Assembly (NCBI GenBank): GCA_030445745.1
Contig: JASUTE010000002.1
Span: 62,001 to 126,000, forward strand
DNA from: Candidatus Cloacimonadota bacterium
GTDB taxonomy: Bacteria > Cloacimonadota > Cloacimonadia > Cloacimonadales > TCS61
Direction of reading: 5' to 3'
Length of the DNA stretch: 64,000 bases
This document shows positions 1 to 64,000 of this stretch, one piece after another. The notes under the pieces are model-generated. The model saw only the letters and a list, made by a program, of their open reading frames with translations, was not told the DNA's origin and searched no databases. The number at the start of each line of letters is the position of its first letter. The first letter of the stretch is position 1. The position numbers were made by a program, and so were the translations under genes.

Positions 1-541
1 ACATTTTTAAATTATATTTATCGGCTAACTGACAAAGTTCTCCAATATTGCATTTACCACATCTGGCACAATTATCTACATTTACAGTTATGCGAATTCC
101 ACAACTTGTATGTTGTAAACAGTGCGGTAGTAAAATTAACACCTTTTTGGGATCAAATTTTTTTTTCAAAGCGTTTGTAAAAGAGTTATTAACATGAACA
201 AACGACTCTCGTATTTTATCTTTTCCTATTCCTACTAATTTACCCAAAAATACGGTAACAGGAAATATAACTCTAATGAATAAGCGTACAGCAAAATTGG
301 AAATAATAAAATTCTTTTCCAAAAAGCAAGTAAGGTAGACCAAAACAGTTCCAAAAATAAGAATCACATAAAATATACGTAGAGCAGTAAGAGATAAATT
401 AGCCAAGATTTCATTTATTTCGTGCAGGCGCGGCGAGATGAACCACCAAAGTAGCGTAGTGATTATCATAAGTAAAACTAAGCTAACTGTAGCTAAGGTA
501 AGAAAAAGATTTTTGCCTTTTGTATTAATATCAAGTGCCAT
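1..541 (-). CDS. DUF116 family membrane protein (3' end outside window)
   Basis: The reading frame starts at an ATG at 541 and stays open to the window edge, giving 180 codons. The N-terminal half shows two hydrophobic segments (about residues 10-35 and 45-80). They are followed by a cysteine-rich part with CLQHTSC and then NCARCGKCNIGELC. This two-segment plus Cys-cluster layout matches the DUF116 family, whose function is unknown. It begins 1 nt after the fmt stop and so is the last visible gene of the fmt operon. The missing part is the C-terminus. The family assignment is by recognition of the Cys motif; the biochemical role is not known. Confidence 0.75.
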   Translation of the reverse strand, partial: MALDINTKGKNLFLTLATVSLVLLMIITTLLWWFISPRLHEINEILANLSLTALRIFYVILIFGTVLVYLTCFLEKNFIISNFAVRLFIRVIFPVTVFLGKLVGIGKDKIRESFVHVNNSFTNALKKKFDPKKVLILLPHCLQHTSCGIRITVNVDNCARCGKCNIGELCQLADKYNLKM

Positions 542-542
542 T

Positions 543-1481
543 CTAGAACTTTTCACCTGGTTGAGGTTGTAGACCCAAACTGTAAGCAAAAGCACTCATT
601 ATCTTCTTTCCAGCTGGTTGAACCCTTTTTAGAATTATATTCTTATCTGCTGTAGCAACCTCTATCCCTTGTTTTTTTATCACCTTCACAACAGTGCCAG
701 GTTCTTGTCTGGAATTTACTTCGGTTACAGTTGTCTCGATTATTTTTATTGGTTTGTCGCGAAATTTGGTTATCGCGGCTGGTTTTTCTGCTAAGCCTCT
801 TACTTTGTTATGTATTTCTATTGCTGTTTTATTCCAATCTATTAACAGATCGGATTTTTCTATTTTTTTGGTATAGGAAGCTTGAGATTCTACTTGCGGA
901 ATAAGTTTATATTCATCATTTTCTATCAATTCTAATGTTTTTAAAACATCCTCTGCACCTTTTTGAGCTAATTTTTCCTGCAAAATTGTAAAACAGTCTT
1001 CTAGTTCTATCTCATATTTCCGCTGATACAATATTGGCCCAGCATCCATTTTAGTTACGATTTTAAAAATAGTATTGCCTGTTACTTTCTCTCCATTAAA
1101 TAGAGCATAATTAATTGGAGCTGCCCCACGATATTTTGGTAGTAAAGATGGATGTAGATTTATGCATCCAAATTTTGCTATTTTTCTTATTTTTTTCTTT
1201 AAAAAACCACCATAAGCAACTGTTACAATAATATCCGGGCTAAATTTTTCTATTTGGTTTAGAACTTCTGAATTATTTACATCTTCTGGTTGTAAGCTGG
1301 TAATTTGCAGATTTTCGGCAGCTATTTTCACAGGAGGAGGTTGTAATTTTCTTTTTCTACCTTTGGGTCTGTCGGGTTTAGTTATTACTAATTTGGGTTT
1401 GTATTTAGTTTGTGCAAGTTTTTGTAAAGTGGGAACAGCAAAAGCTGGTGTTCCTAAAAAAATTATATTATTTAGCTTCAT
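543..1481 (-). CDS. fmt: Methionyl-tRNA formyltransferase
   Basis: Transfers a formyl group from 10-formyl-THF to Met-tRNAfMet to make the initiator tRNA. The 312 residues are the normal length. The formyltransferase domain begins with FLGTPAFAVPTL. Its catalytic triad is visible as N108 and H110 in INLHPSLLP and D146 in KMDAGPI. The RGAAPI loop follows, and the C-terminal tRNA-binding domain occupies roughly residues 205-312. The start overlaps the end of def by 14 nt, the classical def-fmt pair for adding and removing the formyl group. Confidence 0.96.
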   Translation of the reverse strand: MKLNNIIFLGTPAFAVPTLQKLAQTKYKPKLVITKPDRPKGRKRKLQPPPVKIAAENLQITSLQPEDVNNSEVLNQIEKFSPDIIVTVAYGGFLKKKIRKIAKFGCINLHPSLLPKYRGAAPINYALFNGEKVTGNTIFKIVTKMDAGPILYQRKYEIELEDCFTILQEKLAQKGAEDVLKTLELIENDEYKLIPQVESQASYTKKIEKSDLLIDWNKTAIEIHNKVRGLAEKPAAITKFRDKPIKIIETTVTEVNSRQEPGTVVKVIKKQGIEVATADKNIILKRVQPAGKKIMSAFAYSLGLQPQPGEKF

Positions 1482-2034
1482 TCGCAGCGATATTTACCCC
1501 ATTTTTATCAGTTTTTTTCTTTAATTCATTAATTTTACGTTGAATAAGCATTTTTCTGAGTTTTGGAATTTTATCAACAAATAAAATCCCCTCTAGATGG
1601 TCATTTTCGTGCTGAATAGTAATAGCAAACAATCCTTCAGCTGTATAGCGTTTACGCTCACCTTTTGGGTTAGTAGCTTCTACCACCACTTTTTCAGCTC
1701 TAGGAACCTTTTCAAAGATACCAGGCAGGCTTAAACAGCCTTCTTCCGATTCTGTTTCACCTTCCAGTTCAACAATTTTGGGATTTATAAAAACATAGGG
1801 TTCCTTGGTATGTCCTTCACGATACCAGTATGGATCTACCACAAATATACACAAAGATTTACCTACCTGAGGAGATGATAAACCAACTCCATCGGTTTCA
1901 TACATTGTATAGGTGAGATCCTGAATAAAATTCAGGACCTCATCATTAATTTCTTCAACTTTTTTAGCTTTTTGCCTAAGTATTTTATCACCTACTATCC
2001 GAATTGGTAGTAGGTTGGCTTTTCTTTTCTTCAT
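1468..2034 (-). CDS. def: Peptide deformylase
   Basis: Metal-dependent removal of the N-formyl group from nascent proteins. All three family motifs are present: GVGLSSPQ (residues 49-56), EEGCLSLP with metal ligand C100, and QHENDH with H142, E143 and H146. The N-terminus MKKRKANLLPIRI overlaps yajC by 47 nt. Family members usually begin close to the LPIRI segment, but no ATG, GTG or TTG lies there, so the overlapping ATG is taken as the start. No strong Shine-Dalgarno precedes it, which suggests translational coupling to yajC. Confidence 0.96.
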   Translation of the reverse strand: MKKRKANLLPIRIVGDKILRQKAKKVEEINDEVLNFIQDLTYTMYETDGVGLSSPQVGKSLCIFVVDPYWYREGHTKEPYVFINPKIVELEGETESEEGCLSLPGIFEKVPRAEKVVVEATNPKGERKRYTAEGLFAITIQHENDHLEGILFVDKIPKLRKMLIQRKINELKKKTDKNGVNIAANEAK

Positions 2035-2371
2035 TTTTCAAAATTCCAGCTACAGCATTTTTTTGCAGCTCTATTTTTGTATTGGTTGTATCATCGACAC
2101 GAACCATGAAAGTATTTTTATCGTTTTTGATATTCACAACTTTACCAATAATACCACCGTTAGTTATTATTTTGTCGTTTATCTGGATATTATCCAACAT
2201 ATTTTGATGTTCTTTCTGTCTCTTTCTCTGAGGACGGATGATGAGAAAATACAAAATAACGAACATTAGAATAAAAGGCAAAAAGGAAGCAAAAGCGCTA
2301 GGTTGTTGTACTGCTTGCTGTGTTTGTGCGCCTGCCTCACCACCTGCCTGTAGTAAGGTTAAAAACCACAT
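1988..2371 (-). CDS. yajC: Preprotein translocase accessory subunit YajC
   Basis: Single-pass inner-membrane partner of SecDF-SecYEG. The 127-residue protein has one transmembrane segment (FLPFILMFVILYFLIIRPQ, about residues 30-48) ending in the typical IIRPQRKRQKEHQ. A small basic domain follows, with GDKIITNGGIIGKV-like sequence. The N-terminal extension is Gln/Ala-rich, as is common in FCB bacteria. Its stop lies inside def. No secD or secF is visible next to it. Confidence 0.92.
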   Translation of the reverse strand: MWFLTLLQAGGEAGAQTQQAVQQPSAFASFLPFILMFVILYFLIIRPQRKRQKEHQNMLDNIQINDKIITNGGIIGKVVNIKNDKNTFMVRVDDTTNTKIELQKNAVAGILKNEEKKSQPTTNSDSR

Positions 2372-2835
2372 ATTATCTCCTTTAAGTATATTATTATTCT
2401 TATGCTAACATTAGCATAAATTCCAGCCATTATATCATCTGCCATCACCCCCCAGCCTCTGGGAAGCTTTTGCAGAACGTTTACGGGTTCCGGTTTCAAA
2501 ATATCAAAAATTCTAAACAGAATTATAGATAAAATTATTACAAGCAGCTTTTTTGGCAACAAAATAACTGCAAAAAAATAGCCACATACTTCATCAATTA
2601 TTATTTTTCCACTATCATGACCCAATTTTTTTTCTGCTTCCGAGATAAAATAAACTGAAATAAGCGATAGCAGCAATAGAGCAGGGAGTGAATAAATAAC
2701 GTATTCAGTAAAAATATTATCTGGTAATAGCAGATAGATTATCAAGGCTATAAAAGATCCAATTGTTCCCGGCATCACCGGAAAAAAACCCACTTTGAAA
2801 AAAGTGGAAAAAAGCACAGATAGTTTAGCTTTCAT
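2359..2835 (-). CDS. pgpA: Phosphatidylglycerophosphatase A
   Basis: Dephosphorylates phosphatidylglycerol phosphate to phosphatidylglycerol at the inner membrane. The 158-residue protein shows the PgpA signatures: GTIGSF near residue 25, DEVCGYFFAV near 80, and the C-terminal block RIFDILKPEP followed by LPRGWGVMADD. Several hydrophobic segments are present. It overlaps surA upstream by 11 nt and yajC downstream by 13 nt, so it is tightly coupled in the operon. Confidence 0.92.
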   Translation of the reverse strand: MKAKLSVLFSTFFKVGFFPVMPGTIGSFIALIIYLLLPDNIFTEYVIYSLPALLLLSLISVYFISEAEKKLGHDSGKIIIDEVCGYFFAVILLPKKLLVIILSIILFRIFDILKPEPVNVLQKLPRGWGVMADDIMAGIYANVSIRIIIYLKEIICGF

Positions 2836-4093
2836 CTAAAAGAATTTCTACGTAATATTTTTCTCGCAATTTATCTAAATACTTTTCATAAAGATCCAAT
2901 TGTTTTTGATTGCGTACATACACTCTAAGGTTATCTTTTATCTCTTCATATCTGTATTTTCTGGAAGGAATTTTTTCTAATTTTGCCAGAATATAGAAAA
3001 CATTATCCTGTTTAATAATCTGGGAATATTCTCCGTAATCCAGATTTTTTAAATAAGAAGCGAACTTTTCGGGATATTCTTCTGGAGTAAATTCGCCAAT
3101 AATGCCACCATTGGCAGCAGAAGAATCATCCATAGAATATTCTCGCGCTAATTTAGTAAAATCGGCTCCGTTATCCAATTGTTTTTTAATTTTTTCTATT
3201 ATTTTTTTTGCTCTTTCTACATCCTGTTGATTTGGTTCTACCATTTTTAAAATATGCCGCACTCTAATCTCGTCATCTTTTTTGTCGACCATCTGTATAA
3301 TATGATAACCCAAATGAGTTTTTACAACATCGCTTATTTCTCCTTCATTTAAACTGAAAGCTGCTTTTTCAAATGGTTTCACCATGGTACCTCTACCAAT
3401 ATAACCCAGATCTCCTCCATTTTTAGCGTTGGGACCATCACTTTTCTGTTTCGCTAACTCAATAAAAGAACCTCCAGCCAAAAGCTGATCTCTTATCTTG
3501 TTTATCTCTATCAAGGCATTTTTTTTTGTTTCTTCACTAACAGTTATTTCACGCATTATCATACCAATCTTGTCTTTAGATGCTCTTTGAGGCATTTCTT
3601 TTAAATTTTCCTGGTAATAATCTTTTAACTCTGCTTCTGTGATGGTAACATTTTGTCTTATTTCGTTTTGAATTATCTTTTCTTTAAGCATTTGCTCACG
3701 AATCATTTCAGCGTAATATTCTTTAAGTTCCAAGGGTGTTAAATTTTGCTTTTTCAGTTCTTTTCTAAACTGCTCTTCACTGGGAAATTGATTTATAATG
3801 CGCTGCAATTCATCTTCAGCCATCGATTTTACCTGTAGATCATCTATCTCGTATTCTTGGGCATCAGCTTCCATTACTAACAATTTGGTATCTATCATAT
3901 CGTTTAAAACTTCCAATTTATCTATGTTAGCTCCGCTAATAACTCCAGCAGCCTGTAATTGGCTTATCTGCTGTTCCAGTTCACTTTGCAAAATTATTTC
4001 TCTACCTACTTTTGCCACAATTGTATCTAAAACTTCTGCTTTTGCTACTACAAACACGCTTAGAATTAAGAGTATGAATAATAATTTCCTCAT
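2825..4093 (-). CDS. surA: SurA-like periplasmic peptidyl-prolyl isomerase/chaperone
   Basis: Periplasmic folding factor for outer-membrane proteins. The 422 residues comprise a signal peptide (MRKLLFILLILSVFVVAKA), a SurA-type N-terminal chaperone domain (about 20-165), and two parvulin (PpiC) domains. The first parvulin domain contains NGGDLGYIGRGTMVKPFE and HLGYHII (about 170-265). The second contains RHILKMVEP and NGGIIGEF (about 275-375). A short C-terminal helix follows. It follows a second parvulin gene by 12 nt, as is common for surA/prsA pairs in this group. Confidence 0.88.
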   Translation of the reverse strand: MRKLLFILLILSVFVVAKAEVLDTIVAKVGREIILQSELEQQISQLQAAGVISGANIDKLEVLNDMIDTKLLVMEADAQEYEIDDLQVKSMAEDELQRIINQFPSEEQFRKELKKQNLTPLELKEYYAEMIREQMLKEKIIQNEIRQNVTITEAELKDYYQENLKEMPQRASKDKIGMIMREITVSEETKKNALIEINKIRDQLLAGGSFIELAKQKSDGPNAKNGGDLGYIGRGTMVKPFEKAAFSLNEGEISDVVKTHLGYHIIQMVDKKDDEIRVRHILKMVEPNQQDVERAKKIIEKIKKQLDNGADFTKLAREYSMDDSSAANGGIIGEFTPEEYPEKFASYLKNLDYGEYSQIIKQDNVFYILAKLEKIPSRKYRYEEIKDNLRVYVRNQKQLDLYEKYLDKLREKYYVEILLDES

Positions 4094-4105
4094 TCAATCT
4101 GCTCC

Positions 4106-4915
4106 TTAAAGATTTTTACTTATATTAGCTTCTGATTTCAATCTATCCAAAAGCTGTTGATAAATCTTTTCCTTTTTCTGTTCTATTAAAATTTTTCGTA
4201 TCTCTGGTTTAGCTTCTGGAAAGGTTTTTCCCAAATCTACAGTGCGAACATTATGATACATCACAATGTAATAGCCTTTATCTGTCTTCACAGTTTGAAA
4301 ATGCCATTTTTTTAGATTTTCCAAAGCATTCCAAATTTCATCTGGCATTTCCGATTGGGAAAGAAAACCAGCATAACCGCTTTTAGAAGCTATATCTTCT
4401 TCCGAATATTTTCTGGCTGCTTGGTCGAAACTAAGTTCTTTGGATTGAATTTTACGAGAAACTTCTTTTATTAGGGCTTCCTCTTGGCAAAAAATTCGCT
4501 GTACCTCGTATTGCTTAACTTTTTTGGTATATTTATTTTTGTGAATTCGATAGTAGTTAAAAAGTTCTTCTTCATCTACTTGGATATCTTTTAAGGTTTT
4601 TGCTAACAGCGCATTGGCTTTTATTTTTTTAGTAGCATTTTCTATTTTAACTTTAACTTCTGGTTTTGCAGATACTTTTTGTTCATCTGCTTCCTGTGCC
4701 ATTAAGGTAAGATTAATCCAGCTATCTATGAAAGCTTGTTTTTGCTCTGGTGTCATATTTTTAAGCTCCTCAGAAGAAAAACTGGCATTAAATTCCTCTT
4801 TTGTAAGGACATCGCCATCTACTTTCGCCATAAAATCTGTTTCTTGTGGTTTCTCTACTTGCTGCGAACAAGCAATAAAAAAAAATATAAATAAAAATAG
4901 ATATACCGCTTTCAC
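4106..4915 (-). CDS. Parvulin-type peptidyl-prolyl isomerase lipoprotein (PrsA-like)
   Basis: Lipoprotein folding factor. The signal peptide MKAVYLFLFIFFFIAC ends in a lipobox with Cys16. An N-terminal SurA-like helical region (about 30-130) is followed by one degenerate PpiC domain (about 130-230), recognisable from EEDIASKSGYAGFLSQSEMP and TDKGYYIVMYH. It sits immediately upstream of surA in the same operon, so a role in outer-membrane protein maturation is inferred. The family call is firm; activity is uncertain because single PpiC domains of this kind are often catalytically weak. Confidence 0.82.
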   Translation of the reverse strand: MKAVYLFLFIFFFIACSQQVEKPQETDFMAKVDGDVLTKEEFNASFSSEELKNMTPEQKQAFIDSWINLTLMAQEADEQKVSAKPEVKVKIENATKKIKANALLAKTLKDIQVDEEELFNYYRIHKNKYTKKVKQYEVQRIFCQEEALIKEVSRKIQSKELSFDQAARKYSEEDIASKSGYAGFLSQSEMPDEIWNALENLKKWHFQTVKTDKGYYIVMYHNVRTVDLGKTFPEAKPEIRKILIEQKKEKIYQQLLDRLKSEANISKNL

Positions 4916-4926
4916 CTTATCCTCAC

Positions 4927-6180
4927 TTATTCATCTAAAACAGGCGTTGTATAAATAATTCGTATCGCAGGCCTTAGGTTTTCATCGTTATTAAATTTAG
5001 TAGCGAATTTAATAAATTCAAAATCGGCATCTTCCTCCAGTGAACGGAAAATAAGACCATAATAGTCTATTTCTTCAGCTACAATTTTTTGCAATATCTT
5101 GGTAATATCCAAGCTATATTTATCTTCTTCAGAATCTACTGTTGAATCATTAGAATAACTCACAAAAGTGTAATCCTCGTAGTAATTGGGTGGGAAAGTG
5201 GCATCTTCACTTGTTAACACATAAGGCCGCAGAGTAAATATAGTTCTTTCAGGAAATTGCTCTTCCAGTTGCTTATGCAATATTATCTCTGCTTTGTTTA
5301 TGGTCATTCTACGAAGATCTTCTGTAGTGTTTATGTTTTGCAAGTTTTCTATCATAGTTTCAGCAGAAAAATCAATGTTCATATACATTTTTACTGGTAA
5401 TATATTACTGATTTTAAGTTCATTTTCAAATTTCTCGAATTCAGTATTATCCCCATCAATTTTTTCCGATAGAATAATATCAGAACTGACTTCTTCTTCG
5501 TATGTTAGCATACTGTCAGCTTCACTGCTAATGTAATTAAATTTTAAAGAAGGAGAAAAACTAGATTCCAAAGAAAAGAATTCTACAAAGCTGTTTGCTG
5601 CTTCTTCTTCGGCATAAATGGCAATACCATTTTCTGCTATTAGGCTATCTACCACTAATTTTCCTTCTACTTCATTATAAAATTTTTCGGAAGCGATAGA
5701 AATAATGGTGCTGTCTGCCCAGTCTGTAAGTTCATATTCAAAATCAATGTCGGAAAATGCATCTGGTTGCCACTGAGTACTATCAGTTGCATTTTGCCAG
5801 TTAACATAGTTTTCTTTCCAAGCCTGATTTATTCTAGCAAATTTTAATGCTCTAGCAAAATTAAGAGAATCTTTATTAACTAAAGTAAGTTGTAATTGGT
5901 TATTTTCAATTGATTCTACAGTATCGGGTAGAGAAGTAAATTTTATTAGGCTTTTTACCTTGGCATTATCAAAATTTCCTACAATTATTTTGTTATTATT
6001 TGTGTATGTTTCCAAACTATCCTGGTAACTATAGCAGTTTTTGAAAAGAGAAGTATCTGTTAGAACTATTTCTGTTGGTTCTGGTCCTTCGTTTAAACCT
6101 ACAGGATTATTTTTTTTTGTGCAGGAAAAAACAAGTACAATCATAAAAATCGATAGTGAACTGAGCTTTATTAATTTCAT
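4927..6180 (-). CDS. Lipoprotein of unknown function
   Basis: I do not recognise a named family. The protein has 417 residues with a lipoprotein signal (IFMIVLVFSC, Cys20). The body is acidic and rich in Ser, Asp, Glu and aromatic residues, and it ends in PAIRIIYTTP. Such a C-terminus, together with regularly spaced IILHKQL/ILSEKI-type strands, suggests an exported beta-sandwich (DNRLRE-like) protein; this is only an impression. It is the first gene of the minus-strand operon after the dnaA-proximal intergenic region and precedes two parvulin-type chaperones. Confidence 0.6.
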   Translation of the reverse strand: MKLIKLSSLSIFMIVLVFSCTKKNNPVGLNEGPEPTEIVLTDTSLFKNCYSYQDSLETYTNNNKIIVGNFDNAKVKSLIKFTSLPDTVESIENNQLQLTLVNKDSLNFARALKFARINQAWKENYVNWQNATDSTQWQPDAFSDIDFEYELTDWADSTIISIASEKFYNEVEGKLVVDSLIAENGIAIYAEEEAANSFVEFFSLESSFSPSLKFNYISSEADSMLTYEEEVSSDIILSEKIDGDNTEFEKFENELKISNILPVKMYMNIDFSAETMIENLQNINTTEDLRRMTINKAEIILHKQLEEQFPERTIFTLRPYVLTSEDATFPPNYYEDYTFVSYSNDSTVDSEEDKYSLDITKILQKIVAEEIDYYGLIFRSLEEDADFEFIKFATKFNNDENLRPAIRIIYTTPVLDE

Positions 6181-6211
6181 TATTTCTTCTCCTAATTTAT
6201 TAATTAAAGAA

Positions 6212-6420
6212 TTAAGTAGTATTAGTAGTCTGTGTGAATATGAGTATAAGAACTTATATTTTTTGCTAACTTCACTCTACCAACACTTTTAATTTTATTA
6301 TTATTTAGTGAACAAATTGTGGATAACTTGGTAATTTGTCCATATTTATCCACAATTTTATCAAAAAAGGCGATTATCTTAGGCTTATACACAGTAATAA
6401 ACATCCTTTTATGTGAATAA
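6212..6420. other. Candidate oriC, part 1: DnaA-box cluster downstream of dnaA
   Basis: The dnaA-proximal gap (6181-6427) contains two perfect DnaA boxes (TTATCCACA): 6318-6326 on the minus strand and 6346-6354 on the plus strand. It also has TTATACACA at 6385-6393, TTATTCACA at 6412-6420 (minus) and ATATTCACA at 6233-6241 (minus). The sequence is strongly AT-rich. A run of TAG-type triplets (6212-6230) lies directly beside the last box and resembles a DnaA-trio unwinding element. Box matches are seen directly; origin function is inferred. Confidence 0.6.
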
Positions 6421-6427
6421 GTGGATA

Positions 6428-7771
6428 TCACTTTTTAATCTCTTTAATAAGCTTTTCTATCTGAATTCTGAAATTTTTATCCAATTTAAATTTCTCTTCC
6501 ACAGTTTTTTTGGCATGCAACACTGTGGTGTGGTCTTTTCTTTTGTAATACTGTGCTATTTCCTTCAGGGAAAGCTGGGTAATGAGTAGGTTGGAAAGAT
6601 ACATCGCTACTTGGCGTGGGAAGGCGATATTTTTCTTTCTGGTTTTATCGAAGATCTGAGTAGTTGTTATATTATAGGCATCACAAACCTTCTCGGTAAT
6701 AGTTTCCAGATTTACTTCCTTAATTTTGTCCGAGATCATATCTACCAGAATTTCGTGAGCAATATCCACAGTTATATCTTCTGTGTCCAAATTATTGTAG
6801 GAAGCATAAGCTAAAATTCTAATAAGAGAGCCTTCTAAAGCCCGAATATTGCTAGTGATGTGTTCTGCGATGAAATCGATAACTTTGTCTTGCAGTTCTA
6901 TATTTTCAGCTTCAGCTTTTTTACGTAAAATAGCTACCCTAGTTTCAAAAACAGGGCTTTTCAAATCTGCTAATAGTCCCCATTCGAATCTGGTTATCAA
7001 TCTTTTTTCCAAATCAGGGATATCTTTAGGTGGCCGATCGCTAGTTAGCACAATTTGTTTCTTTTTTTCGTATAATGAGTTAAAAGTATGGAAAAATTCC
7101 TCCTGAGTTTGCTCTTTTTTAGAAAGAAAGTGGACATCGTCTATCAAAAGTAGGTCAAAATTACGATATTTATTTCTAAAGGAGGGCATTTTGTTATTTC
7201 GAATTGCATCTATCATCTCATTGGTAAATTCTTCTGTAGTAGTGTAAAAAATATTCCTAGTACCGTTTTCTTCTATCACAAAATTTCCTACAGCTTGCAT
7301 CAGATGTGTTTTTCCCATACCAGACTCGCCGTATATAAAAAGTGGATTATAGATATTACCAGGCGATTCAGCAACAGCTAACGAAGCAGAATGGGCAAAT
7401 TTATTGTTGGCTCCTATTACAAACTCACTAAAGTTGTATTTAGGGTTAAGCTTTGTGTTGTGAGTAGTAGGAAAATTATCGTTCAATGGCTGAGAAAGAG
7501 GCTTTTTTTCCTCTTTCTTAGCTTGAGTTAAACCTGTAAAAACTGTATTAAACTTCTGTTTATAAATACTGTAATAAATTTCGGAAACAAGCTCACTGTA
7601 GTTATGATTCAAATACTCTGCTATAAATTTGGAAGGTACTTTTATCTGCAGTTCGTTGTCTTGAATGTTTATAAGCTGGGTTTCAGTAAACCAAGTATTA
7701 AATCCCTGCTCACTGATATTTTGTTGAAGTGTTTCTAGGACATTTCTCCATATTTCATTGTAATCATGCAT
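6428..7771 (-). CDS. dnaA: Chromosomal replication initiator DnaA
   Basis: Replication initiator ATPase. Domain I covers about residues 1-80. A short linker is followed by the AAA+ domain with Walker A GESGMGKT (about 148-155) and Walker B LLLIDDVHFLS. The C-terminal box-binding domain carries the signature DHTTVLHAKK. I place the start at the ATG at 7771, preceded by GGAG with 9 nt spacing, rather than at the upstream in-frame TTG at 7786. DnaA boxes on both sides of the gene suggest both origin function and autoregulation. Confidence 0.97.
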   Translation of the reverse strand: MHDYNEIWRNVLETLQQNISEQGFNTWFTETQLINIQDNELQIKVPSKFIAEYLNHNYSELVSEIYYSIYKQKFNTVFTGLTQAKKEEKKPLSQPLNDNFPTTHNTKLNPKYNFSEFVIGANNKFAHSASLAVAESPGNIYNPLFIYGESGMGKTHLMQAVGNFVIEENGTRNIFYTTTEEFTNEMIDAIRNNKMPSFRNKYRNFDLLLIDDVHFLSKKEQTQEEFFHTFNSLYEKKKQIVLTSDRPPKDIPDLEKRLITRFEWGLLADLKSPVFETRVAILRKKAEAENIELQDKVIDFIAEHITSNIRALEGSLIRILAYASYNNLDTEDITVDIAHEILVDMISDKIKEVNLETITEKVCDAYNITTTQIFDKTRKKNIAFPRQVAMYLSNLLITQLSLKEIAQYYKRKDHTTVLHAKKTVEEKFKLDKNFRIQIEKLIKEIKK

Positions 7772-8335
7772 AGTAATAGACTCCAAAATTTATTTTTTTA
7801 TTATAAATAATCCACAAATTCACTCTTTTCATTATATATGACACATAAATGAGCTAATTTATTATAAAACATATAATAACAAACTCATATCTTAGCTTTA
7901 TATAAGAAGTTATCCACATTCGTTAAATATAGTGTGTATAACTTTCAATCTCCGATTCACTACGTCAAAATGCTGCTAAAATTTTATCAGTCAAGTTCAA
8001 AAAAAAGTGCTTGAAATTTGCTTTTATGCTGTTTTAAAGTGGTAATAGACTATATGTAAAAAAGTTAAATTATTTATTTTATAAATTATGATTTTGCAAA
8101 ATAGAGTGCTAAGTTTCAAGAACACAGCAAATTAATGAAATTTTTTTTATTTAATAAACTGGTTTTGCTAAAATAGCAACTATAACCAGATATTTCCCCT
8201 AAAATCTGCAATTTTCAAAAAAAAGAAAATGTTTAATGTGAAACTAGTACACGCAGTCGAGTTAAAATGTTTGACAAACAGAAGATGATAAAACTATTGG
8301 AAATGCTATAGTTAAATGTAAGTAGAGGAAAAAAG
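7772..8335. other. Candidate oriC, part 2: AT-rich gap upstream of dnaA with DnaA boxes
   Basis: This 564-nt divergent gap between dnaA (minus) and tyrS (plus) has no convincing gene. It contains a perfect DnaA box (7910-7918), a TTATACACA box on the minus strand (7933-7941) and a one-mismatch box, TAATCCACA (7808-7816). Long AT-rich stretches follow (about 8040-8220). The dnaA promoter must lie here, and the boxes probably allow DnaA autoregulation. A TTGACA hexamer at 8271-8276 points towards tyrS, but I see no well-spaced -10. Together with the cluster on the other side of dnaA this could form a bipartite origin. Confidence 0.55.
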
Positions 8336-9526
8336 ATGTTCGAGAAAGAGATGAAAATTATAGAAAAAGGTACAGAAGAGATAATAAGCAAAGAATTGAT
8401 GTTAACTAAGCTGCAAAAAGCAGAAGATGAAAACAGACCGCTCCGCATAAAATATGGCATCGATCCTACTGGCTACGAAGTTCATCTAGGGCATTTGGTT
8501 CCAATTAGAAAAATGCGTGAATTTCAGGATCTGGGTCATACTGGGGTTATTATAATTGGCGATTTTACTGCGCAAATTGGCGATCCTACCGGGCGCGATG
8601 AATCCAGACCACCACTCACTGCGCAACAGGTAAAGAAAAATGCTGAAAAATATATGGAACAACTTTATACTGTGCTAGATAAAGATAAAACCGAAATTCG
8701 CTGGCAAAGCGAATGGTTCCAAAAAATGGGAATGGAAGATGTGTTGAAAATATTGGGAAAATTCACTTTAGCGCAGTTCATGGCACACGACACTTTCCGT
8801 AAAAGAGTCGAACAAGGTCTCTCTTTGGGTATGCACGAGCTTATGTACCCGCTTCTGCAGGCCTACGATTCGGTAGCTGTAAAAGCAGATGTTGAGCTTG
8901 GTGCCACCGAACAAAAATTTAATATTCTGGCAGGTAGAGATATGCAAAGATATTTTGGAATGTCGCAGCAAGTTGCCATACTTTCACCTATTCTTATGGG
9001 AACAGATGGCCAGAATAAAATGAGTAAATCCTTGAATAATTATATCGCTGTTTTCGATACTCCGAAAGAAAAATATGGCAAAACTATGAGTATTCCTGAT
9101 GAACTCATCATAAATTATTTTAAATATGCTACCATGATAGATCCGGAAGAATTGGAACAGATAGAAAAACAGCTTCAGGAAGGCAAAGTTAATCCTAAAG
9201 ATATTAAACAGCGCCTGGCTCGCGAAATTGTAGCTTTGTATCATGGTCAGGAAGCAGCCCAAAAAGCTGAAGAAGAATTTAACCTAATTTTCAAAAAGAA
9301 GGAAATTCCAGACGAAATTCCTGAATATAAAATTACCGAAAAACAACGAATAATAGATATTTTAGCTGCAGGTGGAATCTGTAAATCGGTAGGTGAAGCT
9401 AAGCGTATGATAAAGCAAAATGCTGTAAGCGTGGATGGCGAAAAAGTGAAAGACAAATTCGCCGAAATAGATAAAAAAGCTGTGATAAAAGTTGGCAAAA
9501 GAAGATTTATAAAAGTGGTGAAATAA
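8336..9526 (+). CDS. tyrS: Tyrosyl-tRNA synthetase
   Basis: Charges tRNA-Tyr. The 396-residue protein has an HIGH-type motif HLGH in IDPTGYEVHLGH (about residues 42-53), a KMSKS loop (KMSKSLNN, about residue 226), and an S4 RNA-binding domain in the last 60 residues (GICKSVGEAKRMIKQNAVSV). A true KMSKS rather than KFGKS places it with the TyrZ-like group. AGAGGA at 8324-8329 lies 6 nt before the ATG. The stop overlaps the next ATG (TAATG). Confidence 0.96.
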   Translation: MFEKEMKIIEKGTEEIISKELMLTKLQKAEDENRPLRIKYGIDPTGYEVHLGHLVPIRKMREFQDLGHTGVIIIGDFTAQIGDPTGRDESRPPLTAQQVKKNAEKYMEQLYTVLDKDKTEIRWQSEWFQKMGMEDVLKILGKFTLAQFMAHDTFRKRVEQGLSLGMHELMYPLLQAYDSVAVKADVELGATEQKFNILAGRDMQRYFGMSQQVAILSPILMGTDGQNKMSKSLNNYIAVFDTPKEKYGKTMSIPDELIINYFKYATMIDPEELEQIEKQLQEGKVNPKDIKQRLAREIVALYHGQEAAQKAEEEFNLIFKKKEIPDEIPEYKITEKQRIIDILAAGGICKSVGEAKRMIKQNAVSVDGEKVKDKFAEIDKKAVIKVGKRRFIKVVK

Positions 9527-10173
9527 TGAATTTTTTAACAGGACTCATAATTCAGCTACCAATTTTGTTTATTACCCTTACTGTGCACGAATACAGCCAT
9601 GGTTTGGTAGCTTATTGGCTGGGAGATGATACCGCCAAACGTGCTGGCCGGCTCACCCTGAATCCTATTTCGCATATCGACCCGGTGGGGCTCATTATGC
9701 TGTTTATAGTTCACATCGGTTGGGCGAAACCAGTACCGATCAATCCTTATAATTTCAGAGATCAAAAACGTGATATGGCGCTTTCAGCAGCGGCTGGTCC
9801 AATTTCCAATTTTATTATGGCTATTTTATTGGCTGTGTTGTTTCGCTTTTTTAACAATATGAATCCAACCTGGCAGTATAGCAGCAGTATAGGTTCTATT
9901 CTTATGTTTATGCTGTTTTATGCCGTTATGATAAACCTGGCTTTGGGTTTATTCAATCTTATTCCGGTGCCACCACTGGACGGTTCCAAGATAATTGGGG
10001 GTTTTATGAGCGATGAACTTTATTATAAATACACTGCTCAAGAGCGAAGAGGCGCTCAGATCCTTATCATTATTTTTGTGGTTTCCTTTATTTTTAAACT
10101 CGATATTATCGGTTCTGTCATCATTCCACCTTTAAACTTCTTTCTGAAGTTGTTAACTGGAATGAGCATATAA
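9526..10173 (+). CDS. Site-2-protease family (M50) membrane metalloprotease
   Basis: Intramembrane zinc peptidase-like protein of 215 residues. The HEYSH motif in TVHEYSHGLVAYWLGD (about residues 20-35) supplies HExxH. The second metal motif is NLIPVPPLDGSKI (about 145-157). Five or so hydrophobic segments are present. It resembles the small Rv/YwhC-type M50 proteins without a PDZ domain. It is translationally coupled to tyrS through TAATG. The substrate is unknown. Confidence 0.85.
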   Translation: MNFLTGLIIQLPILFITLTVHEYSHGLVAYWLGDDTAKRAGRLTLNPISHIDPVGLIMLFIVHIGWAKPVPINPYNFRDQKRDMALSAAAGPISNFIMAILLAVLFRFFNNMNPTWQYSSSIGSILMFMLFYAVMINLALGLFNLIPVPPLDGSKIIGGFMSDELYYKYTAQERRGAQILIIIFVVSFIFKLDIIGSVIIPPLNFFLKLLTGMSI

Positions 10174-10205
10174 ATAAAAAAAATATATAAAAATAGGAGT
10201 AAGTT

Positions 10206-11630
10206 ATGACTTTAGAAGAGATCAAAAGAGTTATTCAGGAAGAGCAGATAACAAGTGTAGACTTGAAATACTGCGATTTAATGTGTAACTGGTATCACAT
10301 CACTTTTCCTGCTCGCCGGTTGGAATATGTTCTAAAAAAAGGTATTCCTTTCGATGGCTCTAGTATTCCCGGGCTAAAAGCGGTGGAAGCTGGCGATATG
10401 GTGCTGCTGCCCGATATTAGCACTGCTATTATCGATCCTTTCAAAGAAAATAAGCAAATTAGAATGTTGTGTTACATTTGCGATGCCGACACTCGTATAG
10501 GTGTGAAAAAAGACCCGCGCAGTGTGGCCCAAAGAGCTAGAACATATATGGAAAAAACCGGAATTGCCGATGAATCTTATTGGATACCGGAATTTGAATT
10601 CTACCTTTTCAATGAAGCCGAGATCCATAACGGAAAATTCTCTGCTGGCTACAAGTTTACCTCTTCCGAAAATAAGGAAGACCTGCCCTTTGGCTACAAA
10701 GATATCGATGGTACTGCTGTGGCAAATAGGAAGGGTTATCATATCGATGTTCCCTTCGATAAACATGCTCATGTGCGCGAAGATATGGTAAAAATGATCG
10801 AAGATATCGGTTGTAAAGTTCGTTATCATCACCATGAAGTTGGTCTTTCTTCGCAACAGGAAATAGAAACTGAATTAACAGAATTTTCCGACATAAAAGA
10901 TAAAATGATGTACATTAAAGATATTGTGCATAACCTAGCCTTGGAATATGGCCTTACCGCTACTTTTATGCCGAAACCACTTTACGACGAAGCCGGCAAC
11001 GGCATGCACTTTCATATTCAATTGCGCAAAAATGGCAAAAATGTTTTTTATGAAGAGGGAAAATATGCCGATTTAAGCGATAAAGCGCTTTATTTTATCG
11101 GCGGTATCCTAAAACACGGACGTTCACTAACTGCTTTCACTAATCCTAGCACCAACTCCTTCAAGCGTCTGCTTCCCGGTTTTGAAGCGCCAGTGAAACT
11201 CTTCTTTGGCCTAGCTAACCGCAGTGCAGCAATCCGAATTCCCAAATATGCCACAAGCGAAGAAAGTAAGCGTATCGAATTCCGAACCGGAGATGCAACC
11301 TGTAACTACTACCTGGCGATGAGCGCTCTTTTGATGGCAGGCTTAGATGGAATTAGAAACAAAATAATGCCAACCCCGGAAAATGGCTATGGTCCATTCG
11401 ACGACAATGTTTTTGCCTGGTCGGAAGAGGAACAGAAGAAGTTGAATTCTATTCCTACCAGTTTGGAAGAAGCTCTGCAAGCTCTTCAGGAAGACCATGA
11501 ATACCTGCTACAGGGCGAAGTTTTTAACGAAGAACTTATTCAAAGTTTCATTAAAGAAAAGATGAAAGAAGTTATTGCAGTTAACAATCGTCCTCATCCT
11601 TTCGAAATGAACCTTTACTATGCACTATAG
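10206..11630 (+). CDS. glnA: Glutamine synthetase, type I
   Basis: ATP-dependent synthesis of glutamine from glutamate and ammonia. The 474-residue protein carries DGSSIPG near residue 50, the metal-binding NGMHFHIQ, and the ATP-site block KRLLPGFEAPVK followed by NRSAAIRIP. The region where adenylylated GSI-beta enzymes have the NLYDLPP tyrosine reads GPFDDNVFAWSEEE. The modifiable tyrosine is therefore absent, consistent with the GSI-alpha type. A clear AGGAG lies 6-7 nt before the ATG. No glnB is nearby. Confidence 0.95.
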   Translation: MTLEEIKRVIQEEQITSVDLKYCDLMCNWYHITFPARRLEYVLKKGIPFDGSSIPGLKAVEAGDMVLLPDISTAIIDPFKENKQIRMLCYICDADTRIGVKKDPRSVAQRARTYMEKTGIADESYWIPEFEFYLFNEAEIHNGKFSAGYKFTSSENKEDLPFGYKDIDGTAVANRKGYHIDVPFDKHAHVREDMVKMIEDIGCKVRYHHHEVGLSSQQEIETELTEFSDIKDKMMYIKDIVHNLALEYGLTATFMPKPLYDEAGNGMHFHIQLRKNGKNVFYEEGKYADLSDKALYFIGGILKHGRSLTAFTNPSTNSFKRLLPGFEAPVKLFFGLANRSAAIRIPKYATSEESKRIEFRTGDATCNYYLAMSALLMAGLDGIRNKIMPTPENGYGPFDDNVFAWSEEEQKKLNSIPTSLEEALQALQEDHEYLLQGEVFNEELIQSFIKEKMKEVIAVNNRPHPFEMNLYYAL

Positions 11631-11673
11631 ATAGAGCTGCAGTCTGCAACTAAGCGAGCTGTATTTTTTTTGT

Positions 11674-12708
11674 ATGAGTGAAAAAAAGATAAATTTTGCT
11701 ATCGATGTGGGTGGAACCCACAGTCGGGTTGCCGCTCAGCTTTTTGCTGGCGATAGGTTGGAACGAACCTTTCCTGTGGTTAAAAGAGCTATTTGCAGCA
11801 AAGGCGAATTACGCGATCTGGTTTTAACGCAGCTGCAAAAATATTCCTACCCTATTGGTTATGTGGTAGTTGGTTTTGCCGGCGCTGTGCTGAACCACAA
11901 AAAAGTGGATATTACCAACTGGATCTGCTCGCCTACTATTTCCAAACAAGATCTAGCCAACTGGGGCTTGCCGGAAGATAGAATTTTGTTCGTGAACGAT
12001 ATGGAGCTAGCCTCGTTTGGAATTTTGGCATTGCAACAAGCTGGTGAATTGAATTTAAAAGATACTGCAGCTTTGTACACTCCTGCCCAAAAAGCAGAAA
12101 ATTACTTCCAGAATATGCTGATAATTGCTCCTGGAACTGGTTTGGGAACAGCTTCGGTGGTGTATACCGAAAAAAAGATGGAAGTTATTCCTTCCGAAAT
12201 ACAACATATGCAGGTGCCAGCGCTGGATTTGCAGCATCAGAGCATTATAGAAATTATGTTGGAAAGGGAACCAACAAAAAAATATATTAGCTTCGAAGAT
12301 ATGGTGTGCGGCAGGGGGTTACAAAATATTTACAGTGCTATTTGCGAATTGGAAGATAAACCAGTTTCGTTGAGTGCTGCTGCTGTTGCTCGTAAAGCTA
12401 TCTATGAAGAAGATGAAAAAGCTAAAACAGCCTTGAACTACTTCTACCGTTGTGCCGGCAGAGTAGCACAAGCTTTGGCACTGTGTATGCAGCCCTACCG
12501 CGGTATTTTTCTCTGCGGAGATACCACCATTGCCAATCGAGAGTTTATTCCTAACAGCGATTTTGTGAAGGAACTGCACAACTGCCCCGTGCGCCATAAA
12601 CTGTTGAACCAATTCCCTGTTTATATGGTCACAGATCCGCAAATAAACATCAAAGGCGGCTGGTGGGCTGCCAAAAATTTAAATGCACTACGAGAGTATA
12701 AAAGATAA
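11674..12708 (+). CDS. glk: Glucokinase
   Basis: ATP-dependent phosphorylation of glucose, by family. The 344-residue protein has the phosphate-binding DVGGTHSRVA (about residues 11-20), the sugar-site segment FVNDMELASFG (about 108-118) and the LIIAPGTGLGTA loop (about 150-160), in the order of the bacterial Glk family (PF02685). It overlaps the following methyltransferase by 26 nt. No good Shine-Dalgarno is visible; the ATG at 11674 lies after a T-rich stretch. Exact sugar specificity is not provable from the sequence. Confidence 0.85.
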   Translation: MSEKKINFAIDVGGTHSRVAAQLFAGDRLERTFPVVKRAICSKGELRDLVLTQLQKYSYPIGYVVVGFAGAVLNHKKVDITNWICSPTISKQDLANWGLPEDRILFVNDMELASFGILALQQAGELNLKDTAALYTPAQKAENYFQNMLIIAPGTGLGTASVVYTEKKMEVIPSEIQHMQVPALDLQHQSIIEIMLEREPTKKYISFEDMVCGRGLQNIYSAICELEDKPVSLSAAAVARKAIYEEDEKAKTALNYFYRCAGRVAQALALCMQPYRGIFLCGDTTIANREFIPNSDFVKELHNCPVRHKLLNQFPVYMVTDPQINIKGGWWAAKNLNALREYKR

Positions 12709-13462
12709 ATTTGCCAGAGCTATTACAGGTTCTGCATTTTTAAGAAAAATGTTCTATCTGGCTCTGGATATGCTTTTTCTGCGCCAATGGTACATAAAAA
12801 AAGAGATCAAGCGCAATTTTTCCCCAAAAAACAAATTGAAATTTTATGATGCCGGAGCAGGGTTTGGTCAATATTCCTGGTTTGTGCTGCAAAATTGGCC
12901 AGAAGCGCAGGTGCACGCAGTGGACTTAAAAGCGGATTACATGGATTCTTTTGTAAAATTCGCCCAGCAGTACTTTCCAGATAAAATAAGCGCTAGGCAG
13001 GCCGATTTAACCGCTTACGTACCAGATCAACAATACGACCTGATAGTAGCCAGCGATATTTTGGAACATATTGCCGATGACCGGCAGGTTTTAGCTAATT
13101 TTAGGAAGGCACTGAAACCAGGTGGGAAGCTAATAATTTCTACACCCAGCAATTTTGATGAATCTGCTGAGTTCGTAGCCGAACATGTACGTCCGGGCTA
13201 TAGCAAAGCCGAACTTACGGAAAAATTGCAAACAGCCGGGTTTAAAGTGAATAAGTTTACCTTTTCCTATGGTTTTTGGGGGCATTTGTACTGGCTTTTA
13301 TGCCTAAAATTTCCGCTTTCACTGGTGCAAAAGTTCAAACCTTTCCTGGTGCTGTTGCCAATTTACTATTTACCTGTTTATCCACTAGGTGCATTGTTCA
13401 TGTTGTTGGATATGCTTAAAGATAACAAGCAGGGCACTGGCATTATTGTGGTGGCAGAGTAA
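12683..13462 (+). CDS. Class I SAM-dependent methyltransferase
   Basis: The 259-residue protein has a Rossmann-type methyltransferase core. Motif I is FYDAGAGFGQYSW (about residues 54-66), an acidic VDLK end marks motif II, and motifs IV/V are YDLIVASDILEHI and LKPGGKLIISTPS. The C-terminal 60 residues include a hydrophobic stretch (FLVLLPIYYLPVYPLGALFMLLDML) suggesting membrane association. It is coupled to the glucokinase gene by a 26-nt overlap. Substrate unknown; UbiG/UbiE-like small-molecule or lipid substrates are possible. Confidence 0.8.
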   Translation: MHYESIKDKFARAITGSAFLRKMFYLALDMLFLRQWYIKKEIKRNFSPKNKLKFYDAGAGFGQYSWFVLQNWPEAQVHAVDLKADYMDSFVKFAQQYFPDKISARQADLTAYVPDQQYDLIVASDILEHIADDRQVLANFRKALKPGGKLIISTPSNFDESAEFVAEHVRPGYSKAELTEKLQTAGFKVNKFTFSYGFWGHLYWLLCLKFPLSLVQKFKPFLVLLPIYYLPVYPLGALFMLLDMLKDNKQGTGIIVVAE

Positions 13463-13474
13463 GGTTAATTCTAA

Positions 13475-13885
13475 CAGACTTGCTTCGCAAAGTAATGTGA
13501 AGCGAGAATGACATAATCTGTTTCTATAGCTTACAAAAACATTGTCATTACGAGTTGTTCTTCTTGCAAAAACTTTTTCGAAGTAATCTATTTTTTAACA
13601 TCAGGTTTAGTTACAGATTTATGCGCCGTAAGCAGATTGCTTCACCCATAAAGGGTTCGCAATGACGGTTTTTTTTGTCATTTCGACTGGAAGTAGCGAA
13701 GCTACTGGAATGGAGAAATCTCTCTTTCTCTTAAAACTCTTATGAGATCTCTCGACTTCACTTCGTTCCGCTCGAGGTGACAATTTAGTTCTCAAGAAAC
13801 CCCTCTGCTCTGCTACGCAGAGCTCGCAGAGCTTCTCCCCTTAAAAAGGGGAGCAAAAAATGCTGTCATTCTGCCTGTCTAGCTG
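13475..13885. repeat. Dispersed intergenic repeat, copy A
   Basis: A block of about 410 nt, nearly identical to 20576-21027. Shared modules in order are: CAGACTTGCTT(C/T)GCAAAG, the TGTCATTACGAGTTGTTCTT module, TTGCTTCACCCATAAAGGG with TCGCAATGACGG, TCATTTCGACTGGAAGTAGC, a CTCGACTTCACTTCGTTCCG palindrome, and CCCCTTAAAA-type ends. Copy B carries about 40 extra bases near its right end. It looks like a composite of short palindromic non-coding modules rather than a transposon with a gene; no open frame is shared. Confidence 0.85.
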
Positions 13886-14308
13886 TTTTATCTCACCGTA
13901 GGCTTGGCTGAGGCGGAATGGGCTTGCAGCAAGGGGAAACTACAAATTGACCAGCCGTTTTAGCCGCCGTAGCTTCCATTCTCCGTAGCAGGATTACTTC
14001 GAAGGATAAATTGGCAAGTTAGAACAATCTAAATAATATACAATTCTGGAATGTTAACTTAATTCTGTCCGTAAGGAGAGCTAATGCTAATTGAAATAAA
14101 GATTTACGATGGAATGATCTTCTATCAAGAGCAGAACAAAAGTAAATCTGGTTTGTTTGCGTCAATTTAAAAACCAAAAAAATAATTATTTTTATATTAC
14201 CAAGAAATTAAATTTTTTTATTGACTAGAAACAGTTTTATTTGCAAAATATCTAAGTTAATATAAAGTGGTTTGAAAGATAGGTTATATCTTAACAGGGA
14301 GGGAAACT
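13886..14308. other. Gene-free stretch between repeat copy A and a secreted-protein gene
   Basis: The first part (to about 14020) continues the patchwork of palindromic, higher-GC fragments seen in the repeat. The rest is AT-rich with no plausible gene. TTGACT at 14221-14226 could be a -35 for the gene at 14309, but the following AT-rich sequence offers no well-spaced -10. A strong AGGGAGGGAAA lies just before the ATG at 14309. I see nothing else here. Confidence 0.5.
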
Positions 14309-15358
14309 ATGAAAAAAATTATTATCATCTTATTAATTTTAAGTGCTACTATCTTAGTTGCAAATCCAATTCAACCATATGTGGATATAAAGGAACTACG
14401 TTTTACAGATTCCGGTTGGGAAATGGAATTATTTAGTGAATATATAGGAGAGGAAACTACTACTTTGGACAGCTGTTTTATTGTTTGCAATGCAGGCAGC
14501 TCTTATGTTCAGTCCGGCATCGAGTATGAAATTGGCACTTTACTGGTAATAACTCAGGATGATCTATTAACGCCACTTACCATCGATCCTGCCGGAGATG
14601 AAGTTAATTTATTTTTTTTAGAGAGTTATTCAAACCTAAATTTTGGAAGTTTGGAAGATATGACGATGGCACCGACTGCAGGACAATCTCTGCAATCAGT
14701 TTGGGTATCTGAGTATCCAGGACCTTTTGGTTATCGTGTTTTTGCCAGAGATAATACACCTTCCATAGGAGAGTGGGACGATGATACTGGCTATAGCGGC
14801 ACATTCTGCGGACATGTTTATGATGCTAATATGAATCCAGTTGAAAATGTAGAGTTCGAGCTAACCCCAGATCATTATAATTTCCCAGATGTGGTAACGG
14901 ATGAAGATGGTTATTTCGAGGCTGAACTATATTCTTTTAATTATAATTGCTACGTACATTTGGCTGCTCTAGCGTCAATGGATACTCTTATCTCGGTTGC
15001 ACCTGGTGAGGAAAATTATTATGAATTTGTATTTGAGGATTATGTTTATACAGATGAAGATGAAATTCCCCAGCCAGCTTCAAAATATCATCTTTCCAAC
15101 TATCCCAATCCCTTTAACCCTACCACCGAAATTAGCTTTGTAGCTACAGCTAAGCAAGAAGATGCTAAAATAGTGATCTGTAATTCTCGCGGCCAAAAAA
15201 TTAGAGAGCTGCAAATTTTTGTTAATAAAGGGGAAAACTCGGTGGTTTGGAATGGAAACGATGACTCTGGTAAATCGGCTCCATCTGGTGTTTATCTTTA
15301 TAAACTTGTTTCCCCAAATAAGGAACTAGCCACCAACAAAATGCTGCTGCTAAAATAG
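14309..15358 (+). CDS. Secreted protein with carboxypeptidase-regulatory-like domain and YPNPFN C-terminal sorting-type domain
   Basis: The 349-residue protein has a signal peptide (MKKIIIILLILSATILVANP) and an unrecognised N-terminal region with a cysteine pair. A carboxypeptidase-regulatory-like beta-sandwich follows (GTFCGHVYDANMNPVENVEF to DEDGYFEAEL, about residues 168-215). The C-terminal domain starts at NYPNPFNPTTEISF and ends SGVYLYKLVSPNKELATNKMLLLK (FlgD-like/type IX-like). That C-terminal domain is typical of exported proteins of FCB bacteria and is thought to be a secretion or attachment signal. It is followed without a gap by the next gene (TAG then ATG). Confidence 0.78.
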   Translation: MKKIIIILLILSATILVANPIQPYVDIKELRFTDSGWEMELFSEYIGEETTTLDSCFIVCNAGSSYVQSGIEYEIGTLLVITQDDLLTPLTIDPAGDEVNLFFLESYSNLNFGSLEDMTMAPTAGQSLQSVWVSEYPGPFGYRVFARDNTPSIGEWDDDTGYSGTFCGHVYDANMNPVENVEFELTPDHYNFPDVVTDEDGYFEAELYSFNYNCYVHLAALASMDTLISVAPGEENYYEFVFEDYVYTDEDEIPQPASKYHLSNYPNPFNPTTEISFVATAKQEDAKIVICNSRGQKIRELQIFVNKGENSVVWNGNDDSGKSAPSGVYLYKLVSPNKELATNKMLLLK

Positions 15359-15925
15359 ATGCTAAAAGTAATTCTGCTTCTGCTTATTTCGTTCAGCCCT
15401 ATTTATGCTGATGGCCTGCAATTCTTTCGGGAAGATATTACCTTTGAAATTAAGGATAATTTCTTTATTGTAGACGGCTACTACTATTTCAAAAATAACA
15501 GTAATAACATTATCAAGGAACGTCTTTTCTATCCTTTTCCCCAAAAGGAAATTTATGGGGAAGTTGACCTGGTTTTTGCCGATGACTACAAGCATGAACA
15601 GCGTAACACCAAGCTACATATCCGGGGAAATGGTGCTTCCTTTATGGTAGAGGTGCAGCCGGATTCTATTAGCATTATGCATGTGGGCTACCGGCAAAAG
15701 ATCATTTCGAATCAGGCAGAATATATTCTGGAAACTACCCAAAATTGGAAACAGTCTTTTCAGCAGGTTAATTATAGTTTGATCTTTCCCAAGAGTTACG
15801 CTTTAGATTCACTTTCTTATACACCAGATAGCTTGCAGACACAGGAAGAGAAATATATTTTCTACTGGCATAAACAGGATTTTATGCCGCAGAGGAATTT
15901 TATAGTTAAATTTGGTAAGGAATAG
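15359..15925 (+). CDS. Exported protein of unknown function
   Basis: Not recognised. It has 188 residues with a signal peptide (MLKVILLLLISFSPIYA). The rest is predicted mostly beta (FEIKDNFFIVDGYYYFKNN, LHIRGNGASFMVEV). The pattern of a folded domain carrying FKNNSN and FYPFP resembles periplasmic Ig-like domains of uncharacterised proteins, without a firm family. Its ATG follows the stop of the secreted YPNPFN protein directly, so the two are co-translated and probably function together. Confidence 0.65.
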   Translation: MLKVILLLLISFSPIYADGLQFFREDITFEIKDNFFIVDGYYYFKNNSNNIIKERLFYPFPQKEIYGEVDLVFADDYKHEQRNTKLHIRGNGASFMVEVQPDSISIMHVGYRQKIISNQAEYILETTQNWKQSFQQVNYSLIFPKSYALDSLSYTPDSLQTQEEKYIFYWHKQDFMPQRNFIVKFGKE

Positions 15926-16260
15926 GAGTTTTATTGGAAAAGAACACGTCATTACGAGTTGTTCTTCTTGGATTAACCTTCGTGTTTAGCAAGTATAATT
16001 TCCCTCATTTCACATGGGAGTAATCTATTTTTTAACTTTGGGTTGGCTTTTAATGAAAAAAATAACTAGTTCATTAACTACTTTTGAACTTACAGATTAT
16101 TTAGTAATTTTTTGGCAAGATAATTTTTTTTAATTGACACCTCTTTTCCAATTAATTATGTATCCAATATGAATTTAAACAGAATTAATGAAAAGAATTT
16201 AGGATATTATGAGGTTTGAATGTAAGGATATTATCACGCCTGTTGGCGGGATATTTTTAA
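15926..16260. other. Gene-free stretch with a partial copy of the dispersed repeat
   Basis: Positions 15947-16040 repeat the CATTACGAGTTGTTCTTCTT and GTAATCTATTTTTTAAC modules of copy A with different sequence between them. The remainder is AT-rich. A TTGACA at 16134-16139 is followed at about 17 nt by TTATGT, a weak promoter candidate for the cassette gene at 16289. A small GCCTGTTGGC hairpin lies at 16238-16247. No gene is seen. Confidence 0.55.
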
Positions 16261-16288
16261 GTTGGGCTAATACAAGGAGCAATCAGGA

Positions 16289-16825
16289 ATGAAGAATTGG
16301 AAACCCATCAAGCTTGAAGAACTTTCTGGTGATACACAGAAAGTATACGACGTTCTCAACACTGAGTCGGATCTGGCATGTGTGCTTATAGGGACAAGTT
16401 ATCTTTCCGAATTGCTTGCGAATATGATCCAGGAAAGTTTCATAAAAAGCAACATATCTGGAAAACTTCTGGACCCTCGAGGTGGTTCGATTGGCCAATT
16501 CTCTACCAGGGCGGATCTTGCATACTGCTTAGGTCTTATCAAAAAAAGTATCTATCAAGATCTAAGCAAAATTGCTGTTATAAGAAACATGTTTGCACAC
16601 AAACATGTTTCATTGGATTTCAATGATAATAATGTCAGAGACCGTTGCGGCGAATTGGAGGCGTGGCGTATTATGCAAGATAAAGATGCTGAAGAGATAG
16701 AAGAACCTTCACTTAAACAAATACACGATTTGACTCGGAATCAGTTCAATCTATCCGTAATCCTTATTGGTACACGGATTCATTTAGGTGTGTTAAGTAA
16801 AATTAACAGCCAAAATAAGAAATAA
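16289..16825 (+). CDS. MltR/DUF4145-like cassette-encoded protein
   Basis: The 178-residue, mostly helical protein contains IGQFSTRADLAYCLGLI (about residues 70-86) and IAVIRNMFAHKHVSLDF (about 96-112). The RNxFAH motif and the preceding G-x-F-S-x-(R/K) block are characteristic of the MltR (mannitol operon repressor-like) and DUF4145 group. Members of this group are frequently found in integron cassettes. The function of such proteins is unclear; some act as regulators or toxin-antitoxin-like proteins. AAGGAG at 16274-16279 precedes the ATG. Its neighbours are unrelated repeats, consistent with mobility. Confidence 0.7.
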   Translation: MKNWKPIKLEELSGDTQKVYDVLNTESDLACVLIGTSYLSELLANMIQESFIKSNISGKLLDPRGGSIGQFSTRADLAYCLGLIKKSIYQDLSKIAVIRNMFAHKHVSLDFNDNNVRDRCGELEAWRIMQDKDAEEIEEPSLKQIHDLTRNQFNLSVILIGTRIHLGVLSKINSQNKK

Positions 16826-16828
16826 AAA

Positions 16829-16959
16829 GCCCAACAATGGCCTTGCACACCGAGCGGCCTTACGGCGCAGTTTTTTGAACTATAATTTTTATTGGGCTTT
16901 CTCTTTTTTTCGGCGGTTTTCGTTGCTCGCTGCCCGTCGGGTGACGGCCAGCGTTATTT
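16829..16959 (+). other. attC recombination site (131 nt)
   Basis: R'' GCCCAAC (16829-16835) is followed by L'' AATGGCC (16836-16842). L' GGCCAGC (16946-16952) is followed by R' GTTATTT (from 16953). AAC pairs with GTT, then two unpaired bases, then TGGCC pairs with GGCCA, which is the standard attC bottom-strand fold. Inside, CGAGC (16851-16855) pairs with GCTCG (16925-16929). The length falls within the attC range. The GCCCAA/TTGGGC pair followed by a T-rich tract (16829-16910) might also help terminate transcription. Confidence 0.68.
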
Positions 16960-17482
16960 TAAAAACTCGATAAGTAGAATCAAACTACTCTTTTGAGAAT
17001 TATCTTTTTTTGTAATAATTTAAGACATTTCTCATGCTGCATTATTACATAGAGACTTGTGTGCTTAAAGCTAATTGCTTCACCCATAAAAGATCGCAAA
17101 GATAGTCACTCTGCTTGCCTAGTAGAAGCCTAGTGCGAAGGCGGAAAGTACTAGATAGGCAATAAAGCCCAGGACCTTTTTGATAAAACCGAGACCTCTC
17201 CACTTCGTTTCACTACGGTCGAGGTGACAAAGCTAATTTTTCCCTAGAGCCTCACAGTTTTTCTTTACTGTGGCAAGGTAAAACTACAACTTGTCTTGCC
17301 GTAGTGTAGCGAAGGCAGAAGTATCTAAATCTAAGCCATAGATCTCAGATGTTCTGTAGTATGTCTGCGTAAGAATTCCGCAACGTCCTGCGAGTAACCG
17401 AAGTTGGCGACCAACGGAAGCCAATTTGGGCGGAACGAAGCGTAGCCAGGTACTCGCTCTTAGGCACAGGCAAATCATTTTT
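16960..17482. repeat. Gene-free stretch with partial dispersed-repeat modules
   Basis: Positions 17071-17105 carry the ATTGCTTCACCCATAAAAG / TCGCAAAGA module. Positions 17191-17235 carry a degenerate GAGACCTCTCCACTTCGTTT palindrome with TCGAGGTGACAA. The part from 17278 to about 17480 is a higher-GC mosaic containing GCCGTAGTGTAGCGAAGGC. Open frames crossing this stretch have no family resemblance and are treated as non-coding. This separates the cassette from the arsenic-type module. Confidence 0.65.
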
Positions 17483-17683
17483 CTAACCGCAACAACAATT
17501 ACCTGAGTTAGTGCTCTTTTTATCCTGGCTTGTTATGTCTGGTTTTTTATCCACCTTATCAGTATTCTCATTCTTATCATTATCATCGGGAACTTCTTCA
17601 AACTGGACGTTGCAACAGCCTCCTTTTTTTGGTTTTTCAGAAAACAATTTGCTTAAAAATCCATTTTTCTTTTTTTCTGTCAT
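17483..17683 (-). CDS. Small Cys-rich protein of the ArsP-type permease operon
   Basis: A 66-residue hydrophilic protein with paired cysteines near the middle (KKGGCCNVQFEEV) and a terminal GNCCCG. The body is Lys/Asp/Glu-rich. A very strong AAAGGAGGAAG precedes the ATG at 17683, which supports a real gene despite its size. It follows the permease gene by about 18 nt. Small proteins with a GxCCxIxxEE-type motif are often found beside ArsP/DUF318 permeases. A metal or metalloid-carrying role is inferred, not shown. Confidence 0.7.
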   Translation of the reverse strand: MTEKKKNGFLSKLFSEKPKKGGCCNVQFEEVPDDNDKNENTDKVDKKPDITSQDKKSTNSGNCCCG

Positions 17684-17701
17684 AACTTCCTCCTTTAGTA
17701 G

Positions 17702-18598
17702 TTACATAACAATATTGAAAACAAAGCCGCTTATAATTGCCGTTAAGAAAATAACAGTAACTATTGCAGCAACAAGTTTTATTTTAAAGATACCTGCCAA
17801 CATACTCATTTCTGGTATAGCCATACCTGCTCCGCCAATAATTAAAGCGATGGCTGTGCCTATACCCATTCCTTTTCCCACAAGAGAAACTGCTATTGGA
17901 ATTGCTGTTTCTGCTCTTATGTACAAAGGAATACCCACAACTGCAGCGACAGGAACAGCAAACATATTATCAGGACCAGCAATTCTTAACACAAAATCAT
18001 CAGGCATATAGCCATATATACCCGCGCCTATGGCAACCCCAATCAGTAAATATAACAAAACTGGCTTTAGTGTTGACCAACCAGCAAATAATGATATTTT
18101 TACTTTATTTAAAAAAGGCAAATGCTGTCTTGTTTGTTCATTCTTTTTTACATTACCCTTTATTCGAATATTCTTTGTATATTTCTGAAATCCTGTTTTT
18201 TCAAGAATAAAACCCATAAATATGGATAGAATAAAAGCCAGTAAAAAGTAGAAGGCTGCAGATTTGACCCCCACAAGAACAGCCAGCATCCCAATAATAA
18301 TAGGGTTTAATAATGGTGAAGAGATCAGGAAAGACATTGTAGCCCCAAACGGCACTTTTGCATTTAAAAATCCGACTGTCATAGGTATGGTGGAACAAGC
18401 ACAAAATGGTGTCACGGCTCCGAGCATAGATCCAATAATATTTCCCAATAAACCTTTTCCGGAAAGAAATTTTTTCATCTTTTCTTCTGATATGTGCATC
18501 AATATAAATTCGATGATTGCGGTTATTCCAATAAACAAGACAACTAGCTCAATAGTTATTTTGACAAAATACTGAAGCGTATCAATCAATGTGTTCAT
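17702..18598 (-). CDS. Permease of the ArsP_1/DUF318 family
   Basis: The 298-residue polytopic inner-membrane protein has about eight hydrophobic segments and a central charged loop (about residues 150-175). The hallmark TPFCACSTIP occurs near residue 62, followed by a conserved SPLLNPI. A second related half contains VVGIPLYIRAETAIP. ArsP_1 proteins export methylated or trivalent organoarsenicals and related compounds. The neighbouring arsM and Cys-rich protein make that substrate class likely here. AGGGAGGC lies just upstream of the ATG. Confidence 0.82.
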   Translation of the reverse strand: MNTLIDTLQYFVKITIELVVLFIGITAIIEFILMHISEEKMKKFLSGKGLLGNIIGSMLGAVTPFCACSTIPMTVGFLNAKVPFGATMSFLISSPLLNPIIIGMLAVLVGVKSAAFYFLLAFILSIFMGFILEKTGFQKYTKNIRIKGNVKKNEQTRQHLPFLNKVKISLFAGWSTLKPVLLYLLIGVAIGAGIYGYMPDDFVLRIAGPDNMFAVPVAAVVGIPLYIRAETAIPIAVSLVGKGMGIGTAIALIIGGAGMAIPEMSMLAGIFKIKLVAAIVTVIFLTAIISGFVFNIVM

Positions 18599-18676
18599 GT
18601 ATGCCTCCCTTTAAAATAATCATGCTTTTTATAAGGAAGACGATATGAAGCATAATAAAGACACATTTTATCAAAA

Positions 18677-19255
18677 TTATTCCAAATTTCTTAAGGGAGT
18701 ACAGGTTTCTTTTACTATACAATGTAAAAAAGAGCCGTTTTTGTCATATTGGATATCACAGCATTCAATAAATAAATCATAAAGCATTTTTCTGGCTCTT
18801 TGGATTCGCATTTTCGTCGCAGAAAGTGAAATATTTATGATTTTGGCTACCTCAGCCTGTTTTTTGTTTTCTATATCGCTAAGTAATAAGGGAATGCTAT
18901 ATTTATCTGGTAGTAATTTTATCATCGGAATTAAGTATTCTTTAGGGCTAAAGGTATCATCTTTTTGCGAAAATTGTACTTCATCAATATATTCTATATA
19001 GGCTTCTATTTTATTTTTTCTTCCCCTGTAATAATCTATTAATGTGTTTCGTGTAATTTGGTATAACCAAGCTCTTAAGTTTTTTACAGGTACACTCTTT
19101 TGATGAGCTGAAATTACTTTCAGCATAACATCCTGAACTATATCTTCGGCCAAATGAATATCTCCGGTTTTTCCGATCAGATAATTTTTTAATTGCTGAT
19201 AAAAGTCTGAGACTATCATATCCAAATCACAACAATCAGTTTTTTCTTTATTCAT
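18677..19255 (-). CDS. sigZ: SigZ-like ECF sigma factor with Cys-rich C-terminal tail
   Basis: The 192-residue protein has sigma-70 region 2 (GDIHLAEDIVQDVMLKVI, about residues 36-53, and LRAWLYQITRNTLIDYYR, about 62-79). Region 4 follows (PDKYSIPLLLSDIENKKQAEVAKIINIS, about 116-145). After region 4 comes a tail with ECCDIQYDKNGSF, HC and TC, which gives four cysteines. The CCxxxxDxxG tail is the signature of the SigZ family. No anti-sigma factor gene is adjacent, so the cysteines may sense the signal directly. It lies between arsM and the permease in the same direction. Confidence 0.82.
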   Translation of the reverse strand: MNKEKTDCCDLDMIVSDFYQQLKNYLIGKTGDIHLAEDIVQDVMLKVISAHQKSVPVKNLRAWLYQITRNTLIDYYRGRKNKIEAYIEYIDEVQFSQKDDTFSPKEYLIPMIKLLPDKYSIPLLLSDIENKKQAEVAKIINISLSATKMRIQRARKMLYDLFIECCDIQYDKNGSFLHCIVKETCTPLRNLE

Positions 19256-19441
19256 CTCAAAAACCTACTATATGCTTCGATAATGTATTCATCGCTTGCG
19301 CCTAACGTGTGACGGTATGAAATCGTTGAGGTAAATGGGCTGCGTTCTTGTCCACCGTTGACGAATTTGAAGCGAGGTAGGATGCTGAATGACCCACTTT
19401 TCCCCCAATGTTTTATAACACAGTGCGTAGTGATTTTATAC
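19256..19441 (-). other. attC-like intergenic element between arsM and sigZ
   Basis: Read on the minus strand, the gap runs from GTGTTATAAAACATTGGGGG to CGTCACACGTTAGGCG. The perfect GTTAGGC core (complement at 19299-19305) precedes the sigma-factor start by about 44 nt. The opposite end keeps only a degenerate AAC core. Elements of this TGTTA...CGTTAGGC type flank transferred genes in many Bacteroidetes-like genomes. The core match is seen; att function is a guess. Confidence 0.4.
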
Positions 19442-20200
19442 TCATTTTTTTATGGCTTCTAATTTAAGACTTTCTAATTTCAATCCGTTATACTGTCTTT
19501 CGCTTATCTCCTTATCTTCGGAGATAACATTCACCTCAAATCCAACCCTTTTAATCATTTCTAAATATTCATCTCGTAAAATAGCTCCTCCAACACAACC
19601 TGCAATTAAATTAGAATCATTTCTTTGTTCAATTGTTAGCTCTTCTAATAAAACAATATCAGAAATATATGCTCTTCCATATGTTTTTAGTACTCTATAA
19701 GCTTCCTTAAAAACGTTTTCCTTATTGGGTACTAAATTTATCACACAATTACTAATAATCTTGTCAATCGAGCAGTCTGCCAGTGGTAATTGTTCAATAT
19801 CACCGAGTTTAAATTCAACATTTTCATAATTATACTTTTTCGCATTTTCCCTCGCCTTAGATATCATTTCTTCTGTAATATCAATACCAATTACTTTTCC
19901 ACTCATCCCAACCCGTTGAGCAGCAATGAATGTATCAAATCCAGCACCACTGCCTAAATCCAGCACTACATCACCCTCATTGATTTTGACGTATGCCAAA
20001 GGATTTCCGCACCCAAGTCCAAGGTTAGATTCTGGAACCATATTTAATTCTCCAAATGAGTAACCAATACTTTTTGAGATATCCTCATTCGATAATAATG
20101 AACCACAGCAAGAAGAATCTGAACAACAACTTGAACTTCCACTCATAGCGATTGAACCATATTTTTCTTGTATTATTCTTGTCACCTTTTTTTTATCCAT
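19442..20200 (-). CDS. arsM: Arsenite S-adenosylmethionine methyltransferase
   Basis: Methylates As(III) using SAM. The 252-residue protein starts with a Ser/Cys cluster (SGSSSCCSDSSCCGS). The SAM fold motif VVLDLGSGAGFDTFIAA lies near residue 80. The three family cysteines that bind arsenite are all visible: LGLGCGNP, SNCVINL and AGCVGG. An AAGGATT precedes the ATG. Together with the ArsP-type permease it forms a methylate-and-export route. The usual ArsR regulator is absent nearby. Confidence 0.9.
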   Translation of the reverse strand: MDKKKVTRIIQEKYGSIAMSGSSSCCSDSSCCGSLLSNEDISKSIGYSFGELNMVPESNLGLGCGNPLAYVKINEGDVVLDLGSGAGFDTFIAAQRVGMSGKVIGIDITEEMISKARENAKKYNYENVEFKLGDIEQLPLADCSIDKIISNCVINLVPNKENVFKEAYRVLKTYGRAYISDIVLLEELTIEQRNDSNLIAGCVGGAILRDEYLEMIKRVGFEVNVISEDKEISERQYNGLKLESLKLEAIKK

Positions 20201-20235
20201 TTTTAATCCTTTCGATTCTTTAATTTGAGTTCCCT

Positions 20236-20313
20236 CTAAAAACTCGATTTTAATTCAATTATTTCTCTGAATAAGTTTACTAATTCTCCGGTTCTTTTTC
20301 TTCTCCTTGGCAT
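20236..20313 (-). CDS. 25-codon ORF or gene remnant upstream of arsM
   Basis: Reads MPRRRKRTGELVNLFREIIE followed by LKSSF and a TAG stop. An excellent AAGGGGGAAAAG precedes its ATG, and it lies in the same direction just upstream of arsM. The short basic peptide could be a leader peptide or the 5' stump of a gene truncated when the arsM element arrived. I do not recognise it. Confidence 0.35.
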   Translation of the reverse strand: MPRRRKRTGELVNLFREIIELKSSF

Positions 20314-20399
20314 GATCTTTTCCCCCTTATAATAATATCTAAATTTCAGTATTTTATAGGAAGAAACCTATTTAACCTTTCACCATAACCTTTAAAAGA

Positions 20400-20438
20400 A
20401 TATAATTTATATCTAATTTTTCGTCAGCAAGCTGTCAA
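20400..20438 (-). promoter_or_regulatory. Possible sigma-70-type promoter for the arsM unit
   Basis: On the minus strand TTGACA (20433-20438) is followed by an AT-rich segment reading TAGATATAAATTATA. Depending on the spacing chosen, the -10 is TAGATA (17 nt) or TATAAA (21 nt). The perfect -35 is seen; the -10 is imperfect. It would drive the 25-codon ORF and arsM. Confidence 0.35.
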
Positions 20439-20575
20439 ACAGAAAATAATATTTATATTGCACAAGGTTATTTGGTTAGCTTTGGTGTAAGTTGTGTGTG
20501 CTAAAAACCATATTGGCAGGCGGCATTATGTGGCTCGCTTGGCTCGTTACCATCAAATTCTGCTACCTGATTTGT

Positions 20576-21027
20576 CAGACTTGCTTTGCAAAGTAATGTG
20601 AAGCGAGAATGACAAAAGCTGTTTCTATAGCTTACAAAAACATTGTCATTACGAGTTGTTCTTCTTGCAAAAACTTTTTCGAAGTAATCTGTTTTTCACA
20701 TCAGGTTTAGTTACAGATTTATGCGCTGTAAGCGCATTGCTTCACCCATAAAGGGTTCGCAATGACGGTTTTTTTTTGTCATTTCGACTGGAAGTAGCGA
20801 AGCTACTGGAATGGAGAAATCTCTTTTTCTCTTAAAACTCTTATGAGATCTCTCGACTTCACTTCGTTCCGCTCGAGATGACAATTCAGTTCTCAAGAAC
20901 CCCCTCTGCTCTGCTACGCTTGCCTTATGGAATGCAGCTATGCTGCCGGCTTTGCCGATTCCACTAGGGCAGAGCTTTTCCCCTTAAAATGGGAGCCAAA
21001 AATGCGGTCATTCTGCCTGCCTAGCCG
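20576..21027. repeat. Dispersed intergenic repeat, copy B
   Basis: Nearly identical to 13475-13885 over most of its length. Both begin with CAGACTTGCTT and share the TCATTACGAGTTGTTCTTCT, TTGCTTCACCCATAAAGGG, TTTCGACTGGAAGTAGC and CTCGACTTCACTTCGTTCCG modules. Copy B differs by an insertion of about 40 nt after GCTCTGCTACGCT. The two copies lie in the same orientation and bracket the accessory region 13.9-20.6 kb, which is the arrangement needed for excision or duplication by homologous recombination. Confidence 0.85.
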
Positions 21028-21149
21028 TAGCCTTTGGCGAAGGCTGGAGGCAAACCCCGAACTCGTTCGACGAAGAATCTAATTCTGAGACACAAAGCCC
21101 AGATGTTTCGTCTAAAATTGCCAAGATGAATTCCTCAATATGACGGGCT

Positions 21150-21710
21150 TTATAATTTTTCAGAAAGTTTTTCCGCCACCGCTTTTGGCACCAAGCCTGC
21201 CAGGTTTTCGCCTTTTTTCAGTTTTTGGCGTATTTGGCTGGCAGAAACAGCAGTAGGCGGCATCTTAAAGAAAGTGAAATTTCCTTTTAATTCGGTTTTT
21301 TGCCTATAGCCGGGGCGGTTAGCCACGGCAAAGTTAACGTTTTGCTGCAACCACGGCCAGTTGTGCCATTGGGGTAGTTTAGGCAGAATATCACAGCCAA
21401 TAATGAAGTAGAACTGGTGTTGCGGATATTTTTGCTGCAATTTTTTAATTAGTTGGTCGGTGTAGCTGGGTTTGTTACCAGTATTATCGGCATAGCTTAT
21501 CTTAAAATTAGGATAGTTCTGCAAAGCTGCTTGCAGTAGTTCACAGCGAAATGGGTAGGAAAGTTTATCTTCATTTGTTTTCAGGGGATTATTTTGCGAG
21601 GGAACGAACCAGATTTGCTCTAACTGCAATTTTTGCAAAGCAGCCTGGGCCAGAGCCAAATGTCCGTTGTGTACCGGGTTAAAAGAACCTCCCAAAAGTC
21701 CAATTTTCAT
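21150..21710 (-). CDS. nadD: Nicotinate-nucleotide adenylyltransferase
   Basis: Adenylates nicotinate mononucleotide in NAD synthesis. The 186-residue protein has the nucleotidyltransferase motif GLLGGSFNPVHNGHL (residues 4-18) with the HxGH histidines. The C-terminal motif TAVSASQIRQKL corresponds to the ISSTxIR block. Length is normal. It is separated from the upstream bamD-like gene by an intrinsic terminator, so it is probably transcribed from its own promoter. Confidence 0.93.
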   Translation of the reverse strand: MKIGLLGGSFNPVHNGHLALAQAALQKLQLEQIWFVPSQNNPLKTNEDKLSYPFRCELLQAALQNYPNFKISYADNTGNKPSYTDQLIKKLQQKYPQHQFYFIIGCDILPKLPQWHNWPWLQQNVNFAVANRPGYRQKTELKGNFTFFKMPPTAVSASQIRQKLKKGENLAGLVPKAVAEKLSEKL

Positions 21711-21732
21711 AGCTCACTCCCCTATTTTCAAA

Positions 21733-21772
21733 TAAAAAGGCAGAAAGAGTTTGGTAACTGCTCTCTGCCTTT
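21733..21772 (-). terminator. Intrinsic terminator after the bamD-like gene
   Basis: On the minus strand AAAGGCAGAGAG is followed by a loop of about 11 nt, then CTCTTTCTGCCTTTTT. The stem has a single bulged base and runs into a T-rich tract. It lies 14-53 nt beyond the stop codon at 21786. Confidence 0.85.
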
Positions 21773-21785
21773 GGTCAAATTATAT

Positions 21786-22532
21786 TTATTCTGTTTCAGC
21801 TACCTTATCGTCATAGAGCTCGGCTATTTTTTTGGTTTCACCAGCCTCGGGATATTTGGTTTGCATCTTTTTCAGAGTTATTTCTGCCTGCGGCAGGTTT
21901 TCCCTTTCCAAATAGATGCGGGCAGCATAGTAAAGCGACATTTTATCGAGTTCGTTAGTATTTCCCAGCTCTATTATTTCGTTCAAATACAGTAGAGCAG
22001 AGCTGTAGTCGTAGATTTTGTAATAGATGCGCCCATTTTGGTATTTCTTTTCCAGCAGTTTGTAGTTGCATTTCTGAATGTAGTCGATAGCAGCTTGACG
22101 CCTAGAACCCTGAGGAAATTTTTCCAAATAAGTTTGGAAGGCATCTAGCGCCTGGTTGGTTTCTGTTTGGTCGTAATGCGCTGGTAAAGATTGCTCGAAA
22201 TAGCAGACACCGATGCGAAAATAGGCTTTATCGATAGCTTCATAATCTGGGAAAAGACGGATGAACTCTTTGTATTCAAAAAGTGCATCAGCATATTTTT
22301 CCTGATTGTAGTAGCAGTCGGCCAATTTCAGCTGTGCTTCAGCTGTGTAGATAGAATTTCTTTCGAAAGCTACATCGGTGAAGTAGGGGATCGCTTTGCG
22401 GTAATTCTGTTGTTGAAAATACTGGTTACCTAGCTCCATCTTTTTTTCCACCGGCAGGTCTTTGTTTATGCGGTTGCTGCTGCATCCCCATAGCACAATT
22501 ATTAGCAAGATAGCTATCAGAATTTTTCTCAT
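21786..22532 (-). CDS. bamD: BamD-like outer-membrane assembly lipoprotein (tetratricopeptide)
   Basis: Lipoprotein of 248 residues with the signal MRKILIAILLIIVLWGC and several TPR-type helical pairs (for example AQLKLADCYYNQEKYADALFEYKEFI and AYFRIGVCYFEQ). This is the layout of BamD, the TPR partner of BamA. The start at 22532 is chosen because it gives a clean lipoprotein signal and is preceded by AAGGAAAAA. An in-frame ATG 51 nt upstream would put a charged extension before the signal. A generic TPR lipoprotein remains possible because bamA is not nearby. Confidence 0.75.
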   Translation of the reverse strand: MRKILIAILLIIVLWGCSSNRINKDLPVEKKMELGNQYFQQQNYRKAIPYFTDVAFERNSIYTAEAQLKLADCYYNQEKYADALFEYKEFIRLFPDYEAIDKAYFRIGVCYFEQSLPAHYDQTETNQALDAFQTYLEKFPQGSRRQAAIDYIQKCNYKLLEKKYQNGRIYYKIYDYSSALLYLNEIIELGNTNELDKMSLYYAARIYLERENLPQAEITLKKMQTKYPEAGETKKIAELYDDKVAETE

Positions 22533-22542
22533 AAATTTTTCC

Positions 22543-23958
22543 TTAACCCTTTTTAAAGAAAGCTTTATATCCTTTGTAGGCACTGTAAATATCGGCTTTA
22601 CTGGTTAACTCGTACAAGGAGTGCATTCCCAGAACTCCTGGGCCGCAGTCGATAACTTCTGCGCCATGTTGAGCCATGAATTTAGCTATTGTACCACCGC
22701 CGCCCTCATCTACTTTGCCCAGTGAACCGATCTGCCAATTCACGTTTTCTTCGTTAAAAATTCTCATTATTTTGTGGTTGAATTCGGCATTAGCATCGTT
22801 ACTACCACTTTTGCCGCCGCTGCCAGTGAACTTAGTTATGCTAACACCCTGGCCTAAATGCACTGCATTTTCTTTTTCATGCACACTGGGATAGTTGGGG
22901 TTTATTGCTGCATTCACATCGGCAGATAGTATCTGGCTTTTAATAAGTGTTTTACGCAAATTAGCGCTACTAAAATCTTCCTGGTTATGTTTCAGCAAAT
23001 CGGAAATAAAATCGAGGATGAAGATAGATTTAGCACCTGTATTTCCTTCGCTGCCAATCTCTTCTTTATCTGCCAGATACACGATAGCAGTTTTTTCTGG
23101 GTGTTCAACTTCGAAAAGTGCTTCAGCAGAGGTATAAGCGCAACTGCGGTCATCTTGGCCATAGCCCAGCACCATGCTTTTATCCAGGCCGGCATCTCTG
23201 CTTTTACCAGCAGGAACTATTTCCAGTTCAGCACTTAGGAAATCTGCTTCGGTAATGTCGTATTTTTCATTCAAAAGCACCAGAGTTTGCAATTTTACCG
23301 CTTCTTTAATATCTTCGTCGTCATCTATGTAGGGCATGCTGCTAAATATTAAATTCATTTTGGAAGCATCTACAGCTTCACCAATTTTTTTGCTATATTG
23401 CACCTTACGTGCCAGGTGAGGCAGTAGATCTGGCATTACGAAAACCGGATCATCTTCATTTTCACCAATACTAATATTAACAGTTTCGCCTTCTTTGGTT
23501 ATAACAACTCCGTGTAAAGAAAGCGGTGTAGACATCCATTGATATTTTTTTATACCGCCATAATAATGAGTTCTCATTATTCCCAGATTGGTGGTATTAT
23601 CTTCGTAAAGCGGGTTTTGCTTTAAATCAACCCGTGGTGCATCGATATGGGAAACTACCAGGTTCACACCCGTACTTACGGGTTGTTTTCCTATAATTGC
23701 CATAGCAGCGTTTTTATTACGGGCAATACGAAAGACTTTTTTACCTTTAGCGTCGTTTTCATCGAGATTGGTGAACTTTTTCTGAGAGAGAATTTTGGTA
23801 AAATAAGTTATTGTTTCACGAACTGTTTTACAAGTGCTCAAGAACTTCTTGTAATCTTCACAGAAATCGAATGCAGCTTCAGTTTCCTTGGGAAATTCTT
23901 TCCAGAAATTTTTCCGTTTGTAGCCCAGTTTTTCCTGTAATTCTTTAGCTTTTTTCAT
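22543..23958 (-). CDS. M18 family aminopeptidase
   Basis: Zinc aminopeptidase of 471 residues. It has the first metal segment VVSHIDAPRVDLK (about residues 99-111), YYGGIKKYQW, the acidic metal/catalytic block LADKEEIGSEGN, and the C-terminal metal histidine in VLGMHSLYEL. This order matches aminopeptidase I (M18), in the longer bacterial subgroup. Cytoplasmic, with no signal peptide. It probably acts in peptide turnover. It lies 9 nt downstream of greA. Confidence 0.9.
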   Translation of the reverse strand: MKKAKELQEKLGYKRKNFWKEFPKETEAAFDFCEDYKKFLSTCKTVRETITYFTKILSQKKFTNLDENDAKGKKVFRIARNKNAAMAIIGKQPVSTGVNLVVSHIDAPRVDLKQNPLYEDNTTNLGIMRTHYYGGIKKYQWMSTPLSLHGVVITKEGETVNISIGENEDDPVFVMPDLLPHLARKVQYSKKIGEAVDASKMNLIFSSMPYIDDDEDIKEAVKLQTLVLLNEKYDITEADFLSAELEIVPAGKSRDAGLDKSMVLGYGQDDRSCAYTSAEALFEVEHPEKTAIVYLADKEEIGSEGNTGAKSIFILDFISDLLKHNQEDFSSANLRKTLIKSQILSADVNAAINPNYPSVHEKENAVHLGQGVSITKFTGSGGKSGSNDANAEFNHKIMRIFNEENVNWQIGSLGKVDEGGGGTIAKFMAQHGAEVIDCGPGVLGMHSLYELTSKADIYSAYKGYKAFFKKG

Positions 23959-23967
23959 AGTAACTCC

Positions 23968-24438
23968 TTATTTAATTTCTAAAACTTTGAATTCACGATC
24001 GCCCACAGGGGCTTTCACTATGAACTTCTCTCCCACTTTTTTCCCAATTATGGCTTTGCCTATGGGTGAACTTACAGAAGTTCGCTCGTAGCCGTCATCT
24101 GTTGGGAAAATTTCATCAGGCCCCACAATTCTTTTTTTATATATCGTACCATTAGCAAGGTCTTTAATCTTTACAAAAGCCCCGAAGCGAACAGCATCTT
24201 TGGGAATATTGGTGGTATCTATCACCTGTAGTTTTTCTGTTCTGGATTTCAGGTGATTATATTCATTTTCCAGTTGACGTTGACGTTCCCTAGCCGCATG
24301 ATATTCAGCATTTTCGCTTAGATCACCCATCTCACGGGCTTCCGAGATCTGGCGAATAATGGCCGGGCGCTCTTTGATGAGCTGACGCATTTTTTGTTGT
24401 AGTTTTTGCATTCCTTCTTTAGTGATGTAATTTGCCAT
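23968..24438 (-). CDS. greA: Transcription elongation factor GreA
   Basis: Rescues backtracked RNA polymerase. The 156 residues comprise an N-terminal coiled-coil with the acidic tip segment AREMGDLSENAEYHAARERQ (residues 35-54) and a C-terminal FKBP-like domain ending GDREFKVLEI. Length and motifs are standard. The ATG overlaps the upstream stop by one base (TAATG). Confidence 0.96.
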   Translation of the reverse strand: MANYITKEGMQKLQQKMRQLIKERPAIIRQISEAREMGDLSENAEYHAARERQRQLENEYNHLKSRTEKLQVIDTTNIPKDAVRFGAFVKIKDLANGTIYKKRIVGPDEIFPTDDGYERTSVSSPIGKAIIGKKVGEKFIVKAPVGDREFKVLEIK

Positions 24439-25256
24439 TATTGATTTATCCGCTTTTTATGTTTTATTAATTTTTGACCATGTTGTCCAAGTTTTTTCAG
24501 CTTCACATTACCACTACCAGACCAGTTGGCTAACATCTCATCTATAACTTTTGCTTTGCAGCATATAGCTCCAACAAGAATCTCAGAAAATACAGGATTA
24601 CGAGTGTTCTGGTAGTTTTGGTAAACCTGCAGATAGAAATCTGGATTAATCTTGAACACATTTTTCAGAAAATGTATGTTCAACTTTTTCATGCTATCGG
24701 TGGCATAGAGCCAATTATTTTCCAATTTCCTAAAAATGGGTTCAATGTAGGAATTATCATATTTTATAATTTTCACCAGCAACTTTTGCAGGGCATTGTT
24801 CATAAGCTCATTATCCTCTTTAATCCAATCCATTAAAGTATCCAAATAGGTCAAAGCATCCTTTTTCAGCAGCGGATACAGCGATTTATCGATAACAAAG
24901 TTCAGCGCTTTCTGTTCCTGAAAGCCGAGTAATACTTTTTTTAAATAAGGCAGGAAGAAATCGGGGTTTTTCTTAACAGCTTTAGCCATAAGATAGGCAA
25001 ACATTATGTAGCCGTATTCACCCTTATGCTTCAAAATATAATCATAAAATTCCACATATTGATCAGCATTTTTAGCTAGTTTGGAAGCTAAGGTCTTTCC
25101 TACTAAAGTAATAACAGCTTGTGGTATTTTATTGTCTATTCTTTCTGGATATGCATTATAAACTATGTCTATGTCGTAATCTTTCTGCGGAAGTTTACGC
25201 TGGTAAAAATCCAGAGTATCTTTTTTTAATCTTTCTTTCCAGTCCAATGAAATCAT
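24438..25256 (-). CDS. HEAT-like helical protein of unknown function
   Basis: The protein has 272 residues and is almost entirely alpha-helical, with repeated amphipathic helices and dyads such as YILKHKGEYGYIMFAYLMAK and NPDFFLPYLKKVLLG. The pattern resembles HEAT-type repeats of AlkD-like proteins, but I see no diagnostic residues and do not assign that function. The start at 25256 is chosen because AAGGAG precedes this ATG by 6 nt. It is coupled to greA by a one-base overlap. Confidence 0.6.
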   Translation of the reverse strand: MISLDWKERLKKDTLDFYQRKLPQKDYDIDIVYNAYPERIDNKIPQAVITLVGKTLASKLAKNADQYVEFYDYILKHKGEYGYIMFAYLMAKAVKKNPDFFLPYLKKVLLGFQEQKALNFVIDKSLYPLLKKDALTYLDTLMDWIKEDNELMNNALQKLLVKIIKYDNSYIEPIFRKLENNWLYATDSMKKLNIHFLKNVFKINPDFYLQVYQNYQNTRNPVFSEILVGAICCKAKVIDEMLANWSGSGNVKLKKLGQHGQKLIKHKKRINQ

Positions 25257-25287
25257 CACCAACTCCTTTCTGAGCGAGAACGGCCAG

Positions 25288-28200
25288 CTAATGCACTACC
25301 GCAATTTTTCCAAGTTTGTAGTCATCGCCTATATTTAAAACAAAAATATACAGCCCAGAAGCTACTTTGGCACCTGAACTGTTGCGACCGTCCCATCTAT
25401 ATACGTTTTCTAGAACGGATAACTCATCGATCTTATCCTTAAAAACTAAGCCACCATCTAATTCATAAATCCAAATCTTACCAGGTTTTTCTAACGGTAA
25501 GTTAGCAAAGCTGATATGTTCATATTTATTGGTATTAAAAGGATTAGGGTAAACAATTAAATGATTTAAATCTTCTATATCTGTCAAGCGAAAATGCGTT
25601 TTATTGCCATCGTTCTGAATAACATTTCCACTGAGGTCTTTAATATTTTCCAACTTCACAAAATAAGCCTGATTGCTATACTGTAGTGGTTTTTGCATGT
25701 GCAGTAGAATTGTGTAGTCAGCATCCATTGCGCTATATTCCACAGTTTCCAGTTCATTGTTCCAGTCTATGGAAGGCATTACCATGCTGTAATTTGCCAA
25801 ATTTTCCACAGTGGTTTCATCTAAAGCTTCGTTAAAATACAATCTAACAGTATTAGTTTCCACTACTTCAGCCTCGGTAAGTTTGGGACCGGTTACATCT
25901 TGCTGGTATTGGAAACTGAATTCTAAACCATGTTGTAAAACTCCGGTTCGGCCTTCTAAACTGCTTATTTGTAAGCTATAATTTGCCAAATCGGCAAATG
26001 GTTGTTGGAAGGAAAGTAGTAAACCTTTTTGTTGTGAGATAAAGTTTATGGATGCTGGTTTGCCCACCTGGTTGTTAACATTATAATTACCGCAATCCAA
26101 AGCCGAATTTGCCAGTTGACTAGTGAAAATTATCTTCAGCTCGTTAGCAGCGGACATTATAATTTGCTGCAGAATTGGTTGCGGGAAGGGTATAGCTCTT
26201 TTCCAATTTGTGGGAAGGCTTTCGGGTGGCAACTGCTGTTCATCGTAAGCGCTAAGGCTGTAGTAGAGTGTATCGCCAACAGTGTAGTGGGGCAAGGAAG
26301 TAAAAGAACTATCTATGTAGGAATCAGCTTCGATTTCAGTTATTTCCTGTATTTCATCTTTGAATTTACGATAGACCTTCACGCTGTGTCCACTTTGCCA
26401 ATTAAGTTCCACCTGGGTTGCGTTTAATGGCCTTAAACTGAAGTTGTGGGGTGTAGCGGGGCCGGTAAAATTGGCAGGTTGGATCAGGATAGAATAATAA
26501 TCATCCCCATAACCTTTGTTTACTATTATGCTGTTAGTATTTTCCAAGCATAGGATCGAGTTATTTTCGATGCTATTGGCTTCTCCCTGCCACATTGGTG
26601 TTAATTGGCCAGCTTGCAGGTCGGCAATGTAAATGTTAGGGGTAACTGCAATAATTAATTCTTGGTCGCCATCACCATCCATATCGCCCGAAGTTAGCGA
26701 ATTTTTCTGCAAAACTTCCGTGAAACTAAGATAGTCGATAAGTTCAATTTCGTTTTCGTTAATTCCAAATACAGCAAAATAGGAAAAAGTTTTATTCATA
26801 TCGGTGTCGTTCTGGTAATAGCCGCCAGCACAGAATTCCAGCTGGCCGTCACCATTGTAGTCGTTTATATCTAGATAGTAGGAATTTTGCACAGGTAGCT
26901 TGCTGTGCCAGGTCATAGTAAATTTATCATCGATCTTTTCAAATATCATGATATCGCCATCTTTATCGGCTGTTAAGATCTCGGCCTGGCCGTCGTTGTT
27001 CAAGTCTGCGCATTTCAGGGCGATAAATTCGTTGCGCTGATAAGTTGGTGTTTCGTTCAGCAAGTAGTCCATTTCTTCCAAATTCTCATCATACAGCATT
27101 ATCACTCTTTTAGTTACATTGTTTATGGTTTTGTTCTTTATCAAGGCTAGCTCATCTGTGCCATCCAGGTCATAATCTATAAAAGCTCCGCCATAAACTT
27201 GGCCAGTACTCCAGTAAAGGCTGTCGGCATAGTTATTCCCAGTGGTAAAAACTCGATAAAGAACACCTTCATTGCTGCTGATTCCCAAGCTTAAGGTCTT
27301 GTTTCCTGCCCAGTTGCTGGTAATATCAAGCGGATAGAAGATATCCCTAAAAGTGTAAAGTGTACTAAGTTGGTTATTTTGCAGCTGGAAGATACGATTA
27401 GTTTGCGAAGCGCCTGCTATTTCGGTAGCTATGAATTCCGCAGCTGTATCATCGCCGTTAAAATCTATCGCGTGATCTACCAATTTTAGTTCATTGTCCA
27501 AATTTTGGGTAGTATAGGAATTAACCCCAATTGTTTCGGTTGCAGTATAAAAGCTAAGAACGTTGTTCCAGCTATTTTCCAATCCACTTAAATTGGTTGC
27601 TGTAACATTTACATTACAGCTGCCTTGGGGAATATTTTCTGGCAAAGGCAACACTAAAATAGAGTCAGCCACGTTGTTATGAATAACATAACTTTGCTGA
27701 GCAAATTGTACTTGTAATTCCAGGTTTATTTTATCATCGAAAACAGTTTGCAGGAAATAAAGTGGTTTTTCTGCTTTATAGCGCTTCATAAAATAAGCAC
27801 CATATAGTTGGGGAGCAGTTTTATCCACATAAACATCCTTCATAAAGTAGTGGTGCTGATTATCGGTAGTTACCATGTCCAGGCGCAAGGTGTAGCGTGT
27901 TTCTATGTTAGGAAGGTCGAAAGAGGCCAAAGTTTCATTTTCTTTGGGCTCATAATAATACTGAGGAGTGTTTTGATGTGTGTCCACATCGAACCAATCC
28001 AGCGAAGAAGGATTTTGCTCTGTTGTATAGGCAACTGAGTAGCGCCAAAAATTTTGGCAATTAGCAGTACCAATTATTTCTACATCATCTTTCAGGTAAG
28101 CGTTTTCTGCTGGACTGCTAATATCTATTTCAAGTTGGTTAAAAGTCGTTAGAAGTGTGTAGACATCCAAAAGTCCATTGCCATAGTAGTTATCAAAATT

Positions 28201-29430
28201 GTTATCACCCAAATCCACACAGGAGTTAGTTAAGTGGTTTAAAACTTCCTGGAAAGTTAAGTCGGAATTAATGGAAAGCAACAGCGAAATGGCAGAGCTC
28301 ACGATTGGCGCCGCCATCGAGGTACCGCTTTGCGTGCTAAAGTAATTATCTTCTGTGGTAGCGTAGGTGCTTAAAATATTAACTCCGGGTGCTACCAGAT
28401 CAAGATGGGGACCAAATGTACTAAAAATAGCTCTTTCGTTGTTGTTATCTACAGCACCTACAGCAATAGTAGAGGAAAGATGTGCTGGATACCAAACCCC
28501 ACTTTGGCCCGTATTTCCCGAGGAAACAACTAATATACTGCCTTTAGAGTAAGCATATTGACAGGCATCAGCAATAATTTGCGAAAAGCTATCACTGCCC
28601 CAGCTACAATTTATAATATCAGCGCCCATATCAGCACAGTAAATTATTCCAGCGGCAGCATCATCATCTTGTAAGTATCCCGAAACTCCATCTGCTGTTT
28701 TGAAGCCGGCTCTTACAGGCAAAACTTTATTGTTCCAGCTTACACCGCTAATGCCAAAATTATTGTTGGTATCGGCGGCTATAATTCCTGCTACGTGAGT
28801 GCCATGATTATATTCGTCTGTAGGATCGTTATCTTGTTCTAAATAGTCACCAGAGGCCATATATCCCAGCTCAGAAGCATCTGTAAAATCCCAGCCATGC
28901 CAATCATCCACATAGCCGTTACCGTCGTCATCAATGCCATTATCGGGAATTTCCGCTTCGTTTATAAAAATATTTTCGTTCAGGTCAGGATGGTCGAAAT
29001 GGATTCCAGAATCTACTATTCCTACCAATATCTCACCGTTACCAGTGGAATAGTTCCAAGCAGCAGGTAGGTTGATATTCTGCAGGTATTCCAGCTGTTC
29101 ATCATAGCGGGTATCGTTCGGTGTTAGCAACATCTGGTTTAAGTAGTTTGGTTGTATGCTTTCCACTGCAGCTGGTTTAGCATTTTGTAGTTGCTGCCAA
29201 TCTATTTTTTTATCTACTTCTACCAAAAAGTAATTTCCTAATTGAGGCAGTATAGATTTTATATTTTTTACAGAGAAAGACTGCAGGTATTGATTTATTT
29301 CTTCGTTTTGAAAACTGGTTTTACTTTCCAGGGTAGAATCAGTTTTCAGAATCATCTGTTTAGGGGTAGTTTCAGCTGCAAATAAATGTACTACTAGCAA
29401 TAAAACCAGTAAAAAACTTATATATTTCAT
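25288..29430 (-). CDS. Very large secreted subtilisin-like (S8) protease with YPNPFN C-terminal domain
   Basis: A 1380-residue exported protease. The signal peptide covers residues 1-19 and a propeptide follows. The catalytic triad is Asp140 (IVDSGIHFDHPDL), His209 (HGTHVAGI) and Ser371 (SGTSMAAP). After the protease come several beta-rich regions, including FG-GAP/VCBS-like repeats around 740-960 (DLNNDGQAEILTADKDGDI, DGDGDQELIIA). Ig-like domains follow. A C-terminal sorting-type domain begins VYPNPFNTNKYEH and ends LYIFVLNIGDDYKLGKIAVVH. It is probably secreted and attached to the cell surface. Confidence 0.9.
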   Translation of the reverse strand: MKYISFLLVLLLVVHLFAAETTPKQMILKTDSTLESKTSFQNEEINQYLQSFSVKNIKSILPQLGNYFLVEVDKKIDWQQLQNAKPAAVESIQPNYLNQMLLTPNDTRYDEQLEYLQNINLPAAWNYSTGNGEILVGIVDSGIHFDHPDLNENIFINEAEIPDNGIDDDGNGYVDDWHGWDFTDASELGYMASGDYLEQDNDPTDEYNHGTHVAGIIAADTNNNFGISGVSWNNKVLPVRAGFKTADGVSGYLQDDDAAAGIIYCADMGADIINCSWGSDSFSQIIADACQYAYSKGSILVVSSGNTGQSGVWYPAHLSSTIAVGAVDNNNERAIFSTFGPHLDLVAPGVNILSTYATTEDNYFSTQSGTSMAAPIVSSAISLLLSINSDLTFQEVLNHLTNSCVDLGDNNFDNYYGNGLLDVYTLLTTFNQLEIDISSPAENAYLKDDVEIIGTANCQNFWRYSVAYTTEQNPSSLDWFDVDTHQNTPQYYYEPKENETLASFDLPNIETRYTLRLDMVTTDNQHHYFMKDVYVDKTAPQLYGAYFMKRYKAEKPLYFLQTVFDDKINLELQVQFAQQSYVIHNNVADSILVLPLPENIPQGSCNVNVTATNLSGLENSWNNVLSFYTATETIGVNSYTTQNLDNELKLVDHAIDFNGDDTAAEFIATEIAGASQTNRIFQLQNNQLSTLYTFRDIFYPLDITSNWAGNKTLSLGISSNEGVLYRVFTTGNNYADSLYWSTGQVYGGAFIDYDLDGTDELALIKNKTINNVTKRVIMLYDENLEEMDYLLNETPTYQRNEFIALKCADLNNDGQAEILTADKDGDIMIFEKIDDKFTMTWHSKLPVQNSYYLDINDYNGDGQLEFCAGGYYQNDTDMNKTFSYFAVFGINENEIELIDYLSFTEVLQKNSLTSGDMDGDGDQELIIAVTPNIYIADLQAGQLTPMWQGEANSIENNSILCLENTNSIIVNKGYGDDYYSILIQPANFTGPATPHNFSLRPLNATQVELNWQSGHSVKVYRKFKDEIQEITEIEADSYIDSSFTSLPHYTVGDTLYYSLSAYDEQQLPPESLPTNWKRAIPFPQPILQQIIMSAANELKIIFTSQLANSALDCGNYNVNNQVGKPASINFISQQKGLLLSFQQPFADLANYSLQISSLEGRTGVLQHGLEFSFQYQQDVTGPKLTEAEVVETNTVRLYFNEALDETTVENLANYSMVMPSIDWNNELETVEYSAMDADYTILLHMQKPLQYSNQAYFVKLENIKDLSGNVIQNDGNKTHFRLTDIEDLNHLIVYPNPFNTNKYEHISFANLPLEKPGKIWIYELDGGLVFKDKIDELSVLENVYRWDGRNSSGAKVASGLYIFVLNIGDDYKLGKIAVVH

Positions 29431-29540
29431 TTTGATTCCTACCTTTTGTTTATATTTACTGCTAAAAAATAGATTTTAGATCGGTTCCCAAAAGGCAGGA
29501 ACCGATGATGCTATATTTCCACTCTATTTTTTCCTGAGTT

Positions 29541-30446
29541 TTAAAAATTATAACTAAGTCCAAACATGTGTACATCATCTATCTCATTTTGGAAGGGTAA
29601 GTAGGCATAATCTAAACTGAATTTACTTACCATTATGCCAAACCCACCACTGAAGTTCTGGCTGTCGTGATTGAATTTGTAGCCCAGGCGCAGGTCGAAG
29701 TTCTGGAATAAATTTGTGTTTACTCCCCAGGCAGCTTTAAATTCATCATCATCAGATTCTTTGGAGAGTTTAAGTTCGCTAGATAATGTGACCACCCCCT
29801 GCAGAAGCTGGATATCATCTACAACTGCTGCAACTTGGTAGGTTTCTGGCAGGTCGATGTTTTCCTTGTCCATCTTACTGGTGAAGCCGATATGTTTAAT
29901 AGCAGCAGCCAGCTTCAGATAGCGCAGCGGGGTTAGGTAATAATAGCCAAAATCGAAAGAAGCTCCCACACTGCTAGAATTATCTATTTTTTCGTAAATT
30001 CCCATTACATTTACTCCTAAATAGTGGTTAGGAAGCAGACGCCTGCCCACATTAAGAGTCAGGTTCATGTCCATAGGATGAAATTCACCAATAACCTGGC
30101 CTACATCATCCCTATTTTCCAATTTGCCATAATCTAAATAGTGATAGCCAACAGCAAAGCTGGTTTTAGGAGTGGAATACAGATAGGAAAGGCTGTTCAT
30201 AGAAGTATCGAAGATCCAGTAGTTCTGATTCACAGAAATTGTTCTGGTAGGATTTAGCATGGCAGCGGCTGGGTTTTCGGTGTAGCAAAAGGCATCTTGC
30301 GCCAAACTGGCATTGGTTCCAGCCATAGCTGCTTGCGCCGTACCAGTGGTTATCTTCAGCATCTGAAATCCACTTTCACCGCTTATTTCAGCTGCCAAAA
30401 ACATAGTTAAACTTAGTAGCATGACTACTGTAATTATTTTTTTCAT
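29541..30446 (-). CDS. PorV/PorQ-like outer-membrane beta-barrel protein
   Basis: The 301-residue protein has a signal peptide (MKKIITVVMLLSLTMFLAA) and then the FQMLKITTGTAQAAMAGTNASLAQDAFCYTENPAAAM stretch, given here as separate pieces: FQMLKI, AAMAGTNAS, TENPAA. This N-terminus is diagnostic for the PorV/UPF0164 family. Alternating beta-strand pattern runs to a C-terminal aromatic residue (LSYNF). PorV is the outer-membrane shuttle of the type IX system. Its position between two genes whose products end in YPNPF-type domains fits that role. Confidence 0.8.
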   Translation of the reverse strand: MKKIITVVMLLSLTMFLAAEISGESGFQMLKITTGTAQAAMAGTNASLAQDAFCYTENPAAAMLNPTRTISVNQNYWIFDTSMNSLSYLYSTPKTSFAVGYHYLDYGKLENRDDVGQVIGEFHPMDMNLTLNVGRRLLPNHYLGVNVMGIYEKIDNSSSVGASFDFGYYYLTPLRYLKLAAAIKHIGFTSKMDKENIDLPETYQVAAVVDDIQLLQGVVTLSSELKLSKESDDDEFKAAWGVNTNLFQNFDLRLGYKFNHDSQNFSGGFGIMVSKFSLDYAYLPFQNEIDDVHMFGLSYNF

Positions 30447-30461
30447 CTAGCCTCCGTAAAC

Positions 30462-33400
30462 TTACTTTTCAATTGCAAACTTCAGTTTTTTTACCTTGCC
30501 GTTTGCCTTTAAAATGGCGCAATAAACACCGCTTGCCATCTTATTAACGTTCAAGTTCATACTGCCAGCCACATATGCTTCTGCAGTAATAGTTTTTTGT
30601 TTAATTATACTGCCTGTGATGTCAAATACTTTTATTTTTACCGGAGTGGATTCCGACAGCATGAAACGCACACTAATATGATCTTCCATAACCTTACCTT
30701 TGAATATACTGCGATTAAAAGCAGAACTAAAGGGATTTGGGTAAACATAGGTTTCCGAGTTTATAAAAAGATCGGAGCCGGAAAATTGATTTTGTGGTAA
30801 AGGCTGGCTATAAGCTGCTGTACGCTGCAGATTGGCATATTCGGTTTGCCAGCCGCTATTACTTAAACTCAGGCCAGGCATAGCAATTTTATAAAGTTCA
30901 CCATTATCAGCAGCAATAAATACAGTTGGTACACCTTCATATTCAGTATAGATTGGGAAATTACGCGAACTGCTATTTAGCGCATAAGTTTTTCCTAAAA
31001 CAGTTTTAAAAGTGTTGTTAAGATTATTTTTCCAAACTGAAAGACGGTTCTTGGAAAAGTTGCCGATTACTTCGGGAATGTTGTCCTCATCGGTATCGAC
31101 GCTAATTACTCCGGCAGCACTCTGGGTGGAATCTGGGGCGGGTAGCTGTGCCTGTGGTGTAAAATAGTTACCCAAATGATCAATAGAAACAAAATAATTT
31201 TCGCCACCCAAGATAGTTTCCAACTTACCGTTGCCATCGGTATCGGCAAAAGTAGGAAGCGAATAAGCAGGTAGAGGTATTTTTACTGGATAATCTGCTA
31301 GAAGTTCACCATTTTGTTGGTAAGCGTATAGCAGTGAATCGGAAGCGGTCAATATCAGGTTGTCCTGGCCGTCTGCGGTAATATCGGCTAAGCTGGCCGA
31401 AATTAGCTGGGCAGAAACGGGAAAATCAGCCAAAGTTACAGTTTCCGTTGCAGAAAAATTATCTAATTCCTTACTGCAGAAATTACCCAGCTCATCAACA
31501 TAGAAAAGGTGGTTGTCTTTGTACATCAAATTAGCAGCAAGCTGATTGGTCAGTTCCACTGTATCGGAGATCGTATATTCGTTGTCCATACAAATCAATT
31601 TAGTATTATTTTGCGAATTCAAAGCTAAAATAGTTCTTTTTTCGTTATTATCTGTTATCACAGGTGGAGCAACCCAGGTTTGGTTGGTGAAACTTTCAGC
31701 ACCGATAATGTAATTGTCGTTTACAAAATATAGAGTATAAAGAATGCTTCTTAATTCATCTTCTTCAAAAGTGGGCAATAGAAAAGTCTTATTTTGCTTA
31801 TCATAGGCAAAATATTCAGCCAGAGGAGAAATTTGGAAATTTTCTAAAATCTCATTATTTTTCCAAAAATATAAATTTCCATTTGGCATGGGGTAGAATA
31901 ATTCTTTGCTGCCGTCATCGTCGAAATCTACTACAGCAGCAGGGAAGTGGTTTTCTCCCATAAAATCTGTTTTGAATCTATCATCAAAGTTAACTGAGAA
32001 GGTCATTAGGGTATCAGCGGCACTTATATCAAAAATTTCCAATTGGCTTTTTCCATAATAGCTATCGGAGGTGGGTTGAGATGTATAGCCAGTAAAAGGA
32101 TCTACCGATTTACCAAAATATGTGTTGTTACCTTCTCGATAGGAATCGTAGGCAGAACCCCAGCTAGCCATGCTAATAAGAGCATCCATATGCTGAATTC
32201 CGTCTGCTTCTTCCAAATCTACTCCCTTGTGAGAACCATCGGCATTAACCACATTAATTCCTTCAGCGGGATTGAATTTCGCTTCGATAATATTTTCATC
32301 AATATGCCAGATAAATATACCGGAGCCATCCACTGTTTGGTTATCGGCACCGGGCGCTTCCCCATAACCTGGGCCCGGCAAATAAAAATCCCATTCACAA
32401 CCCAAGTAGGTGTTTTTCATAAAATTAAAGCGGGGCACATTATCGTTTGGGGGCGGGTAGTAGTCCTGATCTTCAATAAGCTTGAAGGTGAAATTAGGAA
32501 AACCGTTTAAGGTGCTATTATCGGGATTTTGCTGCCGGTTTTCCAATAAAAAATACTCTTTATCTGTTATCTTAATTTTATACAATTTAGGGATTTGATC
32601 AGCGGCTGCCATGGGATAGGTAAGTTCAAAATTAGTATCGCTGTAGTCGATCTCTACCAAGTTATCTGATTCCCAGCCCATGTAATAGCGAGACCAAGCA
32701 CAAGGTAGAGGAGGCACATTTCCGTTTGCATTCCAAGCTCCAGTACCCATTATGCCAAAATTACCAATCCCATTACCACCACCATTGGCAGAGACATTAT
32801 CGAATAAGGTGGGTAAGCCCATTTGACGACAATAGAGGTAGGTGAGAATACCAAAAAGTTGAAAATTTATATCACCTGGTTCAAAATCGGGCTGCCATTC
32901 TGTTTCCGGACATATTATTAGCTCTTTTACTATTTTTCCATCATCGGTTTCTATGCCGGGATAATTTTCATTATCGGGCTGCAGACCTTCCTGCAAAGAG
33001 GTGCGGGTAAGAAAAGTGCTAAAAAGTTCATCTGGGTTAGCAGAGTTTATGTCTGCTTCTTGGCCGGCGCCAGCATGGAAAATAATAAAAGAGTCGTATT
33101 TATCAAAATCTACAAAATTATCAGCAGCTTGAATAGTTGCTTGAGCAAATTCGCTAACCCTTTCCAACTCTTTATCATCATCGCCATAGTATTCCATAGT
33201 TTGCGGTAGCGTTATTACAGAATCTACTACGGTGTAGTTATCTTCGCTAAGAATAAAATTACCGTGGGAGGCATCTTGCAAATAACAGGAAAGATGGAAC
33301 ATATAGCGCTGAAAATAGGCTTTATTGTGAGGAATAGAATCTGGATAAGTTGGTTCGGTAATAAATTCTACATCCTGAAATTGAGCACGTAATACCAAGA

Positions 33401-33563
33401 TACTATCTGGCATATTGCTGCTTTTTGTATTGGGAGCGGGACGAAAAATTTCCGAATTATATTCCTGATAATTTTGGAAATCACTTTTTTTGGCTGGATG
33501 CGGTGGCACAGCCAGTAACATAGCTGAAGCTATAAGAAGAGTCACAAATAAAATTTTTTTCAT
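30462..33563 (-). CDS. M6-family metalloprotease-like protein with a lost zinc site and YPNPF C-terminal domain
   Basis: The 1033-residue exported protein starts at 33563 (MKKILFVTLL), preceded by GGAAGGAATT. The frame extends 15 codons further, but without a ribosome site. An M6 (immune inhibitor A-like) domain is recognised from IIFHAGAGQE, NFGIMGTGAWNANG, LENRQQNPDN and IFIWHIDENI. Where M6 proteases carry HExxHxLGLP, this protein reads TYLYCRQMGLP, so both histidines and the glutamate are replaced. FG-GAP-like repeats and a sorting-type domain (YVYPNPF to VYCAILKANGKVKKLKFAIEK) follow. It is probably a secreted, catalytically inactive relative. Confidence 0.8.
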   Translation of the reverse strand: MKKILFVTLLIASAMLLAVPPHPAKKSDFQNYQEYNSEIFRPAPNTKSSNMPDSILVLRAQFQDVEFITEPTYPDSIPHNKAYFQRYMFHLSCYLQDASHGNFILSEDNYTVVDSVITLPQTMEYYGDDDKELERVSEFAQATIQAADNFVDFDKYDSFIIFHAGAGQEADINSANPDELFSTFLTRTSLQEGLQPDNENYPGIETDDGKIVKELIICPETEWQPDFEPGDINFQLFGILTYLYCRQMGLPTLFDNVSANGGGNGIGNFGIMGTGAWNANGNVPPLPCAWSRYYMGWESDNLVEIDYSDTNFELTYPMAAADQIPKLYKIKITDKEYFLLENRQQNPDNSTLNGFPNFTFKLIEDQDYYPPPNDNVPRFNFMKNTYLGCEWDFYLPGPGYGEAPGADNQTVDGSGIFIWHIDENIIEAKFNPAEGINVVNADGSHKGVDLEEADGIQHMDALISMASWGSAYDSYREGNNTYFGKSVDPFTGYTSQPTSDSYYGKSQLEIFDISAADTLMTFSVNFDDRFKTDFMGENHFPAAVVDFDDDGSKELFYPMPNGNLYFWKNNEILENFQISPLAEYFAYDKQNKTFLLPTFEEDELRSILYTLYFVNDNYIIGAESFTNQTWVAPPVITDNNEKRTILALNSQNNTKLICMDNEYTISDTVELTNQLAANLMYKDNHLFYVDELGNFCSKELDNFSATETVTLADFPVSAQLISASLADITADGQDNLILTASDSLLYAYQQNGELLADYPVKIPLPAYSLPTFADTDGNGKLETILGGENYFVSIDHLGNYFTPQAQLPAPDSTQSAAGVISVDTDEDNIPEVIGNFSKNRLSVWKNNLNNTFKTVLGKTYALNSSSRNFPIYTEYEGVPTVFIAADNGELYKIAMPGLSLSNSGWQTEYANLQRTAAYSQPLPQNQFSGSDLFINSETYVYPNPFSSAFNRSIFKGKVMEDHISVRFMLSESTPVKIKVFDITGSIIKQKTITAEAYVAGSMNLNVNKMASGVYCAILKANGKVKKLKFAIEK

Positions 33564-33571
33564 AATTCCTT

Positions 33572-33614
33572 CCAAAAAATGAAACACCCTCCTATCATAG
33601 AAAGACAAGAGGGT
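33572..33614 (-). terminator. Possible intrinsic terminator after the zinc-ribbon gene
   Basis: On the minus strand ACCCTC (33609-33614) pairs with GAGGGT (33586-33591) across a 17-nt loop and is followed by GTTTCATTTTTT. The long loop makes it weaker than a textbook terminator. Confidence 0.45.
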
Positions 33615-33648
33615 ATCTCAAGGGGAGGGTTTGCGTTTTGGGAATTTT

Positions 33649-33855
33649 TTAAAGTTTTCCAGACATTATATCTTTTTCATTACATTTACAAATATCAACA
33701 AATTCGTACTTAGGCGCCCATTTACCAGATTTAGATTTAACATTTCTAACTAACTTGACCTTTTTTATTTCAGTATCACATTTTGGGCAAATAACCTTAC
33801 CTTCAGTACTAATTTCGTGAGCTAATTTTGCTGAGAACGATCTTCCTTTAGGCAT
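33649..33855 (-). CDS. Small zinc-ribbon-like protein
   Basis: A basic 68-residue protein with VICPKCDTEIKK (CxxC at residues 23-26) and a second DICKCNEKD pair (CxC, about residues 55-57). The two pairs can form a zinc site. An AAAGGAGTGATG-type ribosome site precedes the ATG. It lies 20 nt after the EF-P gene, and co-transcription suggests a link to translation, which is inference only. No named family recognised. Confidence 0.7.
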   Translation of the reverse strand: MPKGRSFSAKLAHEISTEGKVICPKCDTEIKKVKLVRNVKSKSGKWAPKYEFVDICKCNEKDIMSGKL

Positions 33856-33875
33856 TTTGCATCACTCCTTTCAAG

Positions 33876-34439
33876 TTATTGAACTCTCTCTATATATTCA
33901 CCGGTTCTAGTATCAATTTTTATTTTATCCCCTCTTTCTATGAAGAAGGGAACAGTAATATCCAAACCGCGGTCGGTAACCGCTTTTTTGCCGCTGGCAG
34001 AAGCAGTGTTGCCTTTCACATTTGGTTCACATTCGGCAACTTCTTGTATTACTGTAACCGGCAATTCTATTCCTAAAATATTTCCATCTGGGTCGAGTTT
34101 CATAGCTACTTCCATATTTTCTACCAGATATTTGTCAAGCTCTCCAATCTGTTCTTTAGGAACATGCATCTGTTCGTAGGTATCGGAATCCATGAAAACA
34201 TAGAAATTGCCGTCGTAGTAAAGATATTCTTTCTTTTGCTTTTCCACACGCACTTCTTCTATTTTTTCACTGGTACGGAAAGTATTTTCTATCAGCTTGC
34301 CATTTTCAATATTTTTAAGTTTAGTACGTACAAAAGCAGCGCCTTTACCCGGCTTCACATGCAAAAATTCTGTAACTTCGTAAAGCCCATTTTTGAACTT
34401 AATAATCATGCCGTTCCTTATATCGGAAGTAGACGCCAT
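33876..34439 (-). CDS. efp: Translation elongation factor P
   Basis: Relieves ribosome stalling at polyproline. From the ATG at 34439 the protein has 187 residues, the family length. It begins MASTSDIRNGMIIKFKNGLY and carries the tip lysine K32 in HVKPGKGAAFVR. The middle OB domain holds YYDGNFYVFMDSDTYEQ. The C-terminal signature reads KKAVTDRGLDITVPFFIERGDKIKIDTRTGEY, in separate segments. The frame extends 37 codons upstream with a hydrophobic stretch, but AAAGGG just before 34439 and the family length favour the shorter form. No modification gene (epmA or earP) is nearby. Confidence 0.95.
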   Translation of the reverse strand: MASTSDIRNGMIIKFKNGLYEVTEFLHVKPGKGAAFVRTKLKNIENGKLIENTFRTSEKIEEVRVEKQKKEYLYYDGNFYVFMDSDTYEQMHVPKEQIGELDKYLVENMEVAMKLDPDGNILGIELPVTVIQEVAECEPNVKGNTASASGKKAVTDRGLDITVPFFIERGDKIKIDTRTGEYIERVQ

Positions 34440-34617
34440 TTTTTCGACCCTTTCTGCTTTTTTAATTCTAGAAAACACAAAATTTATAAAATACCCAAAT
34501 ATGGCAAGGAAAAAATATAAAATAAGCGAAAAAAAGGATAAAATTGACAAACAGATTTATCTTATTTTTTTTGTATGACCGAATTTAAATATCGTTTTTA
34601 AAAAATAAGGAGACAGA

Positions 34618-35844
34618 ATGAAAATTAAAATGATTCTATTGTTAACTTGTCTGGCCACTCTTCTGGGTGCCAATTCAATATTCTCCTATCAGGGGTTACC
34701 TATGGCAAATTATGGTTACGATGTTTATAGTGTAGGCATGGGTAGCTCTGGCAGTGCCGATTTTTTTAGGATAAATACAAATTACACTAATCCAGCGGTA
34801 GCTACCAACATCAATAAGGTGATTTTTTCTACCTCTTTAGCTTTCGGCTACCAGTGGTACGAATCTGAAAACAATAGTTACCGAGATGACGGGCTTACTT
34901 TTCCCTATTTCACTTTTGCTTTTCCAATAAATAATCATAAATTTGGATTCAGCTTCAATACTTATCTTTCTGGAAACCTAGAGTCTTCCGTAGATAAAAG
35001 TTGGGAAGACCAGCAGGGAAATAGCTATAATTTTGTGGAAACAAGCAAAATAAGCTCAAACATATATAGAGCTGATATTTTCTATGCTTATAAAAATCCC
35101 ATTGTAAATTTTGGAATAGCTGGCAATTACTACCTGGGACACAGAACTTCCTACTGGGAAACAGAATTTGAAGAAGAACTTCTGAATAATAAATATGAAT
35201 CGGAAAAAGAGTTCAAAAACCCAGGTCTTACAGTTGGATTAAGCAAAAAATGGGACAAAATTTCTGTAGGACTGAGTTATGCTATTAAAACGGATTTGAA
35301 TGGAGAATATAGTTTTAAATACAATCACGAACCTTATGAAGATATTATTGGTGAAGACAGCAAATTGTTTACAGTTCCAGCTCGCTATAATGCCAGCCTT
35401 ACCTACAAAATTAACGAAAAATATAAAACATCCTGCGACTTAATATGGGAAGAGTGGGATTCGATTTCTGATAATTATCATAATAGCTATCAACTGAGTT
35501 TGGGAGTAGCCTACGACCCATTGAGTGGATATGGAGAATGGTATGAACAAATTCCTCTGCGAGCAGGTGGATATGTTCGTAAATTGCCTTTTAACAGTGT
35601 AAATGGTGAGGAGATTTGGGAACAATCTTTATCTTTCGGAACTTCTATTCCACTTAGAACTCCTGGAAAAAAGATAGATTTAGCTGCTCAATATACCGAT
35701 AGAGGGAAAATATCTGAAAATCAATATCGGGATAAAAACCTTATGTTCCACATCGGTATCACCGGCTTTGATATTTTTAAGAAGCGATATAAAAAAATAG
35801 CACCGCGAGAAATTCCTAAACCGGATAAAAAAAATGAGTTTTAA
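34618..35844 (+). CDS. Outer-membrane beta-barrel protein of unknown function
   Basis: The 408-residue protein has a signal peptide (MKIKMILLLTCLATLLGA) and then GLPMANYGYDVYSVGMGSSGSADFF, cited here by its pieces GYDVYSVGMG and NYTNPAVA. These resemble the N-termini of FadL/PorV-type barrels. Many alternating beta strands follow (FGFSFNTYLSGNLE, ISVGLSYAIKTDLNG). The last residues PKPDKKNEF are charged. It is likely an outer-membrane porin or transporter; the substrate is unknown. AAGGAGACAG precedes the ATG. It overlaps the next gene by 11 nt. Confidence 0.7.
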   Translation: MKIKMILLLTCLATLLGANSIFSYQGLPMANYGYDVYSVGMGSSGSADFFRINTNYTNPAVATNINKVIFSTSLAFGYQWYESENNSYRDDGLTFPYFTFAFPINNHKFGFSFNTYLSGNLESSVDKSWEDQQGNSYNFVETSKISSNIYRADIFYAYKNPIVNFGIAGNYYLGHRTSYWETEFEEELLNNKYESEKEFKNPGLTVGLSKKWDKISVGLSYAIKTDLNGEYSFKYNHEPYEDIIGEDSKLFTVPARYNASLTYKINEKYKTSCDLIWEEWDSISDNYHNSYQLSLGVAYDPLSGYGEWYEQIPLRAGGYVRKLPFNSVNGEEIWEQSLSFGTSIPLRTPGKKIDLAAQYTDRGKISENQYRDKNLMFHIGITGFDIFKKRYKKIAPREIPKPDKKNEF

Positions 35845-37387
35845 ATGGAATATTAAAGCTGACAGCTCCTTGCCTTTATTACAGCAAATTTATAAAAGCA
35901 GACAATATCCGCCGAGCTTTTTTACCGATACTATTCAATCTCTACCGCCTATTTCTGCTATGAAAGACCTGGAAAAAGCTGCTGAGAAGATAATTCAGGC
36001 TGTAATAAAAAAAGAAAAAATAATCATATTTGGTCACGATGATGTGGATGGCATAACAGCTACCTACATTTTATTTGATTTTTTGGAAAAACTAGGTTCA
36101 CAAAACCACTATTACTACATTCCCAATCGTAACTTGGAAGCTCATGGTATGCAGGAAGGTTTTTTTAGAAAGGTTAAACAGAAACAGATAGATCTGGTTA
36201 TTACAGTTGATGGTGGCATTTCCGATTTTGACGCAGTAGATAAATTACAACAGATGGGCAAAGAGGTTATTATTACCGATCATCACATTGTGCAGGAAAA
36301 AGTACCCGAGGCCTATGCTGTGGTTAACCCTAAACAAGCTGATTGTGATTATCCTTTCGATATGATTTCCGGTGTTACGATTTCTTATTTTCTGGTTCAA
36401 AAAATTGCAGAGAAATTGGCTACAGAGGTAGATGCTAATTATCTTTTTTGGGTAGCAGCAGGCAGTATTGCCGACAAAGTACCGATGGTGGGAGTAAACC
36501 GGACATTGGTGCGGCATGTTTTAAGTAATTGGCATCTATTCAATGATTCCACCCTACTTCATCTAAAAGATTTTTTGTGGGAAGCAGATAGTTTTCGTTC
36601 CAAAATGGGCATGATAAATTTTATCAATCGGCTTTTTGCTAATGGACGTAAACCAAGAGGTGAAAATCTATCATTAAAAACCCTACTGGTGCCAGATTCT
36701 GAAAAACATAAACTACTTTTGAACCTGATGAACGCTATGAACAAACGCGAAAAAGAATCGGAAGAAATGCAAAAAAAATTGGAAAAAATTATAGGGCAAA
36801 ATAAAATAAATAAATGTTTTATATATTACGATGAAGAAGATATTATCGACCATTCTTATTTGGGGCGAGTTGCTTCGGTTGTAGCTGGTGAGTACAAGGT
36901 TCCGGCGATATTGCTGAAGCAAAAAAATGGTAAATTAGTCTGCGAAGCGCGTTCTACCAAAGGATTTGATTTAATGAATATGTTTAAACAACTCGAACCT
37001 TTATTAATTCAATTTGGTGGCCATATGCAGGCAGCCGGTTTTTCTGCTAATCCTCAGAAAAAAGATGCCATTGTTAGCGCTGCTAAAGAATTTATTGCAG
37101 AGCACAAAGATGATATTTGCCGGGCACAGACTTTAGATATTGATGCAATTCTTACTTACCAGAATGTTGAAGAGTTTTACAATCTACTTTACGATGAGAT
37201 AGATATTTTACAACCATTTGGCCAACAAAATCCACCACCAGTCTTTTTATTCCGTAATTTCGATGTTACCCGCAATTTTTTCTATGCTGGAAAATTAAAG
37301 AGCAATTTTGAACCAGGAAAACTATACGATGTGGTGTTCACCCTGAACGGCAGTAATCCTAAAATAATAGATTATAAAGGAGTATAG
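35834..37387 (+). CDS. recJ: RecJ-like DHH-family single-strand exonuclease
   Basis: The 517-residue protein has DHH phosphoesterase motifs: GHDDVDGITAT (residues 67-77), TVDGGISDFDA (about 124-134) and ITDHH (147-151). The DHHA1 motif is QFGGHMQAAGFS (about residue 393). A C-terminal OB-type domain contains QPFGQQNPPPVFLF. RecJ is a 5'-3' ssDNA exonuclease in recombination and mismatch repair. The usual DYDVDG is HDDVDG here, and the protein is shorter than typical RecJ. A RecJ-like nuclease with altered substrate is therefore possible. Confidence 0.85.
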   Translation: MSFKWNIKADSSLPLLQQIYKSRQYPPSFFTDTIQSLPPISAMKDLEKAAEKIIQAVIKKEKIIIFGHDDVDGITATYILFDFLEKLGSQNHYYYIPNRNLEAHGMQEGFFRKVKQKQIDLVITVDGGISDFDAVDKLQQMGKEVIITDHHIVQEKVPEAYAVVNPKQADCDYPFDMISGVTISYFLVQKIAEKLATEVDANYLFWVAAGSIADKVPMVGVNRTLVRHVLSNWHLFNDSTLLHLKDFLWEADSFRSKMGMINFINRLFANGRKPRGENLSLKTLLVPDSEKHKLLLNLMNAMNKREKESEEMQKKLEKIIGQNKINKCFIYYDEEDIIDHSYLGRVASVVAGEYKVPAILLKQKNGKLVCEARSTKGFDLMNMFKQLEPLLIQFGGHMQAAGFSANPQKKDAIVSAAKEFIAEHKDDICRAQTLDIDAILTYQNVEEFYNLLYDEIDILQPFGQQNPPPVFLFRNFDVTRNFFYAGKLKSNFEPGKLYDVVFTLNGSNPKIIDYKGV

Positions 37388-37394
37388 GACAATT

Positions 37395-37571
37395 ATGAAA
37401 ATTAATAGAAATTTATGCGATGTATGTGGAACTTGCGCAGCAGTTTGTTCTGTGGCAGCTATCACTATTTCCGAATTTAAAGTGGAGATAGATAACGAAG
37501 TGTGTATTAACTGCGGGAATTGTAAATTGGTATGTCCTATTAAGGCGATAGAGGGAGGTGAAGATGATTAA
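37395..37571 (+). CDS. Small 2x[4Fe-4S] ferredoxin
   Basis: A 58-residue protein with two four-cysteine clusters: CDVCGTCAAVC (residues 8-18) and CINCGNCKLVCP (residues 37-48). This is the classic low-potential bacterial ferredoxin layout. The gene is short but supported by the intact motifs and by its fit between neighbours. It starts 7 nt after the recJ stop and overlaps the geranylgeranyl-reductase gene by 8 nt. It is the obvious electron donor for that flavoenzyme (inference from context). Confidence 0.92.
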   Translation: MKINRNLCDVCGTCAAVCSVAAITISEFKVEIDNEVCINCGNCKLVCPIKAIEGGEDD

Positions 37572-38757
37572 AGACAGATATGATGTAGTAGTTATTGGAG
37601 CTGGCCCTGCAGGAAGTGTAGCTGCGCGTTTTGCCGCAGAAAACGGTGCTTCAGTACTGATTTTGGAAAGAGATAGAGAACCAGGTGTGCCGGTGAGATG
37701 TGGCGAAGGGGTTTCCCATGAAGGTATTAAACCTTTTATTGAAATAGATGAGAGATGGATAGCTACTAAAATAAAGACCGCAGGCTTACATGCACCAAAT
37801 GGGCAAAATGCGGTGATGTATAATAACGGGGATGGTTATATTTTGGAAAGAAGGATCTTCGATACAGAATTGTGCAATATAGCCTGCCGCAAAGGTGCCA
37901 ACCTGCTTACCAAAGCCGATGCGATTGGCTTAGTTTGGGAAAATGAGAAAATAGTCGGTGTGGAATATAACCATTTGAACCAAAAAAAGATAGTGAAATG
38001 CGATATTGTAATTGGCGCAGATGGAGTGGAATCTCAGGTAGGCAACTGGGCAGGTATTGATACCAGTGTCAAGCTTGCTGATATAGATACTTGTGTGCAA
38101 TATACTTTAACTGATATAGAAATTGAAGATAAAGAAAGATGTGAATTCTATTTTGGAACTAAGGTATCACCTGGTGGCTATATTTGGATCTTTCCTAAAG
38201 GAAACAATACAGCAAATGTGGGTGTCGGCATAGCAGGTAGTTTGGCTAAGGATAAAGGGCCTAAAGAATATCTTGATGAATTTGTAGCTAAGCATTTTCC
38301 CCAAGCTAGCGTGAACTGTATCATTTATGGCGGTGTGCCTACCTCTGCTACCTTACATGAAATTGTAAAAGACAATTTGCTGCTGGTGGGAGATGCTGCC
38401 AGACAGGTTAATCCCTTAACTGGGGGCGGAATTGTACAGGGAATGATAGCTGCCAGTATTGCTGGCAAAGTAGCTGCAGAAGCTGTTCAAAAAGCTGATT
38501 TTAGTAAAAAATTCCTAAAAAAATATAGGGAACAATGGGATAAACGCCTGGGTAATAAACAAAAAACCATGTACAAAATGAAAGATAAATTCATGGCTAT
38601 GGATGATGACCGTTTTAATAATTTGGTAGGAATTTGCCAAAAAATACCTAAAGATAAATTTAGTTTGAAAGTACTATTACGAGAGGTCGTGAAAGGTGAT
38701 CCTAAAATGATGATGGAGCTGGCAAAAGCTTTTGTGATAAGCAAAGTTAAGATGTAA
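37564..38757 (+). CDS. Geranylgeranyl reductase family flavoprotein
   Basis: FAD-dependent reductase of 397 residues. The Rossmann motif YDVVVIGAGPAGSVAA is at the N-terminus and the ADP-ribose end is LILERD. The substrate/FAD motif VPVRCGEGVS follows near residue 40. The second FAD motif is LLVGDAARQVNPLTGGGI (near residue 278). The family hydrogenates isoprenoid chains: archaeal lipids, phytyl chains, polyprenols. The start at 37564 has GGGAGG 5-6 nt upstream. The gene just before it encodes a ferredoxin, as in archaeal reductases that are ferredoxin-dependent. Confidence 0.85.
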   Translation: MIKDRYDVVVIGAGPAGSVAARFAAENGASVLILERDREPGVPVRCGEGVSHEGIKPFIEIDERWIATKIKTAGLHAPNGQNAVMYNNGDGYILERRIFDTELCNIACRKGANLLTKADAIGLVWENEKIVGVEYNHLNQKKIVKCDIVIGADGVESQVGNWAGIDTSVKLADIDTCVQYTLTDIEIEDKERCEFYFGTKVSPGGYIWIFPKGNNTANVGVGIAGSLAKDKGPKEYLDEFVAKHFPQASVNCIIYGGVPTSATLHEIVKDNLLLVGDAARQVNPLTGGGIVQGMIAASIAGKVAAEAVQKADFSKKFLKKYREQWDKRLGNKQKTMYKMKDKFMAMDDDRFNNLVGICQKIPKDKFSLKVLLREVVKGDPKMMMELAKAFVISKVKM

Positions 38758-38761
38758 AAAG

Positions 38762-39373
38762 ATGTCTAAGGTAACTAAATCGGAAATTTACAGAAAAGCA
38801 ATCCATGTAAGTTCGCTAATAATTCCCTTTACCTTCAGATATTTGCTGCATAGCAACGTAGAGGTAGCGGTTTTATATTTTTTATTACCGCTTAGCATAG
38901 GTTTGTTAGTTTTTGAGATCTTGCGATTAGAGCACCGAACATTTAAAAGGTTTTTCTGGATTTTTTTTGGGATAGTACTGCGTAAGCACGAGCGAAGTGA
39001 TTTCACAGGAGCTACTTATCTTTTAGTTTCTTCTATGATCTGCATTTCGCTATTTCCCAAAGATATCGCCTTTATATCGCTGTCATTTTTAGCAATAGGA
39101 GATACTTTAGCAGCGATAGTGGGCATAAGCTTAGGTAAGCGTAAGCTTCCTAAAAGTAAAAAAAGCATAGAAGGAAGTTTAGCTTGTTTTATTGGGACCT
39201 TTGTTTTTGCCATGTTCTTTTTAAATCCACAAAAATATGCTATTCCGCTTATAGCTTTGGCTGGTGCCATTGCTGCCACCATTGCTGAATCATCGCGCAT
39301 AGCTATCGATGATAATGTGAAAATTCCAATATTTTCCGGGCTTGTAATGATAGTAGTGAATATATTTGTGTGA
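38762..39373 (+). CDS. Diacylglycerol/polyprenol kinase family membrane protein (SEC59/VTE5-like)
   Basis: The 203-residue protein has about six transmembrane segments. The family signature reads AIGDTLAAIVGISLGKRKLP (about residues 116-135) followed by KKSIEGSLACFIGT. This is the CTP-dependent lipid kinase/cytidylyltransferase signature shared by dolichol kinase, phytol kinase and yeast DGK1. It follows the geranylgeranyl-reductase gene by 4 nt. A polyprenol or other isoprenoid alcohol is the plausible substrate; this is inference from the neighbourhood. Confidence 0.8.
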   Translation: MSKVTKSEIYRKAIHVSSLIIPFTFRYLLHSNVEVAVLYFLLPLSIGLLVFEILRLEHRTFKRFFWIFFGIVLRKHERSDFTGATYLLVSSMICISLFPKDIAFISLSFLAIGDTLAAIVGISLGKRKLPKSKKSIEGSLACFIGTFVFAMFFLNPQKYAIPLIALAGAIAATIAESSRIAIDDNVKIPIFSGLVMIVVNIFV

Positions 39374-39387
39374 AAAAGGAAGAAAGT

Positions 39388-40326
39388 ATGAAAATTTCCT
39401 TTGTAATTCCAATTTTTAATGAAGAGAAAAGCTTACCAAAATTGTATAAAGAGATTGTGCAATACACACCGGAATCAAATTTCGAGATAATATTTATTGA
39501 TGATGGCAGCACTGATAGCAGCTTTGTCCAGATGCAAAAAATAGCTAAAGAAGATAAACGGGTGAGGATAGTAAAATTCCGCAAGAATTTTGGTAAATCT
39601 GCAGCATTAAAAGTAGGTTTTAATCGTGCTAGCGGAGAGATAATATTCACTATGGATGCAGATTTGCAAGATAATCCAGCAGAAATTCCGAACTTTATTA
39701 GTAAATTGGAAGAGGGTTACGATTTGGTATCTGGCTGGAAGAAAAAACGCCACGACCCGCTCAGCAAGACTATACCCTCTAAATTTTTCAACTGGTTCAA
39801 TAGGAAAGCCTTTAAGCTAAAATTGCACGATTTTAACTGCGGCTTCAAAGCTTATAGAAGGGAATTGGTGGAAGAATTAGATCTATACGGAGAGATGCAC
39901 CGTTATATTCCAGCTTTAGCTCACAGCAAAGGTTTTAAGATAGCCGAAATTCCCGTTGAACACCGAAAGCGTGAATTTGGTAGTTCTAAATATGGGGCAG
40001 AACGATATCTACGGGGTTTTTTGGATTTTTTAACTGTGAAATTGATAACTAGCTATATTCATAGCCCTCTTTACCTTTTTGGAAGAATAGGTGCTAGCGT
40101 GAGTATAGTGGGAATTCTAATAGGTTTGTATCTTACTATAATGAAATATTTCTACCACCAACCATTGTATAATAGACCACTATTGTTCTTGGCTATACTG
40201 CTTATTGTAGTAGGATTGCAATTTTTTAGTATTGGCTTGCTAGCAGAACTAATAGTAAGCCAAAATAGAAACAAAAACCAAGAAGATAAAATTTTCATTG
40301 AAAAATTGATAAACTTTAAGGAGTGA
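39388..40326 (+). CDS. Family 2 glycosyltransferase, dolichyl-phosphate mannosyltransferase-like
   Basis: A 312-residue GT2 enzyme. The GT-A domain starts ISFVIPIFNEEKSLP, has FIDDGSTDSSF, and the metal motif DADLQDNPAEIP. Further conserved pieces are CGFKAYRR and HRKREFGSSKYG. Two C-terminal transmembrane segments (about residues 235-290) anchor it. It should transfer a sugar from a nucleotide donor to a polyprenyl phosphate. The start at 39388 is preceded by AAGGAAG. It lies between a polyprenol-kinase-like gene and UGPase, which could supply lipid acceptor and donor sugar. Confidence 0.85.
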   Translation: MKISFVIPIFNEEKSLPKLYKEIVQYTPESNFEIIFIDDGSTDSSFVQMQKIAKEDKRVRIVKFRKNFGKSAALKVGFNRASGEIIFTMDADLQDNPAEIPNFISKLEEGYDLVSGWKKKRHDPLSKTIPSKFFNWFNRKAFKLKLHDFNCGFKAYRRELVEELDLYGEMHRYIPALAHSKGFKIAEIPVEHRKREFGSSKYGAERYLRGFLDFLTVKLITSYIHSPLYLFGRIGASVSIVGILIGLYLTIMKYFYHQPLYNRPLLFLAILLIVVGLQFFSIGLLAELIVSQNRNKNQEDKIFIEKLINFKE

Positions 40327-40329
40327 GAG

Positions 40330-41694
40330 ATGGGTAATTTGCAAAAATTTAAAGAAAAGATGCAACAAGCAGGTTTAAATGAAATTGTAATAGATTCTTT
40401 TGCATATTATTTCCAGAAAGTTTTAGCCGGAGAGACGGGAAAATTAAGTGAAGAAGTTATTTCACCTCCCAGCGACGGGAATGTGGTTTTTCACAATAAT
40501 TTGGGAAAAGGAGATAAAGACGATCTTCAGCAATTAGCCGTTATAAAGCTAAATGGTGGCTTGGGAACTAGTATGGGACTGAAACAAGCTAAATCGCTTA
40601 TAGAGGTGAAAAATGAATTGAATTTTTTGGATATAATTGCCCGACAGATTTTGCATCTGCGTAAAAAGACTAAAAAATCCATACCCCTTTTGTTTATGAA
40701 TAGTTTTAATACCCGCCAAGATACTCTGGATCACTTAAAAAAATATTCTGACCTTAAAGTAGATGACTTACCCTTGGATTTCCTACAAAATAAGTTTCCT
40801 AAAATTAGGCAGAAGGATTTATCTCCGCTACAAGAAACCGATGACAAGCTAAATTGGAATCCACCTGGCCATGGCGAAATCTATTTAGTTTTGCAACTTT
40901 CAGGGATTTTAGGAAAATTATTAGAAAAGGGTTATCGGTATGCGTTTGTTTCCAATTCCGATAATTTAGGAGCTGTAGTCGATACTTCCATACTTTCCTA
41001 TATGAAGAAAGAAAAAATACCGTTTATCATGGAAGTTTGTCGTCGTACAGCCATGGATAAAAAGGGAGGACACTTAGCTGAAACTAAGGATAATGGCTTA
41101 ATTTTACGCGAAGTAGCTCAATGTCCAGCTGCTGAAATAGATAAATTCCAGGATATCCTTCGCTACAAATATTTTAATACTAATAACATTTGGATAGATT
41201 TATTAGCTTTAAAGAGAAAATTAAATCAAAACGAAGGCAGACTAAATTTAACAATGATACTCAACAGCAAAACAGTAAAGGGAGAGCCAGTTTATCAGAT
41301 AGAAACAGCTATGGGAGCAGCTATAGCGGAATTCGAAAACGCAAAAGCTGTTGTAATAGAACGTGATAGATTTATACCGGTAAAAAAAACTAATGAGCTG
41401 TTAGCTTTGCTTTCCGATGCTTATCAACTACAAGAAGATTTTAAATTAAAATTGTCTTCAGCTTTACAAACTTCACCCAATATAGCTCTTGATGCTGATT
41501 ATTATACAACTTTAGATCAATTTTACCAACACTTTATACAAATTCCATCCCTAAAAAAATGTGAAGAACTTAATGTGTTGGGAGAGGTTTTCTTTAAAGA
41601 AAATGTTAACATAGGAGGTAGAGTAAAAATAGAGGCTTCCCAACCAGCAGAGATCATAAACAAAAATTTAGAAAATACTACACTAAAATTATAA
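40330..41694 (+). CDS. UTP-glucose-1-phosphate uridylyltransferase, eukaryotic (UDPGP) type
   Basis: The 454-residue enzyme has the N-terminal nucleotide motif LNGGLGTSMGLKQAKSLIEV (about residues 76-95). FMNSFNTRQDT is the sugar-site segment, and PPGHGEIYLVL and FVSNSDNLGAVVD follow. These match PF01704 (UGP2-like), not bacterial GalU. AAGGAG precedes the ATG. The stop overlaps the convergent sigma-factor stop by 6 nt. UDP-glucose would serve glycolipid or glycan synthesis. UDP-GlcNAc activity of related enzymes cannot be excluded. Confidence 0.85.
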   Translation: MGNLQKFKEKMQQAGLNEIVIDSFAYYFQKVLAGETGKLSEEVISPPSDGNVVFHNNLGKGDKDDLQQLAVIKLNGGLGTSMGLKQAKSLIEVKNELNFLDIIARQILHLRKKTKKSIPLLFMNSFNTRQDTLDHLKKYSDLKVDDLPLDFLQNKFPKIRQKDLSPLQETDDKLNWNPPGHGEIYLVLQLSGILGKLLEKGYRYAFVSNSDNLGAVVDTSILSYMKKEKIPFIMEVCRRTAMDKKGGHLAETKDNGLILREVAQCPAAEIDKFQDILRYKYFNTNNIWIDLLALKRKLNQNEGRLNLTMILNSKTVKGEPVYQIETAMGAAIAEFENAKAVVIERDRFIPVKKTNELLALLSDAYQLQEDFKLKLSSALQTSPNIALDADYYTTLDQFYQHFIQIPSLKKCEELNVLGEVFFKENVNIGGRVKIEASQPAEIINKNLENTTLKL

Positions 41695-42555
41695 GTTATC
41701 TCTTATTAAGTAATCAATATCCTTTTCATATTCTTTATATGTATCTTCATAGATTTTCTGCAGGGCCTTCTTTTGAATTTGGCGTACTCTTTCCCGCGAT
41801 AATCCCAGTTCATCACCTATTTGTGAAAAATTTTTGCTTTTTTCACCTTCTAAACCGAAATATTGTTTTATTATCCTAGCTTCTCGCGGAGCTAATTTTT
41901 TCAAAGAATCCTCAATACGTTTTTTTACCCTGTCACGGTAGTAGAGTGTTTTAGGATCATCTGTAGTGGGATCGGCGATAAAGTTTTCTAATTTCACCTC
42001 ATCTTGTTTATTGGAATAGGTAAAGTCGTCCAAAGAAACTGTATTAACAGTCTGTTTATTCAGTTTTTCTATTATTTTTGGATCCAAATCGGTATATTCT
42101 GCAATTTCTTCTTCAGTAGCTTGTTTGCCTTTTTGTTTGAAAATATGATCTTTAGCAGCTTTAATTTTATTGGCTACATTTGCTTTGCCCAGAGGCATGC
42201 GAATTATCTTGGTTTTTTCTGCTAAGGCAAATAAAATACTCTGCCTTATCCACCAAACAGCATAAGAAATGAGTTTGTTGTGTTTATCTGGCTCAAATTT
42301 ATGGATTGCTTTAATTAAACCAACGTTACCTTCACTAATAAGTTCGGAAAGACTGAGCCCTCTATTTTGATACCGAGCAGCAATTTTTACCACGAATTTT
42401 AAATTATGTAAAACCAATTTTTCTTCAGCTTTTTTATCTCCTGCTTTAGCACGGCGAGCGAGTTTTTGCTCCTCTTCCCGTGAAAGAGGCTGAATATCTG
42501 CTATATCTTTTAAGTAACTTTGCAGAGCTTTATCTTGAAAAACATTTTCACTCAT
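41689..42555 (-). CDS. RNA polymerase primary-type sigma factor (RpoD/SigA-RpoS group)
   Basis: The 288-residue sigma-70 protein has region 1.2 (QSYLKDIADIQPLSREEE) and region 2 (LKFVVKIAARYQNRGLSLSELISEGNVGL, ISYAVWWIRQSILFALAE). Region 3 follows (NKIKAAKDHIFKQKG). Region 4 contains LAPREARIIKQYFGLEG and the HTH GDELGLSRERVRQIQKKALQK. Region 1.1 is missing, as in short RpoD-like or RpoS-like factors of FCB bacteria. The start at 42555 (ATG) is preceded by AAGGATTG. It is probably the main or a major sigma factor. Confidence 0.9.
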   Translation of the reverse strand: MSENVFQDKALQSYLKDIADIQPLSREEEQKLARRAKAGDKKAEEKLVLHNLKFVVKIAARYQNRGLSLSELISEGNVGLIKAIHKFEPDKHNKLISYAVWWIRQSILFALAEKTKIIRMPLGKANVANKIKAAKDHIFKQKGKQATEEEIAEYTDLDPKIIEKLNKQTVNTVSLDDFTYSNKQDEVKLENFIADPTTDDPKTLYYRDRVKKRIEDSLKKLAPREARIIKQYFGLEGEKSKNFSQIGDELGLSRERVRQIQKKALQKIYEDTYKEYEKDIDYLIRDNL

Positions 42556-42564
42556 TTTCAATCC

Positions 42565-42858
42565 TTATGTATAAAATTCATTAATATGATCATAAACAAA
42601 ATCAAGCAATTCATCTTCTGACATCTGCAATTTTTTGGCAAGAGCAAAAACTATTTTCACGCCAGAAAGATTCATGCCAACTTCCTGAGTAAGTGTGATG
42701 ATAAGTGCAATTTTGGTAATATCTTTCTTAGTAAAAATTCTGGTATTTTTTTTGGTGCGACGAATTTTAATCAATTTTTTTCGCTCATACATCCGAATCG
42801 TTTGATCGTGTATTCCCAATTTTTTGGCTACATCGCCAATTTGATATGTTTCTTCCAT
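42565..42858 (-). CDS. MerR-family transcriptional regulator (HspR-like)
   Basis: The 97-residue protein has an N-terminal winged-helix HTH, YQIGDVAKKLGIHDQTIRMYERKKLI (residues 5-30), followed by FTKKDITKIALIITLTQEVGMNLSGV. The C-terminal region is short, with no metal cysteines. The GIHDQTIRMYERKGLI-type sequence is that of HspR, the heat-shock repressor of dnaK operons. No dnaK or dnaJ lies nearby. It is located between the sigma factor and an NlpD-like gene, all closely spaced. Confidence 0.82.
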   Translation of the reverse strand: MEETYQIGDVAKKLGIHDQTIRMYERKKLIKIRRTKKNTRIFTKKDITKIALIITLTQEVGMNLSGVKIVFALAKKLQMSEDELLDFVYDHINEFYT

Positions 42859-42867
42859 AGAATTTCC

Positions 42868-43851
42868 TTACAACCCAGGAAGCACTTGTCTTGGATCTAT
42901 AGCTTTTCCCTGAACGCGGTATTCAAAATGCAAATGAGGGCCATCTGTCGAGCCCGTATTACCCAAAGTAGCTATTGGTTGTCCTTGCTTAACTATTTCT
43001 CCTAAACGCACCAGGTTTGTCTCGTTGTGTGCATACACTGTCATAACATAGTCATCGTGTTCCAAAATAACCACATTGCCATAACCTCGCTGCGAGCCTA
43101 CGTAAACCACTTTTCCATCAGCTACGGCACAAATAGGTTCGCCCACATCTGCTGCAATATCAATTCCCTTGTGGTGACTTCCATTGCGTGTACCAAACTC
43201 AGAAGTTACTGTTCCTTCTATAGGAGCTATTAAACCAGGAGATGATCTATTTCGGGTAGTTTTAATTTTATTGAATTTAGGCTTGCTAATACTGGTAAAT
43301 TCTTGTTCCTCTAGTTTTTGAGAAGGATCTTGCTTATTAGGAGTTTCTTTGGTAGTGTATTTTTTTGTGTTGCTGTTTGATTGAGGCGAGCTCGTTGCTG
43401 ATACTGCATTTGAAGTTTTGATATCTGGCGCTAAATATAGCTTTTGTCCCGGTGTTAGCTCCAGGCTAGATAAATTATTGTAATCAATAAGCTCGATTAT
43501 ACCCACATCGTACATCTTGGCAATTCGTCCTATTGTTTCACCGGCTTGAACTTGATGCATCTTGTTCTCTGGAATGCTACGAGGAGTTATATAATCCCTT
43601 TTTATTTCCGGTTTTGGATATAGATAAATTTTCTGTCCAACAAATACTCTACGCGATTTCATATTGTTATAAACCATTAATTTTTGGGAAGAGATATCGT
43701 GCATTTTGCTAATATCTTGCAAGGTTTCACCTTCTGCAACTATGTGATAATTCTGGGAGGGAGTAACATAGCGAGGACGACTGGATATAGCGCAAACATT
43801 CCCTAAGAGCACGATAAATAATAAAGCAACGGTATAAAATTTATACATCAT
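42868..43851 (-). CDS. LysM and M23 peptidase domain protein (NlpD/EnvC-like)
   Basis: A 327-residue exported protein. The signal peptide covers residues 1-21. LysM domain 1 is YHIVAEGETLQDISKMHDIS (about 34-78) and LysM domain 2 is HQVQAGETIGRIAKMYDVG (about 98-141). A low-complexity linker follows. The M23 domain has HKGIDIAAD (first zinc motif) and HLHFEYR (second). All catalytic residues appear present, so it may be an active peptidoglycan endopeptidase or an amidase activator. It abuts the acylphosphatase stop. Confidence 0.88.
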   Translation of the reverse strand: MMYKFYTVALLFIVLLGNVCAISSRPRYVTPSQNYHIVAEGETLQDISKMHDISSQKLMVYNNMKSRRVFVGQKIYLYPKPEIKRDYITPRSIPENKMHQVQAGETIGRIAKMYDVGIIELIDYNNLSSLELTPGQKLYLAPDIKTSNAVSATSSPQSNSNTKKYTTKETPNKQDPSQKLEEQEFTSISKPKFNKIKTTRNRSSPGLIAPIEGTVTSEFGTRNGSHHKGIDIAADVGEPICAVADGKVVYVGSQRGYGNVVILEHDDYVMTVYAHNETNLVRLGEIVKQGQPIATLGNTGSTDGPHLHFEYRVQGKAIDPRQVLPGL

Positions 43852-44126
43852 TAATATTTGATGTTAAAGCCTGTAAACTCTTCAACATTTTCCATATTTT
43901 TAATCTGTATGTTTGTAACCCTGGCAAAAGAAGGACCAGAGTGCACTTGCTGCATAAACTCATCAAAAGTTTCCTTATCATTGCAACCAGCGATAATGAG
44001 AACATCGCCATTTGGCAAGTTTTTCACATAGCCTTTTATTCCATAATTATTGGCAAGGCGGTAGATATAGTAACGAAAACCTACGCCTTGTACACGACCA
44101 GAAAGATTTATTTCATAGTACTTCAT
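43851..44126 (-). CDS. acyP: Acylphosphatase
   Basis: A 91-residue enzyme that hydrolyses acyl phosphates. The active-site loop GRVQGVGFRYYIYRLA contains the catalytic arginine. The second motif, GYVKNLPNGDVLI, contains the catalytic asparagine. The start at 44126 is chosen because GGTGA lies just upstream. An in-frame ATG 12 nt earlier has no such site. The gene is divergent from rsmG. Confidence 0.92.
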   Translation of the reverse strand: MKYYEINLSGRVQGVGFRYYIYRLANNYGIKGYVKNLPNGDVLIIAGCNDKETFDEFMQQVHSGPSFARVTNIQIKNMENVEEFTGFNIKY

Positions 44127-44222
44127 ATTTATCACCATAAACCATAAGAAGTGTTGAGTGAGTTATTGTCAAATTTTAATTTTCTTGACAGCGAGATTAA
44201 CTTGGAGGTGATAAAGATAGAG

Positions 44223-44843
44223 GTGAAAAAAGTGAAAAAATATTTTGTTGATTTTGTAAAAGAAAATTTTCCCCAGCGGCAAGGTGAAATTGTGGAAAGA
44301 TTCGAAAAATATTTATCTTTATTACGTGAGCAAAACAAAAAAGTCAATTTAGTTTCACGTGAAACTAAAAAACGTGAATTTTGGACTTTACATTTTTTGG
44401 ATTCTATTTTACCTGTCACCGACATGAATTTGCAACAGAAAAAAGTATTGGATTTTGGCACTGGCGGGGGTATGCCAGGTATTCCATTAAAACTTATCGA
44501 GCCCAAAATGAAGCTATATTTGCTAGATGCCAAACAAAAGAAGATGTTAGCTGTGCAACAAATTATAAAAAAACTTGACCTGCAAGACTGTTTCACGATA
44601 GTTTCACGGCTAGAAGATTTAGGCAAAGATTATGATGAATTCTTCGATTACATCGTTTGTCGCTCTGTGCGGATAAAGCCCGTGTTTGCCAAAAATTTGT
44701 TAAGGATTTTGGCCAAAGATGGCGAAATTTATCTTTATAAAGGTAGGAAAATAGATGATGGTTTTCAGTTCGGAAATCATAAATTAATTGATGTTTCTCG
44801 TCCAGAAATTGGAGTAAGAAATATTATAAAAATAAGAAGATAG
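44223..44843 (+). CDS. rsmG: 16S rRNA (guanine527-N7)-methyltransferase
   Basis: Methylates G527 of 16S rRNA. Conserved pieces are [20 protein letters not shown], the SAM motif [25 protein letters not shown] and the VCRSVR block. The frame is open from a GTG at 44151. Starting at the GTG at 44223 gives 206 residues and places the NLVS motif at the family-typical position near residue 41. A strong GGAGGTGAT lies upstream (44204-44212) but 14 nt from this GTG, so the exact start is uncertain; GTG at 44208 is also possible. The coding sequence contains a parS-type palindrome. Confidence 0.9.
44348..44369. promoter_or_regulatory. parS: parS centromere site inside rsmG
   Basis: A perfect 22-bp palindrome whose 14-bp core is GTTTCACGTGAAAC. 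This core equals the central part of the universal bacterial parS consensus TGTTTCACGTGAAACA, with A/T swapped only at the two outer bases. It lies about 0.5 kb upstream of parA, the usual place for a ParB binding site. The palindrome is seen; ParB binding is inferred. Confidence 0.85.
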
Positions 44844-44851
44844 GGCTAATT

Positions 44852-45607
44852 ATGGGGAAAGTTATAACGATAGTAAACCAAAAAGGCGGTGTAGGCAAAA
44901 CAACTACCGCTATAAATTTGGCAGTTGCTTTGGCAATATACGAAAAAAAGACGTTGCTTATCGATTTTGATCCGCAGGGGAATGCTTCCAGCGGTTTAGG
45001 AATTGAAAGAGGAGAACCCAATATTTACCACGCTATCATCGGTGATGCGAAGTTTACAGATATAGTTAGGCATAACGATTTTCTGGAAAACCTTTTCATA
45101 GCACCTTCTAACATGGATTTAAGTGGGGCTGAGATAGAACTGGTTAAGGAATACTCGCGGGAGTACAAACTAAAGGAAGTAATAGCTGACCATCAAGATA
45201 AATACGATTATATTATCATTGATTGTCCACCTTCATTAGGATTGCTTACCATAAATGCACTTACAGCTGCTACCGATGTTCTTATTCCTATCCAATGTGA
45301 ATACTACGCCTTAGAAGGTGTTACCCAGCTACTAACCACTATTAGGCTTATAAAAAATGGGTTAAATAAGGAATTAAACATTCTGGGGGTTCTGCTCACC
45401 ATGTACGATAAACGCTTGAACCTTTCCTTGCAAGTAGCAAAAGAAGTGCGTAGTTATTTCAAGGATGCGGTTTTTTCCACCTTAATTCATAGGAATGTGA
45501 AGTTAAGTGAGGCTCCCAGCTTTGAAAAATCCATATTTCATTACGATATTAAATCGAGGGGGTCGAAAGATTATTTAGATTTAGCAAAGGAAGTGATAGC
45601 ATTATGA
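44852..45607 (+). CDS. parA: Chromosome partitioning ATPase ParA (Soj)
   Basis: The 251-residue ParA has the deviant Walker [15 protein letters not shown] (residues 10-23), the A' motif [16 protein letters not shown] (about 35-50), and the Walker [16 protein letters not shown]. It drives ParB-parS segregation. It overlaps parB by 4 nt (ATGA) and follows rsmG closely, the widespread origin-proximal order. Confidence 0.96.
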
Positions 45608-46467
45608 CAAGATTAGGAAGAGGCTTAGACGCATTGCTACAGTCATTACCCGAAACTACCGATAAAGCAACCGGAATAACCACGGTAGGTGTGGAACACA
45701 TAGTTCCTAATCGCTACCAACCCAGAAAAGTTTTCGATGAAGATAAATTGCGCGAGCTAGCGGAATCTATCCAGCAAAATGGATTAATACAACCTGTGAT
45801 AGTAACTAAACGAGATGATACAGATAAATATGAATTGGTAGCTGGCGAAAGAAGATTGCAAGCAGCAAAATTAGCTGGATTAGATAAGATTCCGGTAATT
45901 ATTAGAAGTATTAGCAAAAGAGAGCAGCTGCAACTTGCGATAATCGAAAATGTACAACGGGAAGACCTGAATCCTATAGAGGAAGCGATGGCCTATCAGC
46001 AATTGGTGAATGATTTTGGTTTTACTCATGCTAAAATTGCTGAATTAGTTGGCAAAGACAGAGCAACGATAACCAATTTTTTACGTCTGCTGAAACTGCA
46101 AAAAGTTGTGCAACAACTTATGCTGGCTGAAAAGCTTTCACCTGGGCATGCGCGAGCTATTTTGCAAGTGAAAGCAGAATTGCAGGAAGAGTTTGCTAAT
46201 TACATTGTGGATAATAAACTTTCAGTTCGTAAAGCGGAAGCAAAGGCAAAAAAAATAAAAAAAACAGGAGCTGTGCAAACACCGCTAACCTTGAATAGTG
46301 AATCAGAGGAAAAGCATTTGAATGCAGAAAAAGAGAGTATGTTGGAACGTATGTTTAACGTGAAAGTGAAAATATCTGATAGTGCCAAAAAGGGCAAGAT
46401 AAGCTTTTACTATAATTCCGAAAATGAACTGGATCGATTGCTAAAATCATTTGAGAAAAGATGGTAA
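45604..46467 (+). CDS. parB: Chromosome partitioning protein ParB (Spo0J)
   Basis: The 287-residue protein starts [15 protein letters not shown]. The CTPase/ParB-N fold contains [14 protein letters not shown] (about residues 34-47) and the GERR motif [15 protein letters not shown], followed by [16 protein letters not shown]. The HTH domain is [26 protein letters not shown] (about residues 137-162). A C-terminal dimer domain follows. It binds parS, one candidate of which lies in rsmG. Confidence 0.96.
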
Positions 46468-47141
46468 AAAAATATCTAAGCTGGATTCTCATAATTATTT
46501 TTGCCTGCATCTCAATTTGGCAAGCAGTAATTATTTCTCAAAAAAATGAGATTATTGAACAACAAACTCAAGATATTGCCGCTTCTTTCCAATATATTAA
46601 GCAGCTAACAAATCGCATTGAGACAGAGGATAAAGAAAAAGACAATGCGAAAGATCTGCGGAAAATACTGCAAAATTATCTCGCTGACCAACAAGAAAAT
46701 AAGGATATAGAAGAACCTAAGGTGACGGCAGCAGAGCTGCAAATAGAGCTGCAGAGATATCGCAGAAAGCGAAGTTTAATACCAGATATGGTTCCCCTTG
46801 AAGGAGAGTACGCAATAAGTCAAAAATTCAGTAGCAAACATCCAGCTTGGGATTTTGCCGCTCCAATAGGTACAACCGTGAAAGCAGCTGCTTCAGGAGT
46901 AGTTAGCAATGTTTACGAAGATAAATATTTTGGCAAAACTGTTGAGCTAAAGCACTTGAACGGTTTTGTTAGCCGTTATGCTCATCTGGCCAAAATTCTA
47001 GTTGTTCCGAAAAGATTCGTGGAGAAGGGTGAAACAATAGCATTAGTAGGAAATACCGGGAACAGTTCTGCTCCGCATTTACATTTCCAAATAATACACG
47101 AAGGTGTTTCGGTGGATCCTGATAGTCTCTTGATAAGGTAA
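46461..47141 (+). CDS. M23 family metallopeptidase, membrane-anchored
   Basis: The 226-residue protein has one N-terminal transmembrane segment (LSWILIIIFACISIWQAVII) and then a coiled-coil (residues 25-75). The M23 domain carries HPAWDFAAP (first metal motif) and HLHFQIIHEG (second). It probably cuts peptidoglycan cross-links or activates amidases at the division site. It overlaps parB by 7 nt and precedes the ATP-synthase genes by 5 nt. Confidence 0.85.
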   Translation: MVKKYLSWILIIIFACISIWQAVIISQKNEIIEQQTQDIAASFQYIKQLTNRIETEDKEKDNAKDLRKILQNYLADQQENKDIEEPKVTAAELQIELQRYRRKRSLIPDMVPLEGEYAISQKFSSKHPAWDFAAPIGTTVKAAASGVVSNVYEDKYFGKTVELKHLNGFVSRYAHLAKILVVPKRFVEKGETIALVGNTGNSSAPHLHFQIIHEGVSVDPDSLLIR

Positions 47142-47146
47142 AAAAT

Positions 47147-47380
47147 ATGTGGAAAAAAATGCGTGAGTACGATAGGGAAATTCTGAAATATATCGGGTTG
47201 ATTTCGCAACTGGGGCTTTTAATGGTTTCCTCAATCCTGATTTTTTTCTTCTTAGGACTTTTTTTAGATAAACTCATCCACACGAGACCTCTGTTAACGA
47301 TAATATTTATAGCTCTTGGAGTCTTCACAGGAGGCTTTACAGTATATAAAACTTTGATGAAATTCTATGAAAAAGAATAA
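47147..47380 (+). CDS. AtpZ/AtpI-family protein
   Basis: A 77-residue protein with two transmembrane hairpin helices (IGLISQLGLLMVSSILIFFFLGLFLD and LLTIIFIALGVFTGGFTVYKTL, quoted in pieces). It matches the AtpZ type encoded upstream of many atp operons, where AtpI/AtpZ assist c-ring assembly and Mg2+ handling. It overlaps the next gene by 14 nt. Confidence 0.82.
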   Translation: MWKKMREYDREILKYIGLISQLGLLMVSSILIFFFLGLFLDKLIHTRPLLTIIFIALGVFTGGFTVYKTLMKFYEKE

Positions 47381-47744
47381 ATTAGTGAATCGGATTCTTT
47401 TTATAATTTTCTTGACAAACATACCAGCAATTTTGTCGTTGTTGATGTTTTTTAAAGAAGGAATTAGTTGGATACTTGGTTCTTTAATAAGCGCAGCAAA
47501 TTTTTGGTGGATGAGTCAGCAGACATATAAGCAATTTGGTCTACTGCAGGCACAGGCAAAAGCAAAAAGCCTTAAGTCTTTTTACATTAGGTACTTAGCT
47601 CTAATCGTCTGTGCGCTTGCGGTAGCTTATTTTGTTAAACCTAACCTAATAATTTTTGGGGTTAGTTTGCTTTCAGCTCAAATAGCTATCTACCTTAATG
47701 CTGCCTATGAAACGATAAAAAAGAACAAATATTTTAAAGGATAG
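47367..47744 (+). CDS. atpI: ATP synthase subunit I-like protein
   Basis: The 125-residue protein has four hydrophobic segments (for example ILFIIFLTNIPAILSLLMFF, LIVCALAVAYFV). Its position and topology are those of the AtpI chain preceding atpB. AtpI helps assemble the c-ring, which is of interest here because two different c-subunit genes follow. It ends 2 nt before atpB. Confidence 0.72.
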   Translation: MKKNKLVNRILFIIFLTNIPAILSLLMFFKEGISWILGSLISAANFWWMSQQTYKQFGLLQAQAKAKSLKSFYIRYLALIVCALAVAYFVKPNLIIFGVSLLSAQIAIYLNAAYETIKKNKYFKG

Positions 47745-47746
47745 GT

Positions 47747-48658
47747 ATGGCTCAAAAGAAAGGAAGTCTGCTAAGATATTTATTTCTGTTTTTGGTTATC
47801 GAAGTTGTGCTAATAGTTTTATCGAGCGGCCTTAATAAGCAGCTTCAAGTAGGTTACGACGACACAGGTAAATTTGTTTTCCAGAATGTGGAAAAAGAGT
47901 ATGACCTACAGGATAAGATCCAGGAAGAATTTCAGCCAGATGAATATGCCAAGCAAAATGGTATTTCACCTAAATTTTACGGTAGCTCTGCTCTATACGA
48001 TTTTTTTGCTAAAATTTTTGGAAAAGCAAATGCTATCAGCGCGTTTAATTTAATTAGAATGCTAATTATAGTTGACTTAGTGTTGCTTTTGGTAGCCTTT
48101 CTTATAAAAAAACAATTGTTTGAAAAACCATCAAAGCCTCAAATTATCTTCGAAATGATCTATACTACTTTCGAGGATTTTGTTAAAGATACATTAGGTA
48201 AAGAAAAGCTACATTTCACACCCTATATCGTTACTCTGTTTATTTTCATTTGGACATGCAATATGATTGGTTTAGTGCCAATTCCTGGATTCATGGAACC
48301 CACCCGCAACCTGAATGTACCCTTAGGCCTGGGAATTATGGCTGTAGCAGTAGTTCATTACATGTCGATTAAAACCAAGGGTCTGGGAAAATATCTAAAA
48401 GATTTTACCCAGCCTTTGCCACCAATGACACCGATAAATATTGTAGGAGAGTTTTCTAAAGTTATCTCCATTTCTTTTCGTTTATTTGGAAATATTTTAG
48501 GTGGTGCCATCATTGTTTTGGTGGTATCTTCTCTGGTTAAGTTTATAATATTGCCTGTTGGACTAAACCTATTCTTTGGCATATTTGTAGGAACAATACA
48601 GGCTTTTGTTTTCACTATGTTGGCTCTTACCTATATTGGTGTAGAGATAGCGGAGTAA
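47747..48658 (+). CDS. atpB: F-type ATP synthase subunit a
   Basis: The 303-residue membrane stator subunit forms the ion half-channels. The N-terminal periplasmic extension is long (about residues 25-95). Transmembrane segments follow, with NMIGLVPIPGF (about residue 168). The essential arginine region reads SISFRLFGNILGGAII (about residues 240-255), and QAFVFTMLALTYIGVEIAE is at the C-terminus. It is next to the two c-subunit genes, as in a normal atpB-atpE order. Confidence 0.95.
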   Translation: MAQKKGSLLRYLFLFLVIEVVLIVLSSGLNKQLQVGYDDTGKFVFQNVEKEYDLQDKIQEEFQPDEYAKQNGISPKFYGSSALYDFFAKIFGKANAISAFNLIRMLIIVDLVLLLVAFLIKKQLFEKPSKPQIIFEMIYTTFEDFVKDTLGKEKLHFTPYIVTLFIFIWTCNMIGLVPIPGFMEPTRNLNVPLGLGIMAVAVVHYMSIKTKGLGKYLKDFTQPLPPMTPINIVGEFSKVISISFRLFGNILGGAIIVLVVSSLVKFIILPVGLNLFFGIFVGTIQAFVFTMLALTYIGVEIAE

Positions 48659-48664
48659 AAAATT

Positions 48665-49414
48665 ATGATTTCAGAATCAATTTTGCAGATTACGGCTTAT
48701 TTAGGAGCAGGAATCGGAGTAGGAGTTGCTTCGGTTAGTGCTGGTATAGGAGAAGGTTACACGGCTGGAAATGCCGCACATTCGTTAATGCGACAACCTA
48801 AAGCTCATGACACACTTATCAACTCTATGCTGGTTAGCCAAGCTGTTACTGAAACCGGAGCGATCTTTTCTCTGGTTGTGGCCTTACTTCTTATTTTTGG
48901 TGGATTTACCGATCCAGCAGGCGGATGGTTCAAAGCAGCGTCTCTGCTAGCTGCGGGCATCGCTGTTGGCTTAGGTTCATTAGGCCCTGGTTTTGGTTCT
49001 GGTTACGCTGGCGGACAGGCTAGTAAATCTTTGGCCAGAATGCCAAAACACAGCAATGAAATTACTGGAAATATGCTCATTGGTCAGGCTTTAGCACAAA
49101 CAGATGCCATTTTTGCTCTGGTAGTTTCCCTTTTGCTGCTCTATTCCACTCCAAATCAGCCAGAAAATGCAGCTCTAGGAACTATAATTTTGAAATCAGT
49201 CGCCTTTATCGGTGCTGGTCTTGCAGTAGGGTTAGGAACGATTGGCCCAGGGGCAGGGATTGGTTTTGTTGCCGGCCAGGCAAATGGTATGATAGGAAGG
49301 TTTCCCAAGGAACGTTCAGCAATTATGAGAAACATGTTCTTGGGGGCAGCGGTTTCCGAATCAACCGCTATTTATGCTTTAGTAATAGCGTTTTTATTGA
49401 TTTTTGCAATATAA
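48665..49414 (+). CDS. atpE: Triplicated F-type ATP synthase c subunit (three fused hairpins)
   Basis: A 249-residue protein with six transmembrane helices made of three c-type hairpins at about residues 1-80, 88-162 and 170-249. Each has the glycine-rich helix (GIGEGY, GFGSGY, GAGIGF) and the ion-site helix (AVTETGAIF, ALAQTDAIF, AVSESTAIY). The ion-site positions, spaced exactly 33 residues apart, are E30/E63, S112/Q145 and I199/E232. Hairpin 2 therefore lacks any carboxylate. Normal c subunits have about 80 residues. It is followed 15 nt downstream by a separate single-hairpin c subunit. Confidence 0.93.
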   Translation: MISESILQITAYLGAGIGVGVASVSAGIGEGYTAGNAAHSLMRQPKAHDTLINSMLVSQAVTETGAIFSLVVALLLIFGGFTDPAGGWFKAASLLAAGIAVGLGSLGPGFGSGYAGGQASKSLARMPKHSNEITGNMLIGQALAQTDAIFALVVSLLLLYSTPNQPENAALGTIILKSVAFIGAGLAVGLGTIGPGAGIGFVAGQANGMIGRFPKERSAIMRNMFLGAAVSESTAIYALVIAFLLIFAI

Positions 49415-49429
49415 TTAATGGAGGATATT

Positions 49430-49666
49430 ATGGAACAAATTGCACGCGCAGCAGCTTTATTAGGAGCTGGTATTTGTATGGGAATGGGAGCATTAGGCCC
49501 AGGTTTAGGTGAAGGATTTGTAGCTGGTAAGGCTTGTGAAGGTCTAGCCAGGAGTCCCGAAAATGCAAGCTTGATTACCAGGACTATGCTGGTGGGTCAA
49601 GCAGTGTCTGAATCAACTGGTATTTATTCGCTGGTTATCGCTCTCTTACTTATTTTCTCTACTTAA
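49430..49666 (+). CDS. atpE: F-type ATP synthase c subunit, single hairpin, Na+-type two-carboxylate motif
   Basis: A 78-residue proteolipid. The start at 49430 is preceded by GGAGGATATT; an in-frame ATG 12 nt earlier has no ribosome site. Helix 1 carries GPGLGEGF with Glu28. Helix 2 carries AVSESTGIY with Val59, Glu61, Ser62, Thr63 and Tyr66. The pair of glutamates 33 residues apart plus the ESTxxY set is the sodium-binding signature known from Ilyobacter-type rings and from the Fusobacterium two-carboxylate ring. Na+ coupling is therefore predicted. Confidence 0.94.
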
Positions 49667-49674
49667 GTATAGAT

Positions 49675-49692
49675 ATGTTCCACGTTGAACAT
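49675..49692. promoter_or_regulatory. Near-palindrome resembling parS in the atpE-atpF gap
   Basis: ATGTTCCACGTTGAACAT is palindromic except at one base pair (16 of 18 positions). The inner 16 bases match the parS variant TGTTCCACGTGAAACA at 14 positions. The 72-nt gap is the longest in the atp operon. It could be a weak ParB site, another operator, or an mRNA hairpin separating c-subunit translation from atpF. Confidence 0.35.
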
Positions 49693-49738
49693 TTGGAACT
49701 ACGAGCACGAAATGTTTTAGTAAATTATTGGAGATTTT

Positions 49739-50227
49739 ATGATAAGTATTGATTATTCGCTCATCATAGTGATTCTTAACTTTGTTTTACTGCTTGTAAT
49801 TCTGAATAAGCTCTTGTATAATCCTATTCAGAACTTTCTAAAAGAGCGGAAGCTAAAAATAGAAAACGATATGAAACAGGCGGAAGAATCTCGAACACAA
49901 GCACAAAAATTGGAAAAAGAAAAAGAAAAAGAACTAAAAAAATCGGCTGAAGAGATACGCAATATGAAAAATAAAGCTAAAAGAGAAGCAGAAGACGAGG
50001 CAGATGAGATTCTTCACAGAGCTAAAGAGCACGAAAAACAAGTATTACGCGAAACCGAAGAGCAACTTAAACAAGAAAAGCAGAAGGCAATTCAAGAGGT
50101 GGAAGAATACCTATCTGAACTGGTGTCTTCTCTTTCAGCCAAATTGATATCGGAAAAATTGGATAAGAAAAAAGATGAGGAACTTCTAAAGAAAGTTCTT
50201 TCTGAAAGAGGAAGCAGTGAAGTATAA
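49739..50227 (+). CDS. atpF: F-type ATP synthase subunit b
   Basis: The 162-residue peripheral stalk subunit has one N-terminal transmembrane helix (YSLIIVILNFVLLLVILNKLLYNPI in part). A long charged coiled-coil (about residues 30-140) and a delta-binding C-terminus follow. TTGGAGATTTT precedes the ATG. It overlaps atpH by 11 nt. Confidence 0.94.
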   Translation: MISIDYSLIIVILNFVLLLVILNKLLYNPIQNFLKERKLKIENDMKQAEESRTQAQKLEKEKEKELKKSAEEIRNMKNKAKREAEDEADEILHRAKEHEKQVLRETEEQLKQEKQKAIQEVEEYLSELVSSLSAKLISEKLDKKKDEELLKKVLSERGSSEV

Positions 50228-50753
50228 ACTTTTAGCTCAGCGTTACTCCAGGGCTATTTTGAAGCTTATTGACAAAAAAGAATATCCCCAATTGCAGCAA
50301 GATATAAAACAATTACGGGAAATTTGCCAAATTTCAGTAGAGCAACTAAAGATACTCGATTCGATGCTGCTTTCATTTCCCAATAGAATAGAAGTGGGTA
50401 AACAACTGACAAAAAGTCTAAATTTCGAGGAAATCTGGACTAATCTAATCAAAATCTTAATTTCCAAACATAGGGTAGAAATACTTACAGCTATTTGCGA
50501 TGAACTGGAAGAACATATTTTGGCAACAAAAAATGAGTGCAAGGTCACTTTGCAGGTAGCTCATGAACACCCGGAAAAAACTATAGAGCAGATAAAACAG
50601 AAGGTGAAAAAAATCTTGAATAAAGAAATATTGGTAAATCTAAAAATAAATCCGGAAATTTTGGGCGGATTTGTTGCTGAAACTGACTCTCTGCGTATAG
50701 ACGGTTCTATTAAAAATAATTTAGTTAAATTTGTAAATATGAAATCCAAGTAA
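50217..50753 (+). CDS. atpH: F-type ATP synthase subunit delta
   Basis: The 178-residue subunit links the b stalk to the F1 head. It starts with [21 protein letters not shown], the typical N-terminal helix with YSRAI. The C-terminal conserved part is [25 protein letters not shown], quoted by its pieces ILGGFVAE and DGSIKNNL. The order b-delta-alpha-gamma-beta-epsilon is standard. Confidence 0.93.
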
Positions 50754-50764
50754 ACGAGGTTATA

Positions 50765-52264
50765 ATGAAGATTCAACCAGATGAAATAAGTTCGATATTA
50801 AAAGATAAGATAAACAAATTTAAATTCGATATAGATATCGCTGAAACTGGCAAAGTGGTTGAGATCGGCGATGGAATTGCCCGCATTTATGGTATGGATA
50901 ACGTAATGGCAGGCGAAATGGTCGAGTTTCCCGGAGGAGTAGTAGGCATGGTTTTAAACCTGGAAGAAGATAATGTGGGTTGTATAATTTTTGGCGAAAC
51001 CCGCAAAATTAAAGAGGGTGATATAGCCAAGCGGACTAAGCGTATTTTGCAAGTGCCAGTAGGTGAGGCTTTGCTGGGCAGAGTAGTCGATCCACTCGGG
51101 AATCCCTTAGATGGCAAAGGCGAAATAAAAGCTGAGAAATCCATGCCAGTAGAAAGAAAAGCTGAAGGTATTATTCAAAGACAGCCGGTGAAAGAACCTT
51201 TACAAACAGGAATTAAAGCTATCGACTCAATGATACCCATCGGCCGTGGTCAACGCGAGCTTATTATTGGGGATAGACAAACTGGTAAAACTGCTATTGT
51301 TGTCGATACAATTATAAACCAAAAGGATACTGATGTTATCTGCATATATGTGGCTGTAGGTCAAAAAAATTCTTCGGTAGGGAAAATAGTGAAAACATTG
51401 CAAAATAATGGGGCTATGGATTATACAATCGTGGTTAACGCATCTGCTTCGGAAGCAGCCGCATTGCAGTATCTGGCACCTTATGCCGGCTGCAGTATGG
51501 GCGAATATTTTCGCGATAAAGGCCAGCATGCTCTCATAATCTACGACGATCTTTCTAAACATGCTGTTTCTTATCGTGAAATTTCCCTGTTGTTGCGACG
51601 CCCACCTGGACGCGAAGCTTATCCCGGTGATGTGTTTTATCTGCATTCACGTTTATTGGAAAGAGCTGCTAAGCTAAATGATGATCTGGGAGGCGGGTCA
51701 CTTACAGCACTGCCTATCATCGAAACGCAAGCAGATGATATTACGGCTTATATTCCCACTAATCTTATCTCGATTACCGATGGCCAGATCTATCTGGGAA
51801 GTAAATTATTCTATTCCGGAGTTAGGCCTGCTATTAATGCGGGGCTATCAGTATCTCGCGTGGGAGGTAATGCGCAAATTAAATCGATGAAACATGTTAC
51901 CGGCCAGCTGCGGTTGGATTTAGCCCAATACAAGGAATTGGAAGCTTTCTCTAAATTTGGTTCCGATCTCGATAAAGCAACGCAAGCACGGTTACGCCGT
52001 GGAGAAAGACTGGTGGAAATTCTAAAACAAGACCAATATTCTCCTCTTCCTATTGCTAAACAGATCCTCATTATTTTTATGGCAAATCACGGCTATTTGG
52101 ACGATATAGAGATTGACAAAGTGGCAAAAGTTGAAGAAGAGCTCTATGCTACCCTCGATTCCGAATATAAAGATTTGATGAAACAGATAACTGAAAAGGA
52201 AATAGATGATAAGATGGAAGAAAAGATGAATCAGGTGTGCAAAAAGGTAATAGAAAAGTTCTAG
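50765..52264 (+). CDS. atpA: F-type ATP synthase subunit alpha
   Basis: The 499-residue F1 subunit has the P-loop GDRQTGKTA (about residues 169-177) and the conserved [15 protein letters not shown] before it. The alpha signature [14 protein letters not shown] is near residue 358. The size is normal. It binds ATP at the non-catalytic sites. Confidence 0.97.
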
Positions 52265-52271
52265 GAACGAT

Positions 52272-53126
52272 ATGGCGAACACACGAGATATAAAAAATAG
52301 GATAGATAGCGTAAAAAGCACCAGGCAGATTACCAATGCTATGAAAATGGTAGCGGCAGCGAAATTGAGACGTTCCCAAGAAAAGATCTTGGCTGCGCGA
52401 CCGTATGCTGACAATATAAACAAAATGCTGCGAAAACTAAAATTGAAAAATAAATTTACTGAACATCAACTATTGTATCCCAATCAAGATGCTGCCCGTA
52501 ACGCCTTTGTGTTTGTAACTTCCGACCGTGGACTATGTGGCGGTTTTAATTCTATGATTTCGAAACGTGCTCTAATTTATTTGGAAGAACACAAAAACAC
52601 CGATATTATTTGCATTGGGAAAAAAGGCTACGACTATATTCGCCAACATACAAATCTGGAAATAACCGAAAAATATTTTAATTTCTTCAATGAGATGGAT
52701 TTCTCTATTTCCAAACAGATTGCAGATGATTTACTAAAAAAATTCCTGAAGGGAGATTACGGAAAGATAGATATTCTCTACAATGAGTTTAAATCTGCAA
52801 TTCAGCAAAACATTATTACAAAGCAGTTGTTACCAATTGTACCAGCTGAAAATGAGGAGATTTCTACTCTGGATTTTATCTATGAACCAGATGACAACAC
52901 CATTATTAGCGAATTAGGGGAAAAATATATCGAAGTAGAGATTTGGCGCATTATGTTAGAATCTTCGGCAGCAGAACAGGGCGCTCGTATGACCGCTATG
53001 GATTCTGCTACCGATAATGCCGATGAATTAGTTGAAGAACTTACACTTAAATATAATCAGGTCAGACAATCAAGTATTACTAAAGAGATTATCGAGATAT
53101 CGTCTGGCGCAGAAGCTTTAAAATAA
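52272..53126 (+). CDS. atpG: F-type ATP synthase subunit gamma
   Basis: The 284-residue central shaft subunit. The N-terminal coiled-coil begins NTRDIKNRIDSVKSTRQITNAMKMVAAAKLRR (in pieces RIDSVKSTRQITNAMKMV). The Rossmann-like middle contains FVTSDRGLCGGFN. The C-terminal signature is MTAMDSATDNADELVEELTL. It rotates inside the alpha3beta3 head. Confidence 0.96.
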   Translation: MANTRDIKNRIDSVKSTRQITNAMKMVAAAKLRRSQEKILAARPYADNINKMLRKLKLKNKFTEHQLLYPNQDAARNAFVFVTSDRGLCGGFNSMISKRALIYLEEHKNTDIICIGKKGYDYIRQHTNLEITEKYFNFFNEMDFSISKQIADDLLKKFLKGDYGKIDILYNEFKSAIQQNIITKQLLPIVPAENEEISTLDFIYEPDDNTIISELGEKYIEVEIWRIMLESSAAEQGARMTAMDSATDNADELVEELTLKYNQVRQSSITKEIIEISSGAEALK

Positions 53127-53131
53127 AATAA

Positions 53132-54705
<1,574 letters not shown>

Positions 54706-54706
<1 letters not shown>

Positions 54707-55110
54707 TGGACAAGGTTCACTTGGATATCTTTCAGCCGCAACAAGTAAAATTGCAGGATGATTTTGACCATGTAATTGTCCCTGGCATAGAAGGCGATTT
54801 TGGAATCTCAATTGGACATACTCCGTTTATCACTATGCTAAGGCCGGGAGTAATAAGTGCATACAAAGGAGATAAAGTCGATAATTATGCTATTCATGAT
54901 GGCTTTGTTACAGTAGAAGATGATAAGGTTGTAATAACTTGTCAGACCATTGAGGCAGCAGCAGAGATAGATGCCCAGAGAGCCAAAAAGGCTAAGCAGC
55001 GTGCAGAAAAGCGGCTGCAGGCACCTCCCGATAGCTCCGATATCGATTTTCGCCGGGCAGAGTTAGCACTGAAAAGATCACTAGTCAGACTTAGTCTGAA
55101 AGAATCATAA
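54706..55110 (+). CDS. atpC: F-type ATP synthase subunit epsilon
   Basis: The 134-residue subunit has the N-terminal beta-sandwich with VPGIEGDFGISIGHTPFITMLRPG (pieces GDFGISIGHTPF, LRPG) and the HDGFVTVEDDKVVI block. A C-terminal helical pair (about residues 85-134) is rich in Ala, Lys and Arg. It regulates ATPase activity and couples rotation. It overlaps atpD by one base and is followed by a terminator. Confidence 0.93.
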
Positions 55111-55128
55111 TAAAATACTTGCACTATT

Positions 55129-55164
55129 TAGGAAGCTGTTACATGATAGCTTCCTATTTTTTTT
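55129..55164 (+). terminator. Intrinsic terminator of the atp operon
   Basis: TAGGAAGCT pairs perfectly with AGCTTCCTA across a 10-nt loop, followed by eight T residues. It begins 19 nt after the atpC stop. Confidence 0.93.
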
Positions 55165-55180
55165 ATATAAGGATGTAAAA

Positions 55181-56392
55181 TTGAAAAAATTGATAATATT
55201 ATTAAGTATGGTAATTTTTCTGACCTGTAATGCCCAAACTGAGGAAAAAAAAGTTCAACCGGAGGGAATGGAAACCCTAAAAGCTGAAAAAACAAAAGAG
55301 GAAAAATCACTACAAAATTCTAAAAATACTGATAATATTGAGTATCTAAAACCATTCGATTTTACTAAAGGTTTATATTTAAGTGCATTTACAGTAGGGT
55401 CAAATAAATTTGAAACAATTTTGGATAGCGCTCAGGCTGCTGGGATAAACACAGTAGTTTTCGATCTGAAAAACATGAAAGGGCGCATTTTCTTTTCAGT
55501 GCCACAAAAAGACTCTCTCAGGCGCTCTAGAGTAAAACCGGTATTAAATGTCCAAAAAACCGTAAAAGCTCTTCATCGGCGAAATATGAGGGCTGTTGCT
55601 CGTGTGGTGATGTTCCATGATAGATATATCGCAAGTCGAGATAGTACGATACGGCCCAGAAGTACTGCTGGCGGAGTCTGGCAGGAATATCGTCGGCACG
55701 GTCCTTCCTGGCTGGATCCTTCTTTACCAGAAGTTCAGGCCGAATTATTGAGTATTGTGGAAGAGGCTGCGAAAAACAAAGTAGATGAAATACAGTTAGA
55801 TTATGTAAGATTTCCTACCCAAGGAAAAGTAGGAGAAGCAGAGTTTGATTTCATGCGCAAAGATTCACTTTTGGCCAAACAGGATAGTTTATATAAAAAA
55901 CGTAGTAAGATAGATATAATAACAGAGTTTACGCGCAATGTGAAAAATATTTGTAATAAGTATAATATAACTTTAAGTGCAGATGTATTTGCTATAGTAG
56001 CTTGGCAAAGGGCGGCAGATGTAGAAAATACAGGTCAGGATATTGCCAGAATGACTAAAAATCTTGATTTTATACATCCTATGATTTATTCATCTCATTT
56101 TTCTGATGGGTTTGGATTTCGGCGTGATGTGGCTAATGAGCCCTATCATATTGTTTATAAGGCTGCTAAGTTGACCAAGCGTCATAGTTCACCAAGCTGC
56201 CGTGTAGCACCCTATATCCAAGCAAACCGTTGGCGGGTAAATTACAAACCTGAATATATTTATGCACAACTGCAAGCAATTGAAGATTTGGGATTAGATG
56301 GTTTTATATTATGGGATGCTGCGAATAATTATTTTGATACTTTGAGATGGATAAGAGAAAGAAATAATTCTACAAGTATGAAATCGGAATAG
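55181..56392 (+). CDS. Putative glycoside hydrolase of the DUF4015 type, lipoprotein
   Basis: The 403-residue exported protein starts with TTG, preceded by AAGGAT. The signal ends in FLTC, a possible lipobox (Cys16). The TIM-barrel-like part contains KGLYLSAFTVGSNKF, INTVVFDLKNMKGRI, VDEIQLDYVRFPT, HPMIYSSHF and DGFILWDAANNY. These are the conserved blocks of the DUF4015 putative glycoside hydrolase family. The substrate is unknown; cell-envelope or exopolysaccharide glycans are plausible. Confidence 0.82.
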   Translation: MKKLIILLSMVIFLTCNAQTEEKKVQPEGMETLKAEKTKEEKSLQNSKNTDNIEYLKPFDFTKGLYLSAFTVGSNKFETILDSAQAAGINTVVFDLKNMKGRIFFSVPQKDSLRRSRVKPVLNVQKTVKALHRRNMRAVARVVMFHDRYIASRDSTIRPRSTAGGVWQEYRRHGPSWLDPSLPEVQAELLSIVEEAAKNKVDEIQLDYVRFPTQGKVGEAEFDFMRKDSLLAKQDSLYKKRSKIDIITEFTRNVKNICNKYNITLSADVFAIVAWQRAADVENTGQDIARMTKNLDFIHPMIYSSHFSDGFGFRRDVANEPYHIVYKAAKLTKRHSSPSCRVAPYIQANRWRVNYKPEYIYAQLQAIEDLGLDGFILWDAANNYFDTLRWIRERNNSTSMKSE

Positions 56393-56556
56393 CTACTGGT
56401 ATTTGGTTAAAAGATATCGAAGAAAAAAAGTGAAAAGAAACTATAACTGAAAAGTGCTTAAATCCTTTACGAGGAATTTACAGACTTTTTGGGCTTGACT
56501 GTACTAAAAATAAGAAATTATTTTGCAAATTAAATAGAAATTGGAATAAATAGCGT

Positions 56557-57303
56557 ATGAAAAGAGATAATGATAGTAAGGACAGTAACTACAAAATGAC
56601 GATTGTTGTTCCTGTTTACAACGAGCTTGCGAATATTCCGAGATTGGGAATTACTCTTTTAGAATATCTAACTCAAAGTAAAGTCAAAAGCAAGGTACTT
56701 TTCATTGACGACGGTTCTACAGATGGTAGTTTTAATGAAATTGAGCGGTTGTGTACCGACAATCCTAATTTAAATTACATTAAATTTAGCCATAATTGTG
56801 GTTTAAGTAGTGCGATTAAAGCAGGAATAGATCACTGCAACACCGAGCTTTTAGGTTATATTGATGCAGATTTGCAAACAACCCCTTTCGATTTTGATAA
56901 ATTACTTGCATATATTGATGACTACGAAGCTGTTATAGGTATTCGCAATAAACGAAATGATTCTTGGAATAAAAAGATTCAATCATTGCTAGCCAACAAT
57001 ATCCGGCGCGCCCTTATCAATGATGGCATCATCGACACCGGTTGCCCCCTTAAAGTTATCAAAACAACGGTAGCCCAAGCGATTCCATTTTTTGATGGAT
57101 TACATAGGTTCATTCCTGCCATGATACAGTTGCAACATGGTAGAATTAAGCAGGTGCCAGTACAGCACTTTAAGCGCAAAGCAGGGACTTCCAAATTCAA
57201 TATCTTCAATAGATCGTTCAAACCTCTACAGGATACATTTGCCTTTCGCTGGATGCGTAGCAGATATATAAACTACAAGATCGAAAAAACGGATATCTAT
57301 TGA
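56557..57303 (+). CDS. Family 2 glycosyltransferase (ArnC-like, without membrane anchor)
   Basis: A 248-residue GT2 enzyme with MTIVVPVYNELANIPRL, LFIDDGSTDGSF, the metal motif DADLQTTP and the acceptor-side HFKRKAGTSKFN. Unlike the enzyme at 39388 it has no C-terminal transmembrane segments. It is the first gene of a tightly packed three-gene unit with a LAB_N protein and an ArnT-like transferase. Together these suggest transfer of a sugar to a polyprenyl phosphate and then to an envelope glycolipid. Confidence 0.83.
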   Translation: MKRDNDSKDSNYKMTIVVPVYNELANIPRLGITLLEYLTQSKVKSKVLFIDDGSTDGSFNEIERLCTDNPNLNYIKFSHNCGLSSAIKAGIDHCNTELLGYIDADLQTTPFDFDKLLAYIDDYEAVIGIRNKRNDSWNKKIQSLLANNIRRALINDGIIDTGCPLKVIKTTVAQAIPFFDGLHRFIPAMIQLQHGRIKQVPVQHFKRKAGTSKFNIFNRSFKPLQDTFAFRWMRSRYINYKIEKTDIY

Positions 57304-57941
57304 TGAATAGCTGGTTGTCATCCTCTTACTTAACATATGCCATTGGTTTATTAGCTCAATTATTTTTCTCTGCCCGCTTACTAATACAGTGGTTCAAATC
57401 TGAAAAAGAAAAAAAAATCATGACCCCAGAAATTTTTTGGGAATTCAGTTTGATCGCTGCTTTTTTACTTTTTATCTACGGCTGGTTACGTCACGATTTC
57501 GCTATTATATTAGGACAAACCATAACTTATTTCATTTATATTAGGAATATGTACTTTCAAAAATCTTGGCAGAAGATACACAGCATATTGCGAATTTTTA
57601 TATTAAGCTTTCCCGTTATTATACTGGTTCTATCAATTAAAAATCATCAGAATCTGATTAATCAACTTTTTAAAAACCAAAATATTCCCCCTTTATTAAT
57701 AATATGGGGTAGCTTAGGACAGGTTATTTTTACCTTAAGGTTTGTTTATCAATGGCTTTATTCTGAAAGAATTAAAAAATCGCGCTTACCTATAACTTTT
57801 TGGGTCATAAGTTTAATCGGTTCAGCAATGATTTTAAGTTATGCGGTGTACCGAAAAGATCCTATTCTCTTTTTGGGTCAATCGGTCGGTTTTATAATTT
57901 ATTTTAGAAACATTATTATTGGAAAGAGGGAGTTAAAATGA
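57303..57941 (+). CDS. Lipid A biosynthesis N-terminal (LAB_N) domain membrane protein, duplicated
   Basis: The 212-residue protein is made of two LAB_N repeats. Repeat 1 is about residues 10-83, with AQLFFSARLLIQWFKSEKEKK and GQTITYFIYIRNMYF. Repeat 2 is about 132-207, with GQVIFTLRFVYQWLYSERIKK and GQSVGFIIYFRNIII. Each repeat has about three transmembrane helices. LAB_N proteins sit beside ArnC/ArnT-like genes in many bacteria and may act as lipid-linked sugar flippases. The start ATG overlaps the previous TGA (TGATG). An in-frame TTG one codon earlier is less likely. Confidence 0.85.
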   Translation: MNSWLSSSYLTYAIGLLAQLFFSARLLIQWFKSEKEKKIMTPEIFWEFSLIAAFLLFIYGWLRHDFAIILGQTITYFIYIRNMYFQKSWQKIHSILRIFILSFPVIILVLSIKNHQNLINQLFKNQNIPPLLIIWGSLGQVIFTLRFVYQWLYSERIKKSRLPITFWVISLIGSAMILSYAVYRKDPILFLGQSVGFIIYFRNIIIGKRELK

Positions 57942-59551
57942 GCACAGGACAGAAAAATCTATTCTTTTTGTTATTTATAGCTGCAGTTGCTCTGTATATA
58001 AATGTTGGGTCGTACGGTGTTATCGAAACCAGCGATGCCCGTTATGCCGAAATCTCACGCGAGATGTACGCTTCAGGCGACTATTTACATCCAAATTTTC
58101 TAGGTATCCATCATTATCATAAACCTCCTTTCACCTATATGATTACCGCCTTAGGTTATCATTTGTTTGGTGTTAATCCATTTGGAGCCAGGTTTTTCCT
58201 GCAGCTAGCTATTCTTTTACAAATATTACTTGTATATAAATTAGCATTTCTGCTTTTCAATAATAAAAAAACAGCTCTCTGGGCGGCGATTATTTATTTC
58301 AGCTTCCCAATAGTTATATCTTCCTCGCGTATGTTGACTACCGATCCCTTCCTTACTACTTTTGCTATTTTAAGTATGTATGCCTATGTAAAATATCGTA
58401 AAAGCAACAAAAAGGGATTTTTTTATCTTTTTACTGTGAGTTTAGCTTTAGGAATGCTAACCAAAGGGCCTGTTATTTTTATTATTCCCGTTGCTTTCAT
58501 AATTCCCTATAGCTTTACCGAAAAAACTAAGAATAAACTGGGTTGGCACCATTTACTTGCGTGGTTAATATTTATTATTTTAGCTCTTTCATGGTATTTA
58601 TATTTAGTCATAAATAATCACGATTTCTTAAGTTATTTTCTGGGTAGACAAACCCTAGATAGATTATCCAGTAATGTTTTTAATCGAACTGAGCCTTTTT
58701 GGTATTTTTTGGTTTTTGGGCCTTTAATGGGGTTACCTTGGATTTTGACATTACCTCATTTGCTGAAGAAGAAAAAATTATTCTCTCCCAAAACTAACTT
58801 GTTTGCTCTTTTACTAGGAATACTTATCCCGCTTATCTTCTTTTCTCTTTCTGCATCTAAGCGTATCTTGTACATTCTTCCTATTTATAGTTTGTTGGCT
58901 ATTTTAATAGCGCATTTGCTAAATATCACAGAAAATAGAAAAATAGTTAATAAAATAATGCTCTGGTTTTCTTTAATCTTAATAATAATTCTCGCAATAG
59001 CTCCTTTTTTTAGCCGAGAATTAGAGCTTCCCATATTTTTTACTGTACTCTGTTTCTTGGCATTTATATTACTTATTGGAATCTACCACTCTACCCAAAT
59101 TAGCAACAAATATAAATCTGGTGCCATATCATTAACTCTAACAGTATTTTTGTTGGTAGCTGGCAGTTATGGAATGTCAAAAAATGAGTTAGAAGTAAAC
59201 AGCCCTCGTCCTGTTACTGATTTTATTATTAAAAATAAGCTGGTTCACAGAACTATATTAGTCTACAATACTAGAAAACCTTCCATTGCTTTTGGATTGA
59301 ATAAAGCTATTGTATGCTTGAATGATGGTAGTAAAAGCCTACACAGGGAAACTCAGTTCGAGAATAATTTACAATGGAAGAATTATCTGATAGATATGCA
59401 TAATACTTCCGAACTGAAATTCCTAAAAAAGAAATTAGAAAAACCGAGTGTACTTATTGTATATAAACATGAGATTCATGACAATAGCAAATGGTTAAAA
59501 AATTACTACCAAAATGTAGAGAAAATTGGAAAATGGAAAGTCTATTATTAG
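57938..59551 (+). CDS. ArnT-like (GT39/PMT family) membrane glycosyltransferase
   Basis: The 537-residue polytopic enzyme has about 11 hydrophobic segments and a periplasmic C-terminal domain (about residues 415-537). The catalytic loop motif reads IETSDARYAEISREM (about residues 30-44), followed by HYHKPPF, as in ArnT and related undecaprenyl-phosphate sugar transferases. It is coupled by ATGA to the LAB_N gene. It probably moves a sugar from a polyprenyl phosphate to lipid A or another envelope acceptor. Confidence 0.85.
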   Translation: MSTGQKNLFFLLFIAAVALYINVGSYGVIETSDARYAEISREMYASGDYLHPNFLGIHHYHKPPFTYMITALGYHLFGVNPFGARFFLQLAILLQILLVYKLAFLLFNNKKTALWAAIIYFSFPIVISSSRMLTTDPFLTTFAILSMYAYVKYRKSNKKGFFYLFTVSLALGMLTKGPVIFIIPVAFIIPYSFTEKTKNKLGWHHLLAWLIFIILALSWYLYLVINNHDFLSYFLGRQTLDRLSSNVFNRTEPFWYFLVFGPLMGLPWILTLPHLLKKKKLFSPKTNLFALLLGILIPLIFFSLSASKRILYILPIYSLLAILIAHLLNITENRKIVNKIMLWFSLILIIILAIAPFFSRELELPIFFTVLCFLAFILLIGIYHSTQISNKYKSGAISLTLTVFLLVAGSYGMSKNELEVNSPRPVTDFIIKNKLVHRTILVYNTRKPSIAFGLNKAIVCLNDGSKSLHRETQFENNLQWKNYLIDMHNTSELKFLKKKLEKPSVLIVYKHEIHDNSKWLKNYYQNVEKIGKWKVYY

Positions 59552-59588
59552 ATGTGACATTGCAGATGAACTAGCCTTAATATGATTT

Positions 59589-59954
59589 TCACATTTTATT
59601 ACCAGTTCTTGGTTTCCCCACCCATACTATGCGCACCGGTACCTTTTGTTGGTGGGCATAATCCATAGTATATTTAGTACCTTCGCAAACTCCATCCCAA
59701 AAAGCCAACACTTTATCGCAATGGTTCACGATCTGATTATCGCGAACGTGTTTAGCTTGCGTGCCATACTTGGCATAATCAGGTGGAAATTCCAGCAAGG
59801 GAATATTGTTTTGAATAGCGTAGCGGCGCGCTAGGCTATCGGTACCTAGCGCTGCGCCACTAATTATTTTAGTTACGTTATTTTCTTTTTCTATTTCGAT
59901 GGCCAGCAGTCGAAAATCTTGGAATTCTTTGCTGCCGATAACTGCCAGCTTCAT
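59589..59954 (-). CDS. SLOG-fold (DUF2493/YAcAr-like) nucleotide-binding protein
   Basis: The 121-residue protein starts with MKLAVIGSKEFQD, has IISGAALGTDSLARRYA (the SG-GxD nucleotide loop), and VLAFWDGVCEGTKYTMDYA. This is the compact SLOG Rossmann-like fold seen in DprA/LOG relatives and in phage or nucleotide-signalling genes. Function is unknown. It abuts manC directly (1-nt boundary), so it is co-transcribed with it. Confidence 0.75.
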   Translation of the reverse strand: MKLAVIGSKEFQDFRLLAIEIEKENNVTKIISGAALGTDSLARRYAIQNNIPLLEFPPDYAKYGTQAKHVRDNQIVNHCDKVLAFWDGVCEGTKYTMDYAHQQKVPVRIVWVGKPRTGNKM

Positions 59955-61010
59955 CTATAAAAGCTCTGTTTTACCTTTTTTCTTCAGGTTTTCCACGATC
60001 TGTTTAACTTTTTCCGTATTGTTCTTATCAGCAATAAGCAGGGCATCGTCGGTTTCTACCACAACCAGGTTTTCCACACCGATAAGGGCTACTGTTTTTT
60101 TGGTATTCACATAGTTTTTGCTGCTGTTAATGACTTCTTTTTCGGTTTTGATCACATTTTCGTGTTCATCTTTGGGCGAAAGATCATACAATGCACCCCA
60201 ACTACCCACATCGCTCCAGCCGTAGTCTACCGGAATAACAACGGCATTGCTAACTTTTTCCATTATACCAATATCTACTGGGATCTTGGGCATTTCTTTA
60301 TAAAGTTGTGAAATATCGGAATTTTTCCCTTTCTGCTGCCATTTTTCCTCTATTTTTTGCATATTTTCATAGATCTGTGGTTGTAATTTTTGGTAGGAAT
60401 TTAAAATAGTTTCCACACTCCACATAAACATCCCGCTATTCCAATAATAATTAGCAGAAACCAGAAATTCGTTTGCTTGGGAAAGATCGGGTTTTTCAGT
60501 AAATTTCTGGATCGACTGGGTTTGTTCATCTAACCAGCCACCAGCTTGAATATAGCCATAACCGGTTGCCGGATAGGTGGGTTTGATGCCAAAAGTAACC
60601 AGTTTACCCTGCTTAGCAGCTTCTTTACCATAGTGCAGACTTTCTCGGAAGCGCTTCTCATCTTTTATCAAGTGGTCTGCCGGCAGCACTACCATAACTT
60701 CATCTTGCGGTACAATATCTTTTAAGTAGAAGCTGCTAAGAGCAATACACGGCGCTGTATTCATACCAAAAGGTTCGATTATTATGTTCTTTTCAGGCAA
60801 TTCGGGTAGATGCTTTTTGATAAGCTCCACTTGGCTGGCAGCAGTAACAATAAAGGTTTTTTCCAAAGGCACTAAGCCTTCCAACCTATCTATCGTCATA
60901 TTTATCATTGGCTTATCCGACAAAATATTTAAAAACTGTTTGGGGTTACTTTTACGGCTGAGTGGCCAAAATCTGGAGCCTACTCCGCCTGCCATAATTA
61001 AAGCTATCAT
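59955..61010 (-). CDS. manC: Mannose-1-phosphate guanylyltransferase
   Basis: Makes GDP-mannose from mannose-1-phosphate and GTP. The 351 residues form the nucleotidyltransferase domain with IMAGGVGSRFWPLSRKSNPKQFL (pieces MAGGVGSRFWPLSR, NPKQF), VLPADHLI, FTEKPDL, YYWNSGMFMW and VDYGWSDVGSW. The C-terminal isomerase domain of bifunctional ManC/AlgA is absent, so the enzyme is monofunctional. It overlaps lolA by 4 nt. GDP-mannose could supply a polyprenyl-phosphate mannose synthase such as the one at 39388. Confidence 0.92.
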   Translation of the reverse strand: MIALIMAGGVGSRFWPLSRKSNPKQFLNILSDKPMINMTIDRLEGLVPLEKTFIVTAASQVELIKKHLPELPEKNIIIEPFGMNTAPCIALSSFYLKDIVPQDEVMVVLPADHLIKDEKRFRESLHYGKEAAKQGKLVTFGIKPTYPATGYGYIQAGGWLDEQTQSIQKFTEKPDLSQANEFLVSANYYWNSGMFMWSVETILNSYQKLQPQIYENMQKIEEKWQQKGKNSDISQLYKEMPKIPVDIGIMEKVSNAVVIPVDYGWSDVGSWGALYDLSPKDEHENVIKTEKEVINSSKNYVNTKKTVALIGVENLVVVETDDALLIADKNNTEKVKQIVENLKKKGKTELL

Positions 61011-61618
61011 AATCTTTCCTTTCTGTTATCTATTATGTTCACATCATCATCAAATTCAATTTGGAAAATCTGGGGCGAGATCTTTTTGTTATAAACTTCG
61101 TTAAAAAAGCTATACTCTACCCAATTTCCACTATTGTCTTCAATTCTAATTATTTTTAACCAGCCATCTTTTACTGTGGCTGTAATAAATTTGTTTTGGG
61201 CTTTTTTTAGTAAAATATTATACCCATTTTTTGTAGTAACAAGTTCTTTTTCAGCATCTTCCCAATAATATTTCAAAATTTCTATAGGACGCAATTTAGT
61301 ATCAATTTTATCGGTAATTAGCACCTGCTCGGCACTCGGGTCGTACATTATCACTTTAGTACTATCGATAAGCAGTTTCTGTCCATCCGGCTGCTGGTAA
61401 CTAAGCAGCAAATTATCGTTGTTGTAGAATATTTTGCCATTAGAAGTTTTATGAATATCTACTTCAGTCCAATAATTTTGTTGAGAAAACTCCGCCTGGT
61501 AAGTTTCCACATCAGCGTATTTTTGTTTAAGTTGGGAAAATACTTCGTCTAATTCTGTGGCAGTTAAGTTTACTGCCAGCAACATCACTAGTGCCAGTGT
61601 TATTCTAAAAATCATCAT
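61007..61618 (-). CDS. lolA: Outer-membrane lipoprotein carrier protein LolA
   Basis: Periplasmic chaperone carrying lipoproteins to the outer membrane. The product has about 203 residues, with a signal peptide (MMIFRITLALVMLLAVNLTA). The LolA fold shows VETYQAEFSQQNYW, NGKIFYNNDNLLLSYQQPDG (in part), LLIDSTKVIMYDP and VEYSFFNEVYNKKISPQIFQI. The start at 61618 gives a clean signal peptide. An ATG 15 nt upstream lies further inside ftsK. It overlaps the ftsK end. Confidence 0.85.
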   Translation of the reverse strand: MMIFRITLALVMLLAVNLTATELDEVFSQLKQKYADVETYQAEFSQQNYWTEVDIHKTSNGKIFYNNDNLLLSYQQPDGQKLLIDSTKVIMYDPSAEQVLITDKIDTKLRPIEILKYYWEDAEKELVTTKNGYNILLKKAQNKFITATVKDGWLKIIRIEDNSGNWVEYSFFNEVYNKKISPQIFQIEFDDDVNIIDNRKERL

Positions 61619-63842
61619 CTTCAATAAATCCATAAATCTTCAAATCCTCTTCGGTAGCCAAAACTTCGCGTGGTTTACTGCCTTTATGTTTTCCTATTAT
61701 GCCAGCTTTTTCCAAGTTATCAATAAGCCGGCCAGCGCGGGCATAGCCAATTCCAAGATGTCTTTGCAGCATGGAAACTGAGGCATTTCCTGCCTGAACA
61801 ACATAAACGGCTGCTTCTGGAAATTTATCATCATCATAATCAAGTGGATTCAGCTCATTTTCATCTTCATCCAGTATCATAATTTCTTGCTCTGGTTTAG
61901 GCTGGGTCTTCAAATAGTCTACAATATTTTCTATTTCAGCATCGGAAATGAACGCTCCGTGAATTCGCTCGACCTCTCCGCTTCCCGGGGGTAAGAACAG
62001 CATATCACCTCTTCCCAGTAATTTTTCAGCACCATTAGCATCGATAATAACGCGCGAATCTACCTTGCTTCCTACCTTAAAGGCTATGCGACAGGGGAAA
62101 TTGGTTTTAATAATTCCGGTGATAATGTTGGAGGAAGGGCGCTGAGTTGCTAAAATAAGATGAATACCGATCGCACGCGCCATCTGTGCTAATCTGGTAA
62201 GCGGTTTTTCCACATCTTTGCCCACAGTCATCATCAAATCAGCAAGTTCATCGATAATAATAATGATAAATGGCAATTTATGATCTGGTAATTTTTCACT
62301 TTTCTCTTGCTTTTCAGCTTCCAAAACTTCCAATTTGGCATTATAATCTTTTAAATTTCTAACCTTATATTTATGCAGCAGGGTGTAGCGTCTTTCCATT
62401 TCTCTTACCGCCCAATTAAGCACTTTCATGGCATCTTCATTGTCGGTTACCACATTCTCGATAAGGTGGGGAACACCTTCGTAGCCTGCCAATTCTATTC
62501 TTTTGGGATCAATCATTATAAAACGTACTTCTTCGGGACTGGAACGCAGCAGAAAACCATTGATAATAGTGTTTATACAAACACTTTTTCCTGATCCTGT
62601 TGCCCCGGCAATAAGCAGATGCGGCATTGCAGCCAAATCGGTAACCACCGCCTGACCTGAGATATCTTTTCCTAAAGCAATTGCTAAGGGTTCTTTGTTG
62701 CGCTGCATCTTTTCAGAAAGTAGCACATCTTTCAGGTAGATAGTATTTCTGGAATCGTTAGGCAGTTCGATTCCAACCAGATCTTTACCGGGAATTGGAG
62801 CTTGCACACGAATACTTTTTGCTTTTATGGCCAAGGCCAGGTCATCTGCCAGAGTATTAATTTTACTCACTTTTACAGCAGGAGCCAGTTTGAGTTCGTA
62901 CTGGGTTATAATTGGTCCAATATTCACGTTTACCACTTCCACATCCACATCGAATTCCGCCAATTTACGTTCTAATTTTTTGCTGGTTTTATGAATATTG
63001 CGCTCGATCTTCTCTCGAGCAGCTTCATTTGGTTTATGGGAAACCAGAAATTCCTCGATATCTGGTGGCGTATATTCGCCTTCTTTGCTTACCTTCTTAG
63101 GTGGCTTAGGTTTGCTATTATTATTCCGATTTATCTCCGGCTTTTTCTGCAGGTTAGGTTGCTCTTTAGGCACGTTCTCGGTTATTTTGGGTTTATTCTC
63201 TTTCTTCTTTTTCTGCTTTTCTAGTTTAGTTTTTTTAGGTTTTTGTTTTTTGCTGAATAGATTTATTAAAAAACCAAAAACAGCTACGATCAACTTCCAA
63301 AGAAGTTGGAAAAATTTCTTAATAGTTTGCGGTTCCAAAATAATTATAAGTCCTGCTATCGCGACAGCTGCAGCTATTATAGCACTGCCTGTGGTATCGA
63401 AGATCTTGGTAAGAAAGGCCAACCAGTTTTGGGGAATAATTCCTATCGCTTGGGGAAGTTTTTCTTGCAAGGAAAAGACAAAAGTTTCCGCCATAAATAC
63501 CAAAAAAATCAAAGTGACTGCTTTCCAAAACCATTTGCGGTTTTGCCAAATATTGGCAAAAAACAGCATAAAAAATAAACCAGCTAATACTGCCAAAGCC
63601 AAGGGCTGACCAAATAATTTAACCAGCCAATAGGCAAAGAAAGCTCCAAACACTCCGATAGGGTTGTGTAGATCAGGTAAATCCAGCTTCACCAGCTTAA
63701 TAACATTGAAGCTATTCTCACGAAGTCGATTATAATCGTAATTTATAAGTTCTGTACCAATGCTAACCGAAATAAGCAAAAGCAGCAAGATCAACATTAA
63801 AATTATGCTGATAATAACCGTACCAGTTCTTTTCTTTTCCAT
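61605..63842 (-). CDS. ftsK: DNA translocase FtsK/SpoIIIE
   Basis: The 745-residue motor resolves chromosome dimers at division. Four to five N-terminal transmembrane segments (residues 8-190) are followed by a short Lys/Pro-rich linker. The RecA-like motor has Walker A IAGATGSGKSVCIN (about residue 410), IMIDPKRIEL, IDELADLMM (Walker B) and LATQRPSSNIITG. The C-terminal gamma winged helix has ASVSMLQRHLGIGYARAGRLID, which reads KOPS-like sequences. No xerC/D is visible nearby. Confidence 0.95.
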   Translation of the reverse strand: MEKKRTGTVIISIILMLILLLLLISVSIGTELINYDYNRLRENSFNVIKLVKLDLPDLHNPIGVFGAFFAYWLVKLFGQPLALAVLAGLFFMLFFANIWQNRKWFWKAVTLIFLVFMAETFVFSLQEKLPQAIGIIPQNWLAFLTKIFDTTGSAIIAAAVAIAGLIIILEPQTIKKFFQLLWKLIVAVFGFLINLFSKKQKPKKTKLEKQKKKKENKPKITENVPKEQPNLQKKPEINRNNNSKPKPPKKVSKEGEYTPPDIEEFLVSHKPNEAAREKIERNIHKTSKKLERKLAEFDVDVEVVNVNIGPIITQYELKLAPAVKVSKINTLADDLALAIKAKSIRVQAPIPGKDLVGIELPNDSRNTIYLKDVLLSEKMQRNKEPLAIALGKDISGQAVVTDLAAMPHLLIAGATGSGKSVCINTIINGFLLRSSPEEVRFIMIDPKRIELAGYEGVPHLIENVVTDNEDAMKVLNWAVREMERRYTLLHKYKVRNLKDYNAKLEVLEAEKQEKSEKLPDHKLPFIIIIIDELADLMMTVGKDVEKPLTRLAQMARAIGIHLILATQRPSSNIITGIIKTNFPCRIAFKVGSKVDSRVIIDANGAEKLLGRGDMLFLPPGSGEVERIHGAFISDAEIENIVDYLKTQPKPEQEIMILDEDENELNPLDYDDDKFPEAAVYVVQAGNASVSMLQRHLGIGYARAGRLIDNLEKAGIIGKHKGSKPREVLATEEDLKIYGFIEDDDF

Positions 63843-63854
63843 AATAATCCTTAC

Positions 63855-64000
63855 TGTTTACACACTAAAGCGAATATTTAAGATATCACCATCTTGCACG
63901 ATATAATTTTTGCCTTCCAGGCGCAACTTCCCATGCTCTTTAATCGCTTTTTCGCTGCCCAGCTCTATTAAATCTTGGTAGTTAAAACATTCTGCCCGAA
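63855..64000 (-). CDS. ychF: 3' end of ychF (Obg-family GTPase/ATPase, TGS domain)
   Basis: Only the last 48 codons are inside the window. The frame reads RAECFNYQDLIELGSEKAIK, then EHGKLRLEGKNYIVQDGDIL and NIRFSV before the TAA at 63855-63857. This is the C-terminal TGS domain of the ribosome-binding ATPase YchF (family sequence RAExIxYxDxxxxG...GKxRxEGKxYxVxDGDIxxFxF). The rest of the gene extends beyond the right edge. Confidence 0.85.

What the first reader, a model, noticed from the sequence alone, without database searches (positions are those of the whole stretch)
48665..49414. Three-hairpin ATP synthase c subunit with a carboxylate-free middle hairpin in an otherwise F-type operon
Seen: one 249-residue gene with three c-type hairpins. 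Their ion-site pairs (33 residues apart in each) are E30/E63, S112/Q145 and I199/E232. The middle hairpin cannot bind an ion in the usual way, and the third keeps only the helix-2 glutamate. Known: multiplied c subunits that lost a carboxylate occur in V-type pumps, in some archaeal A-type enzymes (triplicated proteolipid with two carboxylates) and, combined with single hairpins, in the Acetobacterium woodii hybrid rotor. A six-helix version inside a complete bacterial F-type operon is unusual. Inference: the ring has fewer ion sites per turn than hairpins, lowering the ion/ATP ratio and favouring ATP-driven pumping or synthesis only at high ion-motive force.
Basis: partly seen in the sequence, partly recalled or inferred. 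Interest (0 to 1): 0.85.

Follow-up and report, generated by a model that had tools for sequence, protein, structure and literature searches.

The report
ATP-synthase rotor with natural dead segments
This bacterium, probably a Cloacimonadota, builds its ATP-making rotary motor from ordinary ion-carrying rotor units plus a fused three-part unit in which some parts have lost the acidic residue that carries the ion; relatives have lost one, two or all three, so nature appears to run a motor type that a single such change stopped in a laboratory enzyme.

Summary
ORF 48665-49414 encodes three c-type hairpins with site pairs E30/E63, S112/Q145 and I199/E232. The operon therefore encodes a hybrid rotor of the Acetobacterium woodii kind, with a triple instead of a double c1.

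It is not an assembly artefact. The pair occurs in 12 families of one phylum, very probably Cloacimonadota. It is the only rotary ATPase detected in the window's genome. The triplication predates the sampled families, and purifying selection holds the carboxylate-free hairpins. Among 64 complete triples, 8 carry three helix-2 carboxylates, 24 two, 30 one and 2 none. Sampled genomes outside the phylum carry 2-, 3- and 4-hairpin versions, some without any carboxylate.

Residue patterns fit a composite-site rule: each site uses two acids of its own hairpin plus Val/Ser/Thr/Tyr lent by the preceding one. The last hairpin keeps the lending motif even after losing its own acid. In the window this predicts hairpin 1 as a full Na+ site, hairpin 2 dead, hairpin 3 incomplete. 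Ring stoichiometry and function are untested.

The parts
48665..49414 (+). atpE-like gene for the three-hairpin (six-TM) c subunit, 249 aa
   Evidence: three PF00137 stretches; 64 complete orthologues in the phylum
48692..48898 (+). hairpin 1 (aa 10-78); site E30 (48752-48754) / E63 (48851-48853), T64, F68: own two carboxylates present
48938..49144 (+). hairpin 2 (aa 92-160); S112 (48998-49000) / Q145 (49097-49099), F150: no carboxylate
   Evidence: Q in 58 of 66 relatives, E in 8
49199..49405 (+). hairpin 3 (aa 179-247); I199 (49259-49261) / E232 (49358-49360), V230, S233, T234, Y237: incomplete own site, complete 'lender' motif for the next subunit
49418..49666 (+). single-hairpin c gene (82 aa as listed; likely start ATG 49430 behind GGAGG); E32 (49511-49513), E65 (49610-49612), V63, S66, T67, Y70: two-carboxylate Na+ site
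   Evidence: hits 4bem_J, 3zk1, 1yce; E65 68/68
47747..48658 (+). atpB, subunit a, with the essential Arg (R245, in SFRLFGN)
   Evidence: Arg in 69/69 relatives with that position
47147..47380 (+). ATPase_gene1 / AtpZ-like (PF09527)
47367..47744 (+). AtpI (PF03899), c-ring assembly factor by family
   Evidence: role from established knowledge (AtpI as assembly factor is also stated in PMC7911925)
49739..50227 (+). atpF, subunit b (PF00430)
50217..50753 (+). atpH, subunit delta (PF00213)
50765..52264 (+). atpA, subunit alpha (TIGR00962)
52272..53126 (+). atpG, subunit gamma
   Evidence: by sequence and operon position; not scanned against a library
53141..54706 (+). atpD, subunit beta (TIGR01039)
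54706..55110 (+). atpC, subunit epsilon
   Evidence: by sequence and operon position; not scanned against a library

Best explanation
The operon encodes a Na+-type F1Fo ATP synthase with a hybrid c-ring. Most of the ring is probably the single-hairpin two-carboxylate c; a fused three-hairpin c replaces a stretch of it. Sites are composite: hairpin n supplies E32 and E65, hairpin n-1 lends the Val63 carbonyl, Ser66, Thr67 and Tyr70. By this rule the triple subunit of the window gives one full Na+ site (hairpin 1, completed by the subunit before it), one dead position (hairpin 2), and one degenerate position (hairpin 3, E232 with Ile and no Tyr; H+-like or vestigial), while hairpin 3 completes the site of the next single c. 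The effect is fewer ions per turn at unchanged ring geometry, plus a built-in gap of one or two hairpins without a Na+ site in front of the stator. Shown: sequence anatomy, ancient conservation, purifying selection, the residue rule. Inferred: ring membership, copy number, ion type, lower ion/ATP ratio, gap behaviour.
For: Closest solved sequence is the A. woodii c1 of the F/V hybrid rotor, 4bem_J (1.1e-28); it aligns to hairpins 1-2 with the same E-then-Q order. C. aceticum has the same arrangement (double-hairpin c1 'E..Q', then single c2) and a Na+-dependent enzyme (PMC7911925). Single c: E65 68/68, E32 66/68, S66 66/68, Y70 67/68, i.e. the F. nucleatum motif (PMC3692424). Lender geometry: Glu65A/Gln32A with Ser66B/Val63B/Tyr70B in Ilyobacter; Glu139/Gln110 with Thr64/Leu61/Tyr68 in E. 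hirae (PMC2359735). Rule test: the last hairpin has Tyr in 64/64 phylum members (8/8 of those with own Glu->Gln) and 14/15 outside; internal hairpins before an incomplete site have Phe in 128/128 and 26/26, and Tyr in 2/2 where the next site is complete. Loop residues are kept (Q44, P45, R125, P127 in 66/66). pN/pS 0.02-0.09 per hairpin in the Q-rich groups. Single c has the stronger Shine-Dalgarno in 50/60 pairs. No V-type genes found in the window's genome; Rnf/Nqr and membrane PPase genes present.
Against: No direct evidence that the triple protein sits in the ring or in what copy number. In Bacillus PS3, one Glu->Gln in a fused c10 abolishes ATP synthesis and pumping (PMC8809890), so a gap of several hairpins should be harmful unless the enzyme is adapted in ways not seen here. 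The rule counts are not independent: within the phylum they are largely inherited, and the out-of-phylum test rests on about 14 families. One out-of-phylum last hairpin has Phe (L091) and one second-phylum triple ends QSPSVF (L109). The structure model failed (pLDDT 41.6).
Confidence: 0.72

Rival explanations
1. The triple c is not a working rotor part but an assembly or quality-control factor, or an inhibitory subunit present in few rings; working rings are made of the single c alone.
For: Its carboxylates are dispensable in evolution (0 to 3 kept); its Shine-Dalgarno is weaker than that of the single c; zero-carboxylate forms exist.
Against: Loop residues at the stalk-facing turn are fully conserved in hairpins 1 and 2; the last hairpin keeps exactly the motif needed to complete a neighbour's site; A. 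woodii c1 is part of the crystallised ring entry 4BEM.
Confidence: 0.15
2. The dead segment acts as a brake: the rotor stalls at the gap unless the ion-motive force (or ATP pressure) is high, preventing wasteful ATP hydrolysis at low energy.
For: Single Glu->Gln blocks rotation both ways in PS3; gaps of up to 3-4 hairpins evolved.
Against: Nothing in the sequence measures a threshold; compatible with the main explanation and not separable from it here.
Confidence: 0.3
3. The ring is mixed for ions: single c and hairpin 1 carry Na+, hairpin 3 (Ile/Glu, like E. coli Ile28/Asp61) carries H+.
For: I199 replaces the Na+ ligand in 62/66 and V in 4 while E232 is kept in 56/66.
Against: E232 was lost about five times independently, and its donor hairpin lacks Tyr; the E. 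coli comparison is from memory.
Confidence: 0.15
4. Assembly artefact, frameshift or decaying pseudogene.
For: A few relatives do show frameshifts (L047, L074) in draft assemblies.
Against: Intact in 64 independent triples; strong purifying selection.
Confidence: 0.01

Closest known systems
Acetobacterium woodii F/V-hybrid rotor (AtpE1 = c1, with c2/c3; PDB 4BEM)
   Same: Fused multi-hairpin c next to single-hairpin Na+ c; Glu in hairpin 1, Gln in hairpin 2; Phe in hairpin 1 and Tyr in the last hairpin at the Tyr70 position
   Different: Two hairpins there, three here; its helix-1 ligands are both Gln; its hairpins group with A. woodii's own c2 in the tree, so the duplication is separate. One dead position there; here one dead plus one incomplete, up to three in relatives
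Clostridium aceticum Na+ F1Fo (atpE1, atpE2; PMC7911925)
   Same: Gene order double c then single c; 'ET' then 'QT' helix-2 motifs; Na+-dependent ATPase
   Different: Double, not triple; only one position lost
Methanocaldococcus jannaschii A-type triple proteolipid (six TM, two carboxylates per title of the original report, from memory; triplication in PMC2359735)
   Same: Three fused hairpins, two carboxylates
   Different: Archaeal A-type enzyme with no single-hairpin partner known to me; the window's score on NF004913 (V-type subunit K, 220 positions) is 76.8 against cut-off 211
Fusobacterium nucleatum / Ilyobacter tartaricus Na+ c11 rings (3ZK1, 1YCE)
   Same: The single c of the window has the same two-carboxylate or Na+ motif
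   Different: Homomeric rings without a fused c
V-type K subunit of Enterococcus hirae
   Same: Fused hairpins with a composite site shared by neighbouring hairpins
   Different: V-type enzyme, only four TM; different sequence family

Membership tests
F1Fo ATP synthase | a, c, b, delta, alpha, beta genes of F type in one operon | tested here: met
   (PF00119, PF00137, PF00430, PF00213, TIGR00962, TIGR01039 above cut-off)
F1Fo ATP synthase | essential Arg in subunit a | tested here: met
   R245, 69/69 relatives
Hybrid (A. woodii-type) rotor | one multi-hairpin and one single-hairpin c gene in the same F-type operon | tested here: met
Hybrid (A. woodii-type) rotor | multi-hairpin c has fewer carboxylates than hairpins | tested here: met
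   2 of 3 in the window; 0-3 in relatives
Hybrid (A. woodii-type) rotor | exactly two hairpins (V-type c1) | tested here: not met
   three hairpins here; one relative has two (G123, L073)
Hybrid (A. woodii-type) rotor | both c kinds in one ring, measured stoichiometry | not testable with these tools
   needs purified ring
Na+-coupled c subunit (two-carboxylate type) | E32, V63, E65, S66, T67, Y70 | tested here: met
   single c of the window; 66-68 of 68 relatives for E32, E65, S66 and Y70, 65 of 68 for V63 and T67
Na+-coupled c subunit (two-carboxylate type) | Na+ dependence of activity | not testable with these tools
   needs assay
A-type triple proteolipid (NF004913) | curated score cut-off 211 bits | tested here: not met
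   76.8 bits
Common descent with A. woodii c1 | hairpins group with c1 hairpins in a tree | tested here: not met
   A. woodii c1 hairpins group with A. woodii c2; few outgroups, short alignment

The most novel reading that the evidence does not exclude
F-type rotary ATP synthases of several bacterial phyla run with a covalent block of two to four consecutive rotor hairpins, and in some taxa the whole block carries no ion-binding carboxylate. The motor steps across a gap wider than the a/c contact zone, with the carboxylate replaced mainly by Gln and the last hairpin kept only to complete its neighbour's Na+ site.
Probability: 0.42. Interest if true: 0.87.

Novelty: new variant of a known kind. 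Interest (0 to 1): 0.7.

Why it matters
Mitome et al. report that one Gln in place of the rotor Glu stops a bacterial F-type motor in both directions. Here is a natural series, in one phylum and apparently as the main ATP synthase, with three, two, one and zero carboxylates in a fused rotor block beside an unchanged single c. It makes an open question testable with matched natural enzymes: how many consecutive ion-free steps a rotary motor tolerates, and how the ion/ATP ratio is set in energy-limited anaerobes.

Tried and rejected
Assembly artefact: rejected. Origin from or shared with A. woodii c1: not supported. Restoration of Glu in hairpin 2 by gene conversion from hairpin 3: hairpin 2-3 identity is no higher in those taxa (36-46%), so not supported as whole-hairpin conversion. 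One origin of all multi-hairpin c genes across phyla: unresolved (first/middle against last/single hairpins, 52/91). Structure prediction with the only two admissible sequences failed (pLDDT 41.6), so no fold search was run. Plasmid and viral collections gave nothing useful. A search centred on a Clostridia plasmid record was not possible. The Brandt and Mueller 2015 survey of hybrid rotors and the 4BEM paper are not held. From memory, the survey listed a dozen anaerobes with one Fo- and one Vo-type c; I could not check whether triples were among them.

Full report
Observation. The ORF at 48665-49414 codes for 249 aa with three ATP-synt_C hairpins. The ion-site pairs are E30/E63, S112/Q145 and I199/E232. 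Its best solved relatives are the A. woodii c1, F. nucleatum c11 and I. tartaricus c11 subunits. Gene order is atpZ-like, atpI, a, triple c, single c, b, delta, alpha, gamma, beta, epsilon.

Distribution. In the window's family, 38 of 40 genomes (18 genera) match the query; at least 36 have a near-full-length triple gene, nearly all followed by the single c. In the phylum, 72 of 124 genomes match, and the F-type a subunit is found in 72 of 124. V-type genes (PF01813) are in 50 of 124, 47 of them in family f2, which lacks the triple (two genomes of that family have a different F-type operon with a single c). The two ATPase types are nearly exclusive. One f2 genome is a single contig of 2,246,820 bases, the length I remember for Candidatus Cloacimonas acidaminovorans, so the phylum is very probably Cloacimonadota. 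Ace Lake Cloacimonadota have been described with an F-type ATP synthase, proposed as Na+-dependent, plus Rnf, Nqr and HppA (PMC8542988). The window's genome has no V-type gene hit and no further c genes, and has Rnf/Nqr and membrane pyrophosphatase genes. The enzyme is therefore likely its only rotary ATPase.

Site residues. Over 66 triples, hairpin 1 helix 2 is E39/Q25/G2; hairpin 2 is Q58/E8; hairpin 3 is E56/Q8 plus two broken sequences (one frameshifted, one truncated). In the 64 complete ones, 8 have three carboxylates, 24 two (the window's pattern E/Q/E), 30 one and 2 none (L010 of G035, L044 of G028; neither genome shows V-type genes or a second F-type a). The E and Q codons differ by a single base, GAA/GAG against CAA/CAG. 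The single c is nearly invariant: E65 in 68/68. On a tree built with the site columns masked, hairpin 1 changes twice, hairpin 2 three times and hairpin 3 six times, one of these being the frameshifted L047. Glu in hairpin 2 appears twice inside family f13, which otherwise has Gln, and once in f11. Helix-1 and helix-2 residues change together (E..E to S..Q in hairpin 1 of 25 taxa; N..Q to I..E in hairpin 2 of f13).

Age and selection. In a hairpin tree, hairpins 1, 2 and 3 of 21 taxa each form one supported group (97/98, 98/94, 100/99), so one triplication preceded the sampled families. A. woodii c1 hairpins group with A. woodii c2, so that duplication is separate. Non-synonymous/synonymous difference ratios are 0.02-0.09 per hairpin in the Q-rich groups (0.20-0.25 in the small, more diverged E/Q/E sample of four pairs, where synonymous sites are near saturation). 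Dead hairpins are not decaying. One relative (L073) has a two-hairpin gene whose second hairpin looks like a fusion of hairpin 2 helix 1 and hairpin 3 helix 2.

Outside the phylum. A wider sample (386 genomes, about 260 of them outside the phylum) gave 16 more genomes with strong matches. Their genes have two, three or four hairpins (some incomplete at contig ends), and the single c with E/E follows wherever the contig allows, in F-type operons. Carboxylates range from both of two (L096, L097) to none (L099 with four hairpins, L100, L104, and the gene that appears split over L102/L103). In a 12-genome second phylum, five of the seven triples read (L104, L107-L110) have Ser/Gln/Gln. Genome names are not given by the tool.

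Composite-site rule. Published structures show that Glu65 and Gln32 come from one subunit while Ser66, Val63 and Tyr70 come from its neighbour; in the fused E. hirae subunit the lender is the preceding hairpin (PMC2359735; PMC3692424). The sequences fit this. The last hairpin, which lends to the next subunit, keeps Tyr in 64/64 and 14/15, also where its own Glu is gone. Internal hairpins that precede an incomplete site have Phe (128/128 and 26/26), and Tyr where the next site is complete (2/2). A. woodii c1 fits as well. Shared ancestry inflates the within-phylum counts; the out-of-phylum counts rest on about 14 families. For the window this predicts hairpin 1 as a full Na+ site, hairpin 2 dead, and hairpin 3 degenerate but needed for its neighbour.

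How it most likely works. A hybrid ring of many single c and few triple c is inferred from the A. woodii and C. aceticum precedent (PMC7911925), from conserved loops, and from the stronger ribosome-binding site of the single c gene (50 of 60 pairs; start codons were chosen by the script). The ion/ATP ratio would fall below hairpins/3. For illustration only, with eleven hairpins and one triple, the window type would have 9 or 10 sites and a zero-carboxylate type 8. The hard fact against easy function is that one E56Q in a fused c10 of Bacillus PS3 abolishes synthesis and pumping (PMC8809890). Either the stator is adapted, or the triple is rare in rings, or the gap acts as a brake.

Verdict. Ordinary in being a hybrid rotor, unusual in the triple form, and notable for the natural series down to zero carboxylates and the residue rule that explains which positions are kept. 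My searches of the held library found no paper that describes it; the most relevant survey could not be read.

Noticed in passing
window 54518-54703 (C-terminus of beta, 53141-54706): Subunit beta carries a Lys/Glu-rich tail of about 55 residues; family f13 relatives have similar but unaligned tails, most others none.
   Followed up: partly
L073 (G123): Two-hairpin c gene that looks like an in-frame recombination of hairpins 2 and 3 of the triple form.
   Followed up: partly
L075, L076 (G062, G080): Two genomes of the V-type family f2 carry an additional F-type operon with a single c and an a subunit with IRLFGNMMSG / VRLFGNIMSG, resembling N-ATPases.
   Followed up: no
L087 (NZ_CP154629.1): PLSDB lists a 2.63 Mb record of Acetoanaerobium noterae as a plasmid; size and an ATP-synthase-like match suggest a chromosome.
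   Followed up: no
L109 (G392): Second-phylum triple c with no carboxylate and with the last hairpin's Tyr lost (AQSPSVF); no single c found on this locus, and one lies on another contig.
   Followed up: no
   Followed up: partly
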